Shown here: positions 1 to 64,000 of the stretch, in pieces
Layout of the letters: the number at the start of each line of letters is the position of its first letter
How positions within the stretch are numbered: position 1 is the stretch's first letter
Assembly (NCBI RefSeq): GCF_008831285.2
Contig: NC_045150.1
Location: 8,816,001 to 8,880,000 of the forward strand
From: Nymphaea colorata
Taxonomy: Eukaryota; Streptophyta; Magnoliopsida; Nymphaeales; Nymphaeaceae
Reading direction: 5' to 3'
Length of the DNA: 64,000 nt
The notes under the pieces: generated by a model
Told to the model about the DNA's origin: nothing
The model's input: only the letters and a program-made list of their open reading frames with translations
Database searches by the model: none
Translations under genes and position numbers: made by a program

Positions 1-501
1 GTCGCCCTGGTCCTTAACAGCGGTGACAACACCCTTCTCTCTCCAGTCCAACGACGAGGGGATGTCGGACATGGACCTGAGCTGCCACCTCCTCTTGCTC
101 CGCTTGTCGCCGCCGCGGCTCCTCTTCGCCGGCCGCCTAATCTTCCTCAAGTAGATGGACTTGAACTCCTCATTGGTGAGGTCTGCGAAGCGGTTCAGCC
201 CGACGGTGTGACCTCCGCCGCCTCTCCGGCCGGCCAGCTCCCTGTTTCTCCGGTCGATGTAGGCGAGGTTGTCCCTGAAGGCCCGGAATCTCCTCTCCCT
301 CTCCCCCGCGTGCCTGTACACCCTCCGGTGGCTCGCACTCCACCTCTCGAACAGGCTCGCCAGCCTCTCCTCCGACTTCAGGTCCTCTGGGTCGTACCCC
401 ATGATCGACGGCAACCCATCAACGTGGCTCGCCTCCGCCACGGAGGACGACGCCCAGAGGGCCAGGAACGCCAGAAACTCCACCATTTTCCGGCCCCCCA
501 T
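1..501 (-). CDS. Papain-like cysteine protease (C1A), exon 1, runs off the left edge
   Basis: Minus-strand reading from ATG at 501-499 gives 167 uninterrupted codons to the window edge. A hydrophobic signal peptide (residues about 6-24, ending SSVAEA) predicts entry into the secretory pathway. An inhibitor I29 prodomain follows, with a complete ERFNIN pattern (E-x3-R-x3-F-x2-N-x3-I-x3-N, inside ERERRFRAFRDNLAYIDRRN) and the GxNxFxD motif in GLNRFADLTNEEF. The mature enzyme begins near IPSSLDWREKGVV and the window stops at VKDQGD, just before the usual intron that precedes the catalytic GSCWAF. The family is made as a zymogen and cleaves proteins in vacuole, lytic bodies or apoplast. The stretch between prodomain and mature domain is very basic, about 12 K/R in 23 residues. 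A second ATG lies five codons downstream. The catalytic residues lie outside the window, so activity cannot be judged. A broken paralogue lies at 18,094-19,128. Confidence 0.88.
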   Translation of the reverse strand, partial: MGGRKMVEFLAFLALWASSSVAEASHVDGLPSIMGYDPEDLKSEERLASLFERWSASHRRVYRHAGERERRFRAFRDNLAYIDRRNRELAGRRGGGGHTVGLNRFADLTNEEFKSIYLRKIRRPAKRSRGGDKRSKRRWQLRSMSDIPSSLDWREKGVVTAVKDQGD

Positions 502-660
502 CGTCACCTTCTTCTTCTCCACTCCCAAGGAGGGTTGTGAGTGTGAGCTTTTGGGTCTGCGGATGCATATAAATCATGGCTACATCCCTCATTCTTTTGG
601 TAGATGGATTCACCCTCTCTCTCTCAACAGATGGTGGGAAGAGACGACGATCATTGTCAC
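502..660 (-). promoter_or_regulatory. Probable core promoter of the protease gene
   Basis: On the minus strand a TATA-like TTTATATG lies at 566-573, about 65-70 bases upstream of the start codon at 501. That spacing suits a short 5' leader. No other element was recognised. Confidence 0.45.
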
Positions 661-2190
661 CTCTTAAATTCGGGGTACTGGTTATCTTACCAAACTGTGC
701 CTGACATCTTGGTCAATGTCATTCATGTCCTTGCCTGGTTGATGATGCGCATGCCATTCGCAAATATCTGCACCGTTTTCTGAATAGAAGATAAATTATA
801 AAAGCTCTAATATATAGTAAAACTTTTCGCATTTTCAATATCAATTATTTTATTTGAGTTAACCCTTGCCCCTAAATGGTTGCTTTGATGTGTTTATTTA
901 TTTTATATTTTTTGCATTTTTTTAATTAATAAGCTAATTTGCTAGAGGGATAGAAGCTAGACATAAAGGGTTGTAGCACTGTGTGGTTGGCTGGAGATGG
1001 ATATTTGGCTGGAGATGGATATTCATGATTCCATTTTCATGGGTTTTTTCTTTTTTCTTTTTCTTTTTTTTTTAAGTAATAACTTAGAATTGTGATTCTA
1101 CAATAAATTCAAAGGTTTACTGACTAGATTTTCAATCCCCAATATTAAAAATTAAAAGCAAAATAGCTAAAGATTTTCATTACGTTTGTTAACTTGGTTG
1201 GTGAAGTTGTTTCCGTAACATTGAGTAGCTTTTGTCTAACTAAAGATTTTCATCGACCTTGCTTTTTCCATTCAAGACAGTGATTTCAAAGAAACTAGCT
1301 AGCGCAAGATTTAGTGGCAGCGGATCGGACACGTGACCAACCGGTCTTAGGTTTGATTCCCCTCAATCTTTACCTTTTCTGCTGGGTTCAATCTTAAATT
1401 CATGGATCTAAAATCTTTGGGATCTCATATCATTGTGGATTTTAGATCCATGTTTTGTTGATTGATTTTTCACATGCTTTTGTTTATATATATATAATCT
1501 TTGGGATCTCATATCATTGTAGATTTCAGATCCATTGTGGAATGTTAGTAATGCTTGGCTTTTTTTCTCATCACTGATGTTTTTGTGAATTGAAAGAATA
1601 ATATATACAATTCAAAAACATCAGCTTGTGCAAGGAGTTGACATCTTCAGAATTCAACCAGTTAGTCAAACCCTTTGAAGTGAGAAATAAGATAATTCAT
1701 CGCAAAAAAAAAAAAAAAATTGAAGCTAACTTTCCAAGTTTCCAACCATTTGTGTCCCAACTCTCAAGACTAAGGGTGCAAATAAGTTTGGTTTGAATCG
1801 TAGTCACAAATAATATCTCAGAGTTTTAAACTATTATGTTTTTCTCGGCAAACTTAAAAAAAATAGAAAAAATATGAAAAAAATATAGTAAAATTTTTAG
1901 AAAACTAAAAAAAAAATAAGTGAGAAACTAATAACACAACACCAAAAGATAAATAGATTTGCAACAAATAAAATATTAAAAAAAAACTATTTGGCATTAA
2001 ATAAACTGAAAAAAGTGAAAAAAATAAATAAAACAGCATTAAAATGCGATTTTTTTGTTTTTTATGTTTTTTTAAAAAACATGTTTATTTTTTAGTTTTA
2101 AAGAGCCATTTAATTTACCATAATTTTCTGCGTTTTCTTTTTTAAAAAAAAAACTCATTTTCTATTACTCTGATCTGAATAACGAATTTT
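661..2190. other. AT-rich spacer with a short hairpin repeat
   Basis: No gene is visible. The stretch is AT-rich with several poly-A and poly-T runs. It contains the small hairpin and direct repeat at 1,401-1,535, annotated separately, and a tRNA-like B-box (GGTTTGATTCC near 1,351) with no recognisable tRNA body. Confidence 0.6.
1401..1535. repeat. Perfect 15-bp inverted repeat plus a direct repeat of its loop
   Basis: CATGGATCTAAAATC at 1,401-1,415 is matched by its exact reverse complement at 1,438-1,452. The loop text ATCTTTGGGATCTCATATCATTG recurs at about 1,498-1,520, followed by a degraded copy of the right arm. It resembles the end of a small transposable element. A B-box-like motif lies about 50 bp upstream, so a tRNA-derived SINE is possible. 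Confidence 0.5.
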
Positions 2191-2217
2191 CAGGGGGAAC
2201 TCCACCGATGGAAGTTC

Positions 2218-2449
2218 TTATCTGTCCTTGACTACAAGTTTTGGGAGCTTTTCGTAATCCGCAAAAGGGATAAACCCATCGAGCGTGCCTACCGGTCTTC
2301 CTTCGGTCTTCTCGCTTTGAGCTGACGACCATTCAAAAGAGGACTCCGCTCGATCACGGGTGACCTTGAATGGTCGATGCTCGGCGTGGTAGTTCAGAAC
2401 GTGGATCTCCTTCCAAGTCCTGCCAATTTTCGAAATGACGACGATGTCC
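2218..2449 (-). other. Exon-like open frame, unrecognised
   Basis: Minus-strand reading from a plausible acceptor (CTACAATAG before GGACATCG at 2,449) is open for 77 codons to TAA at 2,220-2,218. It is a GC-richer island inside very AT-rich DNA. The peptide begins DIVVISKIGRTWKEIHVLNY and ends KLPKLVVKDR, with mixed polar and hydrophobic composition rather than low complexity. I do not recognise the family, there is no in-frame start within the good stretch, and I found no equivalent in unit B. It may be a gene fragment or chance. Confidence 0.25.
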
Positions 2450-3830
2450 CTATTGTAGTTTTTTAAAAATTTTGTTCGTTTATGTCTCGTTAATGAACTG
2501 AAAGCACACGTTTTCTCTACTGAACATGTTGGATTTTAAAAAAAAAATCGAAAATACGCTCAAAGAACAAGACAAGAAAGGTTTATATAAGTTTTTTTTG
2601 CTTTTTACGGCCCGAATTACATGCAAAAGGTTTGATTAAACAAAAGAAACTCGATTTTAATTGTGTTTATTTTATAAAATTTGCATTGATTTTTTCGCCA
2701 CTTTTGACTTAAAAATCTTAAGATGCAAAGCGAAGGATTCAAGGAATCTATTACCCATAAAGAAAAGCATGAGCCTTAAATATTTGCAAAGTTAAGAAAT
2801 TAATAATCGTAAATTGAAAGAAACATTTTTTACCGAACTAGCATAAATTGTTGGCAATAATTTTTAAAATTTTTAATTAACCAACTCCACTCCATTCATT
2901 AGAATCAGGTAGAACTGATTTTTTGCAATTTTCTGATAAAAAAAAGCCCAACACAATATTTTATTAAGCCACCAAGTGTCATTACATTATTATTGTGAGC
3001 AAAGGAGACCTGGAAGGTAGGAAAAATGGAGGAGCCTTCGGGCTTCTTCGGAACAATAGCAATGAATCTCATGCTCACCCAAAGATAAAACAGTTCTCGG
3101 CCTCATCTCAAAAATTACTAAACCCTTAAACCTCATTAATATGTGCTCTCCTATATTAAAACAAGTGCCTGTAGCAACCCCTTTATTTAGGGATTTCTTT
3201 TAATTTTTCTGACTCTTTTTTTATTTTTCACTTTTATCTTAAAAATAATAAAAATTTCAACTTTACTGTACGTAAAAAGGTAAATTAAGAACAAAAAAAA
3301 AGTAGGTTCAACTCAGTGTCTGCTTATAAGAAAAGTAAACGGTAAAACTATAACAGTGACAAATGAATGTCCCCTAGGAAGATGAAAGCGATTGGTTGCT
3401 CTTTTAGGACATTTGAGAGACCTGCAGAATGGCAGATCAGAGGGCATTATAAGCCAAATATTCGGGCACTCCTCATATGATTGGACCTTAGTTTAGAATC
3501 ATTACTGTAAATTTTTACGGTTTATAGTGACTTTAACAATGATTTATGGTCTTTTTAACGATAAATTTTTAAATTCTGTATTTAGCAATGGTCTGGCACA
3601 CAGACAGAAGTTTTTGTCTATCAAACACTAAATATATAACTAATAAATTTTTAATTGGTTTTGAGACATTGACCTGAGTCTTATGCGGCTGATCGATATA
3701 ATTAAACCCAAATCCATGCGGATCGAATCACTGAAACTAAGGTTGTACCGTTTGCCCCTCGGAGACCCCATGTATCTTTGCCCTTGAAACTTGTTGTTGT
3801 TTATGTATTATTGTTCTAACTATGATTATA
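2450..3830. other. AT-rich spacer
   Basis: Many A/T homopolymer runs and no open frame of note. I see no gene, RNA or clear transposon end here. Confidence 0.6.
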
Positions 3831-4241
3831 ATTAGGGGTGAACATGAGCTGAGTCGAGCCCGAGTTCAGTCAGTTTGAGCTCGGCTCAACTAATGAAACA
3901 TCGAGGTCGACTCAGCTCGAGCTCGAGAATAGCTCGATGGAAGCAGCTTGAGCTCGACTCGAGTAAGGCTCAACAAACTCGTTTGAATATAATTGATATT
4001 CATTGTTAAATGTTGAGCTCAAGCTCGACGCGATTAAGGCTCGACAAACTCGTAAACTCGTTTGAATATATTGATTTGATTAAGGCTCGAACTCGACTCG
4101 GCAGTTACGTTTTGAGCTCGAACTCAACTTGATTATTCAAATGGGTTGACTCATGAACTTGAGCTCGATTCGTTAAGCAAATAACTCAGCTCAAACTCGT
4201 TCACGAGTCGAGTTAGCTCGACTCGTTGTTCACCCCTAATT
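3830..4241. mobile_element. MITE with 15-bp perfect terminal inverted repeats, GAGCTCGA-rich interior
   Basis: The left end AATTAGGGGTGAACA (3,830-3,844) is the exact reverse complement of the right end TGTTCACCCCTAATT (4,227-4,241). The interior is dense in GAGCTCGACTCG-like words on both strands. The element is non-coding and about 0.4 kb long, as expected of a non-autonomous DNA transposon. AATT at both outer edges could be the target duplication or part of the repeat. The element at 32,637-33,025 has a similar interior and similar ends. Confidence 0.8.
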
Positions 4242-4577
4242 TTAATGAAAAATCTATCAAGGTGAGTTTTTTTTTTTATCAAACATTTCATTTTTGACCA
4301 CTTTCAAAATCCTTCACCGTGACTTATAACTTGTTCAAATGATCTACCACATCGTCTAATTCGTTCATTTACATGATTTCTAATGTCAATTAGTAGTTAC
4401 ATATGAATGAGTTTCAGATGTTAAACCATACTTTTGTTCATTTTCTTCCGTTCTTTCTTATTAATGTTAGAGTCTCCCAACACACCAGAAAAGTTTTTTT
4501 TCTTTTAATGTTTTAAATATTTCATCATCTTCAATAAATTACTCCTTTTTTAATCGTAGTTTGATTCACGTCTCAAA

Positions 4578-5351
4578 CCATAATCTGATATGAATTGGAA
4601 TGGTAATCTGGTCCAGATTTTTTTCCTGAATCCCACTAATCGGATAGGAAATGCGATATTGCTACCCGATATCTTTGAATTTGGACAATTTCTAATCCGT
4701 TCACAACTCACATAATGGTGCGTGATGTTGAGTTGTACCTAACAATCAAGCCAAAGGAGATTTGGCAGTTGTGTAATTTATCAATCAAAGCAGGACATTT
4801 GAGACTGTTAGCTCTTTAACTTCCCGCCTTTTCCCTTCCGTCCCTCCACAATTTTTGCTTTCCGTTCTGCTTCCCTTCTCTACATCGTCGTCGCCGTCTT
4901 CGCAAGAGAAGTTAGCAATCAAAATCTGAGACTGAACATTCTTCGATCTTTGAGCGTACTGATATCCCAGGATAGATTGATCCATAAATTCCATCGGTCA
5001 GGCTTATCTTTCGAGCTGAGTTATGGATTCCGCTTCTGCGTCACTCATGGATTTGTTCAGTCTTTGCGCAGTGGAGTTTTCGATTCCGAATTTACCCTAG
5101 ATCTGATCCTCGAGTCTGTGTTTTGATTGCTGTCTCTCGAGACTGCCCGATCTTCGTGGGAATCCATCTGCAGGTGTGACCCGTCTGCGTTCTGCTTTAC
5201 ATTGTGTTGTTTTTCCGTTTTCTCTGCTGGGAACTATCTACTATGTCAAAGCTCTTTTCGGTCAAGCTCTTTTCCATCGGCTTAATGAGATCTTCGTCGT
5301 TCGTTATTAATGCGATAAGTTATGTCCGTTTTATTGCCCACGATAGGTTAA
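4578..5351 (+). promoter_or_regulatory. Duplicated promoter/leader-exon-like block, unit A copy
   Basis: The block aligns by eye along its length with 21,434-22,198. It has a pyrimidine-rich CTTCCCGCCTTTTCCCTTCC stretch typical of a plant 5' leader, then ATGGATTCCGCTTCTG near 5,023, then CTGCAG|GTGTGA at 5,174, a good splice donor. The ATG opens only a short frame (MDSASASLMDLFS...) that stops after about 25 codons. The copy in unit B stops even earlier and lacks the GT at the donor position. It could be the first, mostly non-coding exon of a lost gene or a non-coding RNA start. No coding continuation was found. Confidence 0.4.
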
Positions 5352-5726
5352 AACGAAACTGTGGATCGATATCTCTCCTATAAGCCTTTTGCGTGTCGTC
5401 CCTGCTTCGGATTGTTTAGACAGTTCTGGCATTTTAGGTCTCGGACATTAGAATGTCCATCGAAAGCATGTGTAGATATTCTTTTCGGTTGCAGTCTTGC
5501 TAATAATGAGGAACTTGAGATCGAAGTGAATTATTTCACCATTTAGGTGGGCAGATGGTTAAAAGGTCGTTTGATTGCTGTCCGCTGGGACAGGACAGAC
5601 AGGACGTTCTGTCCATTACATCATTGTCCTGTCTTCATGGACAATGGTGTTCCTTGTCCACCGTTTGATGATTTTAGGAACAAAACACTATGTTCTTTTT
5701 GTGCGGCATTTGTTTTGTGTGTGTCT

Positions 5727-5895
5727 GTTCTGTCTGTCTTGTCTGGGGTTTGTTTCGTGCGTGTTTGTTCTGTCTGTTCTGTCCGTCTTGTCCGGCGTTT
5801 GTTTCGTATGTGTTTGTTCTGTCTGTTCTGTCCGTCTTGTCTGACGTTTGTTTTTGTCTTGTCTGATATCCGTTCTGTCTGATGTTTAATATTGT
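5727..5895 (+). repeat. Sub-terminal GTCTGTTCTGTC repeat array of the DNA element
   Basis: Imperfect repeats of TGTTCTGTCTGTTCTGTCCG and GTTTGTTTCGTGTGTG run through this stretch. The right end (8,562-8,660) has related words. Such arrays are usually transposase binding sites. The 111- and 89-codon frames here are repeat translations, not genes. Confidence 0.55.
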
Positions 5896-6183
5896 CTAAC
5901 GTTTGTACTGAAAGAAACCTTCAATTTGAATATCTCATGTATTTATTTTCAGAGAATATTTTATTTACAAGTACAACTTCATCAACATTAAATAAGAAAA
6001 AATAAAAAAACTTAGAAGTCTTTTATCAGGAAGCAATACAAAACACTAGTGAACAAATAAGGAAGCATTCACATCACATTGGAAGGAACATGTTCAAATA
6101 ATATAAGAGCGTGTGCCCTTCACCTCGGTTCTGAAAGTATTTCAAATGAACTCTTTTTGTAAGGAGTAAAAGCATACATTTAA

Positions 6184-6384
6184 TCAAATACATAGGATGT
6201 TTGAGCTCTTCTTTAATATATACATTGGTCCAAATGCTTCCATCATTTTTTGTTCAACCACCTTCATAGTTGTTTCTTTTAGTCTTCCTGATGTCCGCAT
6301 TCCTGAAATCTTAGCTTGCTCTAACATCATCTCAAATAAAAACTGCACTTGCTCTTCACTCTTCATCCCACTGTAGTTTGTCAT
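6184..6384 (-). other. Small ORF inside the DNA element, possible Myb/SANT-like remnant
   Basis: Sixty-six codons from ATG at 6,384. The middle (GRLKETTMKVVEQKMMEAFG) vaguely resembles Myb/SANT-like helper proteins encoded by PIF/Harbinger elements. The resemblance is weak and no complete domain is present. It may be a decayed helper gene of the host transposon. Confidence 0.2.
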
Positions 6385-6579
6385 GGTGGCTACTCATCTA
6401 AGTTTAACAAATATAAGTACAAAAGATCAAGCAATTTAGTTACATGAAATAAGTTTAAACAATTGACTTGTGCGAATAAACAAATATATAACAATAATAT
6501 AAAAAACAAAAGTTAAACATAACTCTTCTAAAAAACATATGTTCTATAAAGAAAGAGATAGACATCATATTTAGGTTGT

Positions 6580-7130
6580 CTTCGTTTTGCATGAGAGAGA
6601 GAGAGATATTATGCTTCTACAAAGAAAGATATTTGAGGTTAAACGTGGACAATCCTTGCAACTGGTTTAAGATCCTTTGCTGCACACTACCATTGCTGGG
6701 TCACAGACATACGATGTGGCACTACATGCATACGAAAAGGGAACACAGGTGTGAAGATGCAGCTTATGGTATGAAGGTGCTCTCCCTCGCACAAGCTAGA
6801 CTGTATATATTGTTGGAAAGAGCAGACTCCCTACTGATGATAGAAGCCAGAGGAAAGGTTTGCAGTTGGCCTCACTATGCTATGTCTGCTTGAGCGAGAG
6901 TGAGACTGCAGATCATGTTCTTTTTTAATGTAATATTGCTAGAAAGGTTTGGAGGAACGTCATAGAGCATTTCGGAGTCAATGGCTCGCTTCCCACATCC
7001 TGCATGGCAGCTTTCAAATGGTGGCATAGGAGAAAGTTTAAACAGAAACTTCTAATGAAATGTTGGAAATCATGTTGCCACCTAATCTATGGTTTTTTTG
7101 GAGACAACGAAACAATAGAAACATGTAAGT
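6580..7130 (+). pseudogene. L1-type LINE relic: reverse-transcriptase C-terminal zinc-binding region
   Basis: Plus-strand text at about 6,850-7,130 reads with stops and shifts as a zf-RVT-like tail: SESETADHVLF, then NIARKVWRNVIEHFG, then FFWRQRNNRNM, a common ending of plant LINE ORF2 proteins. The stops (for example TGA just before SESETADHV) show it is dead. It is nested within the DNA element and has no visible reverse-transcriptase core. Confidence 0.6.
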
Positions 7131-8219
7131 AAAGGAAAAACACAGGCTGTTGTGTAGCATGGAACATCTGTAGGAAGCCAATGGAACGGTGATGCTACTG
7201 TTATATTCCATTTAGCAGTTTGCTATAGGAACGAACACCTGGGTGTAGCAGTGCTTGAAAAACATAAAGAAACAAGTTTCAAGAGTGGCATGGTGTTTTG
7301 GGGACACAGAAGCTCCATGCCTCACCAGCAGTATTTCTTCCCCATCATCTTAAACAGAATAGCTAAAGTTAACCTTAAGAGTGGAGACGAAGACTGTAGG
7401 ACTTTCTATCAAACCATTAACCCAACCAGATGCAAGTGGAATGACATCTATCAATAAAAAACACCATGCCACCTCAAGTTAACGTTAGATAAACCTTCTC
7501 ACTAGGAGAACATTCGCTTTAACCTCAAACTGGTCATCTGCTAACCTGCTTCTCCGAGCAATACAGACACAGAATAGAGGGAAAAACCATAGGTACGGAG
7601 AGGAATAAGGAAGAAATGAAGGCCTGCCTAATTCAAGAAAGAAGGGAAACCTCCAGCTCTAATTTCTTATGAATCAGCTTGTGCAAAAGGTGTGAATGAG
7701 GGAAATTGTCACCGGACCATAGAATCTTCTTAGGCAAGAGTATTTTAATAGCCCATGCTAGCTTAGTTTCCAATACTGTTCGCTGGTCTTCATGTCTGTT
7801 ACATCTTTATGAGATATATTGAAAAAGGTTGAAACCCTCTCTGAGTTCCTCGAGGTTGAAGGTTGGTTCCTGACTTGAAATACATATAGTTACTCTTTAC
7901 AACATAGAAATGTAAAAGTCTGCCATCATGGCTTTCAACAAACACTTGGTGAGCATCTTTTGCCTCGGACCGCAAGTCCATAAGAACCGGCGCAAATAAA
8001 AAGATCGAGAGAGAGGGAAATTCTCCATACCTCTCACCGGTGGACGGAGATGCACGGAGGAAGAGGGCTTCAGTTGTTGTTGCCTATTGGCGTGGAGGAG
8101 GACCGCCCAAAAACACCACCAGAGTGTATAGGAAAAGCCGCCGCTTTCCGAGGTTGTTGGCCCACTGTAGCTTGCACAGGCACAGTCGGTCGGCCGTGGG
8201 TCGGTGACGGGCTGCCCGC

Positions 8220-8330
8220 GAATCGAGATTGAGAGAGCGAGAGAGCTCAGAAAGGAAACTGGAGAGAGCTCAGAAAGGAAACTGGAGAGACAGAGAGAGG
8301 GAAAGAGAGTACTAAACGCGAAAATACCAA
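8220..8330. repeat. GA-rich tract with a 22-23 bp tandem duplication
   Basis: AGAGCTCAGAAAGGAAACTGG occurs twice in a row at about 8,242-8,286 inside a GAGAGA-rich tract near the right end of the DNA element. The long open frames on both strands around 8,204-8,637 follow from purine-rich composition. Confidence 0.6.
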
Positions 8331-8683
8331 ACTATCAAGCGATGCTGCGGCGGTCGCCCTCCAGTGGAGACAGAGGAGAAGGAGTGAAGACGGGGGCGGA
8401 GACGGAGATGCAGGAGAAGGAAGTGCTCGGGGGGTGGAGACGCAGGAGGAGCAGAGGAAGAGATAGGTCGAGGGCAAGGAGAGCTCGGGGTCGCGCGGGA
8501 GGCTGTTCCGTGTTGTTCCGTGGTAAACCATGGAACGCGGTGGAACACTTTAACCTTTTATAGGGCCTGTTCTTTGTCCATCCTGTCTTGAGCGTTCTTT
8601 GTCCAATGTTTGTTTTGATTTTACTAAAACAGAACATGTCTGTTCTGTTCTGTGGCGTTCCAACGCCATCAAACGACCTGTAA

Positions 8684-9533
8684 ATGTACTTAAGGAGTTA
8701 TAGTCTTGAGGTTTCCAATTTCCCTTTGGAATCGGGAAGCAAAATTTTGTTACACAGGATTCGATGTAGGCATCCAAGCATTGATGTTTCTAATCCCTTG
8801 GGCCTTCATCCATATAGTTTGGGCTTTTTACATCCGTTCTGTGCTGAGCTGGGTGACGGACAGCATGACGGTTTTTTTTTTTTTCATATTTTTGACTGAA
8901 TGCTAGCATTTCAAAGCTTGTACTTCTATATGATGTGTTCTGTATGCTGCCTCAGATTCTTTGACTTTATAATTTTGACAAGTCATTTAGTGTATAATCC
9001 TTGACGAGTATGTCTATAAGAGAACTAAATCCGTAAGCTGTTTTCTTTCTTTCTGCCTAGTGTACTGGTTAACCGGTCTCATGCAAATGCATTATTCATA
9101 TTGTAAGCAACTGCTTTTAGTGAGGTAGAGCCCAGCGTGGATAGTAATATGGATAATGTCAAACCATTCTCAAGGAATCTGTACCAGTGGAAGCAACTTA
9201 AAGATTATTCAAACTTGAATGCGGAATGCTTCTATTCCATCGGCTGATTGCAATGACCATAATGTTATGTACGTCCTAAGTATTCGTTTCGAGCAAGAAA
9301 TACTCTCCTTAGTCTCAACAAGTCTAGAGGTGTCACATATTTTACTATAGAATAGGGAAGCTTGCTGGTTTGTTTGGCGCAAGTATTACCAAAAGTTAAA
9401 GGCAAAATGATGCCTTCTATAAGGCTTCGTTTCCGCCGCATGAGAAGAAATTCGCTAATTTTTTTTCTATGATCAGCTGAGAGGCTTAATTTGTACTGCA
9501 CTAAGAAATCTTCATTATGAGTAGGGCCTCAAG
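8684..9533. other. Spacer, no gene seen
   Basis: Unit A sequence between the DNA element and the next shared block. It contains short open frames only. It has no visible counterpart in unit B, so it is either lost there or inserted here. Confidence 0.5.
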
Positions 9534-9815
9534 CTTCTACTACCACCTTTCACACGATAAAGGCATAATTCCTAGTTTATTTGGGGCACCATCTTCTATA
9601 GTTTGTATTTGGGGCACTATCGTCTATAGTTTGCTGTATGTGCTTCTGATGCAAGGTTACTGTTGCTCACCCAAAATGGCTTGTAAACGAATATGCCTTC
9701 AGTTCTGGCAACCATGTTTCCGGCAACCTGGATGCAAACGTTGAAAGTAAACATAAACAAAAGTGAATCTAGTTATGCCTGGGATCATTAGTCTGTCGGA
9801 TCGCATGTTCTGATG
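9534..9815. repeat. Shared block of the segmental duplication, unit A copy
   Basis: Aligns with 22,217-22,462: the same CTTTCACA..GG..AAGGCATAATT, CACCATCTTCTATA and CTAGTTATGCCTGGG..ATTAGTCTGTCGGATCGCATG words in the same order. The copia element of unit B is inserted at the right end of this block. Function unknown. Confidence 0.65.
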
Positions 9816-10615
9816 CCTTGACTTAACTTCTTGCTGATATTTCCTTTGTAAATTAACTTTGTTGGATCTAATTGTTTTATATCCTACAGATCTTACGAAT
9901 GTATCTCAGTCTAATACCGAGTTGTTTTCTGGACCAGGTGTTCGCTCTAAGTCTGTCAGCATGTCGCGCCGTAGATAGTTCAATGCAAAGGACTACCCTA
10001 AACAACCAATTGTGCATCTAGATTAATTACCGGAACCCAGAAAATGAAAACTCATTTGGCACCTCTAATCTTAGTTTCCATTCCCAGATGTAACCAACTT
10101 TTCTTCCCCAATCTCCTTTCTTTCATGACGTTTCTATGCAATACTATAGATTCTTTTGAAAAAAGGGTACCAACAAGATCCTCCGGTGGAGTATTCCATG
10201 GTACTAGGAATAGAATTGATGTCGGCTGAACACTGCTCCCAGGGTAAGATTTTACTGCAGGTCACATGGAAAACTATGGGAATGAGAAGTCGGTGCTAAG
10301 CTGCACCAAGTTTCCATTTATTTAGAAATGGGTCCCTTTGTCTACCTTCCTTCTTTTGTTCCATGGGCATTACCTGTAGTATCTGAATATTCTGTACTAT
10401 TTCTTCCAGCATCGCTTCTCAAATTTCTGTAACTCGCTGCATCCTGCAGGTCAGTGCTCGATGTTTTCCCTTGTATTACCGTGAATAAGTGATTTTTCGT
10501 AGAATTTGTGACATTTTTTCGAATAATTACTAGCCCGAAATACCTTGTAATGTTAAAATATTACTTTTTTAATGGCAATACAATGATATTAACTCTTATT
10601 GTTTTCAATAAATTT
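9816..10615. other. Unit A spacer with weak homology to unit B
   Basis: No gene is visible. AATTAACTTTGTTGGATCTAA at about 9,852 recurs at 26,849-26,920. TGTTAAAATATTACTTTT near 10,550 recurs at 31,497, so both sides of the unit B LINE insertion can be located here. Confidence 0.5.
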
Positions 10616-10619
10616 GGCA

Positions 10620-10990
10620 TCGCCTGATACATAGTAACATAGAGTTTATTCCCTTTAAAGTCATAACATTTGTATCCCTTCTTGTTGAAGGAGTACCCTA
10701 GAAACACACAACAGCCACTCTTTCTAACTTGTTTCTAGCATGTTCTTGCAGATGAACACAACATACACAGCCAAAGACTCTTAAGTGCTTTAAAGGGACT
10801 GGTTTATCGTGCAAAATTTCTACTGAGCTCTTGCCATCTAGTTTGCTACTTGCAGTTCTATTCGTAACATGGCAGGCACAGGCCGCAGCTTTGCACCAAA
10901 ATATAAAGGGGACATTCATATAAAACATCAGAGATCTAGCAGTGTTTAATAGCGAAAGGAAACAAATGCACCTATTATAGGTAAGAGGAT
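10620..10990 (-). pseudogene. Ty1/copia integrase/pol fragment, inverted relative to its neighbours
   Basis: Minus strand reads LLNTARSLMFYMNVPFIFW, then KAAACACHVTNRTASSKLDG, then LKHLRVFGCVCCVHLQEHAR, the end of a copia integrase and the following linker, continuing after a shift to GYSFNKKGYKCYDF. The next copia pieces (from 11,050) read on the plus strand, so the element is broken by an inversion. Integrase catalytic residues are not in this fragment. Confidence 0.75.
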
Positions 10991-11049
10991 ACACATGAAG
11001 ATAAAAATTTCTTGTGGTTCAGAATCTACGAAGTGAGATTTTGGGACAA

Positions 11050-11830
11050 TGAATGACGCGTATCCCTAGAACATCTGGCGTGTTATACTGAAACTATTGA
11101 AGATGTTTTCAACCAAGGGGAGAACACTAAACCTTCTGCTATATCTCCAATGGTAAATAAAAGGGGATCTGTTATACCTCTTCCAATTGTAAATGAAAAT
11201 GAGTCTAAGTTTACTATTACCGAATTTGAAATCGAATGCACAACATCTAACCCCAGTCTAGCTAGTGGGGAAACAAGAAACAATTCATCCAAGAATGCTC
11301 AAATAAGAACAAAATAGAACAAGAAGAAGATCTACTAGGTATGATGATTATTACACATATCATGTTCAGAAATTTGACAGTTCCAATGCAGGCGCTAGCC
11401 CTGAGATCGAGCCACATGCTTATGAACAAGCCAAGACTGAAGAAAAATGGAGAAAAGCTATGAGTGAAGAATTATCAGCTTTGAAACAAAAAAAATCATA
11501 CCTGAGAACTAATTGACAGACCACATGACAAAAAACTGGTTAGTTGTAGGTGGACCTACAAAATTAAGTATAATAACAATGGACAAGTGCAGTTCTACAA
11601 GGCACTACTTTTAAGTAAGAACAGGGAATTGATTATCATGAAACCTTTGCTCCACTTGCAAAGATGAGTTTACTAAAAGTACTATTGTCAGTGGTCATAA
11701 GAACTCAGCATATTGAAACAAAGGAACAGTTTGCAGATATGCTCACCAAGGCTTTGTGAAAAGACATTTTCTATTAGTAATTGACAAGTTAGGCCTTGAA
11801 GAGATAGAAGACCTAACTTGAGGGGGAGAA
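11050..11830 (+). pseudogene. Ty1/copia pol remnant (linker, N-terminal reverse transcriptase, C-terminal end)
   Basis: Plus strand carries a polar linker, then EPHAYEQAKTEEKWRKAMSE (start of the copia reverse-transcriptase domain), WTYKIKYNNNGQVQFYKA-like text in shifted frames, and then KEQFADMLTKAL from the very end of RNase H. The catalytic RT core and most of RNase H are deleted between about 11,690 and 11,710. Stops and frameshifts are frequent. The end GAGGGGGAGAA (about 11,820) is a typical polypurine tract. Confidence 0.8.
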
Positions 11831-12070
11831 TGTTAAAAGCATTGCTCTAAAAAGATTGAAGGAAATGGGAGCTAGCTGTACTCGAGCTGCCTACCAACAT
11901 GAGCAGCCCTCTGTGCATACTTGTATGTATATTGCCAGGTTACAATACCTGATACATTCTGGTGTACACTATAAATAATGCTTGATGTTCTCAATAAAAT
12001 TAATCTCAGTCATCGACACTTTCTTTCTTGTTTCTCTCTGCTACTTTACCTACTCCATTAGGGTTTTACA
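11831..12070 (+). mobile_element. 3' LTR of the copia remnant
   Basis: Begins TGTTAAAAGC immediately after the polypurine tract and ends GGGTTTTACA, so it has TG...CA ends and is 240 bp long. It includes CTATAAATAATG (TATA-like, about 11,970) and an AATAAAAT signal near 11,993. No 5' LTR partner was found. Confidence 0.75.
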
Positions 12071-12117
12071 GCCTCCAATATGTGGTGTTTTGAGCGGTAT
12101 CATCACCTTGAGAGGGG

Positions 12118-12929
12118 GGGAAAGTTTGTTTCCTGAGTCATGACTAAATAGTTTACAAACCACGATATCTGTACCTCATATTTTTACTTAATTTACACGC
12201 TAATGATGCTTTTTCGCAAGTGATTCAACAGAATCTTGACATGGTCCTTGTTTTCTATTAAATGAAAAAAGAACTTCTGTAGCCTTTTCTTGACTAGACC
12301 ATCCTTTCTTGAGCTGACATTGCTGCACAAATAAAGCCTCCGATATCCATAAGCAGTGAGCGTGTGTGGAACGAGTTACTTGTATTGCTATTACGTAACT
12401 GACGAGAGGTAAGGCAAAAGGCCGATCCGGTGCAGGCAATTAATTGGGATTGGACAAGATGTGCAGGTTAGCCTTTTTATCATTAACTGTCAACAACTTG
12501 ACTTTCAAATGTTCATCTTCATGTCGACATATCTACTACTTGATGAAACTGCTATTTAGACAGTTGGAAGTTGATGCTTATGCATGTCATGTGGTCAAGC
12601 ATCTATTTATTAAATCCTCAAATTAGAAGCTTACTTCTTTCTCCCTTCATATTGGGGACACCTCGTCTGAGGTTATGTTCTGGATGCCGAAGTATTAAGT
12701 TTTTTGTTTACGATGACAAAATATAGTACCAGCTCATACAATCTGTAATTAGTTTTAGATCAGAAGCATGAACTGGATACTATTCGCTCAAAAGCTTAGG
12801 CATCAATAACCACCGGAATGCTGCCTCTCGTTTCATTAGCCAGCCACATCAAGTCCTCCAATCGCGATATTTAGATATTTCCTCCAGCAAGCAGCAAAAA
12901 ACACAATATTAAATTTTTGAACTCCACAT

Positions 12930-13009
<80 letters not shown>

Positions 13010-14001
13010 AACAACGATGCATCATGTTTGTGTAAAAAACGTGCCAATCAAAAGATTTCAGACATTCCAATTACGAGAATTTATTCATCCATTTTACACA
13101 CAAACACTCAGCGGCGTGTGCCTACGCTCAAAATTATGTTGGGAAGTGAATAATAATGTAACAAGAGCACGTAGCTTAGATGAATACATCCTGTTGATGA
13201 CTAAATGACCCATATGCCTTTTATGCATCTTCAAATCATGTGACTGTTCAGGTTTATTAGACACTTTCAGACCCACATAAGGTGTCGACGACAAGCTTAA
13301 CCACTGGCAGCTGAAGTGCTAGGAATAAGTAGATTCCTATAAAGTGGAAAGCAAAGCAGTTTGGGACCGCCGATTCCTGGAAACAGGTGAGGTTCTCTCC
13401 ACGTCGCCTTTTACTCTACATCCGCACGGATAGAAAGATTATGTAAACAGTGCAAAGTAGATTTAGTGGCTCATTTATGTATTTGGGGATGAGCTGTCCC
13501 TCACATGACAACTCTATCTCTCCATTTGATTTTTTTTTTTTTTTTGCAACTGGAACAGAGAGAAATTTCTAGCTTAAGAATTCCTTGCATGTAAAATTTC
13601 CAATTTTTGCGACTATTTGGAGTTATTTTTTTCACATCGAAGACATATGCAGATCACCTCGGATGCCTATTCTGCTCTCTGCTGAAGACAATAAGGTATA
13701 TTAGCTACATGTTCTCCAGAGTGCCCAATCTTGCATCTTTTCAGGATAGTTAAGAATGCAAGGTGACCATGAAGGACTCGCAAGCAAAGAGGAAGTTTGA
13801 GCTGAAACTGAAATTTGGAAGACAAAAAGGGAAATAAAAAGTCCTCTATGCACTGAAGCAGTTACAAGGAGTTGCATTTTTTACTAAACAAGTATGAAGA
13901 ATCAGCCGATAATCCACAAAAACTCGACGAATTACCCAAATTTATTTTTCGAGGGATGAAGACAACCATTAAATGTTTACAGATTTCCCGCAATAGCAGC
14001 A
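12118..14001. repeat. Shared 3' flank of MAX2, unit A copy
   Basis: Aligns piecewise with 31,695-34,050 of unit B over its whole length. No convincing gene is present. A 60-codon frame ending KHLFIKSSN at 12,626 has a counterpart ending identically at 32,196, but upstream codons disagree in frame and residues. The microsatellite at 12,935-13,008 is shorter in unit B. At its position unit B carries the extra MITE at 32,637-33,025. Confidence 0.7.
12935..13008. repeat. Compound (TC)n(AC)n microsatellite
   Basis: About 20 TC units pass directly into about 16 AC units. The open frame across it (SLSLSL..HTHTHT) is not coding. Confidence 0.95.
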
Positions 14002-14374
14002 TCATTGGGTTCCATTTTCCTCTGTTTTCACGCAGTAGTTCACCTCAATTTCGCCTTCCGGATCATTACTCAGCTGGAAATAGCTCATGTTCACTACCAC
14101 GCCGACGGCCACGCTCATCTGGATGTTCAAAACATTTCCCGTGCACCATAATAAGCTTCCCAAGCTGCATCTCTCCAAGAGCAGGAACCACAGCAGCACT
14201 TCTACGTTCGCTAGCAAACATGAGGCCTAAAATTTGACAAGAAAATATACCAAGGTGAAAACCGCTTTGTCCCTCCGTTCCTTTGAATCCTAGGTACAGA
14301 TGTGCAACGGACGTTTTGATATTCCCCATGTCAAATAAAAAAGGAGGAGTGATTACAAGGAAGTAACGCCTCAT
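14002..14374 (-). other. Anonymous ORF block conserved in both units, downstream of MAX2-A
   Basis: Two overlapping minus-strand frames stay open here and in the unit B counterpart (34,056-34,377). One reads GEMQLGKLIMVHGK and ends ELFPAE in both copies. The other reads CSxGSLLWCTGN, then MSYFQLS, and ends NGTQ in both. Substitutions between copies are as common in one frame as the other, so I cannot say that either is translated. It begins about 200 bp beyond the MAX2 stop and could be MAX2 3' UTR or a small independent gene. Family not recognised. Confidence 0.35.
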
Positions 14375-14579
14375 CCTAACTCAGCTGCATCACTATATTT
14401 TCAAACGAGGCATTATTTTGGGTACTCTCTACTTTTGTTGCACCCTCTCCGCAGGGTCGAAGGCTGTTGGACCGTGCTAAAACGTCGTCTACGGAAGCAG
14501 GATCAGAGAGAAGAAGAAGAAGAAGAAAGGAGAAAATATAATAGAATCGTCTCTATCATGTCTTGTGAATCTCTATCGC

Positions 14580-16760
14580 TCAGTCCGGGATAGGACGGTG
14601 AATCAGCTCATGCTCAAACCGTAACCACGAGTCCTCTCTCATCTCCGTGCTCATGTCATTCTCTGGCGCAGGGTAGTAGTCCACCCTGAACTGCATTTCC
14701 CGGAGGTTTCGGACCCTCAGAAACATTTGGAAAAAATGTGCATAACATGTTCCATGTACGAAAAGCCTCCTCAGCGTGACGCATCTCGACAGCAGGCCTG
14801 CCGCCGGCCTCGTAAGGCTCCTTCTGTTCATAGCGCTATCATGGAGAGGCCAGTAATCAAGTTGATTGAGCTCCAGTTCTTCGATCCCGTGCAGGTAGAA
14901 CCTCTCCCACTGGTCAACATCCGTCTGCCCGGGCGGCGCGCTCAGCGCGTACCCAGTCACCTCCCCACAATCCAGATTCATCTTTGAGAGACGGGGGTAC
15001 CGCACCAGCGAATTCAAACCGAATGCAGGCATGGTGAGATTCGCCCAGAGCCTGCAGTCACCCTCCACCTTGATCTTAATCTCTTGTAGCGCCGGGCAGT
15101 ACGTCAGACCTGCCGCGGCGAGTGGCATTAGAAGCTCCCCTACTGCTATCCACAGTGACAGTGAGCGCAGACGAGGCCATGTCTTTGACCAGAACTCGCT
15201 TCCTGCCTTCTTGCTGCTCTCGCAATCAGAACTACACTTCCACATCCTCTTCATGAAGCCATCAGCCTCACTTCCCCAGGATCCATTGATACTATAATCA
15301 GTTCCGCAATTGGCAAATCCGTGGACTTCATTCGCTTCCGAGCAACAATTCAGATCAAAATCTTGAGTGTTCTTCTCCGCCGCATACTCGGAGTCGGGCG
15401 CGCCCCAAACGCAATCAACGTGCAGACGTTCTACCCTGCCCCTGATTGGCTCCAGTGCTTGCAGCGAGCTTGCCGCATTTAACTGCTTGCAGCACGATAT
15501 CCCTACATCGACCAAGGTCTTCCTCAGACAGCAAACCATGCTCATGACGCCGTAGCTAGAGATGCCATGACACCCATGGATTTCGAGCTTCGAGAGGCGA
15601 GGACAGCCGCGGGCAATGGCGATCAACCCAAGATCAGTGAGGTCGCCTGAGTTCTTGATGCACAGCGACTCCAAGCCCATGCAGAGCGCAATCCCATCCG
15701 AGCGAGGCGCATCGCCTCTGCAAATGCCATGAAACTGTCCGAGCTTCAGCGACCGCAGACGTCGACACTTGGAACCAAGCACCTCCAGCGCCACGCCGGC
15801 GCCCCTGACATTGTGGCAGACGTCCAGGGTGAGGTCCTCAAGGTCCGGTAGAGCGATGAACATCTCCTCCAGCGCTTGGCCGCTGATTCTGGCGTCCTCA
15901 TGCGAGAACCCATCGGCATCAGGGTCGGAGCGCGGGGAGGAGAGAGAGGAGGCATCTGCAAGGTGAACGTGCCGGAGCTTGTTGCAATTGGTGGCGATGG
16001 AGAGCAGGGCGACATCGCCAACAAAGTCTAAGCAGCGAGGGTCGAAGCGGCAAGAGGCCAGGAGGTGGAGGAGGTTGGGACAAGCGGCGGCGATGGCCTG
16101 GAGCTCCTGGGATTGGAAGCCATCTGTGGAGAGGATGAGGAGGTTCAGATGGGTGAGGGCCGATGCTGAAGCAGGATGGGCCTGAAGGGCCGCCGGGATA
16201 TCTTCCGTCCAGCAGTAGAAATGAGAGAGGTCCAGGGAGGAGAGGGAGGGGCAATGAGCGAAAAGCGGGATTAGGTCGGAGCCGGCGGGCACAGTTATGC
16301 GTTGGTGGAAGCGGACGAGCTTGACGGAGCGAAGGAAAGGGAAATAGCATGCGAGGATCTGGACGGTGGCAGGGTGGCGGGAGTAAAAGGTGAGGGAGGT
16401 GACTTTGGGGAAGCGCTGGGCTAGGAAGGCGAAGCGATGGGCTCCCTCGGAAAGGGGGTCCGGGGGGAAGAGACAGAGAGGATGGCCCCAGGGGGAGAAG
16501 AACGAGAGGTCAAGGTTGGTGACAGAGGGGAAGCAGGAAGGAAGACGATCGAGGTTTCCGACGTAGCCACGGAGGGAAAGGGTGGTGCGGGAAGAGCGGT
16601 CCGCCTTCGCCCATTTCCGGCAAACGAGCGACATGGAATTGCGGCTTCGGATGTCCGTCACCAGGGAGAAGATGATGGACAGAATCTCGTCCGGCAGGTC
16701 ATGGAGATGGGTTCTGGGCGGGGACAAGGAGGTGCCGGCGGTCGCTGTCTCCGACGGCAT
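14580..16760 (-). CDS. MAX2: MAX2/D3-type F-box LRR protein, divergent copy (MAX2-A)
   Basis: 726 codons without intron, against about 693 in Arabidopsis MAX2 and 720 in rice D3. I start at MPSETATAG (16,760) because unit B has the same start and the in-frame extension to 16,868 is not conserved. An N-terminal F-box (residues about 19-60, LHDLPDEILSIIFSLV then SLVCRKW) should bind the SKP1 subunit of an SCF ubiquitin ligase. Leucine-rich repeats fill the rest, with family signatures such as FYCWTEDIP, KNSGDLTDLGL, LGQFHGIC and APENDMSTEM. MAX2 proteins act in the nucleus with D14 or KAI2 receptors to degrade SMXL/D53 repressors. Odd: the last 137 residues differ from copy B at 40 positions, many normally conserved (WPLHDS for WPPQDR, GTCYAHF for GTANEHF, FRVDYY for LREDYY), and the terminal helix ends HRPIPD with two prolines. 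The terminal Asp is kept. The frame is open, so it is either a functional variant or early in decay. Confidence 0.92.
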   Translation of the reverse strand: MPSETATAGTSLSPPRTHLHDLPDEILSIIFSLVTDIRSRNSMSLVCRKWAKADRSSRTTLSLRGYVGNLDRLPSCFPSVTNLDLSFFSPWGHPLCLFPPDPLSEGAHRFAFLAQRFPKVTSLTFYSRHPATVQILACYFPFLRSVKLVRFHQRITVPAGSDLIPLFAHCPSLSSLDLSHFYCWTEDIPAALQAHPASASALTHLNLLILSTDGFQSQELQAIAAACPNLLHLLASCRFDPRCLDFVGDVALLSIATNCNKLRHVHLADASSLSSPRSDPDADGFSHEDARISGQALEEMFIALPDLEDLTLDVCHNVRGAGVALEVLGSKCRRLRSLKLGQFHGICRGDAPRSDGIALCMGLESLCIKNSGDLTDLGLIAIARGCPRLSKLEIHGCHGISSYGVMSMVCCLRKTLVDVGISCCKQLNAASSLQALEPIRGRVERLHVDCVWGAPDSEYAAEKNTQDFDLNCCSEANEVHGFANCGTDYSINGSWGSEADGFMKRMWKCSSDCESSKKAGSEFWSKTWPRLRSLSLWIAVGELLMPLAAAGLTYCPALQEIKIKVEGDCRLWANLTMPAFGLNSLVRYPRLSKMNLDCGEVTGYALSAPPGQTDVDQWERFYLHGIEELELNQLDYWPLHDSAMNRRSLTRPAAGLLSRCVTLRRLFVHGTCYAHFFQMFLRVRNLREMQFRVDYYPAPENDMSTEMREDSWLRFEHELIHRPIPD

Positions 16761-17545
16761 CTTTCCACAGGAGCGGCGGCGGTGGTGATGATGGTCGCGG
16801 CTACTGCCGGTTAAGGATCTCACGCACAGAGATATGCTGCCGATAGCAGAAAACGAAGACGTTCCCACGTTAGCGATAGTGAACTATGCGAACATAGAAA
16901 CGCCGGCAGTACGCGTTGGCAGCGGTCCAAGACGGTGATTGGGGTCGGCGGTGGTTTCCTATTCGAGAATTCAGAGAGAGGCAATAGTGGTGGCGGTGGT
17001 AGATCTCCAAGGCGAGGCAGCATCACCAGCGACGATCTCCACGGGCATAGCAGATACCAGCAGCAACCGCGGAATACAATTCCCTCAGGAAGAGGGCCGT
17101 GAAGGTGGAGTATCCGACGGGCTTGCCTGCACCATGGCGCTGGTGGTGCCTCGGCGCTTGAGAGACGGAGTCTCAGGCACACGAAAGAGGGAGGGACTCT
17201 CCTTCTGGAAGAGGGAGGGGAGAACTTTGTGAGGGGCCACACTTGCAGAAGGACCTTCACCCTAATTCTAATAGGGTCGGTGAGATGGCAAAACGTTCAT
17301 CCAAGGGGATGGCTTTTTTTTCGGTGGTTCTCAAGTTTCTGTTGCTGTCTCCTCAGGAACTCTACTTCCAGGAGAAGGGACGAGTCCGATGGCCTACTAC
17401 CAACCGTGGCTTTACTAGAAGTCCAAAAAAGTGACCGGTAAAATCTGATCTACCCCACTCTTTCCAGTGCTCAGGATTGGGTTTCTGTTTTTCCTTTTTC
17501 CTTTGTTTTTTAGTGCGAGAGTGCGTTTCCGAATCAGATAACGAT
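16761..17545 (-). promoter_or_regulatory. 5' leader and promoter region of MAX2-A
   Basis: Aligns with 36,837-37,592 upstream of MAX2-B. The duplication ends at about 17,545, at words near CCGAATCAGATAACGA. A minus-strand open frame (16,820-17,260) shares CCWYLLCPWRSS, then PRLGDLPPPPL, then NRKPPPTPITVL with the frame at 36,896-37,312 of unit B, which suggests an upstream ORF or simply retained homology. No clear TATA box was singled out. Confidence 0.45.
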
Positions 17546-18093
17546 GAGATACGGACGGAGTTTTAAACTATCCAAATCTCTACGTGCTTCTGTTCCTGTA
17601 AACTACATCTATTGGTCTATCTGAAGGACCCCATGAAACTGATTTGCTTACCCCAATATAAAGCTGAAGAGCAATAGTAGAGCCATCGATTTCAACACTG
17701 ATAGGTTTGACTAGCAACAGCATAAAGCACGTCCGTCAACAAAATTTTCATAGTTATCAAGTTTAACAACTTATTTTTTCCTGTCACCAGTTTTCCGCAA
17801 TACAACAAAAAAAAGAGAAAAAGAAAATATGTCTTCACTGAAAATTATTATTCAGAATCGATTCCATAAAGCAGAATACCTTCTGTTTCTAGTTATGTAT
17901 AGGACATCAGTGAGTGTTATACACTTGGCAGCACATTTTTTTATACTCGGCGCATGTTCGTGTTTTATATTCTCCTTGAGAACCAATGAAGTAATCCTCA
18001 AAGGAGTTTGTTTTAAGATCACAACCGCCATGGATGATTTATCTGTTGATTCAACCTCAAGAAACTGGATATTCTCACGAGATCTTTAAGTGT
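17546..18093. other. Junction between duplication units A and B
   Basis: Similarity to unit B stops at about 17,545 and recognisable protease sequence of unit B starts at 18,094, so the duplication joint lies in this interval. No gene is visible. It may contain decayed protease exons that I could not recognise. Confidence 0.5.
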
Positions 18094-19128
18094 TTAGTTT
18101 ACGTTTGTGACATTGCACACACCATCCTGCCCAAGATAGTCAGTGTAGCTGTAATCGTCGCCATCACAACTGTAGTTCGTCGTGTCACAATCGCTGGACT
18201 CCTGCTCAGAAATGTAGTAATGGCGTTGATGGCTTCCATGGCTCCAGTTGAAGAAAATGCCCAAACAGGCAAGCTTAGTTTAGTAACTTCGTGTCATGCC
18301 ATTTCTGCCCGTGAGGCATGCAACATTCTGTTTTTCCCTTTGCAGTAGCGAAAAAGCAGCAGTGGAAATAAATCTCTATTGAGGTGAGAGGAGGAGACAG
18401 AGACAAACTCCCATTTAACCCGCCTTTTTCTTAATATATAGGTTTGCTTTCGGTGGTGCTACCTTTTTATACTTCAATTTTGCATTGACCCCCGAAGAAC
18501 CATTGTGTGACACCCAATAGACACACACTGAAACTAGCTCTAAAAATGTAGTAGGACATCATAAACAGCAGATTAGCATATGCTTAATTTCATCACCTGT
18601 TTGAATCGAACAGGTTCCACTGAAAAAAGCATGGTCTGCTAACCAACATTTTTACTTAAAGCTTACGAAAAAACAGGTTTCTGAAGTTTTTGAACTGGGC
18701 TCAGTTCAATTTTCTCTCCTCAAAGGTCAAAACGGAATTTGCCCAATGCAGAACTGGCCGCACTACTCTGAGGCACATTGTGATTGATACTCGAGTCGAG
18801 CAGCTGCTCTGCCTCGTGCGCGGGAGAGAGTGCGCGCGTCTTTTACCGCAGTCGCCCTGGTTCTCAACGGGGGTGACCACGCCCTCTCGTTCTCCAGGCG
18901 AGCGACGAGGGAACGTCGGACTTGGACTTGAGCTGCCACCTCCTCCTTCTCCCATCGTCGCCGCCGCGGCTCCTCTTCGCTGGCCTCCTGATCTTCCTCA
19001 AGTAGATGGACTTGAACTCCTCATTGGTGAAGTCGGCGAAGCAGTTCAGCCCAACGGTGTATTCTCTGCGGCGGCTCCGGCCAGCCAGCTCCCTGTTTCT
19101 CCTGTCGATGTAGGCGAGGTTGTCCCTG
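18094..19128 (-). pseudogene. Broken papain-like cysteine protease, unit B copy
   Basis: Two exon pieces are visible. The exon 1 piece (18,847-19,128) starts inside the I29 prodomain at RDNLAYIDRRN, keeps the GxNxFxD motif as GLNCFADFTNEEF and, after a one-base insertion near the SLAWR codons, continues as EREGVVTPVENQGDCG followed by a donor GTAAAAG. The exon 2 piece (18,094-18,263) reads WAFSSTGAMEAINAITT, then in another frame ISEQESSDCDTTNYSCDGD, matching the SLSEQELVDCDTTNYGCxGG region of the family. An extra T shifts the TGT (catalytic Cys) codon next to TGG of WAF. The signal peptide, the start codon, most of the prodomain and the His/Asn part of the catalytic domain are missing. It is a dead relic of the gene seen at 1-501. 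Confidence 0.85.
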
Positions 19129-19134
19129 CAGGCG

Positions 19135-20140
19135 AGAAAGCAGAATGACATGAAGAAAATGCAACCTACATCGCCAAGCAATGAATGATCAAGGATTGTA
19201 CACCTATCACAGATGTGTAGGCACACAAGATCCTCATTCACTATTTAATCTTATTCTATTCATTTAAGCCTAACGAAATTGGGTTTGAGTATAAATTAAC
19301 CTATCAATTAATCTTTCTAACAACATTACATAACTAACGTGGAAGGCTAGAGGTAATTGTTGAGAGCGGCCATACATTTATCGAAGGCTTTTCTTATTGA
19401 ATATTTGATATGTCCAGCTTAAGGGGAGCTTTTACTAGAAAGCACTTTCTCTATCGTCCCAGTTTAAAAAGTCTAATCTTGTATTTAAGATTGTGAACAG
19501 TTTTAGGGAACTTATAAAGGAGTTATTATGTAATTGGTTGTTAAGAATGATGGCTGGAAATTGTTTTCACTGTGAAAGACCAGTTACAAGGTTTTGAATG
19601 GAATGGAGACAGAATAGAGTCTACTTATAGGCATTGAAATGCTTGGGAAATTGTTGTCTTCAGTTGATAGCATACTTACATGCAAGTATAGACGCCTCCT
19701 TGTGATAAGTGGCCCATCTAAGTGGCGATGGGAGGTGAAAAGGTGTGCACTGAAACTTTGTAAATGATGGATGGAGTGGAATTCCTTGGCCTGCTGTAGT
19801 AAAGATTTTAATCTTTGTGATTGTAAGCCGATCAAGGATGTCTTAAATTTACTTTCTTGTAAGAAAGAGTTTAATATCTTGTAGCTTCGCTGTTTTTGAG
19901 TCATGTGGCCTCACATTGGAGGTTCTTGCAGGCATTGGTTTTCTTTCTTGTGTTGTTCCTTGTATTCATATTCTTTGATTCTTTTAATAGAATGGAATAT
20001 GTCCCCACTTTCCCGGCAGTGTTGCATTTGGAAGTAATTGGTTGTTATAGTTCCTATTATGACCAAAGTTGATATAAGGCGGATCAAAAGCCCGAGCTGG
20101 GTGAGAGTGAGTTGAGTCAGTACACCCTCAGCTACATGCT
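19135..20140. other. Unit B spacer, no gene seen
   Basis: Only short chance frames occur. No match to 502-4,577 of unit A could be recognised by eye, so the two units differ here by insertion, deletion or decay. Confidence 0.5.
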
Positions 20141-20144
20141 ATTA

Positions 20145-20566
20145 GGAATGTCAATAAATCCAATTTATATCCAATATTCTAGCAAACCGCATTAAAAAAT
20201 ATGATTAAAAAATTTTTGAAATCTGATGAAGAATTCAGATTGGATTCAGATATAAGAAATGACATCTGTCGGATTCAAATCCAGATTTAAGTTCAGATTT
20301 GCACTGAATAAGTTCTAAACAAGTAGTCTAATGCTCAATGTCTATAATATGTTTGGATTCAGTTTAAAAATTGGATTTGGATTCAGATGTTGATCTATAA
20401 ATCGGATTTAGATCATGAATTTCGATTTTGGGTTTGGACATGGCATAGATTTTTTTTTCCGAATTTGAATATGAATTCAAATCCAAATATATGGATATCT
20501 GAAAAAACATATATGGTAAAATATGTATCTGATTCAAATCCGATTCATTGGCATCCATACATGCTA
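20145..20566. mobile_element. GGATTCAGAT-rich small element, copy 1
   Basis: Begins ATTAGGAATGTCAATAAATC and ends near GATTCATTGGCATCCATA. The interior is built from words such as GGATTTGGATTCAGAT and AATTCAAATCC. A second copy in opposite orientation lies at about 63,090-63,325 and ends ATTAACATTCCTAAT. It is non-coding, with MITE-like size, and its family is not known to me. Confidence 0.5.
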
Positions 20567-20905
20567 TTTACATGCTTTGAATTATTAGGAGGCAATCATA
20601 AGCGTGTTAGGTTAAACTTGTGCAGCTATTAAGGCTCCTACTTCAAGAGTAGTTTTTTATTAACAAAAAAAAATACATCACCTCATTAGGAAAGCTGGAC
20701 ATTGATGCATGGATTTCAGTAACAACCTGTGTTTCATGGTTGTTTAATTTCCCTCCGGATCTCAAACTCATGCTGCTTAGAATCCACTGTTCTTTAAAGG
20801 CAGTTAAAAATTAAGCGACACTATTGAAAATCCTATTCAGGTTCATCATTGTTTCCATACACAAATCCAAACCTGGTCATCTCTAAGCTCCAACTAGAGC
20901 AGAAG

Positions 20906-21073
20906 CAGGGGCGGAGCCAACGGGGTGCCCACATGGGCCTTGGCCCCATTTCAATTTTTTTTTTTAAAAAAAAATTACATGTACATTTTTAAAAAAAAAT
21001 TACTCGTTTTATATAAAAATTTTGAAAAGTGATATTTCGACTCCCTCATAAAAAAATTTTGGCTCCGCCCTTG
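20906..21073. mobile_element. Short MITE with CAGGGGCGGAGCCA ends
   Basis: The left end CAGGGGCGGAGCCA (20,906-20,919) is matched by TGGCTCCGCCCTTG (21,060-21,073) with one mismatch. It is 168 bp long with an A/T-rich centre. Ends of this kind are common among plant hAT-type miniature elements. The flanking 8-mers agree only partly, so the target duplication is not proven. Confidence 0.7.
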
Positions 21074-21433
21074 CTCCTAAGGCTGTAAAACACTTATTTA
21101 GCCAAATATGATTCGATATGCTCAGATTCAGTGACCAAATCAGATCTACCTAATAGCATGGTTGGGACTGTATATCAAGTTTAGCTGATCCCATCCGAGA
21201 CTTGGAGAGAAATACATGCAACCTTGATCTATGTCAATTCTTCCCCGCTGGAAATCAAATATGGACGATTTGGTTAGATCGGAGCTATATTTGAACTTGT
21301 GTAGGCAGTTTCACATGCAGTGGTAGACATGTGTGGGAAGTTGCACATAACAAAATATATATATTTACATAACGGTTGGCCCCAACTATTTTGGGGAGTT
21401 ATTTTTATTTGGTGTCATGAGAACCGTTTAAAT

Positions 21434-22198
21434 CCATAATCTGGATTAGTAATCTGGTCCAGATTTTTTTCCTGAACTCGACTGGTGGAATATGAAATGC
21501 GATATTGGTACCGGATTTCTTTGAATTTGGACAGTTTCAAATCGGTTCTCCACTCACATAATGGTGCGTGATCTGGTGGTGTACCTAACAATCAAGCCAT
21601 CCATTAGCAAAGAAACTTTGGCAGATGTGTAATTCATCAATCATGGCTCCGATATTTCAGACCTTTAGCTCAGTAACTTCCCGCCTTTTCCCTTCCGTCC
21701 CTCCAGAAATTTTTGCTTGCCGTTCTTCTTCCCTTCTCTACTCGCTGTCGCCGTCTTTTCAAGAGCAGATAGGAATCAAAATGTGAGACTGCACATTGTT
21801 CGACCTTTGAGCGCACGTATCTCAGGATATATTGATCCGTCAATTTCATCGTCCAGGCGGACGTTTCGAGCTGGAGGTATGGATTCCGCTTCTGCTTCAC
21901 TCATGAATTTATGAAGTTCTTTGCGGAGTCGAGTTTCCGATTCAGAATCGACTCTGGATCAGATCCTCGAGTCTGCGTTTTGGTTGCTTCCTCTCGAGAA
22001 CGCCCGATCATAGCGGGAATCAATCTGCGGATGTGACGGACCTGTCTGCGTTCTGCTTTTCGTTGTGTTGTTTTCCCGCTGCTCTGCTAGGAACTGTCCA
22101 CCATGTGAAACTCTTTTCGATCGGCTTAATGAGATCTTCGTGGTTCGTTGCTAATGCGAGGAATTATGCTCGTTTTATTTATCTCTATCGGTTAAATA
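21434..22198 (+). promoter_or_regulatory. Duplicated promoter/leader-exon-like block, unit B copy
   Basis: Counterpart of 4,578-5,351. It keeps the CTTCCCGCCTTTTCCCTTCC leader-like stretch and the ATGGATTCCGCTTCTGCTTC start, but that frame stops after 11 codons, and the splice donor of unit A (CAG|GTGTGA) reads GCGGATGTGA here. If unit A holds a working first exon, this copy is probably inactive. Confidence 0.4.
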
Positions 22199-22216
22199 AG
22201 ATCTCAAGATGCTACT

Positions 22217-22467
22217 GCGGCCTTTCACATGGTGAAGGCATAATTACTAGTTTATATGGGCCACCATCTTCTATATTTAATAATTTGCTCTATGTGCTTC
22301 TGAAGCAAGCTTGCTGGTGCTCATCCAAAATGACATGTAAAAGAATCTGATGCGACCTGTTCTGACAACACGAGGCAATTCTTCCTAAATGCAAACGTTG
22401 AAGCTAAACATAAAAGAAAGTTAATCTAGTTATGCCTGGGCTACTAGTCTGTCGGATCGCATGGCCT
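22217..22467. repeat. Shared block of the duplication, unit B copy
   Basis: Counterpart of 9,534-9,815. The last five bases (GGCCT, 22,463-22,467) are the left target duplication of the copia insertion. Confidence 0.65.
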
Positions 22468-22847
22468 TGTTATGGAAAGAGGATAAACACGCTGCATTTT
22501 TATAAGTTGAAAGAAGATAGGAGAGATTAATGCCATCACGAGTTTCTCTATGTGGGATAAGTTGCAACCTCATGTTCTACTCGATAAGAAGCCATCTTGA
22601 AAATCTCTGGATAGCTCAACATTTATCCTTATCCCCTGTCTCTTCCCTGTCTTTATAAAGACTAGAATGTAACACAACAAGGGTAACAGAGCAGTATAAT
22701 GAACTCTTTCCTCGTGGATGTAGGTTGTAATGCCGAACCACGTTATGTGCCTCTTTATCTTTCTAATGCCTTACGTAATGTTGTTTGCCTCTTTATCTCT
22801 CTAATGCCTTATTACTCTGTTTCTATCCCACTCCTTGCTTCTTAACA
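22468..22847 (+). repeat. 5' LTR of the copia element
   Basis: 380 bp, TGTTATGG...TTAACA. A palindromic GTCTTTATAAAGAC contains the TATA box (22,654-22,659). An internal duplication of GCCTCTTTATCTxTCTAATGCC makes it slightly longer than the 3' LTR. Confidence 0.92.
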
Positions 22848-22859
22848 TGGTATCAGAGC
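22848..22859 (+). promoter_or_regulatory. Primer-binding site
   Basis: TGGTATCAGAGC directly follows the LTR and is complementary to the 3' end of plant initiator methionine tRNA, the usual copia primer. Confidence 0.9.
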
Positions 22860-23406
22860 TCAGAGACTATCGTCGTCGATTCCCCAAGCTGTGTACTGCT
22901 TGAAAGATATGAGAAATAGCCGTCGCTCTCGTTCGTCGCCGGAGATCTCTGGGTTTAGAACACCGCTGCACAGTCCTCTGTTAGATAGTTCTTTCAGACC
23001 CACAAGGCTGCACGGTCCCTGAGCAACTGCTGTCACTGCTAGGAGAGCGCTGTCCTCCTTTGTTCTTTTATGCACAGAAGCCAACCGGTGGATGAAACGT
23101 GAAGCCAACCGGTGGATGAAACGTGATTCCCTGGGTGCTGCCCATCTCGTCTCCCTTCTGTGCCTTTTTCTTACACGTTCCTTGTTGTCTTCATCATAGC
23201 CCGTCTGCAACTCAAGACGAAGCTGAGTTGTGTTTTTAGCTCAATCGAGTTGAAGGTTAGGTGTCACTCTGCTGTGGGCGACGCTGTGAAGCTGACAGAA
23301 CCTGAGACGAGGCCAAGCCTCATTGCGTCCTCAAATTCCTTACAGATTTGGTTTTCTGTTTGTTTTCTTGGTGGTGAAGAAGCAAGGCTGATTTGGAAGA
23401 AGTCGG

Positions 23407-24258
23407 TTGTCTGGTAGCATTCTATCTTATTTAAGCGTTTGCAATTCAAAGAATGGGCCATCCCACCAAGGCAATAACACTTTGAAAATTACCTCACAAC
23501 CTCTCACTGTCCCAAACTATTTAAGCTGGGCCAGACTGTTTCTAAGCAGTCATTCAAAGGTCGGATATATCAATGGTGACATAAAGCCACCAGCGAAGAA
23601 TGATCCAAAGTATCGTGAGTGGGAGTGTGAAAATGACATGGTTATGTCATGGCTTAGTAATTCCATGGATTCCTCTGTTGTTAATATTTTTCTTTACGTG
23701 GAGACGGCAATGGATATTTGGGACAACCTGAAAGAATTATTTGGTGAGCAGAACAATCTTGCTCGTGTTTATGAAATTCAAAATGAGATCGCTCAACTTA
23801 CTATGGGAGATAAAGATATTACTCTCTACCTTGGTCATATGTGCAGCCTATATGATGAATTACTTCAGTATCGTCCAGTCACTTCAAATCCGAAAGTATA
23901 TAAAAAAAGATTTGATGAAGACAAGATTTTTAAGGTCCTTGCTGGACTTGGAAGAGAATTTGAGACCCTTTGCAGCCAGGTACTTAAGTCTAGTCCTCTG
24001 CCATCTTTTAATAATGTGTGCCAAATGATACAACGTGATGTGGCTCGAAGGAAAGTTATGAATGTTCCTTCAAAACTCGATGCCATCAAAGAAAATAGTG
24101 ATAAGATGGTATGTTGTACAAAAGGCAACAACAAACAAAGCAACTTCAAACCAAGTGCCGACAGCTCTAATCACCAAAGGAATCAATCTCGTTGGAAATG
24201 CACCCATTGCAAGAAAACAGGGCACACTTGGGAACTTTGTTGGGAGTTGAGTGGATGA
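23407..24258 (+). pseudogene. copia gag, with nucleocapsid zinc knuckle
   Basis: 283 open codons. The front part (LTVPNYLSWARLFLSSH, then EWECENDMVMSWLSNSMD) is the UBN2-type copia Gag. Near the end CTHCKKTGHTWELC is a CX2CX4HX4C zinc knuckle for RNA binding. A TGA at 24,256-24,258 interrupts a frame that otherwise runs on in phase into the protease part, so it is a mutation rather than a natural Gag end. Confidence 0.85.
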
Positions 24259-25402
24259 CTGAACAGAGAAAAATCTTCAAGGCCACCAGATTTTGCGAAC
24301 TTTGTGACTAAAGATCATCTTGAGAAATTTTTTCAGAAATTCACAAAGACTACCAACCTCATTACGTCTCAACCTGTTGGGAACTCGAGTGAAGGTACGA
24401 ACTTTGCTTTAATGACAATTTCCAAAAGTTTACCCTGGGTGATTGATGCTGGAGCTACTGATCATGTAACTGGTGACCCAACAAACTTAGGTGAGATAGA
24501 CAAAGAACAAAAACAACTTATCTTTATTGTTGATGGGAGTCCGATTAGTGTTGATGGCATTGGCAAAACGAGTTTTTTTTTACAAAAGAATTAAGTCTAC
24601 TGTCTTATATGTTCCCAAAATAAGTACCAGCTTGATATTTGTTAGCAAATTAACCAAATCTCATGATTGCTTGGTTATTTTCTCATCAAAGGAGGTGATT
24701 TTTCAGGAACAGGGCACAAAGAAAGTGATTGGTAGAGGTCGAGAACATGGTGGTCTCTATGTCAAGGATTCATGCTATGTTAGTCTTCTTACTAGCAATA
24801 AAAAATTGAACGAGTCTGACTACAAAAAATGGCACGCCTGTCTTGGACACATATCAGATAGCAGTTTGCAATGGCTTGTTCCCAACCTCGTCACAGAATA
24901 TTGGGCTTGTGATGCTTCTGAATTCGCAAAATTTACAAGGTTACCATTTCACACTTCTAGTGAAAGGTCTTTCAATTTTTTTGATCTTGTTTTCTCTGAT
25001 ATTTGGGGACCTGCTCCTAAGGATTCTTATTTAGGATTCAAGTACTATGTTTCCTTTATTGATAATAAATCTAGAATGACATGGATATATTTTCTTCAAA
25101 ATAAAAGTGAGGTGCCTAAGGTATTTGAAGAATATTATAGCATGATTTTAACTCAGTACGGCATTAAAATTAAAAAACTCTGGTCTGACAATGATGTAGA
25201 GTATGTCAATGACACTCTAAAGTCATTCTTGACAAAGAAAGACATTGAACCTCAATACACCTGCTTAGGGACGCCTCAGCAAAATGGCATCGCTGAAAGG
25301 AAAAACCATCAATTGCTTAATATTGTTCGTGCTCTTATGATGCATATGAATGTCCCTACTCATTTCTGGACAGATGTTATTGCCACTGATGGTTTTAAAT
25401 GA
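24259..25402 (+). pseudogene. copia protease and integrase region
   Basis: After the TGA the same frame continues to the aspartic protease site WVIDAGATDHVTG, where the usual D-S/T-G is D-A-G. A T-run at about 24,571-24,580 shifts the frame. The next frame carries the GAG-pre-integrase motif (KKWHACLGHI) and the integrase core: D in SDIWGPAP, D in LWSDNDVEY and E in GIAERKNHQL, so all three acidic catalytic residues are present. It stops at 25,402 after MNVPTHFWTDVIATDG. Confidence 0.85.
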
Positions 25403-25890
25403 AGTTCGGCAGATTAAACCATGTTCACTCGTATTCATGAATCTAAAATTATTATCTTATTGGTCTATGTTGATGACATTATATCACTCGTATTCATGAT
25501 GGCATATTTATGCTTCGTGTGAAGACATTTCTTAACAAACAGTTTGAGATCAAGGATCTAGGAGTCTTACGGTACTTCTTAGGGATTGAAGTTGCACATT
25601 CAGATAAAGGTATTTTCATATGTCAGAGAAAATATATTCTGGATCTACTTAAGAAAACATGTAACATTGAAGCAAAAGCTGTCGACACACCTCTTGAAAT
25701 AAATTGCAAATTGAAAACTAATGAGGGTGACCTTATCGAAAATGTCCAAAGCTTTCAAAAGCTTGTTGGGAAACTCATTTATCTTACTGTCACCAGAACA
25801 GATATCATGTATGTTGTCAGTGTTATAAGCCAATTCATGCACAAGCCCAGGTTTTCACATGTCGAAGCAACTCATAGAATCCTTTGATAT
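25403..25890 (+). pseudogene. copia reverse transcriptase, N-terminal part deleted
   Basis: The integrase jumps almost directly to LLVYVDDII, the RT active-site YVDD (about 25,463-25,480), so the RT fingers and much of the palm are lost. A 16-base duplication (TCACTCGTATTCATGA) brackets the YVDD segment. The rest (KQFEIKDLGVLRYFLGIEVA, then CQRKYILDLLKKT) is intact to HRIL, followed by TGA. Confidence 0.85.
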
Positions 25891-26061
25891 CTTAAAGGAA
25901 CTCCCGGGAAAGGAGTTTTAATGAAGCGAGGCCAGACATTAGATGTTGTTGGATATTGTGATGTTGATTGGGCAGGCGACCCAAATGATAGGAGATTAAC
26001 TTTTGGATACTGCACCATTGTTGGAGGTAATCTCGTCACATGGAAGAGTAAAAAATAGTCT

Positions 26062-26424
26062 GTGGTTGCCAAGTCAAGCGTCGAAGCTGAATACAGAGCC
26101 ATGGCAGCATGCACATGTGAATTGATATGGATTAAAGCCTTACTAAAGGATATGAATGTTGAAATTAGTGGACCCATGAACTTAATGTGCGACAACATGG
26201 CTGCTATCTACATTGGTGTTAATCTGGTGTTTAATGAACGAACCAAGCATATAGAAGTTGATTGTCATTTCATAAGGGAGAAGATCCAAGATAACACCAT
26301 TCAAACACTTCATGTCAAAAGTGACAAACAACTAGCCGACATATTTACCAAAAGTTTGGCAAAGGAAAAACATCAAACTATAATTCACAAGTTGGGACAG
26401 ATAGATATTTGTGCACCAACTTGA
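26062..26424 (+). pseudogene. copia RNase H end
   Basis: SSVEAEYRAMA, then CDNMAAIYI, then DIFTKSLAKEKH are the typical end of copia pol. The preceding TAG at 26,056-26,058 replaces the usual Gln of KKQSVVAKSS. The frame ends just before the purine-rich tract. Confidence 0.85.
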
Positions 26425-26433
26425 GGGGTAGAT

Positions 26434-26806
26434 TGTTATGGAAAGAGGATAAACACACTGAATTTTTATGAGTTGAAAGAAGATAGGAGAGATTAATGCC
26501 ATCACAAGTTTCTCTCAATGGGATAAGTTGCCACCTCATGTTCTAAATGATTCTCTCGACAAAAAGCCATCTCGAGAATCTCTCGATGGCTCAACATTTA
26601 TCCTTATCCCTTGTCTCTTCCCTCTCTTCCCTGTCTTTATAAAGACGTGAATGTAACACAGCAAGGGTAACAGAGCAGTATAATGAAGTCTTTTCCTCTT
26701 TCCTCGTGGATGTAGGTCGTAATGCCGAACCACGTAATGTCGTGTGCCTCTTTATCTCTCTAATGCCTCATTACTCTGTTTTTATCCCACTCCGTGCTTC
26801 TTAACA
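26434..26806 (+). repeat. 3' LTR of the copia element
   Basis: 373 bp, TGTTATGG...TTAACA, followed by the second GGCCT. TATA box at 26,638-26,643. It differs from the 5' LTR by scattered substitutions and several short indels. Confidence 0.92.
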
Positions 26807-26811
26807 GGCCT

Positions 26812-27479
26812 CATCTCTTGCATTAATTTATTGCTGTCATTTTCTTGTCAATTAACTTTGTTGGATATAAGGGTGCTGCCATTTCCTTGTCAATTAACTT
26901 CGTTGGATCTAAGGGTGCATTTGATAGCCGTGGATTTATAACCACAGATTTTGAATCCTCAAAAGAGGGTCTGATCTATTGATCTATTGTGCAGACTTGT
27001 GATCTCTGGTGGAACTCCCCTCTCACACGGACAGACTTGTGATCTGCGGTCGACTCTTGCTGTTTTTCCCTTTTTCAGACTTGACAAAGAAGACCCTCCA
27101 GCCATGGCCGATTCTCAAATCTAAGACAAATAGAGAGAGGCGACCACCTCCAATAGTGGCTAATACCCTCCGCCATGGTCCCATAGAGAAAATCCGACCG
27201 AGGGTTTCCTTAGTTTGAGAGAGACAGACCACTGCCATGGTCGAGAAAGAGAATGATCACCTCTGACAGTGGTTGAGACCCTCCGCCATGGCCATGGCAA
27301 AGGGTCTCATAGAGAAAACCCTCAGTCATGGCCGAGGGTTTCCTTAGTCGGTCATGGCTGAGGGTTTCCTTAGTCAAAGAGAGAGAGAGAGAAAAAAAGG
27401 TGACCACCTCCGACGGTGGCTAGTGGAGGGTGTTTTGTGTCTACAAAAGAGAGAGAGAGAGAGAGAGAGAGCAACCTCA
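26812..27479. repeat. Short direct repeats and imperfect ~115-bp repeats with GA tract
   Basis: CTTGTCAATTAACTTxGTTGGATxTAAGGGTGC occurs twice (26,845-26,879 and 26,887-26,915). From 27,130 to 27,430 three imperfect repeats share GACCACCTCC.A.AGTGGCT, CCCTCCGCCATGG and GAGGGTTTCCTTAGT. A (GA)12 tract ends the stretch at 27,448-27,471. It adjoins the 3' end of the LINE. No gene is visible. Confidence 0.6.
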
Positions 27480-27639
27480 TATGACCAATCTAGATACCGG
27501 CCAGCCCGTCAATCAACATCACTTTGACGAAGGAGACGAGAACCGATAAAATGGAAGTATATAACAAAATTTGAGAACAAAGTCCTCTAACTACAAGAAC
27601 AAGCAACTAAAACAAAATAGAAAAACAAAATATACAAGT

Positions 27640-27870
27640 TAGCAGCACAATAGAACAAAATAAGAGCGGTGGAGAGAGAATTGACAAGCGAAGCGGCATA
27701 GTCACCCAGCAGCAGACGAATGACAGTGTCATAGCCGAATAGCAAAGTGAACATCCCATGTACAAGGCGTGCTACAGACTCCGACGAAGATAATGTGTCC
27801 TTAAAGACCCTGTTGTTGCGCTCCTCCCAAACGCACCACCAAGACTAAATGAGCCACAACCTCCAAACAC
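27640..27870 (-). pseudogene. LINE ORF2 C-terminal zf-RVT-like tail
   Basis: Minus-strand frame reads SWWCVWEERNNRVFKDTLSS, then GMFTLLFGYD, the WW-x-WEERNNRxF signature found after the reverse transcriptase of plant LINEs. Confidence 0.75.
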
Positions 27871-28044
27871 AACTCCAGGGGAAAGACAGGTAGAGGGAAG
27901 GATAAAAGTGGGAAAAAAGGCGAATTGATGGTGGGTCTGGAATGATACTAACAAAGGAAGGTCATGCTTTAGTAAGGGTGATATGACATGAAATGGAAAG
28001 CAACTTTTACTGCCAATAATGGAGGCAATCCAACAGCTTCTGAT

Positions 28045-29337
28045 CTATTTCATCCCAAAAGAAGGCGGCAGGAGGCGACAGCGTATTTGAAAACCCAAGT
28101 AGTCCATAGGCAAGGCAATAGCCTTACACTCAAAACACACTTTCGCAAGAAGCACCGTGGTTGGATCTGCATGAAAAAGAGAAAGATGACACTTGAATGA
28201 ATTAAAAGAAAGACCTGAGATGGGCTCAAAAACCGGAATGATGAGCCAAGTTCTCACATTCTGTTGACGAGAAGCAGTGTTAAACAAGAGAAAGTCATCA
28301 GCATATTGGAGGGTGGAGAAGACTTGCAAGTGGGAGAGAGAATGCAGAGTGATGAAGCCAACGACCATAGCGTGACGAAGTAAAACAGAAAAACACTCGG
28401 CAACAAGGTTGAAAAGTAATGGAAATAGTGAACAACCCTGTCGGAGGCCGTGACCGATATGGAAGAATTCGCCACACATCCTATTGAAGGTGACCGCCAG
28501 CTGGGCCCCAGTGACAAGCGAGAGGATCTATTGCTGAAACGACAGACCAAAAGCAAGGCGGGTAAGGAGGTCAGATAGGACCTCCCAACTAACCAAATCA
28601 AAGGCCTTGAAAATGTCCAACTTAAGGATGAAGGAGGGAAGACGTAAACTGTAAAGGGAATAAACTACCTCGTTGGCTATGACAACAGCGTCATGCAAAC
28701 GTCGACTCTTGATGAATGCAACCTGAAAGGGATTAATGATAGAAGGCAAAACATGTGCCAGCCATATAGAAAGCAACTTAGCGATAATCTTGTAGGGAGT
28801 GCCTAAGATAGAGATCAGACGAAAGTGACTAACGTCCATAGGGTTAGGACGCTTAGGAACCAAGACACATGTGACTTAAATAAATTCCTTAAGAAAGATA
28901 GAGTTTGAGGTAAATTCGGCACAAAACTCGAGCACATCAACGCTACAAGCCTCCCAGAATGTGCGAAAAAACTCAATAGGGAAACAATCAATGTCGAACG
29001 CTTTACCAGAGCCGAGGGCCCAAACAACATCCTTGATTTCTTGGTGCAGGAAGGGTTGTTCAAGAGTGATCACGCAAGAGACAGAGAGGTGAATGTTTGG
29101 CAGCGGGGCACGAAAGTGAAGAGGTTTAAAGTAGAAATCACGGAAATAAGTGGTCAAAGCCAGAAGGATGTCATCACCAAGAAATTCTCTATGCCCAATA
29201 ACCATGGACTGGAGCAATGTCTGACGGCGTCTCTGAGAGGCAGCCAAGTGAAAAAAATGAGAATTTTGGTCATCATGTGAAAGCCAACCCAACTTAGAAC
29301 ATTGCTGCCAATAATCTGCCACTCCTGAGTAAGACAC
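28045..29337 (-). pseudogene. LINE ORF2 reverse transcriptase
   Basis: Three same-strand open pieces make one RT_nLTR domain. 29,337-28,876 holds the domain entry (ALGSGKAFDIDCFPIEFFR, degraded from the usual GKAPGPDGF). 28,863-28,528 has LDIFKAFDLVSW, with the first catalytic Asp. 28,479-28,045 has GLRQGCSLFPLLFNLVAE and the active-site YADD in LQYADDFLLF. In-frame stops near 28,874 and 28,528 separate them. Confidence 0.88.
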
Positions 29338-29537
29338 TGGAGAAAAAGGAGACGAGAAGACTGATCCGCAGATAAATTGTCAGATGATTGGAGGAACAGA
29401 ATCTCCTCATCCCAAACGATCACCTCATAAAACTTATCGTTCCAAAAAATACGCTTCCAGACAATAACCTTCCTTCTGATGCAATGCAGCTTACGCGAGA
29501 GCCTAAAAGTAGCCCACCTACCATTGATGGTGCGAGC

Positions 29538-30220
29538 CTACCACCTAGGGATGGCATCAACAAAGGACTCATCCCAAAGCCACCAAAACCTTAAAGTGGA
29601 ACCGGGTGCGCCGGTACCAGCCCTACCCCGAAGAAGTGAAAGCAGCAGTTGAGCATGATCAGACAAATGTCTCGGTCCTAAGACCAAGGAAGATGAGGGA
29701 ATAGCATAAAACAACTCTGGCGAGAGGAAAACACGGTCCAACCTCTGGAGAATGAAAGGGTTTCTATTGTTGGACCAAGTAAACTTTTCATTATTCAAAG
29801 GCATGTCGAAAAGGCCGAACCCATCAACGAACGAGCGAAAAACTGACATAGACGGACCAGAAGTGATAGGAGAGGAGGAGTCACGAGGACTAAGGAGACA
29901 GTTGAAATCATCTACTAAAAGCCACGGTGAAGAAGCAAGCTCACGAGCATAACGAAGCTCATCCCACAGCTGGTCACGCAAGACCCTTACGCAAGGGCCA
30001 TAAACCGCAGTAACTAAGACTGGGTCGTTGAGCCAGAGACCATTGAGGACGGCCGAAATAGAGAATTTACCAACATACAGAACAACCCCGCAAGGGGCGG
30101 AGACCAAGCCAGTAGAATGCCACCAGCAACACTATTAGCTGGAAGGTACCCAAAGGAAGGCTGACGCAACAAGGTATGAATGCAGGCATGAGATACAACA
30201 GATAGTTTGGTTTCTACCAC
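29538..30220 (-). pseudogene. LINE ORF2 endonuclease
   Basis: EEP/APE-type endonuclease: VVETKLSVVS at the front, then after one frameshift near 30,110 the piece VSAPCGVVLYVG, WLLVDDFNCLLSPRD (usual GDFN here DDFN), FTWSNNRNPFILQRLDRVF and LSDHAQLLLSL with the catalytic SDH. In active LINEs it nicks target DNA to prime reverse transcription. Confidence 0.85.
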
Positions 30221-30269
30221 GATAAGTAAGGAAGACCCATCCTAACGGACCCAAGAAGAGATGTATCTA

Positions 30270-31440
30270 TGCTGATAACGGGCACTCAGGCCATGCACAT
30301 TCCAACAAGCAACCCTCATGGGGAAACCTTATGAAGTAACGCATGTCTAGCCATCCTAGCAGCACTGGGAGGGAGGATGGAGGCCGCGGAAGCCCTGATC
30401 CTACGCAATTCCCACCGCAACCTGGCAAGGCTGGAGTGGGAGGCCGGCGAAACAGTGGCAACAAAAGATGAACGCAAAAAATCAAGTTGTTCAAGTGAAA
30501 GCGAGACCCTAAGAGAGGCAAGCGCATCTAAAAGTGAAATGCTCAATTCAGCATGTAACAAAAGAGAAACAAGTGGCAACCTATCAGGCGAGAGATGACA
30601 AACAGAAGGTCTGGTGGTGGGACTAGGCAACCGAGAAGAAGAGGGAGGGGAGGACGGGGAAACAGGGGTGGGTGCATAATGAAAACAGAGAGGAGGGAAA
30701 ACAATGCCAACAAAAGGGATGTGGGGGGGCAGGGCTAGCGGGGGGAAGTGGCAAGCAGGTGGGAGTGTAAGGACAGTCGCGACTGAGTTTAGGGAGCAAT
30801 GCATGCAGGGCAGGCAAGAAGGAGGCAATACTACCGCCGATAGAAACAAAAGACAACCAGAGTAGGTGGGCGAAGGAGGTGGTTTTGGTAGGCAGAGGGG
30901 GCAAAGGGGGCCCCGTTACATGGGTAAAAAGCAAGGAAAAGGCAGAGGAGGGAGACGAGTTGACTGGGGGTGAAGCATGGACAGAGGCCAAAACAACCGA
31001 AGCCGCAGACGAGAAAAAGTGAACAACAACAACAGCCCCTAGGGTGCAACCTCAAGACGATGGGAGCATGGGGACACACAAAAAGGCAGCAAGTGGGACC
31101 ACCAGTGCATAAGGTGGCACAACGTCCAACGGGCAGGCAACCGACAATGAAGGCGCCAAAGACCGGATGGCACCAAGAGCAAACAGAGCGGCTAGCAGCA
31201 ACGGGTTAGGGCATTTGGAGGTGGACGAGCGTGAACCCCCAGCTCGCAAAGAAGAAAAAAAAAAGGAGCAAGCAGGGTACCTCAGGGGAGCACGACGTAG
31301 TGCAGGCAGGGCACCATCGAGGAGGCAAGGACGGCTCCAGCGGTGAGGGAAGCAAGGGCCGGAGCTGCGATGGCGGGAGCTTGGCATGCAAGGAGAAATG
31401 GTGTATCTATCCACGTAGGCTGAAGACCCACGGAACCTCA
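30270..31440 (-). pseudogene. LINE ORF1-like region
   Basis: Several overlapping minus-strand frames rich in Pro, Ser, Leu and Cys lie upstream of the endonuclease, where ORF1 belongs. No CCHC knuckle or RNA-recognition fold could be read, so the assignment rests on position. Confidence 0.45.
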
Positions 31441-31489
31441 AACGTGTATAGTAAGCTTTTCAGAAAAAGGGATTTCTCTCATCGTCTCT

Positions 31490-32636
31490 CTTGTAGTGTT
31501 AAAATATTACTTTTGTAATGGAGTTGGAATGATATTTATTCAATCTATGTCACGCCCCATGTTCTATAGATACGGATCATTCAACGTCCCATAATGTCAC
31601 TTTGTGGATTCTGAACCACAAGAAAACTTTATCTTGGTGTATATCCTCTTTACCTATAATAGGTGCATTTGTTTCCTTCTGCCACTTTAGGTGTGATAGT
31701 TTGTTTCGCGAGGCATGACTAAATAATTTCAAACCACGCTCTGTACCTTACGTTTGTACTTCCAAGTTACACGCTAATTGTGCTTCTTCGAAAGTGATAC
31801 AAACAGAATCTTGACATGGGCCTCGTTTTCTAAGAAATGAAAAAGTTCTTTAGCCTTTTCTTAGCTAGACCGTCATTGCTTGAAGTGATATAGCTGCACG
31901 AATAAAACCTCCGATGTCCATTTGCAGTTACAGAGCGTGCGTAGGACGAGTTACTTGTATTGCTATTACTGATTGACGAGGAGGCAAGAAAAGACCGATC
32001 TGGCGCAGGCAGTCAACGTATATTGGAGAAGATATGCAGGTTAGCCTTTTTATCGTTTTCTATCAGCAACTTGACTTTCAAGTGTTCATCTTCATGTTGG
32101 CAAATCTACTTGATGAAACTGCTATTTGGTCGGTTGGAAAGTGAGGCTTGCACACGTCTTGCGGTTAAACATCTATTTATTAAATCCTCCAATTAGAAGC
32201 TTCACTTCTTTCGCCCTTCATATTGGAGACGCCTCTTCTGGGGTTACGTTCTGGAGCTAAAGTTTTATTTAGGAAGGGTATCCTCCAATTAGAAGCTTAC
32301 TTCTTTAGCCCTTCACATTGAGGGACACTTCCTCCAAGGCTATATGTTCTGGATCCTAAGGTTTTGTGCAGGAAGTGCGATAACTTTTTTGTTTACGGTG
32401 ACATAATATAGTGCCAGTTTATACTATCAATAGTTAATTATATGATCAGAAGCATGAACTGAATGGATACTATTCGCTTAAAGCCTAAGCATCAATAACC
32501 ACGGCAATGCTGCCTCTTATTTCATTAGCCAGCTTCATCAAGTCCTCCGATTCAGGTATTTTGATATTTCCTAAAGCAAACAGCAAAAACAAAAAATATT
32601 GCAAAAATTTTTTGAACGCCACCCCCCCACAATCCA
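31490..32636. repeat. Shared flank, unit B copy, with an inverted copia fragment
   Basis: TGTTAAAATATTACTTTTG at 31,498 matches unit A at 10,550. About 130 bp at 31,552-31,683 are the reverse complement of 10,955-11,086 in unit A (for example CCTATAATAGGTGCATTTGT against ACAAATGCACCTATTATAGG). From 31,695 the block runs parallel to 12,118 onward. A short tandem repeat of TCCAATTAGAAGCTT.ACTTCTTT.GCCCTTCA lies at 32,188-32,320. No gene is visible. Confidence 0.6.
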
Positions 32637-33025
32637 GTAGGGCTGTTCAGTTCCAACTCTGCTCGAGTGTCTTGAAAGAAACTTGAACTCAGCTCGAGTG
32701 TCTTAAAACTGGAGAATTTTATTAACAAATTATTTTTTAAGGAAAGAGGCGGCATATAGATTTGAAAATGGAACCTCCCATGTACCAGTAATACTCATTT
32801 GAGTAATCTACTTTGTTTCATAATTTTATGAAACTTATTTCATATATTTTCTTTCTGGAGCTTAACTGAATTCAAGCCAACCAAGCCTACTTAACTTGAG
32901 TTCGACTCGTTTAGACTGTCAAATTCATTTCTTAACTTGAACTCGATTAATTTAATAAACTAGTCGAGTCCGAACCAAGTTTATGGAGCAGTACGAGTTA
33001 AGCTCGACTAGTTGAACAGCCCTAC
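32637..33025. mobile_element. MITE with 13-bp perfect terminal inverted repeats, unit B only
   Basis: GTAGGGCTGTTCA (32,637-32,649) is the exact reverse complement of TGAACAGCCCTAC (33,013-33,025). The interior contains GCTCGAGTGTCTT and GAGTTCGACTCG-like words like the element at 3,830. Unit A is uninterrupted at this point (TTTTTGAACTCCACATGTAAG, about 12,913), so this is a clean presence/absence difference. Confidence 0.85.
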
Positions 33026-34055
33026 CCTCCACATATAAGTCTCTCTCTTTGTCTCTCTCAAGAGACCCAAAACACAGACACAAAGAGACTCAGAGTCTGT
33101 GCAAAAAAAACGAACGTGCCTATTAAAAGATTTCCGACATTCCAATTACGAGAATTTATTCATCCTTTACACACAAAAGGCGGCGTGTGCCTACGCTCAA
33201 AATTATGAGGGGATGTGAATAATAGGCACGTAGCTTAAATGAATATATCCTGTCGATGACTAAAAGACCCATATGCCTTTTATACATCTTCAAATCATGA
33301 GACTGTCAAGGTTTGTTAGACATTTTGAGAGTTGCAAGTGACACGCTTAACCACCGGCACCTGAAGCTCTCGGAGTAAGTATAGATGCCCGTAAAGTGGA
33401 AAGCAAAGCAATTGGGAGCGCCGATTCCTCAACACAGGTTAGGTTCTTTCCACATCGCATTTTACTTTAAATCTGCACGGAGATTTATAAGAAGACTTTG
33501 TACCAATGCAAAGTAAGATTTAGTGGCTCATTTATGTATTTGGGGATGAGCTGTCTCTCACATGACAATTCTCTCTCTCGATTTGATTTTCTTTTGGAAC
33601 TGGAACAGACAAATTTTACTTTAAGAGTTTCTTGAATGTAAAATTTCCTATTTTTGTGACTACGAGTTTTTCTTCTCACATCGAAAGATATTTGCAGATC
33701 ACCTCTCAGCCTTATCCTGCCCTCTGCTGGAAGACAAGAAAGTATATTAGCTACATGTTCTCCAGAATGCCTAATCTTGCATCTTTTGTGGATAGTAAAG
33801 AATGCAACGTGGCCATGAAATCATTTAAGGACTTTCAAGCAAAGACGAAGTTTTGAGATGAAACTGGAATTTGGAAGACAAAAGGGGACATAAAAAGTCC
33901 TCCATGCACTGAAGCAGTTACAAGGAATTACATTTTGACTAAACAAGTACAAAGAATCAGCCGATAATCCCACAAAAACTCGACGAATTACCCAAATTTA
34001 TTTTTCGAGGGAAGAAGACGACTTCGAATGTGACAAATTTCTCGCAATAGCAGCA
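33026..34055. repeat. Shared 3' flank of MAX2, unit B copy
   Basis: Aligns with about 12,917-14,001 of unit A, including GATTTCxGACATTCCAATTA and TTAGTGGCTCATTTATGTAT. No gene is visible. Confidence 0.65.
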
Positions 34056-34377
34056 TCACTGGGTTCCATTTTTCTCTGTTTTCATGGAGTTCACCTCAAT
34101 CTCGGCTTCCGGTTCATCACTCAGCTGGAAATAACTCATCTTCACTACAACGCCGGAGACCATGCTCATCTGGATGTTCAAAATATTTCCCGTGCACCAT
34201 AATAAGCTTCCCGAGCTGCATCTCTCCAAGAACAGGAACCTCAGCAGCGCTTCTACGTCCGCTAGCGACGTATGAGGCCTCCAATTCGACAAGAGATACC
34301 AAGGTGAAATCCTCTTTCTCCTCCAATCCTTTGAATCCTAGGTACAGATGTGCAACGGAGGCTTTGATATTCTCCAT
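34056..34377 (-). other. Anonymous ORF block conserved in both units, downstream of MAX2-B
   Basis: Counterpart of 14,002-14,374. The frame from ATG at 34,377 reads MENIKASVAHLYLGFKG, contains GEMQLGKLIMVHGK and ends ELFPAE (86 codons). The alternative frame ends EIEVNSMKTEKNGTQ (78 codons). It lies about 280 bp beyond the MAX2-B stop. Whether it is 3' UTR or a small gene is undecided. Confidence 0.35.
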
Positions 34378-34655
34378 GTTAAAAATAAAAAAGAAGTGTG
34401 ATTATATTGTCCAAATGAATCTTGCCGGTACAAGGTTGCAACGCCTCATCCTAACTCAGCTGCATCATCAATATATTTTCACACGAGACTTTATTTTGGA
34501 TACTCTGTACTTTTGTTACACCCTCTCCGCAGGGTCAAAAAACTGTTCGACTGTGCTAAAACAACTTCTACAGAAGCAGGATCAGAGAGAAGGGGAAACA
34601 GAAAGGAGAAAATGCCATCGAATCGCCTCTGTTATGTCTTATGAATCTCTATCGC

Positions 34656-36836
34656 TCAGTCAAGGAGAGAACGGCGATTCAGCTCATTCTCAAACCGTAA
34701 GCAAGAGTCCACTCTCATCTCCGTGCTCATGTCATTCTCTGGCGCAGGGTAGTAGTCCTCCCTGAGCTGCATATCCCGGAGCTTTGGGATCCTCAGCAAC
34801 ATTTTCAGAAAATGTTCATTAGCTGTTCCATGTATGAAAAGCTTCCTCAGCGTGACACATTCCGAAATCAGGCCTACTGCCGGGAGCGTAAGGCTCCTAC
34901 TGTTCATTTCCCTATCTTGGGGAGGCCAGTAATCCAGTTGATTGAGCGCCAGTTCTCCGATCCCATTCAGATAGGACCTCTCCCACAGGCTAATATCCAT
35001 CTGCCCGACCGGCGCGCTCAGCGCGTAGCCAGTCACCTCCCCACAATCCAGATTCATCTTTGAGAGACGGGGGAACCGCACCAGCGAATTCAAACCGAAT
35101 GCTGGCATGGTGAGCTTGGCGCAGAGCCTGCAGTCACCCTCCACCTTGATCTTCATCTCTTGCAGCGCCGGACAGTACGCCAGACCTGCTGCGGCGAGTG
35201 GCATTAGAAGCTCCCCCACTGCTATCCACAGTGATAGTGAGCGCAGACGAGGCCATGTCTTTGACCAGAATTCGCTTCCTGCCTTATTGCTACTCTCGCA
35301 ACCAGAACTGCACTTCCACTTCTTCTTCATGGGGCCATCAGCCTCACTTCTCCTGGGTCCATGGTTACGATACTCAGTTCCGCCATTGGCAAATCCATGG
35401 TCTTCATTCGCTTCCGAGCTGTAATTCAGATCAAAATCTCGAGTGTCCTTCTTCTCCGCTGCATCCTCGGAGTCGGGCGCGCCCCAAACGCAATCAATGT
35501 GCAGATGTTCTACCCTGTCCCTGATTGGCTCCAGTGCCTGCAGCGAGCTTGCCGCATTTAACTGCTTGCAGCACGATATCCCTACATCGACCAAGGTCTT
35601 CCTCAGACAGCAAACCATGCTCATGACGCCGTAGCTAGAGATGCCATGGCACCCATGGATTTCGAGCTTCGAGAGGCGAGGACAGCCGCGGGCAATGGCG
35701 ATCAACCCAAGATCAGTGAGGTCGCCTGAGTTCTTGATGCAGAGCGACTCCAAGGCCCTGCAGAGCGCAATCCCATCCGAGCGAGGCGCATCGCCTCTGC
35801 AAATGCCATGAAATTGTCCGAGCTTCAGCGACCGCAGACGACGACACTTGGAACCGAGCACCTCCAGCGCCACGCCGGCGCCCCTGACATTGTGGCAGAC
35901 GTCCAGGGTGAGGTCCTCGAGGTCCGGCAGAGCGATGAACATCTCCTCCAGCGCTTGGGCGCTGATTCTGGCGTCCTCATGCGAGAACCCATCAGCATCA
36001 GGGTCGGAGCGCGGGGAGGAGAGAGAGGAAGCATCTGCAAGGTGAAGGTGGCGGAGCTTGTTGCAATTGGTGGCGATGGAGAGCAGGGCGGCATCGCCAA
36101 CAAAGTCAACGAAGCGAGGGTCGAAGCGGCAAGAGGCCAGGAGGTGGAGGAGATTGGGACAAGCAACGGCGATGGCCTGGAGCTCCTGGGATTGGAAACC
36201 ATCTGTGGAGAGGATGAGGAGGTTCAGATGGGTGAGGGCCAATGCTGAAGCAGGATGGTCGTGAAGGGCCGCCGGGATATCTTCCGTCCAGCAGTAGAAA
36301 TGCGAGAGGTCCAGGGAGGAGAGGGAGGGGCAATGAGCGAAAAGCGGGATTAGGTCAGCGCCGGCGGGCACAGTGATGCGTTGATGGAAGCGGACGAGCT
36401 TGACGGAGCGAAGGGAAGGGAAATAGTAGGCGAGGATCTGGACGGTGGCAGGGTGGCGGGAGTAGAAGGTAAGGGAGGTGATATTGGGGAAGTGCTGGGC
36501 TAGGAAGCGGGCGACGAAATGGGCGCCCTCGGAAAGGGGGTCCGGGAGGAAGAGAGGATGGCCCCATGGGGAGCAGAACGAGAGGTCGAGGTTGGTGACG
36601 CTGCGGAAGCAGGAAGGGAGACGATCGAGGTTTCCGACGTTGCCACGGAGGGTGAGGGTGGTGCGGGAAGAGCGGTCAGCCACCGCCCATTTCCGGCAGA
36701 CGAGTGACATGGAATTGCGGCTTCGGGTGTCCGTCACCAGGGAGAAGATGATGGAGAGAATCGCGTCCGGCAGGTCGTGGAGGTGCGTTCTGGGCGGGGA
36801 GAAGGAGGTGCCGGCGGTGGCTGACTCCGATGGCAT
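34656..36836 (-). CDS. MAX2: MAX2/D3-type F-box LRR protein, canonical copy (MAX2-B)
   Basis: 726 codons, intronless, from MPSESATAG (ATG at 36,836-36,834). The longer in-frame start at 36,923 is not shared with unit A and is rejected. The F-box (LHDLPDAILSIIFSLV) is at residues about 19-60, followed by LRRs. A low-conservation acidic loop (about 475-545, DSEDAAEKKDTRDFDL) sits between repeats, as in known MAX2 proteins. The C-terminal region keeps the family text: LDYWPPQDR, LFIHGTANEHF, LREDYYPAPENDMSTEMRV, and a terminal helix ending RRSLLD with the final Asp. In rice D3 that helix contacts the D14 receptor and changes position during signalling. Expected role: substrate receptor of SCF in strigolactone and karrikin responses, in the nucleus. 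Nothing in the frame suggests loss of function. By sequence this is the likelier keeper of the ancestral role. Confidence 0.95.
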   Translation of the reverse strand: MPSESATAGTSFSPPRTHLHDLPDAILSIIFSLVTDTRSRNSMSLVCRKWAVADRSSRTTLTLRGNVGNLDRLPSCFRSVTNLDLSFCSPWGHPLFLPDPLSEGAHFVARFLAQHFPNITSLTFYSRHPATVQILAYYFPSLRSVKLVRFHQRITVPAGADLIPLFAHCPSLSSLDLSHFYCWTEDIPAALHDHPASALALTHLNLLILSTDGFQSQELQAIAVACPNLLHLLASCRFDPRFVDFVGDAALLSIATNCNKLRHLHLADASSLSSPRSDPDADGFSHEDARISAQALEEMFIALPDLEDLTLDVCHNVRGAGVALEVLGSKCRRLRSLKLGQFHGICRGDAPRSDGIALCRALESLCIKNSGDLTDLGLIAIARGCPRLSKLEIHGCHGISSYGVMSMVCCLRKTLVDVGISCCKQLNAASSLQALEPIRDRVEHLHIDCVWGAPDSEDAAEKKDTRDFDLNYSSEANEDHGFANGGTEYRNHGPRRSEADGPMKKKWKCSSGCESSNKAGSEFWSKTWPRLRSLSLWIAVGELLMPLAAAGLAYCPALQEMKIKVEGDCRLCAKLTMPAFGLNSLVRFPRLSKMNLDCGEVTGYALSAPVGQMDISLWERSYLNGIGELALNQLDYWPPQDREMNSRSLTLPAVGLISECVTLRKLFIHGTANEHFLKMLLRIPKLRDMQLREDYYPAPENDMSTEMRVDSCLRFENELNRRSLLD

Positions 36837-37592
36837 CTTTACGCAGGAACGGCGGCGGTAGCGATGGTGGTCGCGGACTCGTGGCAACTGCCGGTTTAGG
36901 ATCTCACGCACAGGGATATGCAACCGATAGCAGAAACTGAAGACGGTCCCACGTTAGCGATAGTGAACTGTGCGAACATGGAAACACACCGATAGTTGGT
37001 GTTGGCAGCGGTCAAGACGGTGATTGGGGTCGGCGGTGGCTTCCGATTCGGGGCCTGAGAGAGTGGCGATAGTGGTGGCGGTGGTAGATCTCCAAGGCGA
37101 GGCGGCATCACCGGCGACGATCTCCACGGGCACAGCAGATACCACCAGCAACCGCGGTGGTTGGTGGAATACAATTCCCTCAAGAAGAGGGCCGTGAAGG
37201 TGGAGTATCCGACGGGCTTGCCTGCGCCATGGCGCTGGTGGTGCCTCGGCGCTTGACCAGAGAGCGAGGAACCTGAGAGATGGAAGAGAGGGGAGAACTT
37301 GTTAGGGACCACAGTTTGAGAAGAACCTTTATCCTAACAGGGTCGGTGAAATGGCAAAAACGTGGTAGGGGATGGCCTTTTCTCTGGCTCTCGAATTCGG
37401 GTTACTGTCTCCTCTGGGATTCGACCACCGAGGTTAGGCACGAGCCCGGTGGCTCCACCAACCGAGGCTTTACTAGAAGTCCAAAAAAGGAAGAAGAGTA
37501 AAATCTGATCTACCCCACCCGTCGGTGCTCAGGATCAGGTTTCTTTTTTTCTTGGTGCCAACGTGCACTTCCGAACCAGATAAGTACGAAAT
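36837..37592 (-). promoter_or_regulatory. 5' leader and promoter region of MAX2-B
   Basis: Counterpart of 16,761-17,545. Similarity ends near CCGAACCAGATAAGTACGA (about 37,573-37,592), which marks the right edge of the duplication. A 138-codon minus-strand frame (37,312-36,896) shares three short peptide blocks with the unit A frame, so a translated upstream ORF is possible but unproven. Confidence 0.45.
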
Positions 37593-38700
37593 AAGAAGAC
37601 TTCCCTCAGCCGCGAACCCCGCAGAGAACTTCCTCCACTTTGTTGAGTTGGTCTCTTCCCTGGGCCTGAGGCTCGAGCCCACAAGCCAGAGTTGGCCCGG
37701 TTGAGTTTGGGCTCGATAGGTCCTGATGGTCCTTTCGGTGTGGGCGTTTCTGTTACGTGTAAAGAGCTGCGGTTGGTCGAACACAAAACCTTCTTGGTTC
37801 TTCTAGCGTCTGCGACTTTATCTGTGTTTTTTTGGGTCGTATGAGGCTTTTAGTTTTCTAGCGTGTTGGGAGGGGGGGAGGATGGCAACCGGTTGTGGAT
37901 GAGGACGAAGATCGGGGGAGGGTCCCGCCGAGCGATGTCGCGACATGAGTGGCCATGTGATCGTCATCCATTAGCTAGAAATGCTCTGTTCTTTTCTTCT
38001 CCCTCACCTCCTCTTTTTAGCCGCTTCTCTTTGTCCTTACAGCAGCTTTGCTCCTTCTTTAATGTCTTCGCGTATATCTTATTCCATGGATCTCGTCACT
38101 CCTTTAGGTATATAATCATTCATTACGCGTCCTTGAACATGTATTTTTAAAGTCTAATCCTCTAGATCAAGATCGGCTGACTGATTCTGTCCCCTTACAG
38201 ACAGCGTGTAGCAAGCGGACGAGATCTTCTCATTCATCCCATTCGTACCTTTTAAAATCAGCCTCCGAGAGACCATTTTTCTTCCGTCCGCCCTTTAAAA
38301 CCGGCTTCGTGGGACTCGTTTTCTTAAAACCTTTCGCCTGTCGTACGGACGAAACATTTTGAAAACATTTTTCTTTGTTCTATCGAAGCATCCCCTCAAA
38401 TTGAACCAGCACTCAAAGCATTGTCCTCGGATAGTTACGTAGCAGAACCGTCTGAGTCTTTCACGAAGTTACCAAAGAAGGCCGAAGTGACGATGAAAGA
38501 TCGTTCACTGATGCCGTTCCGTGTTGCGCTCGCTTTCCGTCCATCCTCAGATATTTATTTCAATTTTATTGTTGTGTTGTGTGTTCGTTGCAGGCCCCTG
38601 ATGTGTGAAGTTGCTAAGTTCCTGGACTCCCTATGCTTGCTGAATCTTTCAGGAACCTGAGATTTCATTAATATCAATTCCTCCATGTTATACTGAAAGC
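37593..38700. other. Non-duplicated spacer with an exon-like stretch
   Basis: At 38,397-38,590 the plus strand is open (EPALKALSSDSYVAEPSESF, then KKAEVTMKDRSLMPF) and is followed by a good acceptor (GTGTGTTCGTTGCAG|GCCCC at about 38,593) with more open text (CEVAKFLDSLCLLNLSG). This looks like two small exons, but I do not recognise the protein and see no partner exons. Confidence 0.25.
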
Positions 38701-39394
38701 AATCAAGGAGCGTACCATAATCTGTCATGCAAATGGAAGATATGGATGCTATTTTTTTGGACTAAAATGAGATCATGATGCTGCTTAAACTAAAGGGTAT
38801 ATCATATCTTATCTAGGTCTCGATGACTTCAGAAACAAAGAAAATAATGAATTTTTTTTAATTTTTTTGAATGGTAAGCTCTTAACCTCTTATAAACTTT
38901 AAATATCAATAATTTAAAGCTTATATCAAGTGCACGGTGGTGCATTCAGGCGCCAGGTCCTGTATACAAGCTGATGGGTACCTTGTTTTCCGGATCGTCC
39001 ACACAAGCACCATGTGGACGTTGGCATAGCCTTTAATTTAATGTATGTGGGAAGCTCGTACTGCATGATGCAAGATGTCAAATTCTTTGTCGATTATATT
39101 ATGGCAGCTTGTCTGCATTTGTAGCTCAACTTGGCCGTGTGGTGAACATGAGGTTGAGCACGGCGCGATGGTGGACACATTAGAACGCTAAGCCAAGTGT
39201 TGGCGCCGGGTCCATTGTTGAGGGCGACAACGGCCTCCTTAATTACCGTCGTTATGGAGCCACGTCGGGATTATTAATGAGCCGGGCTAGTCTGGAACGA
39301 GTTATAGCCCGTAGGAATATTTTATTATTAACCATTTTTTTCATTTATTAATATTTAATAGTATTTTTTTGAACGGTGAAAAGTGAACAGTAAG

Positions 39395-39612
39395 TTTGGG
39401 CATCTGATCAATCCAATCCGACCAAACCTATAAGGAGTCAGGTCTAGGCCTCGAGGCCTGACTATTCAAACCCGAGTTCGAGCTCAAGCTCACCTAAGAT
39501 AATCGGACCGGCTCGGTGCCCCTTTTCTTGAACTCGAGTTAAGCCGAGTTAAGCCTAGTACTCGTTCGTGACTCAGCCGGCTGCCCAACCCAATCCAAAT
39601 TGGCAGCCTAAA
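39395..39612. mobile_element. Possible MITE relic with imperfect ends
   Basis: The left side reads TTTGGGCATCTGATCAATCC and the right side ends TTGGCAGCCTAA. The interior has CGAGTTCGAGCTCAAGCTC and GAACTCGAGTTAAGCCGAG words, like the GAGCTCGA-rich elements at 3,830 and 32,637. The ends pair only loosely. Confidence 0.35.
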
Positions 39613-40462
39613 TGGAATCAACCCTCAGCGGGAACTGCATTGCCACAAGATGGCCTTGGACTTTCCGTTAGGTATACCTACTGAAGGCATAGGATCAAGT
39701 TTACCCTAATAATCCACTTAACGAGAAAAATATTACCCCTTGGAAGCTAGAAAATAATTTACAAAAAATTATGAAAAGGCGCTTGACATTTTGGTAAATA
39801 ATAAATCACCCGCTCAACTTTTAACAGCTCACGAATAAGCTCCCAGTGTTTAGAAATATACTCAAAAAATCTGTCGGTTAAAAAAAATATTAATTCTTGA
39901 TATAAAATGATGAAAATACTCTTCTTAACAACAAAATATCTTTTGGGGAAGAGTAAGAGTGGTTCCTTCTTGGAGGTATTTTTGAATTTTTTTATTATCA
40001 TTTTGAGAATTTCATTCAAAAGATGAGCTTCTATTTGTCAAACTATTAAAAATTAAGCAACGATTTGTTATCAGCTTAAATATTAGGCATCTTTACGTAA
40101 ATTGTCTCAATAATCTATTGAAAAGCCGGTTGTAATGGTTGCTAGAGAGTTACAGCTGAACCACTTGCACTTAGTTTTCCTCAAAAAATATGCCACTTTT
40201 GAATTTTGATGTGGAGACAATTGATGTACAAAAAAGAGATTGGCCGATGTAAAGGGAAAGAACAAAAGGATGCTAATATATATAAAAAAAAATTGAATAA
40301 TGATTTTAGTTTCTTAGAATCACCCAACCATCTATCTGCACTAAAGAAAAAATGATGATAAACATTTTTTATTTAATATTATTTTATACTTTTTCCTTCT
40401 TGTTTTTTTTAAACCATTTTCAAATTGATGGTTAAGGTTAGATGGTTTGGTGATTCTAGATG

Positions 40463-40463
<1 letters not shown>

Positions 40464-40502
<39 letters not shown>
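40464..40502. repeat. (AT)n microsatellite
   Basis: Uninterrupted TATATA tract of about 39 bp. Confidence 0.95.
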
Positions 40503-40507
<5 letters not shown>

Positions 40508-41928
40508 AAACTTAAAAGAAAAGAAAGATGAAAAGAAATTGGTGTTAAAAAAAGAAGTGGGTGTTGGTACACGTAGCATATTCCAGCTTTTCCCATCTTG
40601 TTAAAATAGACGCATGAGTAGCCATGACAAAAAAACTTGTTTTTTCCTCAGTTTTTTTTTTATTACTTGATACTTATTTATTTATAGGCAATTGGCAAAT
40701 CCATTCTTGCATTGTCACTGTTGAAAATTTGGTTCCTGTCTTTTTCTTCAAGTGGTCCAAAGTAGACTCTTACGTTAAATTTGGCAATCACAAACATTTC
40801 TATTTCAGCCAGTTGACACAACTACCATAATGAAAGCAAAAATTCTTGTAAATACACGTCCAGATTTTTATGGAACTAACGAAAACATGCTTAAATTTTG
40901 ATTTTTTTTCAGTTAACTACCTAAATTACATAGAACACAACAATTAAATTTTTAAAAAAAAAATTAACTTAACCCTGTTCTTCTTACTTCAATGAAAGGT
41001 AAATTTTTTTATAAAAAGATCAAACAAATAGCTAATAATCAAGTACCATAAACTCATTTTATATGTTAAGCACATGACAATAATAAACTGCTAGTCATGT
41101 TAAAATAATGGATAAGTAATGTAAGTACAAAGATTAAGGACTGATTTCTTGACCATAAATTCATAATAAGGCAAGGATGGATGTATCAGTTGCAAGCACG
41201 AATATTTTCTTCGAGTCCTTTTTTCAGTTTTTCCTAAAATTACCTATCATTAAAAGCATGGACAATCTTTCTCGGCAGGAAATTTTACTTCTCTCTTGGG
41301 AGACATCTTTGATAAACTCAAGAGCGTTGGCATAGAGAATTGCACCATGGCTGTGAACAAGCAATGGCAGCCACTTTTTGTGTAAGCGAAGGTTGTCGAT
41401 ATAGGTACTTCAGCGTGCTCGAATTTCAGGAAAAACTTTTTTATTCTAGTTTCAATTGTTTGTTAGATTCAGAAAGGGCGCTTAAAAAACCATGAGGTAC
41501 CTGCTACCTCCGGTCTCTCACAATATACCACCTAATGCATCTATCGAGCAGTGTGTTTAATCACATCTAAAAAAATAAATTTTTTAATTGCGCCATGTAT
41601 TTTTTGAATTTGAATTCAGCTTGGCCTTATCTGGATTCAGAGGTTGGACTGTCGACCCACCCCTGAAGAAAACTACTACTGTGGTTGGACGAAGCTCAAG
41701 TAGTCAGGTGTGTGTATATAAAGCGAGAGAAAGAAATTCCAATCAGCCGATCATTTCTTCGGCTGAATGTTTATTTTTACTTTATGTCATTAAAAACAGT
41801 CGCAAAAGATATATTTGAGACAGCCAGTTGCTTGGCTACAATTTTCAACAACAGAATACACCTTTTGTGACGGCTTTTAATGACAAAATAAAAGACGACC
41901 CTCCAACCAAAGGTAGTCGTCTCATTTC

Positions 41929-41931
<3 letters not shown>

Positions 41932-42001
<70 letters not shown>
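41932..42001. repeat. (AT)n microsatellite, about 70 bp
   Basis: Uninterrupted alternating A and T. It explains the IYIYIY open frames on both strands here. Confidence 0.97.
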
Positions 42002-42003
<2 letters not shown>

Positions 42004-42067
42004 AACCAGTTCTAATTGATTAAATATGAGTATGCACGCGCACAAACATGGCACGGAGGATCTTATG

Positions 42068-42310
42068 TAGGGGCAGAGGGAGGGGGGTGCCTAGGCCATT
42101 GTTTCGGTTGAGCTGTTTCGGTTGAGCGCAAGAAAAAAAAATTATATTGAAAACCCGTTGCTCCTCTTGGTCCGACCTGCGGATCGTTTGGTTCGACCCG
42201 TTGTTCCTCTTGGCCCGACCTGCGGATCATTTGGCCTAACTCGTTGCTCCTCTTGGCCCGACCTACGAATCGTTTGGCTCGCTCCTGAAAAAAATCCTAG
42301 CTCCGCCCTA
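42068..42310. mobile_element. MITE-like element with GGGGC(A/G)GAG ends and an internal tandem array
   Basis: TAGGGGCAGAGGGA (42,068-42,081) against TAGCTCCGCCCTA (42,298-42,310, reverse complement TAGGGCGGAGCTA) gives imperfect inverted ends related to the element at 20,906. The centre is the 43-bp tandem array listed separately. Confidence 0.5.
42154..42281. repeat. Three tandem copies of a 43-bp unit
   Basis: CCCGTTGCTCCTCTTGG.CCGACCTGCGGATC.TTTGG repeats starting at 42,154, 42,197 and 42,240 with a few substitutions. It translates as a repeat in both directions (frames 42,122-42,334 and 42,142-42,339), which is an artefact of the repeat. Confidence 0.85.
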
Positions 42311-42513
42311 ATCGTGCAGACAGCATTCATGTAGCCCACTTGCTCCTTCTCCTACGACTGAAATCCTTCACACGTTTGAGCATTGAATGCGGTCTTTATC
42401 GGCCGACCCCCCATTCTCAAGTGAAATTTAGAGCATGCTTGACTGTTTGAAACGTGTTTCACTAGGCATACTTTTACCAAGGTATATTTTCACCAGGCAA
42501 GAAAAATCAGAAT

Positions 42514-42550
42514 TATAACTTCCTCGGCCTTTTGGCTAAGATCAAGTGTG
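42514..42550 (+). pseudogene. 5' fragment of U2 spliceosomal snRNA
   Basis: ATAACTTCCTCGGCCTTTTGG then CTAAGATCAAGTGT matches the first ~36 nt of U2 snRNA (ATACCTTTCTCGGCCTTTTG, then GCTAAGATCAAGTGTAG) with few differences, then similarity stops. The branch-site-pairing GUAGUA segment and everything after it are missing. No plant snRNA upstream element (RTCCCACATCG) is visible in the 70 bp upstream. It is therefore a truncated, non-functional copy. Confidence 0.75.
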
Positions 42551-44870
42551 GAGAAAGTCGGAACTATTTTACTCTGCTTAAACCTTGAAGAAAATTTTGA
42601 ACCGAATGCATAATCTGAAAATAAATTGCATATGCCAAAGCAGAAATCGTTCATACAATTTAATTGATACTAAAGTTACGGAAGCATATTAATTTCCATG
42701 CTTGTAGGTATTGGTTGTCATCTTTGGAAGTCTACAATTTCTTTTCGATGGGGAGGAAGAAAAACTGAATTCCGCATTTATATGTCCTAATTGGAGACAG
42801 TGCCTTATATCTATTGTCAATTTTAGGTTGAACTCATCATAAAATCCAGAAATGACAAACTATTAGATAATAAACACTTTTATATTACCCCTACTATTTG
42901 AAATAATAATCAAGTCCAACATTAGTAGTCACCTTCTGCGGACTAATCCTTCAGATAGCACGTAATGTTCAAATTCTTAATAACATGCAAAGCCTGCAAT
43001 AAATTCTAGCATGCTTTACACACAGTGATCACAATTTTACGTGGAAAATCAAACATAGAGATTTGTTTTTCTTGTTGAATAGACAAGCACACGCTTCTTT
43101 TTCTAGGAAAAAGAAAGTGAAGACTGCTGGAGCATCGTATTCAATTCAAGATGTCAATCTAAAGCAAGTGCAGATAAGTTTTTTTTTTTTTCTCTTTTAT
43201 ATAACTGGACATTGATGACATAAATCATGAAGACTCGTTCATGACATTTGACATTCTATTCTCTTTGTCAAACACAAGTTGTAGAAGTGTTGTCTGGCAC
43301 AACAGAAGAAAAGAAAATCCCTGAAGTGTCGACTTTTTGTATTGTAAAAACTAAGGTCACCAATGCATAAATTGAAGTGTGGCGGGACATCACCCAGAAA
43401 GCGGACCTTGTATTGTAGAGGGATGAGGGGATAGTTAGGAACATCAGCTTTCTTTTAAGAAGTATGATGAAATACTCCTATTGCTCACCCTGAAAATTTT
43501 CATAATTATAGACGGGAAAAATGTTGACAATGTTGTTCTGAAAGGCTCCTATGTATTCACCATGTCAAAGGTAGAACAGGGCAAATTTTTTCATGTGATT
43601 GAAGAGACTTGCCATGAAGAAACCATCAGGCAAAAGGACTACCAACTCCTAGTCCGCATAACATAATGAACTTACTCCCTCTCTCTTCTGCCCGTTCTTT
43701 TTTTTATAGAAAAAAAGCATTGGATTCTGTAATAGGATAGACAATCTGTCGGAAATGATACACTATAAACAATTCCAATTATCAAGAAGTCTGATCTAGA
43801 TAGGCTCATTTGGAATTGCGTGAACCTTTTTCCTCCATAAGTTTCATTCTCTTCTTCATTGCTTTTCATGGTGGCGCATTGGAAAGGTATTCCAATGCCT
43901 ACTTCTCTCCGTTCAAGTTAAATAACTTCGACTAGATAAACCCATATAGAATTCCTCTCTTTGCGCACTAGTGCATGCGTGCATGCACACATGCGTGGGG
44001 AGGTTTTGTACACAGAATTTCTTCTAGAGACTCAAGAAGCTCAACTGAACAATGGGTGTGAGGTTCTAGGATCTTAACCCCACTTGAGATTCTAGAGTTT
44101 CTTGTGAGTGGTAGCGCTTGCATCAAAATTTTACATATTTTCTTCTGTTCTGATTTGGGGGCCTTGGATCTCAACTTCATTTTGTAATTGACAAAAACAA
44201 AATGATGCAAGAAAACATAAAGGGAGAAACTTGAGTAGTTGAATCCAATAGACTTGTTGTAATCCTCTAACTAGTTGTTGGTTCCAAAATGATTTGCTGT
44301 TGAATAAATAAAGGAGAAACAAATCTTGTTTGATGGGATTAGTCTTAGACTCATTTAGGTGAGTCTAAGTGAGTAAGAGAAGTATTTCAAGACATCGCTT
44401 GGAATGAGAACCAAACCCTTTGCCTCCAAAGTCTCGGGTTGCATCGGTGTCTGATGTGTAACTGATGTACCGTCATCTTGGTATCATGCTTTTACTTTAT
44501 TGATACTAAAGCATCGCACTCATCAAAATCGAACTCATAACAGAAGATTTAATCAAGAAGTTATGCTATGTTCATTAAGGCCACTTAGGTGCATTAAAGT
44601 TTTAAAACTTGCTAAATATATTTTTTATTCCTTTCCAAACCTCAGCCCTATCGTCTTGTTCTTCCGATCGGTTTTGTTTGGTTATTTTGTAAGACTTGGT
44701 GAACTTCTACGTCATTCTGCTATTCGATTTAGTATGGTCGAGCCTTGACTTTTGTGCTCAATTTGATAATGAAGATTCGCGTGGCAGCAGCTTCGCGTTG
44801 CATCCGCCGATTGTGATTGATAACGATTTCAAGTGGTGGATAAGATCAACATCCCCTTATAACCAGAAAA

Positions 44871-44874
<4 letters not shown>
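42551..44874. other. Spacer, no gene seen
   Basis: Short unrelated frames only. I recognised no repeats or RNA genes. Confidence 0.5.

Positions 44875-44951
<77 letters not shown>
44875..44951. repeat. Compound (CT)n(AT)n microsatellite
   Basis: About 23 CT units pass into about 15 TA units. The 103-codon frame across it is not coding. Confidence 0.95.
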
Positions 44952-44954
<3 letters not shown>

Positions 44955-47540
44955 TTGAGCCTCATTATTCTAATATACAAAGCATTAAAACTTCATGGAT
45001 AGAATAAAGCCATGTTCCTCGGAACATTTTGGTTAACAAAGAAAAAAAAAACGTCAAACCTATCCATGGCATTCTAGTACGTAAAATAAAGTGCATTAAA
45101 ATAAAGTGCATTTTATCTTGGGAGAGAAAACCTTGAGGACCACGACTAAGTGACTTTTTGCGTGTGTACATAAAAGAGTAAAAGAGAAGGAAAACATATA
45201 TTTTGATAATGACAACTCTTATTTTTTAGTTTATCTTTGTTCTTACTCTACGACAACAAGAAATAAATTTCAATGCTAATGTCGGGAAGTCACATACATA
45301 CATATATATATATTTTTATTTATATTTATATACCCACACTCTTACATACTTGCTGTTGGGTGCATTTAGAAGCCCTCAAACAATAAGATGCAAAGGCCTA
45401 GTGTGTAATTAGTATACACGCACTCAGTGGTTGAATAAATTTATATGTTATCTCTCTCTCTCTTTTTCTTTTTCTCTCTTTAGGTAGATGGTTGGGTGAT
45501 TCTAAAAAGCCAGAGTCATAAGTAGGCTGTAAACTCCATTCTTGGACTGGTCTAGACAGGTAGTAAAGCTTGGGTTTGGTCAAGCCAGCCCTTAGAGATA
45601 TTATAAACTGCTGCCACCAAGAGATCAGCTTTTCACTTTAAGCACATGACTTTATGAGCAAAAAGATGGGATTGGACAATAAAAGAAATGTCTCAAATCA
45701 TGCATTTGAAACATGAAAATCCATATCAGACGATAAAAGTTGCACCAGATGGAATATGGGTCCAAATCCAAATGAGGATCTGAGTTGGAGAAGATATTAT
45801 TTTGGTTCACAAATATAGGCCCTGTAAGAACCACTCAGAAAGAAGCCCAGACCTACCCACTCTGAACAAGAAGAGATGACGGTGACTATGACGACAAATT
45901 TATAAGCATTAGTTACAGCAGAATCGTCCCAATTAGCAAAAGGTCTGCTCATTCCCCGTATCAACTGAAGTATTCACAAGTCCAATGCAGTCTTCGAGTT
46001 TTAAGCAGCTGAACTACTGAATTTATGGTAATCATACTTGAACCAATCTGTTGCACTTCAATCAAGAGAGACGCAACCTGTACATACTTTTTACAATTCC
46101 TCTATATATTTCACCGAAACCCAGTGCCTAGAGTTATTGGCCGGAGAAGCAGCCGAAAGCCAAATTTTAACAGATAAAATAGATCAGACCAAGTACAAAA
46201 CTTATGTACCTTCGTTTGAGGATGAACTTACGCATGCACTGGATTATGGAACACCTATTCTGTTGGGACCCAAAAACTATCGACAAAAAATTGGTACCCC
46301 CAATGCAGTCTATAGACGATAATGTGCCTTGAGATTCTTGCACTTTGGCTAACCACGGCGAACATGTTTCCGCTAGGGAGGAACTGCTAAGGGCAGCTAG
46401 GCACTGGCACTACTATGGAGAAGCATGCATAGGCCATAATTAACATCCACTTGCTTCGGATAATCTTACGCCATTCAGACAATGTCTGTAGCTGCTGAAG
46501 AGAAATCTACACTACATATGCAACACTATCTTTTACCAGTTAATACACTCTATTAGAATTCAGTTATACAGTCTAAGGGAAAAGGAAAAACAATGCCATA
46601 ATTGTATTTTGTGGTAGATATGTAAAATAATTGGGCATAAACTAACATGTTTGAGGCCATGACCATTAAATAGAAAAATAAATAACTTAATGAAGATCTT
46701 GGGGGACTGAATCTAAGATAAGAAAGTAAAATCAAGCGTGTTCAAGGATTTCTCAAATTACTTTGGTATGACCTCCTTAAAAATATGAAGGATTCAAAAT
46801 TTCAAATATATGATTCTTGATTCTCATTCTAGTAGGACTAGATTTAGCAACCACAATAACCTAACCATAGCTGTAAAATCAAGCTCTAACTACAATCACG
46901 TTAAAAGATAAGACATTTGAAGGATAGAATTATTGCACACTAGAACTGAAAATACTTAAAAATATACAAAAACGTTAGCAACACATATGGCAGATCATGC
47001 ACAAAGCATATGTATTCTATAGTTTGTCTCTTCCATACTCCACCCTCCAAGTCATTGACTTTGCTGTACACCACGCAGGACCTAACCATTCTGCAGATAG
47101 CCTCAATTGCTGAACCATTGCCTTTTCTAACATTCAGCCACCCCTCAGCCTTTGCCTACTCAGACAGGAATCATACAGGTAGGATGGGATGATAATGAGC
47201 CAATTCAACAATCAAAGAAACAAATTAGAAGACAGATAACAATGAAATATCCTATCTCCCAAAACACATGCTAACCTTCATCAAACTTGGACACAGGCAC
47301 GCGAGATTTACTCCATATCAGTGCTTGGAGATCTGTAGACACCAAATGATCTAGTTTCAACAAATTATGGAAAATAACTGGATTCTTTTCAAGTGATTTG
47401 TACTAAATGTTTTTTGAACAAGAAGCAACTAGAGAGAAATGATTAGGTTTTATTATGAATACCCCCATTGGGATGCCAAGTATTATGACTTATATCCCTG
47501 TCATTGCAGAATTTCATCTACATGTCAAGAGAAATAAAGG
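44952..47540. other. Spacer, no gene seen
   Basis: AT-rich with short CT tracts (45,452-45,480). Some of it could be distal 3' UTR or intron of the PPR gene transcript, but no coding stretch is visible. Confidence 0.45.
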
Positions 47541-47662
47541 TACCCCAGGCTAACCGAGTTTGCAAAGCCTTCTTGTTCAGAATCTTTCGATTTCATCCCT
47601 CCAACAGGTGAAGTAGGCTTTGGAGAGAACGATAGTCAAAAATGATTTTGCATCAGATTCCT
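47541..47662 (-). other. Possible 3' UTR exon of the PPR gene
   Basis: On the minus strand a donor-like AACAG|GTATAGG near 48,187 is followed by an acceptor TTTGATTGCAG at 47,663-47,673. The exon-like sequence 47,662-47,541 ends at TTAGCCTGGG|GTACCTT. PPR transcripts often have spliced 3' UTRs. All frames are short, so it would be non-coding. Confidence 0.25.
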
Positions 47663-48617
47663 GCAATCAAATTGTCACAAATGAACCAAAGTATCCTTAT
47701 CCAGTTTGCCCCAGTATGAAAAAGCTCAATAAATAAATACATAGTATCCTACTTCTCAAAACTTCCTTATCCTGACCCAACATGGTCCAATTCACCCCAG
47801 TTAATATCGAAGTAATGGAAATTGTGAATGCACAAGCATACAAAAATGGAACAGATTCAGTAACCTTAACAAGCATACTGGCTCCTCAATGGATCTTGCC
47901 ATCAAGAAAAGGAAAACTGCAAAAAAAAAACCACTGATCATCTCAGAAACATAATCTCAGGCCAAAAAAATGTCAAGACTCAATGCTTTATCATTGATGC
48001 CTTTCCCTTAAAAGGCAATATCATCCAAAAGCTTCTATGCATAGAAAGAAAAACAAATATATAAAAGAGGCTTCGTTTACACAGCCATGATGGAAAGATG
48101 AGAAGAAGAAAAAAAGAGAAAAAAGGGAAATACAGAAGAAAGAACGTGTAGAAGGGTTGAACTCAAAATAAGCACTAATACCTATACCTGTTCTCTCTGA
48201 AATGAAAGATGATAGATGCAGAATAGATTATTCTTAAGTACATCCAGAAACCTCAGAACCATCAATGTGGTGCATGAAGCCATCAATATCTCCACCTCAT
48301 GCTACCTGTCAACTGAAATAACCAGCACCCATTGCTTTGCCTCGTTTTTTAGGCATCCCATATCACTGTATCAGCACTGCTGATGTTTAGGCATACCTGT
48401 TATTTCCGATTGAATAGCATGAGAAAGAATCTGCAATTTACTACTTAAAAGGACATCCCAAAATCTCAAAACCACCACTGCTGCACATGTAATCTTTCAA
48501 ATTTCCACCTCATTCTCGTTGGTGACATAAGCAGCACTAACTTCTATCACCACTCTTCTAGGCATGGCATAACCAAAGGACCTTTCGGACATTCAAAAAA
48601 GAAAAAAAACTCGGTTG

Positions 48618-50852
48618 TCATCCTCTGACCTCAATCCAACTGCTGCCTGGTACATTTTTACCAATAGATTTAACCATTTCTCTACACCTGGTTGACTCGG
48701 CCCACATGCCCAAACTAGCATATATATTTGAGAGCATAATGTACACAGATGTGTCACGTGGTGTTATTGCAAGAAGATGATTTGCTGCACAATTTCCATG
48801 TTCAAGATTTCTGTGAATTCTGCAGGCTCCAAGCAAGGACTTCCATATTGTTTCATCTGGTTCAAATGGCATCTGGAGAATCAATCTTTCTGCCTTTCCA
48901 AAGAAGCCTGCTTGGCTAAGAAGATCAACCATACAACAATAATGCTCCCTTCGAGGGGTTAAGCCATGTTTCTCTCTCATGGATCTGAAATACACCCAAG
49001 CTTCATCAGTAAGACCGGCATGCCTGCAAGCAGAGAGAACACTGGCAAAAGTGACTTCATTGGGCTCAACCCCAGAATCTACCATTCTCTGGAAATAATG
49101 GATTGCTTCCTTTGCCCTCCCATGCCGAGCACAACCAGTGATCATCCCAGTCCAACAGACAGTATCCCTTTGAGCTAAATTTTCAAACAGAACCTCTCCA
49201 TCCTCAATTTCACCACTTTTGCAATACATATCAACAAGAGCAGTCTGTGTAACTGCCTCAAGATCAAAGCCAACCTTGATGGCAAAAGCATGGATCTGTT
49301 TGCCAACCCCAAGTGTGGCCAAAGCAGAACACGCTTTGAGAATGCTAGATACAACAAAGTGATCCATCTCGACATCCAACCTGACCATATCTCTAAACAA
49401 AGAGATTGCCACAGCATTGGATCCTTGTTGAACACATCCAGATATCAGTCCAGTCCATGCAACCACATCTGGATCAGGAAGACAAAAGAAGAACTTCCAT
49501 GCATCTCTGATTTTGCCACAACCAGCATAAAAATAGACCAGAAGGCTGCCTAGAGCAATGTCAAATTGAAACCCACTACTAACAATCAACCCATGAACCT
49601 GCTGGCCCAAGCCAAAATTTAACTCATAGATGCAAGCCTTCAAGATGCTAATGTAAGTAAAAGAATCCATTATCAACCCATAATTGTGCATCTGAGAACC
49701 AAGATTCAACAGGTCATGGATTTGCCCACTATTAGCGTAACAAGCAAGCATGCTATTCCATAATGGTGGATAATCATGAGTTGAATAAGAGATGAACAGT
49801 TTGCGTGCTTCATTCACACAATTACACTGTGAATACAAATCAATAAGCGCTGTAGCAACAAAGAAATTAGACTCGTAGCCAGAACGAATCACATAAGCAT
49901 GAATCTGTTTCCCGAATTCAACAACTCCAAAAGAACCACAAACTTCCAATACACAAGGGAATGTAAACTGGTCAAGATCCACATCATACCTATGCATCAG
50001 AAAAACACATTCCAGTACCAACTGACACTCGTTCCGGGAAGCATAACCAGCTATCATGGTGTTCCATGAGACAACATCCGGCTTAGGCATTAAGTCAAAC
50101 AATCGAGCTGCCTCGTCCATCCAACCCTCCAATGTATACCCTGCAATCATTATGTTCCATGAAGCTCTGTTGCGAATTGGCATCTCATCAAACACTTGTC
50201 TTGCATCAACCAAGCTACCACATTTCACATACATATGAAGAATTGAGTTCATCAAAACAACATCATAAAGTAATCCGTATCTACAAACAAGGTCATGTAT
50301 CACCCTACCCATGTCCATATTCTTTTGAACAGCACATGCCTTTGCGGCACTGGCAAGTGCAAAACAGTTGGGCTCCTCTCGTTCCAACTGCATTTTTCCA
50401 AACACCTCCAAAGCCATCTCCGGCATGCCAAGCCTAGTGCAACACGATATCAACGACGTCCATGAGGCTGCATTTTTCTCAGGCATTTCGTCGAATACTT
50501 GCTTTGCACATTCAAGGCATCTGCAGTCAGCATATATGACAATGAGATTGTTGGCTACGAACATCTCCTGACAGAAGCCACCTTTGATTAGCCAACAATG
50601 GATGGCTTTCATACCTGAAACAGAAGATCCCCGTTTTCTGCAACCCCTCAAGATTTCATGAATTCTGTCATGGGGATCAACATCAGACGGAATCTGCAAG
50701 GGTGGCATATGCGAAGCGCAACTAATAGCATGCCCACCATAGGAACGCTGTCTCAGCGAAGAAGGGCAAGGAGTCCTTTTTATTTGGTGGTGAAGAATGC
50801 GAAGCCACGATATTTCGCGCCCCTTCGTTAGCAATTCCTTGCTAATAGCCAT
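48618..50852 (-). CDS. PLS-class pentatricopeptide repeat protein, E subgroup
   Basis: 744 codons, intronless. The first ~48 residues (MAISKELLTKG, then SSLRQRSYGG) are rich in basic, hydroxylated and hydrophobic residues, consistent with a mitochondrial or plastid transit peptide. Serial PPR motifs follow: NNLIVIYADCRCLECAKQVF, SWNIMIAGYTLEGWMDEAAR, SWNTMIAGYA, TALIDLYSQCNCVNEARKLF, TALVDMYCKSGEIEDGEVLF, then MVDLLSQAGFFGKAERLI. The end (SNIYASLGMWAESTRCREMV, then GSSWIEV) is an E motif, and there is no E+ or DYW extension. It resembles Arabidopsis At4g08210 (PCMP-E100) along its length, from memory. The family binds organelle RNA one base per repeat and E-type members serve in C-to-U editing or processing with partner proteins. 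The specific target cannot be read here. No damage is visible. Confidence 0.93.
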   Translation of the reverse strand: MAISKELLTKGREISWLRILHHQIKRTPCPSSLRQRSYGGHAISCASHMPPLQIPSDVDPHDRIHEILRGCRKRGSSVSGMKAIHCWLIKGGFCQEMFVANNLIVIYADCRCLECAKQVFDEMPEKNAASWTSLISCCTRLGMPEMALEVFGKMQLEREEPNCFALASAAKACAVQKNMDMGRVIHDLVCRYGLLYDVVLMNSILHMYVKCGSLVDARQVFDEMPIRNRASWNIMIAGYTLEGWMDEAARLFDLMPKPDVVSWNTMIAGYASRNECQLVLECVFLMHRYDVDLDQFTFPCVLEVCGSFGVVEFGKQIHAYVIRSGYESNFFVATALIDLYSQCNCVNEARKLFISYSTHDYPPLWNSMLACYANSGQIHDLLNLGSQMHNYGLIMDSFTYISILKACIYELNFGLGQQVHGLIVSSGFQFDIALGSLLVYFYAGCGKIRDAWKFFFCLPDPDVVAWTGLISGCVQQGSNAVAISLFRDMVRLDVEMDHFVVSSILKACSALATLGVGKQIHAFAIKVGFDLEAVTQTALVDMYCKSGEIEDGEVLFENLAQRDTVCWTGMITGCARHGRAKEAIHYFQRMVDSGVEPNEVTFASVLSACRHAGLTDEAWVYFRSMREKHGLTPRREHYCCMVDLLSQAGFFGKAERLILQMPFEPDETIWKSLLGACRIHRNLEHGNCAANHLLAITPRDTSVYIMLSNIYASLGMWAESTRCREMVKSIGKNVPGSSWIEVRG

Positions 50853-53689
50853 AGAACTGGTCTAATTAACCTTCTGCTTTGAAGTTGTCCTGAAAACATG
50901 AATTGGATAGGAAATCATGACGAACAGATGGAAAAAAAGGGGATCGTGCCTCAACCGCATTGACGCCGAGTCATATCACAACTGTAGCCGCCGCTTGACG
51001 TCGACAAGGCCGTTCCCGGAGCACCCTCATGCGTGGAATCTCCAGTCCTCCCACTTTCTTTGTCATTCTTTCTCTCAAAATAATGTGTTGCTTGGAATTC
51101 AGGTGACATGGTCACCAGAAAACTCGTTTCTCATTTCTAAAATTCGCTCCTGCTTCGAATTCGCTGTTCATCACGTTGGGTCACTGCAGATCTTTCAAAA
51201 CATTCACTTTGTCCTTCGTTTCAATTTTATTTAGTAGTTACTCTGACCGGGACCAGCTTTTTCATGATTTCCTTCCTGCGCCGGATTAAGCAAGGATCTC
51301 CTGTTGTTTCACTTCTCTCCATTTCCCGTCCTCATAGAAAAACCATGGCGGACTTATCAGTCCAAGCTCATCAGAAATACAAACTCCTCTACACAAAGAT
51401 TTTTAAAATCATCCAATTCAATTGCGAATTAAAAACTTCCTGGAACTTCTAATATATAGATCTTCCCATTTCCTATTTGTTGAAATCATCCAATCCTGCC
51501 CTGTAATGTATGAGCAGGTTTGTGACAAAAACTGCTAGTTAACTCATGTAACTATTTTTTTAGAGAAATTCAGATCAAGCTGCTTAGTTGTCGATGCATT
51601 TTAAAGGGAATTTATCTCACCATATGTTCTGGTGCTAAGGCAAGATAACAATTACGTAAAAATCTGGGTAAAAATTAATCAACCAACCAAAAATACTGCT
51701 TGTCAGGTCTTCGGGACATTCTAAAGCTACAGAGAGAAAGTTAATGTGACCAAGCAAATGAAAAGCATCAACTTTATGTATGAAATGTGATGTGTGATCG
51801 CAATCTCTGGTCTATGTGATCACTTTATTCAACTGATCCATGAACTACACGAAGGGAAAGCTTTAGTTTCAAAGCAACATGCATAATTAAAAGTGCAAAA
51901 AAATAAGACTGTACAAGATTTTGATTTGTCAAATTTAGATATTCAGTTTCTCAGTTTGGACGTCAATTTCATAATAATTTCAATCATTTCTGTTCTTTCC
52001 ATCGTGTACATGTGAGAATCTATGGAGGTAGTAAACTTGATCCAACGCAAGCCTTACAAAGTAAGTCACACATGTACATGTATGATTTGGGTATGTGTAC
52101 GGAGATAAGGGCACAAACACAATAATTTCAGAAAATATATGTATGTGATGACAGCAATATATATATGTGTGTGTGTGTGCAAAGTAGTACAAGAAAAACA
52201 AAGAATAAAAGCAACATTTAAATAAACAAGTGATATGAATAAAAACAGTATATGTTAATGAACAGTAACTCTAAAAAGGAAATCAAAAATTTATGGATGA
52301 AAGCATCTCAGCTTTCTGCAAATCACTGCTAGCGGCTCTTTGGGATTTTGTGGCCACAGTAGAGAACAAATGAATGATACGAAAGTTAGATGTGGATTTT
52401 ATTCTGCACGGAAATTTCAGTAACACACCCAAAGAATTGACAGTAATGAAAAGCGCTGCTAGCCTTTTCATGTTGCTAAAGATATAATCTAATTTATTTT
52501 GTCGTTAATTAAAAAGAATGATCAGACTAATTTTGAAAATTTACCCGCCATATCAGTAAAAAAATTGTTATTTTACCATTTAAAAACAACATTATTAGTA
52601 CAGTTAGGCTGTCCTCGAAGGGCTTCCATGCATTAATAAAGAGTATATCACTTAATTGTTTTGAACGTTGATATAAGAACAAAGCAACCTCGTTACAATT
52701 TTCAAACGCACACTAATGAACTTATAGTTTGTTTTTGTCGAGAGTGTTTGAGTCTTTTTATTGTATTAACCTAATCTTAAGTCTGTTGTAACATAGGTGA
52801 AGGAAGCCTTGTAACTTAGTGAAACAAGAGGTTGGATGTGAGCTTCGACTCTCTTTTGAGCGATAAGATAAAATACTTTTGTTCACCCAAAAATGGTTGT
52901 TTTATATTAACGGCACAAAACTTATTCGCCTTTTGATCAATATGAAAACGTTAAGAGTGTGTTTTATATCTCCCCAATTTTATGTGCTTTTTGAAATATT
53001 CTTACTTTTTAATTATTTTTATTCTTCATGGTGACATGACGATGAGAAGAAGCAATGGTTGCCAACTCCATGGTGTGGTGTGATAAAGAACAAAATCTTG
53101 TGAAAAAGAACTCAAGAGTGATATCGGGCTGCTTGTGCATGGGAAACTCAAAACTTCAGTTGGAAAAAGCGCGGTGTCCTTCCGGCAAGTGGACGAGGGC
53201 AGGCCATCGGAATAGGGGTGGTGACCGCTTTCCGGCTACCGGAAAAGTGCTTGCCTACGCTAGGCATCTTGTGTAATATGAGAGTGTGTATGTGTGTGTG
53301 TGCACGACATGGCCGATAATCATTTGTAACAGATAACTAGATTTGTATTTTTTTTCACATCGAACATTAAAAATCTGATCTATAGAGGTTTTCATGCGAT
53401 CAACTTTTAAAATCAAGGTTTTACTAGAATTCACAAATCAATATCTACAACGCTACAAATTTTGCTAAGTAGCAAAGAACAATACATACGGCTGAATCAT
53501 GTTAAAAGCAATTTGGATTGTGCTATGAAACAATATTGTAAATAAGTGACATATATATAAACGAATAAATTTACACATGTATATGTAGATTATATTTGTT
53601 TAGAACTACTGGGAGTTTCAAATGGGGATGAAAGTTTTTTCTTGAAAAAGAAAAAGAAAAGAAATGACGCGGGGACCTTTCTACCGCCA
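50853..53689. other. PPR 5' flank and spacer, no gene seen
   Basis: Moderate-GC sequence up to about 51,450 may include the PPR promoter and 5' leader. The 105-codon plus-strand frame at 50,917 has no family signature. Beyond that the DNA is AT-rich with a (GT)n tract at 52,161-52,180. Confidence 0.5.
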
Positions 53690-54334
53690 ATTCCAGGCGA
53701 CCATCGTCCGAGCTCGGTCTCCCCTCAAACCCGCATGCAGCCCAGCGTCTGCGGCCTTTGTTCCAACCGCATTTACCTTCCTGTCCTTTCCGTGTATCGT
53801 TCCGTGGCGGACTTTACCGACGTCATTGAATGCTTTGGCGGAGGTGGTAACCGTCATTGGGGAAGAGCCGACCAGCTACGCGACGGGGTCAACAAATAAG
53901 CGAAGGCGCGAGATTCCGGGGGCGGGGAAGGAAAGGGAAGGGGAGTGGGCAGGGACGGCTCGAGGGATGGCGCAAGTGAGGACCCCGCGCCCCGGGACTC
54001 GTTCCCGGCGGGGCGATCCCCGCCGTCCGTCGCTCGGAGGGGCGCGGCGATGCGCGGACCCCGCCCGAGATCCACGCGGGCGACGCCAAACCCCCCCCGG
54101 CGGTACACGTGCGAGGGGTGAATGCCGATGGAGTGCCGGAGCGACGCTGCGACGTTACGTCCAGTCACCGACAGGTCGGCCTCCGGACGCCTGAGGGCCC
54201 CCACAATCTCCACACCTCTCCTTTTTAATCCCCGGCCTCGGATCCGGCCGCCTAGCAAGGAAGACGTGAGGAACGGGGAGACGGAGAGGGATAGGGAGAC
54301 TTTTCGGAGGGAGAGACAGGGAGGAGGGATTTAG
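53690..54334 (+). promoter_or_regulatory. GC-rich promoter/leader of the trihelix gene
   Basis: A sharp rise in GC begins near 53,690 and continues through the coding region. CTCCTTTTTAATCCCC at about 54,218-54,233 is a weak TATA-like site about 105-115 bp before the start codon. GGAGA-rich leader text precedes the ATG. Long frames on both strands here result from GC content. Confidence 0.4.
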
Positions 54335-55646
54335 ATGGAGGAGAGGGAGACTGCAGGGGGAACATCGGGAGGGAGTCGGCCGGTGAGCGGCCGGGAGGAT
54401 TGCTGGAGTGAGGGGGCGACAGTCGCCTTGATTCAGGCGTGGGGCGATCGGCACCTCGAGCTCAACCGAGGGAACCTGAAGCAGAAGCACTGGCAGGAGG
54501 TCGCGGACGCGGTGAACGCCATGCCGGGCGCCGCGAGAGCCAGGAAGACGGACGTGCAATGCAAGAACAGGATCGATACGCTCAAGAAGAAGTACAAGGC
54601 GGAGAAGGCTAGGGTTTTGGCCACGAACGGAGCGTTTGTGAGCAAGTGGCCGTATTATGACCGGATCGATGATCTGATCGGACCTGCCGCCACCACGAAG
54701 AAGGCGTTGCCTGTGACGCCAGCAGTGAAGGGAGAGCCTCCTATGGCGCTGCCTCTGTATCGGACCACGGCAGTTCCAGTTGTCGCGGCAAGGGCTGCAG
54801 CCGCAGCGGCAGGCAAGGAGAAGCGGCCGGCAGAGGACGATTACGTTTTCCGCAGGATCCCGACCTCGGACACGCAATCGGGGTCATCGAGGTCGAAGAC
54901 GAGCCCCGATAGCGCGGAGAGCTCGCGGGAAAGCAAGGGGAAGGGTGGGAACGGGGATGGGGACGGGGGAGGGTTTCGGGAGCTCGCTAGGGCGATCATG
55001 AGGTTTGGCGAGATCTATGAGAAGGTGGAAGCTGCAAAGCAGAGGCAGATGATGGATCTGGAGCGGCAGAGGATGGAGTTCGTGAAAGGGTTGGAGTTCC
55101 AGCGGATGCAGATTTTTATGGATTCGCAGGTCGAACTCGCGAAGATGAAAAAGGCCAAGCGTGCAAACACAGGTGGAAAAATCTCCCTCCTTTTTTCCCT
55201 TAATTTCTTAGTTCAAGCTTTCAGGGACGCCCTGTGTTGATGAACAACATTATAATAATCGTTTTGCTGTTCATCTTTAGCATCATATTAATTGAATATC
55301 CTCATTTGTTTAAGAAATAATTTTGTTAGAGCATTTTTATTTTCTATGATGGTTCGCGATTCTGATTTGGAGTATAAACGGAATAAGGGGGGTTTTTTAT
55401 CATCCGTTATCCTCTTTTGTGCGTGTTTTCTGTTACCTATTCTTTTAATTTCTGGTCGTTTTTTTAACTTTCCTTTCGTTTAAGCTGGTAGACACAGTGA
55501 GCAAATTGCCTTGAGTTTGGTTTATGTGCCGAAACAAGGCGCCTTGTTGCCGGAGTTTATGTATGATTTTTGTTTGTTGTAAGTGTAAAATTGCGGCTGC
55601 AGATTCTGGAACTGAGAGTATCTTCTGTTCCCTTCTCATGCTTTAA
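54335..55646 (+). CDS. Trihelix (SIP1/ASIL-clade) transcription factor
   Basis: ATG at 54,335. Exon 1 codes for a Ser/Gly-rich start, then a trihelix DNA-binding domain (about residues 24-115: CWSEGATVALIQAWGDRHLE, then KQKHWQEVADAVN, TDVQCKNRIDTLKKKYKAEK, WPYYDRIDDLIG) with the spaced tryptophans of the fold. A low-complexity linker and acidic glycine stretch follow, then a C-terminal coiled coil (EKVEAAKQRQMMDLERQRME, then MDSQVELAKMKKAKR), the layout of SIP1-clade factors, which often repress seed or stress genes. The uninterrupted frame would end at 55,240, but ACACAG|GTGGAAA at 55,172 looks like a donor and GCGGCTGCAG at 55,602 an acceptor. The spliced product (54,335-55,172 joined to 55,603-55,646, 293 aa) ends TDSGTESIFCSLLML. 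Which end is used is uncertain. Domain identity is firm. Confidence 0.9.
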
Positions 55647-55992
55647 TCTTCACTTTCCACCTTAGGGTTATCAAGAAAATATAAGTAGTTCTTTGTGTGC
55701 TAGCCTGTGAGTTGCCACGCATGGTTGAGAGCGGTACTCAACGTTCATCCTCGATTCCATTTATTTTTTGTTTTACTCTCCAGTTGTTTTTCCCTTATTT
55801 TTCTTTGTTTCTCATTTAGCTTTGTTCTTTTATTTCTTGTTTTATCTTCTTACTTCGAGTTTGTATTTCTTTTCGGCCTATGTTTTTTTTTTTCCTCTTT
55901 TGAAGAAGGGATAACCTAGAGTACTGTTTGTGAGTGCACAAGTGTTCCTATTTTCGTGTGTGCACACTCACTCGCAAGGTCCATGCATATTT
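55647..55992. other. Probable 3' UTR and spacer
   Basis: T-rich sequence after either trihelix stop. A long T-rich frame (55,707-55,919) is composition only. Confidence 0.4.
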
Positions 55993-56213
55993 AGGAGCCC
56001 AAGGGCTGTGGAGCAACTGTTTGGGTTGGTAGGTGGCTAGTTGCCGGTTCAAATCTCTGTGGTGTCTGCCCTTTGGTGGATATTCAGAGAAATGGAAGCC
56101 AATGCATTCCGGGACCTTTGGGGGTGAGGAAATGGCCTTGGGGTTTTATGGCTGGGAAGGAACGAAGTCTCAGCCCAAGGTGGTTTCCCCCAAGTAAAGG
56201 GAAAAAAAAATTG
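55993..56213 (+). mobile_element. SINE-like, tRNA-derived insertion with A tail
   Basis: AGGGCTGTGGAGCAACTGTTTGG resembles a Pol III A box region, and CCGGTTCAAATCTC about 40 bp on fits a B box (GGTTCRANTCC). About 150 bp of unrelated body follows, ending in AAGGGAAAAAAAAA. The sequences just outside (TGCATATTTAG left, TGCATAAATTA right) are similar, as a degraded target duplication would be. It is too unlike a tRNA cloverleaf to be a working tRNA gene. Confidence 0.5.
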
Positions 56214-58353
56214 CATAAATTACTAAGAGGTGAATTTGGTTGCAGAGCTGTTCTACCTTTTACGTTTTATCCAAGTAGGATAGAACTCTAGCCTAATAGC
56301 ATTCTATATTGGGGCTATGATATTGGGTATTGACCTCTATATGTCTGATTTTGAAGGTCATAAATTGAGGGCATCAGCTTATTATGGAGTTTGTTTGATA
56401 TATGCATTTGAATTTCAATATGTACTGTTGAAATTGATTCTTTTGTATACTGTATTTCTTGCATCTTTGTGTTGAAAGCAACTCATTTATTAAGTACAGA
56501 CTGTGTGATAGCCTACTGTTTTCGTTGGTAATGATTTTAGTTTCATAATTGATTATATGTAGCATTAAAGTCTGGTGGAAGCAATAGGAATCCAGCACCT
56601 TTTAGGATTGTTTGTTTGGGTTAGAATGATGCCATCTTGTCTTTTGGTCAAGCCTTGTCCTCCAGAGCCAGAGAGCAAGTTTTGATTACCCTGGTCATAC
56701 TTAAATGATGAATCCTTATGTTGCACCTTAATTTGTGCTCCAATATTGTTTTGGAATTTGGACTAAAGAAACAGCTGCTTCTTAAATGATCCTCCCCCAT
56801 TGAAAAATAGGAAAGATGCTACTGATCATCTTCCATGATGCTAAGTTGCTATCAGAATAATGAGCTTTGACCTTAGATGTCATGCACAGTAAAGATGGCA
56901 CATAGTTTGCCTTTTTTCAGTGGCTAAGCCTAATTCTTCTCTTTTGGTTCTGAAAGTCTTGTTGGTCTTTACTGAGGTTTTGGACTTGATTGTCTTGTCT
57001 ATTCTGACCAAGCATGCCCTTTTTATTATCATACTAAAAAGTCTCGACCTTATGATGGCTTTCCTGGATGTTTTTGATGGTTTGCAACCATAGCCTCCTT
57101 TAAGCGATGATTTTTTTCCTTGTGAAAGCAAACTGTTTTGGCAAGCATTTGATTTACAATTTGATATTGGAGTGACACATATATGCCTCATGCCTGTTTC
57201 TAGTTTCTCTTTCCATTGTTTGTTGTGGGACTTCATTATCATTATGCTAGCATGCTCAGCGTCTCAACAGAATGGATTTGAATGTAATGGAACTAAAGGT
57301 CCTCAGTAGGTCCTTGAGCGGATCCCACGTTAAGATTGCCCTAATATAGCATCCACCCTCTCAAGGTCTCAGGACTGGGTTTTCCCTTCAACATGATTCC
57401 TTAACAAAGTATGTAGAGCATGATAAGGCCATGATAAATTTGAATGCTCATTATTGTGTTCCTCAAGTCCCTTTACAAGGAAATGATGTTGATTTATTTT
57501 GTATATTCATTTGAGGAAAGTTGTTCCTACAGTTCCATTCCTACTCCTACGGAGATGGAAGAGGAGTTGAGAGACTTCTGTTATCAGGCAACATGCTGAC
57601 CTGTGACTTGACTATTTCTTATGAGAAAAGAGAAAGTAGAACGGTATTTTGCATCCATTGTTTATTTGGAAATGATGTAGTCAAGGACAATAAAAAATGG
57701 ACAACGAAAATCTCTTTTACTATGATGATGCATGAGATAATATATCGCTGTCTGGCGGGTCAAAAATGAGATATGTGATGCAATGCAATGTATTTGGGAA
57801 AAAAAATAAATTGAAAGTCTCCTCTTCTGCCGTCACCTTTTCTAGAATTCCTTTTCTCCCTTATTTCAAGATGGAGCATGAATCAGGCTTTTTGGAGGTT
57901 TTGTACAATGGACATTGGTGCCCGAGGCATTTGGTTGGTCCTAGACTTTCAAACACTTCTTCTACTTTTATTAATTGCTGCAGTGAAAATCTTGAAGATG
58001 GCTACACAACATAAGCAGACATTCATGGTTATTATCAGTAGAAAAATGATTTCCTTCTTGAAACACTTAGTGAGAGGCATTAATCTCGAGCTTCAGATTT
58101 GTTTAGGCAATTGACTTTAGACTAATCCCAAGCTATGGAGACCAATGCCTTACATCTTCAAGTTGGATGCGCATCAGCTTCATGAATACACCATCTAAAG
58201 CCATAAAAAAACACTTTTTTTTTCTTGAAACTTTTGTTTCAGGATATAAAATAGTCGTCCTTATAAATGTTATGAAATGTTTTAGTTTTTTCCTTTTTCT
58301 ATTTCTAATAAGAATCTCAGCATAACTTATGATTGTATCTATAGTATTAGTGA

Positions 58354-58358
<5 letters not shown>
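56214..58358. other. Spacer, no gene seen
   Basis: AT-rich with short frames on both strands and no recognisable domain, repeat or RNA. Confidence 0.5.

Positions 58359-58386
<28 letters not shown>
58359..58386. repeat. (CT)n microsatellite
   Basis: Uninterrupted CT units, about 28 bp. Confidence 0.95.
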
Positions 58387-58389
<3 letters not shown>

Positions 58390-61300
58390 CCTCCCTCCCT
58401 TCCTCTAATATGTGTACGTGTACCTCCCTCCCTTTTACATGTGCATGTGTACAAAAGTCATCTTGAAACAACGTGGGATCTTGCATTACTATTCTGTCTC
58501 TGAGAAGCTAAAGGCTAGGTTTTGCTGCACAATTTTTGTGGACATTGTGCCTCTGACAGAAAATTTCTCTGTTGTCTCCGAATGGGTTAGTTAATCTCAT
58601 TCTCCTTCCTAGAGTAAAGGTGACTAAAGCTTTCAAAAGTCAAAAAAATAAGCAGAGACGGTAGATAAGGTGACACCATTATTTAGCTACTAGTTCAAAA
58701 GCTTGCCTAAGGTGCTGAGGCTCTTTAGGCTAGATTGGTTGCCTATGCTAGTAGTTTGGGTGCACAGAAAAATTAATGCATTGCCTAATGCATCTATGTA
58801 AACCTAACCCCTTTCTTCAACCACCTTTTCTTTAACTTGTTTGTTGAGATATCACCCATTTTCCTTTTTGTTTTTTTTTGTTACCTTTTTCTTCTTCTTT
58901 TTCCTTTTTTGCTACTGCCCACATTTTCATCCTTTTTTTTGTAATTGCTGTTGAACTTCGGCTTCATATGTTGCTTAAATCCCATTTTAGATCTTGGTTT
59001 GTTTATATAATAAGTCAAGCCTGTGCAAGCTTTATGCAAAATATATTTTGTTAACTTCAAGGTCTTTAAACCAAATGCTGACCAATTTTTTTATTATAGT
59101 ATGAGCTCTAAGTTTGTTTGTTTAGAAATCAAGCGCTTCAAATAAGTTGTTTGAGAGCAATAAATAAAGTCTGGATCTGCTTTGCCTTGCAGTCTTGCTT
59201 CCCATTGTAATTGCCATTGTAGCATGTGTGTCACCCAGATCATAAACGCGATGAGGACTTGTCATCATCCTGACGCCTTTCCTTTGTTGAAGGCCCATGT
59301 GTGAATGAAGTGAGTCTGCCCGACAAGCAGAAGCAACCGACCAGTTGGTTTGGAAACTCAATAAAAATGGGCGCATTAATCAATTGTATTTTACTAGTAT
59401 TTCACGAGACTGTAGGCGTTGAACAAAGCTAAGAGCCTATCCTTGCACTTTTAAATTTTTGAATAGGTCCTTACAAGCCAAGTGCTGTCAAACATTAATC
59501 AGCTTGGGTTTTCTCCTGGCCCTAATAACCTAAGAAGGAGAATATGCTGTGAGCTGAGTAGCACAGACTCTGCAAAATAGTTGCTGTGAATGTGAGTTCG
59601 GCATTAGAAAGTTTGCTTTTATTTTGTTTTGTTAATTATTGCTAGAACCATAGCTTGTTAAGTGTTAATTGTTAAATTTTGTTATTTGTTGATATTTTTA
59701 TATTCTCACTATAGCTGCACCCATGTTTTTTGAAAGACGCTGCACGAGCACCCTACATCGTGTGACATAGGCTACGAGCAATATGCAATTTATTACAAAA
59801 AAGGGGAAATACAAAGCAGAATGCCTACTCCAAAGTAATAATATATAAGACTTGTAAAATAAAGTTTAGATAACCCTTTTTCCATTTTATAGAAATTACT
59901 TCAGCACTTGGATTAAGTTGCTCTACTTTTAGGACTTATGTTGGAAATACTCTTCTGACCTTTGATTATGACTTTCACAACATTCGTGTGGGTCTAGTTG
60001 GGTATCACACATTTCTGTTTAATCCCTATTTACTACTAGGAGTACGAGTAGCCAAGTAGGTTCCATTTTTCCGATGCTTTAGTGCAAAAAGTTAAGGACT
60101 TGGGAAACTATATTTCTTGGTGAAAGAACAGTTTATGTTTTATAGTTGAACTTACTGTTCTTGGGCAGACTGTAGTAGGTTGTAGTATCATTGTGGCTGC
60201 TTTGCTAATTTGGCTACAGTTCTGACCTGTCACACAGTCTTGCCAGAAGGACGCCACACCTGTGTTGAGGCGGCTAGACATGGGTGCAAGAACAGGAAAC
60301 AACTTAGGCATGGCAAAATGATAGTTGGTATTTTTTCGGTCTATTTTGATATTTTTTATTAATTTATATTTTGTGAAATAATGAATATATGTTTTTGTTT
60401 GCTTAAAATCTTATCCTTGCTATATATACAAACACTGTGATGTCCCTGCACCCAAGCTTTTTATATATATAGTACACAGAGAGCAATGTCCCTGTGAAAA
60501 TGCTTGAAGCTTCACGTCCGCATCCGTGAGACTCATTCTTGATCCATAGGAATAGTACAGATCATACCTGAGTCTTATTCAGAGCCTGTGGCACATTCCA
60601 GCATCTGTGTCATTGCTTAATAGGATGTTGGAGGACAATTATGCTGGATTATGACCCTTCACATCCTTTTCATGGAAGAAAAATGTAGACTATGTTGGTA
60701 TTTTGGATCTTTTTCATGTTTACCTTTTTATTGCTCATTGATAAATTGTTAAAAATTTGTAATTTTCAGAGGTTACTCTTTTCAATCATCAATTCATCAG
60801 ACTTTTCTTAACTGTAAAATTCAACTAAAGTTTATTTGAAGCCAAAGTGGCATGGTCCTTTTATGATTTATCACACGCTGCAGGTAAACTGGGTGTCATT
60901 ATACTTGATGATTGTTTCTTCTCTTTTCTGATGCATGCCTGCACGCTTCGGATGTCATTTTGACGTCACTATATCATGTCAATTTTGTTTTTACTTCATC
61001 GTTGTATCATGTATGCTCGTACAATCTGATCATAAGGTTCGCTTTTTAGTGGAAGAATGAAATGGAGGCAGCTGTGAAGATCATTGTGACTATATAAAAT
61101 GATGTGTTTCCTATAGTTTTGCAAAGAAATTTAAAATCTCATGCCTTTCTCTGCATGATTTTTGAAAAGAAAGTTACAGACCAGCTAATACTTTTTTATA
61201 TTCACTTGGTGTGCCAAAATTTAATCACTTCACAATTTCCAATGCAGAGAGTTACTTGTAACTGGCCATGAGGGCCTCGTGGCACTCTGTTCTTGAATGA

Positions 61301-62433
61301 GCCAGCTCCAATATGATGGCTGGTGCACGGGGCTGCTTTGACAAAGTACTACTGCACAATCCCAACTGATGCTCAGGTAATAATAGAGTTTTCAAGAACT
61401 ACTGGAAACCTTAGTACTATTTTTCTAATGATTTTGTATATTATCAATTGTTTACATAACTAGATTAATCATGCCCTCTAGGAGCGAACCCCCTTTTTTT
61501 GTTTTTTTTTTTTTGTTTTTTTCCTTGTGAACATCTGCTAAAACATAAAATGTCAACAGATCTGATGAGTTTCTTGTTTTCTTTACTATCTCCGCTTGAC
61601 CACTGGTCACTTTTCAGAGTTGCAATGCTCTTAAATACTGGTTTCGATGGAAGGATCGGGAATTAAGTACAAAAGTTTCGTGTATTGTTTTTCTAGTTGC
61701 TACAATCATATGATGTGTGTGCACTTCTCTCAAGTGTCATTTGTCTTGGTAGGTTAGTCATATCATAAGATTCATTGTTCATATAGTGAAAAAATCAACA
61801 CGCAATGTACTAAAATGAACGGTTTTCAATAGGTGTTAAAAAATTAGAGATTATATTTCCACAGTTGAACCTGTGATTGATTGTTTTTCTCTTTTTCAAA
61901 ATGACATCGATTTTTTACAAAATTTTAGTGACTTAGAAATTTATATAGCTAGGAATACACATGGCAAGTAGGTGAAATTTTGGAAAAGCATACGAGTATT
62001 TTATTAGAAACCTATATAGAAAAAATTACCCAACTCATTTTTTTGCAACATTTTAAAGATTTAATACACTCTATTTCTCTCTCTCTCTCTCGGATTTTGA
62101 TGTTGTGTCGTTGTGGTCACTATCGGTGTCGCGTGAGGCCATGAGCCATATTGGCGGATATGCATTAAATCAACCAGAGAGTGAAATAATGCTGGCTGAC
62201 ACCGAGGTTTCTAATTTAAGAATTTGTTTTTTCCATTAGATATTTTAAAATATTTATTCGTTAATTTTCAGTAAAATATGGAAATAGCTCGATACAGGCA
62301 TGGGCGAATCAGTTGAAACACTGTATCAAGTCAGCTGAGAAGAAAAAATGTCCAGGAGTATGGGACCAATCCTCTTAGTTTCTCTCAACTGTCAGGAGTG
62401 TGTTGAATGCGTAGGTGCACAAGCTTTTTAGAG
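58387..62433. other. Spacer, no gene seen
   Basis: AT-rich. A segment flanked by good splice signals (TTCCAATGCAG at about 61,247 and CTCAG|GTAATA at 61,376) could be a downstream non-coding exon of the trihelix transcription unit or of an unseen gene. No coding domain is visible. Confidence 0.45.
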
Positions 62434-62494
62434 AATTGTCCATTTGGTTTCAGAAGACAGTTGTCCATTTGGTTTCAGAAGACAGTTGTCCATT
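62434..62494. repeat. Tandem 27-bp repeat
   Basis: TTGTCCATTTGGTTTCAGAA then GACAG repeats with one more partial copy, giving about 2.3 units. Confidence 0.85.
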
Positions 62495-63089
62495 CTTACC
62501 CAACCCTTAAAAGGGATGCCTGGTTACGCAGAAAAGCATCCATAAAGATGCCCTCGGTAACAACGCTAGCAGCTCAGCTGATCTTTTCTGAATACCCTCA
62601 CCTGAATCCCATACGTGTGCTGATTGCGGTAGGTAGAGTTGCCCCTCCATCATGCAGTTAACATTAATAAGTTCTCATTAGTCGAAACTGTCCCGACAGG
62701 CAAAACAGCCCGATGGGTCCACCTCTCTCCAGATCGAAGGGCGGAGAGGGAGAAAAGTCCAAATTTGATGGGTGGGATAACATGGACAAAATTTCTAATA
62801 TTTGGAGAATCATTTCCCCTTTTATGTTTCTTTCCTCTCCCTCCTCCTCCACTCTTTTACAGCACAAGGGTTGATGTTCAAACAGAAACTAGAAACTACA
62901 TGCCTACCAACTTCTGCCTGGTCATTGTGCCAACTCCTACTTATATACTCCCTCATTGTGTGGGTGTTGATCTTGCACACTTAAGTTATAACTTTTCTGG
63001 TGTTGATCAAGCAATTATATTGGTTTGATATGTATTATAGATACATGGTGGCCGATGGAAGAGGCAATAAACACCTTATATCCAATGCT

Positions 63090-63325
63090 CTTATATTTTG
63101 AAAATTGTTGGATTTGGTTCAATGTGAAATCAGTTTTGGATCGGATTCAGACTGTGAAATCAGTTTTCGGATCTGGATTCCAATTGCGAAGTCGATTTTT
63201 GGATTCATATTTGAATATTAACTTTTCTTTAGTTGTATTTGAATCTGAATTTGAATTCAAGCATATGAATATCTGAAAAAACAGATCCAGTAAATACAAT
63301 CCATTAACATTCCTAATCGAAAGGA
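63090..63325. mobile_element. GGATTCAGAT-rich small element, copy 2
   Basis: Reverse-orientation relative of 20,145-20,566. It contains ATGAATATCTGAAAAAACA and ends CCATTAACATTCCTAAT, the reverse complement of that copy's start (ATTAGGAATGTxAAT). The left part holds two GTGAAATCAGTTTTxGGATC repeats. Confidence 0.5.
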
Positions 63326-63428
63326 GCCGTCAGCACCATAGACACGGAAAAATCAAAATGTGGGTTATCCATTAATAAATTCAGGCACACGGTAGAGCCT
63401 GACATCTTCCGTTCATCCTTGTCTCTTA

Positions 63429-63604
63429 TGCCATCCAAGTATCCAGAAGGCTGAGGCTTCCTTTTTGGCCATGTCCTGGACCTTGGTCTGGACGCCCCTG
63501 AGCGCTCTCTTTTGGCTCCATATGGTCAGCCACGCGGTGCTTACAGTCTTCATAAATTGGAACTGCGGCATCTGCCGGAAAGCGGCGTTCCCGGTGGAGG
63601 TTGT
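63429..63604 (-). other. GC-richer open stretch, unrecognised
   Basis: Minus strand is open in two frames. One reads QMPQFQFMKTVSTAWLTIWS, then VQTKVQDMAKKEASAFWILG, and stops at TGA 63,417-63,415. It has an amphipathic coding-like look and a possible acceptor upstream (TCTTCTTCCAACAG at about 63,615-63,628), but that frame meets a TGA just inside the would-be exon. I do not recognise a family. It may be an exon of a gene continuing to the right, or chance. Confidence 0.25.
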
Positions 63605-63669
63605 CAGTCATTTGTCTGTTGGAAGAAGACCGCCTCTGGCCGCCGGACGGTCAGCCGCCGGCTGTTAAT

Positions 63670-64000
63670 TTGTTCTTGTTGCATGCAACCGCGTCTCTGG
63701 ATTTGGGTTGTGAATTTCAGTGCACGCAACATGGAAGAAAGAAAGAATAAAACAAAGCACGGGTCTTAATAAGATTTAAGTGCTTGTTTGTTTCATGTTT
63801 ATAGTCAAATGGCGGTCTTCTGTCCAGCCATTGTACCAACGCTGGCGTCTAATGTTCGTGCAAATAAACAAGCAACCTTCTTGATATTTGGGTCATTCGT
63901 TTTTACGAAAGACCACCTGATATTTAGGCAAATAACAAGTCACTGCTCAACTTTTAGAAGTTAAGAAATAGATGCCTAACTTTTCAAAAAAATTACAAAT
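63670..64000. other. AT-rich right end, no gene seen
   Basis: No open frame or repeat of note before the window ends. Confidence 0.5.

Follow-up and report, generated by a model that had tools for sequence, protein, structure and literature searches.

Strigolactone and karrikin signals both act via the gene MAX2, one protein normally serving both pathways. In the known structures and models, the C-terminal face of its leucine-rich repeats (LRRs) receives the D14 or KAI2 receptor together with the SMXL target. Structures of the rice counterpart, DWARF3 (D3; PDB 5hyw, 5hzg, 6bro, 7sa1), are available, as well as that of an 'F-box protein' (PDB 9kkx_C), which we assume to be the Striga MAX2 whose cryo-EM study is cited in PMC13233607. 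The limits of the terminal helix in rice D3 are E693 and D720, and two regions of D3 are protected by D14 in HDX-MS, one of them comprising residues 593–608, which is also protected by D53 (as 595–606), and the other residues 684–709 (PMC10858650). In predicted models, Asp610 of AtMAX2 contacts the lysine of the RGKT degron motif of SMXL7 and SMAX1, and an Asp of the receptor (D167 in AtD14, D165 in KAI2) is placed against the arginine of that motif (PMC13233607). The FRGKT form is widespread among SMAX1 and SMXL7/8 proteins, and angiosperm SMXL3/4/9 lack it (PMC6728956).

A survey of 54 species, with 57 MAX2 sequences in all, only very rarely came upon a species with more than one, ascribed such cases to recent duplication, and described the family as strongly pressed to stay single-copy and conserved (PMC5490202). 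In that survey, Bythell-Douglas et al. (2017) considered specialised versions of MAX2, perhaps serving DLK-type proteins, and reported no evidence for them (PMC5490202).

Two MAX2 Copies in Tandem

Two MAX2 copies, A and B, form a tandem duplication and are separated by about 20 kb on a contig of Nymphaea colorata (C13:8816001-8880000; this whole stretch of 64,000 nucleotides is the window, in which all positions below are counted). The coding sequence of MAX2-A (14580..16760, minus strand) is a single unbroken frame of 726 amino acids from ATG, plus the stop codon. That of MAX2-B (34656..36836, minus strand) is likewise intact, with 726 amino acids and a stop, and ends with NRRSLLD after a C-terminal region that is the more conserved of the two. 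Both copies are embedded in duplicated blocks delimited by self-BLAST as aligned pieces, without strand assignment (12120..17493 with MAX2-A and 31695..37551 with MAX2-B), which are 86.6% identical across 4542 columns, with two more pieces at 78–81%. The non-coding flanks differ at 12–15% of sites in the stretches tallied, similar to the synonymous divergence of the two genes, which is 0.126 overall. In a search of the whole 408-Mb assembly, the C-terminal 136 residues of A had two matches, MAX2-A and MAX2-B themselves.

The space between the copies contains a copia-like element, judged by eye, at 22467–26806, with gag/pol-like frames (23407–25402) flanked by direct repeats (22467–22847 and 26433–26806), as well as LINE-like frames at 28876–30849. 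Before both copies there is a short frame on the minus strand, M(V/A)QASPSDTPPSRPSS-stop, at 17085–17135 and 37180–37230, which may represent a conserved uORF or an element of the 5'-UTR. The stretch 17001–17150 upstream of MAX2-A is 4% diverged, as opposed to 13% and 26% in the two adjoining 150-base windows. Within the genes, the A/B synonymous divergence of codons 161–460 (15381–16280 in MAX2-A, minus strand) is 0.083, below that of the rest (p = 0.028); gene conversion may have left its mark here.

An N-terminal F-box is recognized in both copies (Pfam F-box_5, 38.2 bits in A and 35.2 bits in B, with a cut-off of 25.5); in MAX2-A it spans residues about 19–59 (16584..16706, minus strand). 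The closest solved sequence is 9kkx_C, matched by MAX2-A in phmmer with 749.5 bits (E = 3.5e-224) and by MAX2-B with 798.7 bits, followed by rice D3 with 594.7 bits (E = 2.2e-177) for A and 632 bits for B. Other plant F-box/LRR receptors score far below MAX2/D3 against MAX2-A (COI1 39.7 bits, TIR1 39.6 bits). By sequence, MAX2-A belongs to the MAX2/D3 family, as a member with a variant docking face. The features of a pseudogene are absent, the frame of 726 codons being intact and the core of the protein evolving at a dN/dS of 0.29, with neutrality rejected at p = 1.7e-5.

Concentration of Differences in the C-Terminal Region

The initial annotation had reported 40 differences between A and B in their last 137 residues, and a recount gave the same number. 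These 40 of 137 compare with 56 of the 587 gap-free residues elsewhere (hypergeometric p = 1.9e-8, or 1.4e-10 without the variable loop 442–540). A likelihood scan blind to coordinates placed the best high-rate window at gap-free columns 607–723 (A residues 609–725), with 40 differences in 117 columns, a score that 0 of 60 shuffles reached. The same annotation had also held that B carries the Arabidopsis residue at most of the 40 sites. This is correct as a majority, although weaker than it was worded, since the Arabidopsis sequence agrees with B at 22 sites, with A at 6, and with neither at 12. The solved sequences lean in the same direction over the C-terminal sites, with 19 matches to B only vs 5 to A only for 9kkx_C, and 17 vs 8 for rice D3.

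By the Nei-Gojobori method, the last 137 codons have a pairwise dN/dS of 1.23 and all other codons one of 0.38; dS is equal in the two parts (0.130 and 0.125, respectively). By segment, the synonymous divergence of 0.130 in the C-terminal region stands beside 0.183 in codons 1–160 and 0.156 in codons 461–589. A mutation hotspot in the C-terminal region was considered and rejected, as the synonymous rate there is ordinary. The total divergence of the region, 0.139, is at the level of the non-coding flanks (0.12–0.15).

The excess of amino acid changes in A is carried by the last leucine-rich repeats, residues 605–699 (14664..14948, minus strand), where the pairwise dN/dS is 1.49. In this segment, 18 A/B differences fall on sites identical in the outgroups, compared with 23.3 expected under drift (p = 0.0095), and in the whole C-terminal region 23 compared with 27.8 (p = 0.04). 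Of the 57 changes in the C-terminal region, 23 are transitions, fewer than the 174 of 306 changes in the flanks (p = 0.029). In severity, the A/B exchanges do not differ significantly from random ones (mean BLOSUM62 −0.40 vs −0.63, p = 0.19). Adjacent changes number 9 in this region vs 7.8 in shuffles, that is, without an excess, which is present in both flanks.

Polarity and Relative Rates

When polarized against two outgroups, rice D3 and 9kkx_C, the 40 C-terminal differences comprise 18 changes in A, 5 in B, and 17 unclear cases, whereas the 56 differences outside this region are split into 11 in A, 10 in B, and 35 unclear. At sites outside the C-terminal region where the outgroups agree, A and B depart from them alike (49 of 237 each). 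Relative-rate comparisons follow the same division. In the C-terminal region, A has 19 changes vs 5 in B against 9kkx_C (p = 0.004) and 17 vs 8 against rice D3 (p = 0.07); for residues 590–699, the counts are 16 vs 4 (p = 0.007) and 16 vs 6 (p = 0.03), and for residues 700–726 they are only 3 vs 1 and 1 vs 2, respectively. In the rest of the protein the two copies are nearly even, with 8 vs 9 against 9kkx_C and 9 vs 7 against rice D3.

The protein branch lengths are 0.336 for A and 0.110 for B in the C-terminal region, and 0.064 and 0.045 elsewhere, so that MAX2-B is also somewhat faster in its C-terminal region. The stem leading to the outgroups shows the reverse order (0.138 in the C-terminal region, 0.450 elsewhere), and its shortness in the former indicates that, until the duplication, the C-terminal region evolved more slowly than the remainder of the protein.

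Codon Models

In the codon model, rice D3 and 9kkx_C are represented by their amino acids alone. A single clock is applied to A and B, as both arose in a single event in one genome. The core was defined as codons 1–441 and 541–589 (488 gap-free sites), leaving out the loop 442–540, the restoration of which changes little. Branch-specific dN/dS over the C-terminal codons, a check that the initial annotation had proposed and that was run here with the two protein outgroups, is 2.20 for A over the last 137 codons, compared with 0.29 in its core, and 0.60 for B, compared with 0.23. For the C-terminal region, a value of 1 in A is rejected at p = 0.0017, and equality of A and B at p = 0.002; for the core, a value of 1 in A is rejected at p = 1.7e-5. 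The difference between the C-terminal region and the core of B is non-significant (p = 0.098). A single omega fitted to the C-terminal regions of both copies is 1.39.

The estimate for A remains above 1 under several alternative settings. With the clock fixed to the flanks it is 1.97 (p = 0.0012), or 1.68 (p = 0.011) with the faster 5' flank; with one outgroup at a time it is 1.91 (p = 0.013) for rice and 2.10 (p = 0.003) for 9kkx_C; and p extends from 0.004 to 0.0006 as kappa is varied from 1.0 to 2.5. In null simulations with the outgroup parameters held fixed, the observed statistic was reached in 1 of 300. Among 11 windows of 100 codons, those mostly inside the loop being omitted, the excess in A is confined to 601–700, the only window clearly above 1 (2.78, p = 1.1e-4). 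Removal of residues 700–726 (leaving codons 590–699) raises the estimate to 2.52 (p = 0.0005).

Two results set the limits of this inference. When the 10 multi-hit codons of the C-terminal region, those with two or more changes, are dropped along with those of the core, the estimate for A falls to 1.57 and is no longer significant (p = 0.12). Since the C-terminal region has no excess of adjacent changes, this filter may be too strict; multi-nucleotide mutation was rejected as the cause on the same ground, yet it is this filter that removes significance. Without outgroups the test is powerless (p = 0.75), so the C-terminal result depends on two distant protein outgroups and on the equal clock for both copies.

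Sites in the C-Terminal Face of MAX2-A

Codon 643 of MAX2-A (GCT, Ala; 14832..14834, minus strand) corresponds to Asp636 of rice D3 and, with a length of 693 for AtMAX2, to AtMAX2 Asp610. In the alignment, the acidic residue at this site is Glu in B and Asp in both rice D3 and 9kkx_C, and it is lost in A. Of the further replacements in A, M613T and S616D map to the protected region 593–608 of D3, whereas L691F, E693V, and V709E map to region 684–709. Several conserved residues are replaced in A by charged, polar, or otherwise misfitting ones (L617Q, L651R, P639L, P684R).

The terminal helix region of MAX2-A, residues 700–726 (14583..14663, minus strand), aligns with E693–D720 of rice D3 and ends with HRPIPD. 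The terminal Asp and the STEMR block are kept in A, and 8 of the 27 residues differ between A and B. The two prolines that had been noticed near the end of A, as well as the retention of the final Asp, are both real, the prolines being residues 723 and 725, within the last four residues. The emphasis placed on them is not supported, since the excess of changes in A lies upstream, in the last LRRs, and codons 700–726 by themselves yield a dN/dS of about 1.05 for A and 1.16 for B, values near neutrality from 27 codons, which give little power. An account based on the prolines and the terminal helix was accordingly set aside, there being no A-specific excess in residues 700–726. Models of A and B predicted from two-sequence alignments are of very low confidence (mean pLDDT 40.7 and 33.2, respectively). 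In both of these models the last helix stops at residue 721, short of the prolines, and models this poor say little about any disruption of the helix.

Candidate Partners in the Same Genome

The genome contains one KAI2 (contig C9, 76% identical to AtKAI2) and one D14 (C3, 70–75% to AtD14), each found as two exon matches. A TAA was flagged in the first-exon match of KAI2; as residues 1–123 align without a stop, it is probably located at the exon edge. The Asp equivalent to AtD14 D167 and KAI2 D165 is kept in the alignment of both receptors. A cluster of hydrolases, DLK2/DLK3-like by similarity, is found at C1:31589000-31613100 (L025-L027). Two of its loci have both exons, a TGA being flagged in one of these, and the third is a fragment with an altered GH..PQL motif surrounding the catalytic His.

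Among the potential targets, an SMXL7-like D2 exon (C5) has the degron motif FRGKT. Two other D2 exons are SMAX1-like, 60–63% identical to a piece of SMAX1, and have FRGRT (L012, C4 17.60 Mb) and TRRRT (L013, C3 22.23 Mb) instead; the SMAX1 orthology of these proteins is putative, being based on similarity. The remaining D2 matches examined look Clp-like; in one set of 11 matches, the examination covered all but two, on C1 and C13.

Functional Interpretation and Alternatives

A C-terminal region that has changed rapidly in A, within a gene that is otherwise intact, suggests a change of partner rather than simple decay. Our preferred reading, held tentatively and with somewhat less than even confidence, is that MAX2-A is a functioning tandem paralogue, the last LRRs of which were rewritten by selection, and that it prefers a receptor–substrate pair other than that of MAX2-B. 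MAX2-A would keep the F-box that joins it to SCF and most of the LRR solenoid, while positive selection would have rewritten the last leucine-rich repeats, that is, the face that receives D14 or KAI2 and SMXL. Through this remodelled face it would most likely favour a pair different from that of B, and MAX2-B would retain the standard, ancestral role. This is the simplest account of a constrained F-box/LRR core combined, in one copy, with a fast C-terminal LRR face. Observed are the intact frame, the constrained core, the raised replacement rate limited to the C-terminal LRRs, and the missing acidic residue at the predicted degron contact; that the MAX2-A protein is made, that its partner choice has changed, and the direction of such a change are inferred from these. 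A more specific proposal, in which MAX2-A couples SCF to a non-standard pair, with for example a DLK2/DLK3-type hydrolase or the SMAX1-like FRGRT/TRRRT targets, is doubtful. The initial annotation had left the choice between altered receptor choice, a competitor, and lost constraint; this interpretation is partly supported. Local remodelling under selection has support (dN/dS 2.2, p = 0.0017), qualified by p = 0.12 without multi-hit codons. It had further held that dN/dS near 1 over the whole A gene would indicate simple decay. No such pattern was seen, as the core of A, at 0.29, is well below 1; the gene as a whole is therefore not decaying, and whole-gene decay is ruled out by its constrained core.

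The main rival, which we consider rather unlikely, is a local relaxation of constraint, under which the C-terminal LRRs of A became dispensable after the duplication and are drifting, with the rest of the protein held; MAX2-A could, for example, act via its F-box and core alone, or be at an early stage of loss. The pairwise C-terminal dN/dS of 1.23 and a total divergence equal to that of the flanks are consistent with such drift, and flank-level divergence is also expected if B was relaxed too, as the joint omega of 1.39 would allow. The loss of significance once multi-hit codons are dropped and the misfit replacements of conserved residues point in the same direction. However, in the outgroup-fitted models of the C-terminal region the replacement rate of A is 1.6 to 2.5 times neutral, the differences still shun outgroup-identical sites, and the spectrum of base changes is unlike that of the flanks; a strongly constrained core would also be odd if the output face had been lost. 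Lower in probability, and in our view unlikely, is that MAX2-A acts as a competitor, joining SKP1/cullin and perhaps binding receptor or substrate, failing to complete the ubiquitination of SMXL because both the degron contact (Ala643) and the docking face are changed, and thereby dampening B. The intact F-box and the lost acidic residue at the predicted degron contact agree with this, although the contact itself is a model prediction (PMC13233607).

Two further explanations concern the origin of the sequences, and both are highly improbable. Placement of two haplotypes of one MAX2 locus in tandem, as an assembly artefact, would agree with the assembly-wide search, which gave just two matches, separated by 20 kb on the same contig, but a synonymous divergence of 0.126 and flanks diverged by 12–15% are high for alleles, and transposon-like sequence, judged by eye, lies between the copies. 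It is just as hard to credit that the C-terminal region of A is an older sequence and the rest was homogenised by gene conversion. The lower synonymous divergence of codons 161–460 (0.083, p = 0.028) would fit such homogenisation, yet an older tract would raise synonymous divergence, and the value in the C-terminal region (0.130) is no higher than in codons 1–160, in codons 461–589, or in the flanks. A gene conversion boundary was rejected on the same evidence.

Comparison with Known MAX2/D3 Proteins

Both A and B match rice D3 over their own length as F-box/LRR proteins and share its terminal Asp and, probably, its final helix region. They differ from the solved sequences in the C-terminal region, where A departs from the residues common to rice D3 and 9kkx_C at 25 of 96 sites and B at 15 of 96; relative to 9kkx_C, the changes belonging to each copy itself are 19 in A and 5 in B. 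In titles and abstract openings, within a literature partly restricted to subscribers, no duplicated or divergent MAX2 of the A/B kind is described. The names MAX2a and MAX2b are already used elsewhere in that literature, so MAX2 duplication as such is not new. The recent MAX2 duplicates of a few angiosperm genomes, such as Populus, resemble the present case in having a second, recently arisen copy, and differ from it in that no copy with a remodelled C-terminal face is described in the accessible text (PMC5490202). A duplicate in which only the receptor/substrate face evolves fast would serve as a natural experiment to learn which residues of MAX2 determine the choice of partner, and MAX2-A makes it testable whether orphan DLK-type hydrolases use a dedicated MAX2. 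If true, the coupling of SCF by MAX2-A to a non-standard pair would represent the 'specialised version of MAX2' raised in PMC5490202.
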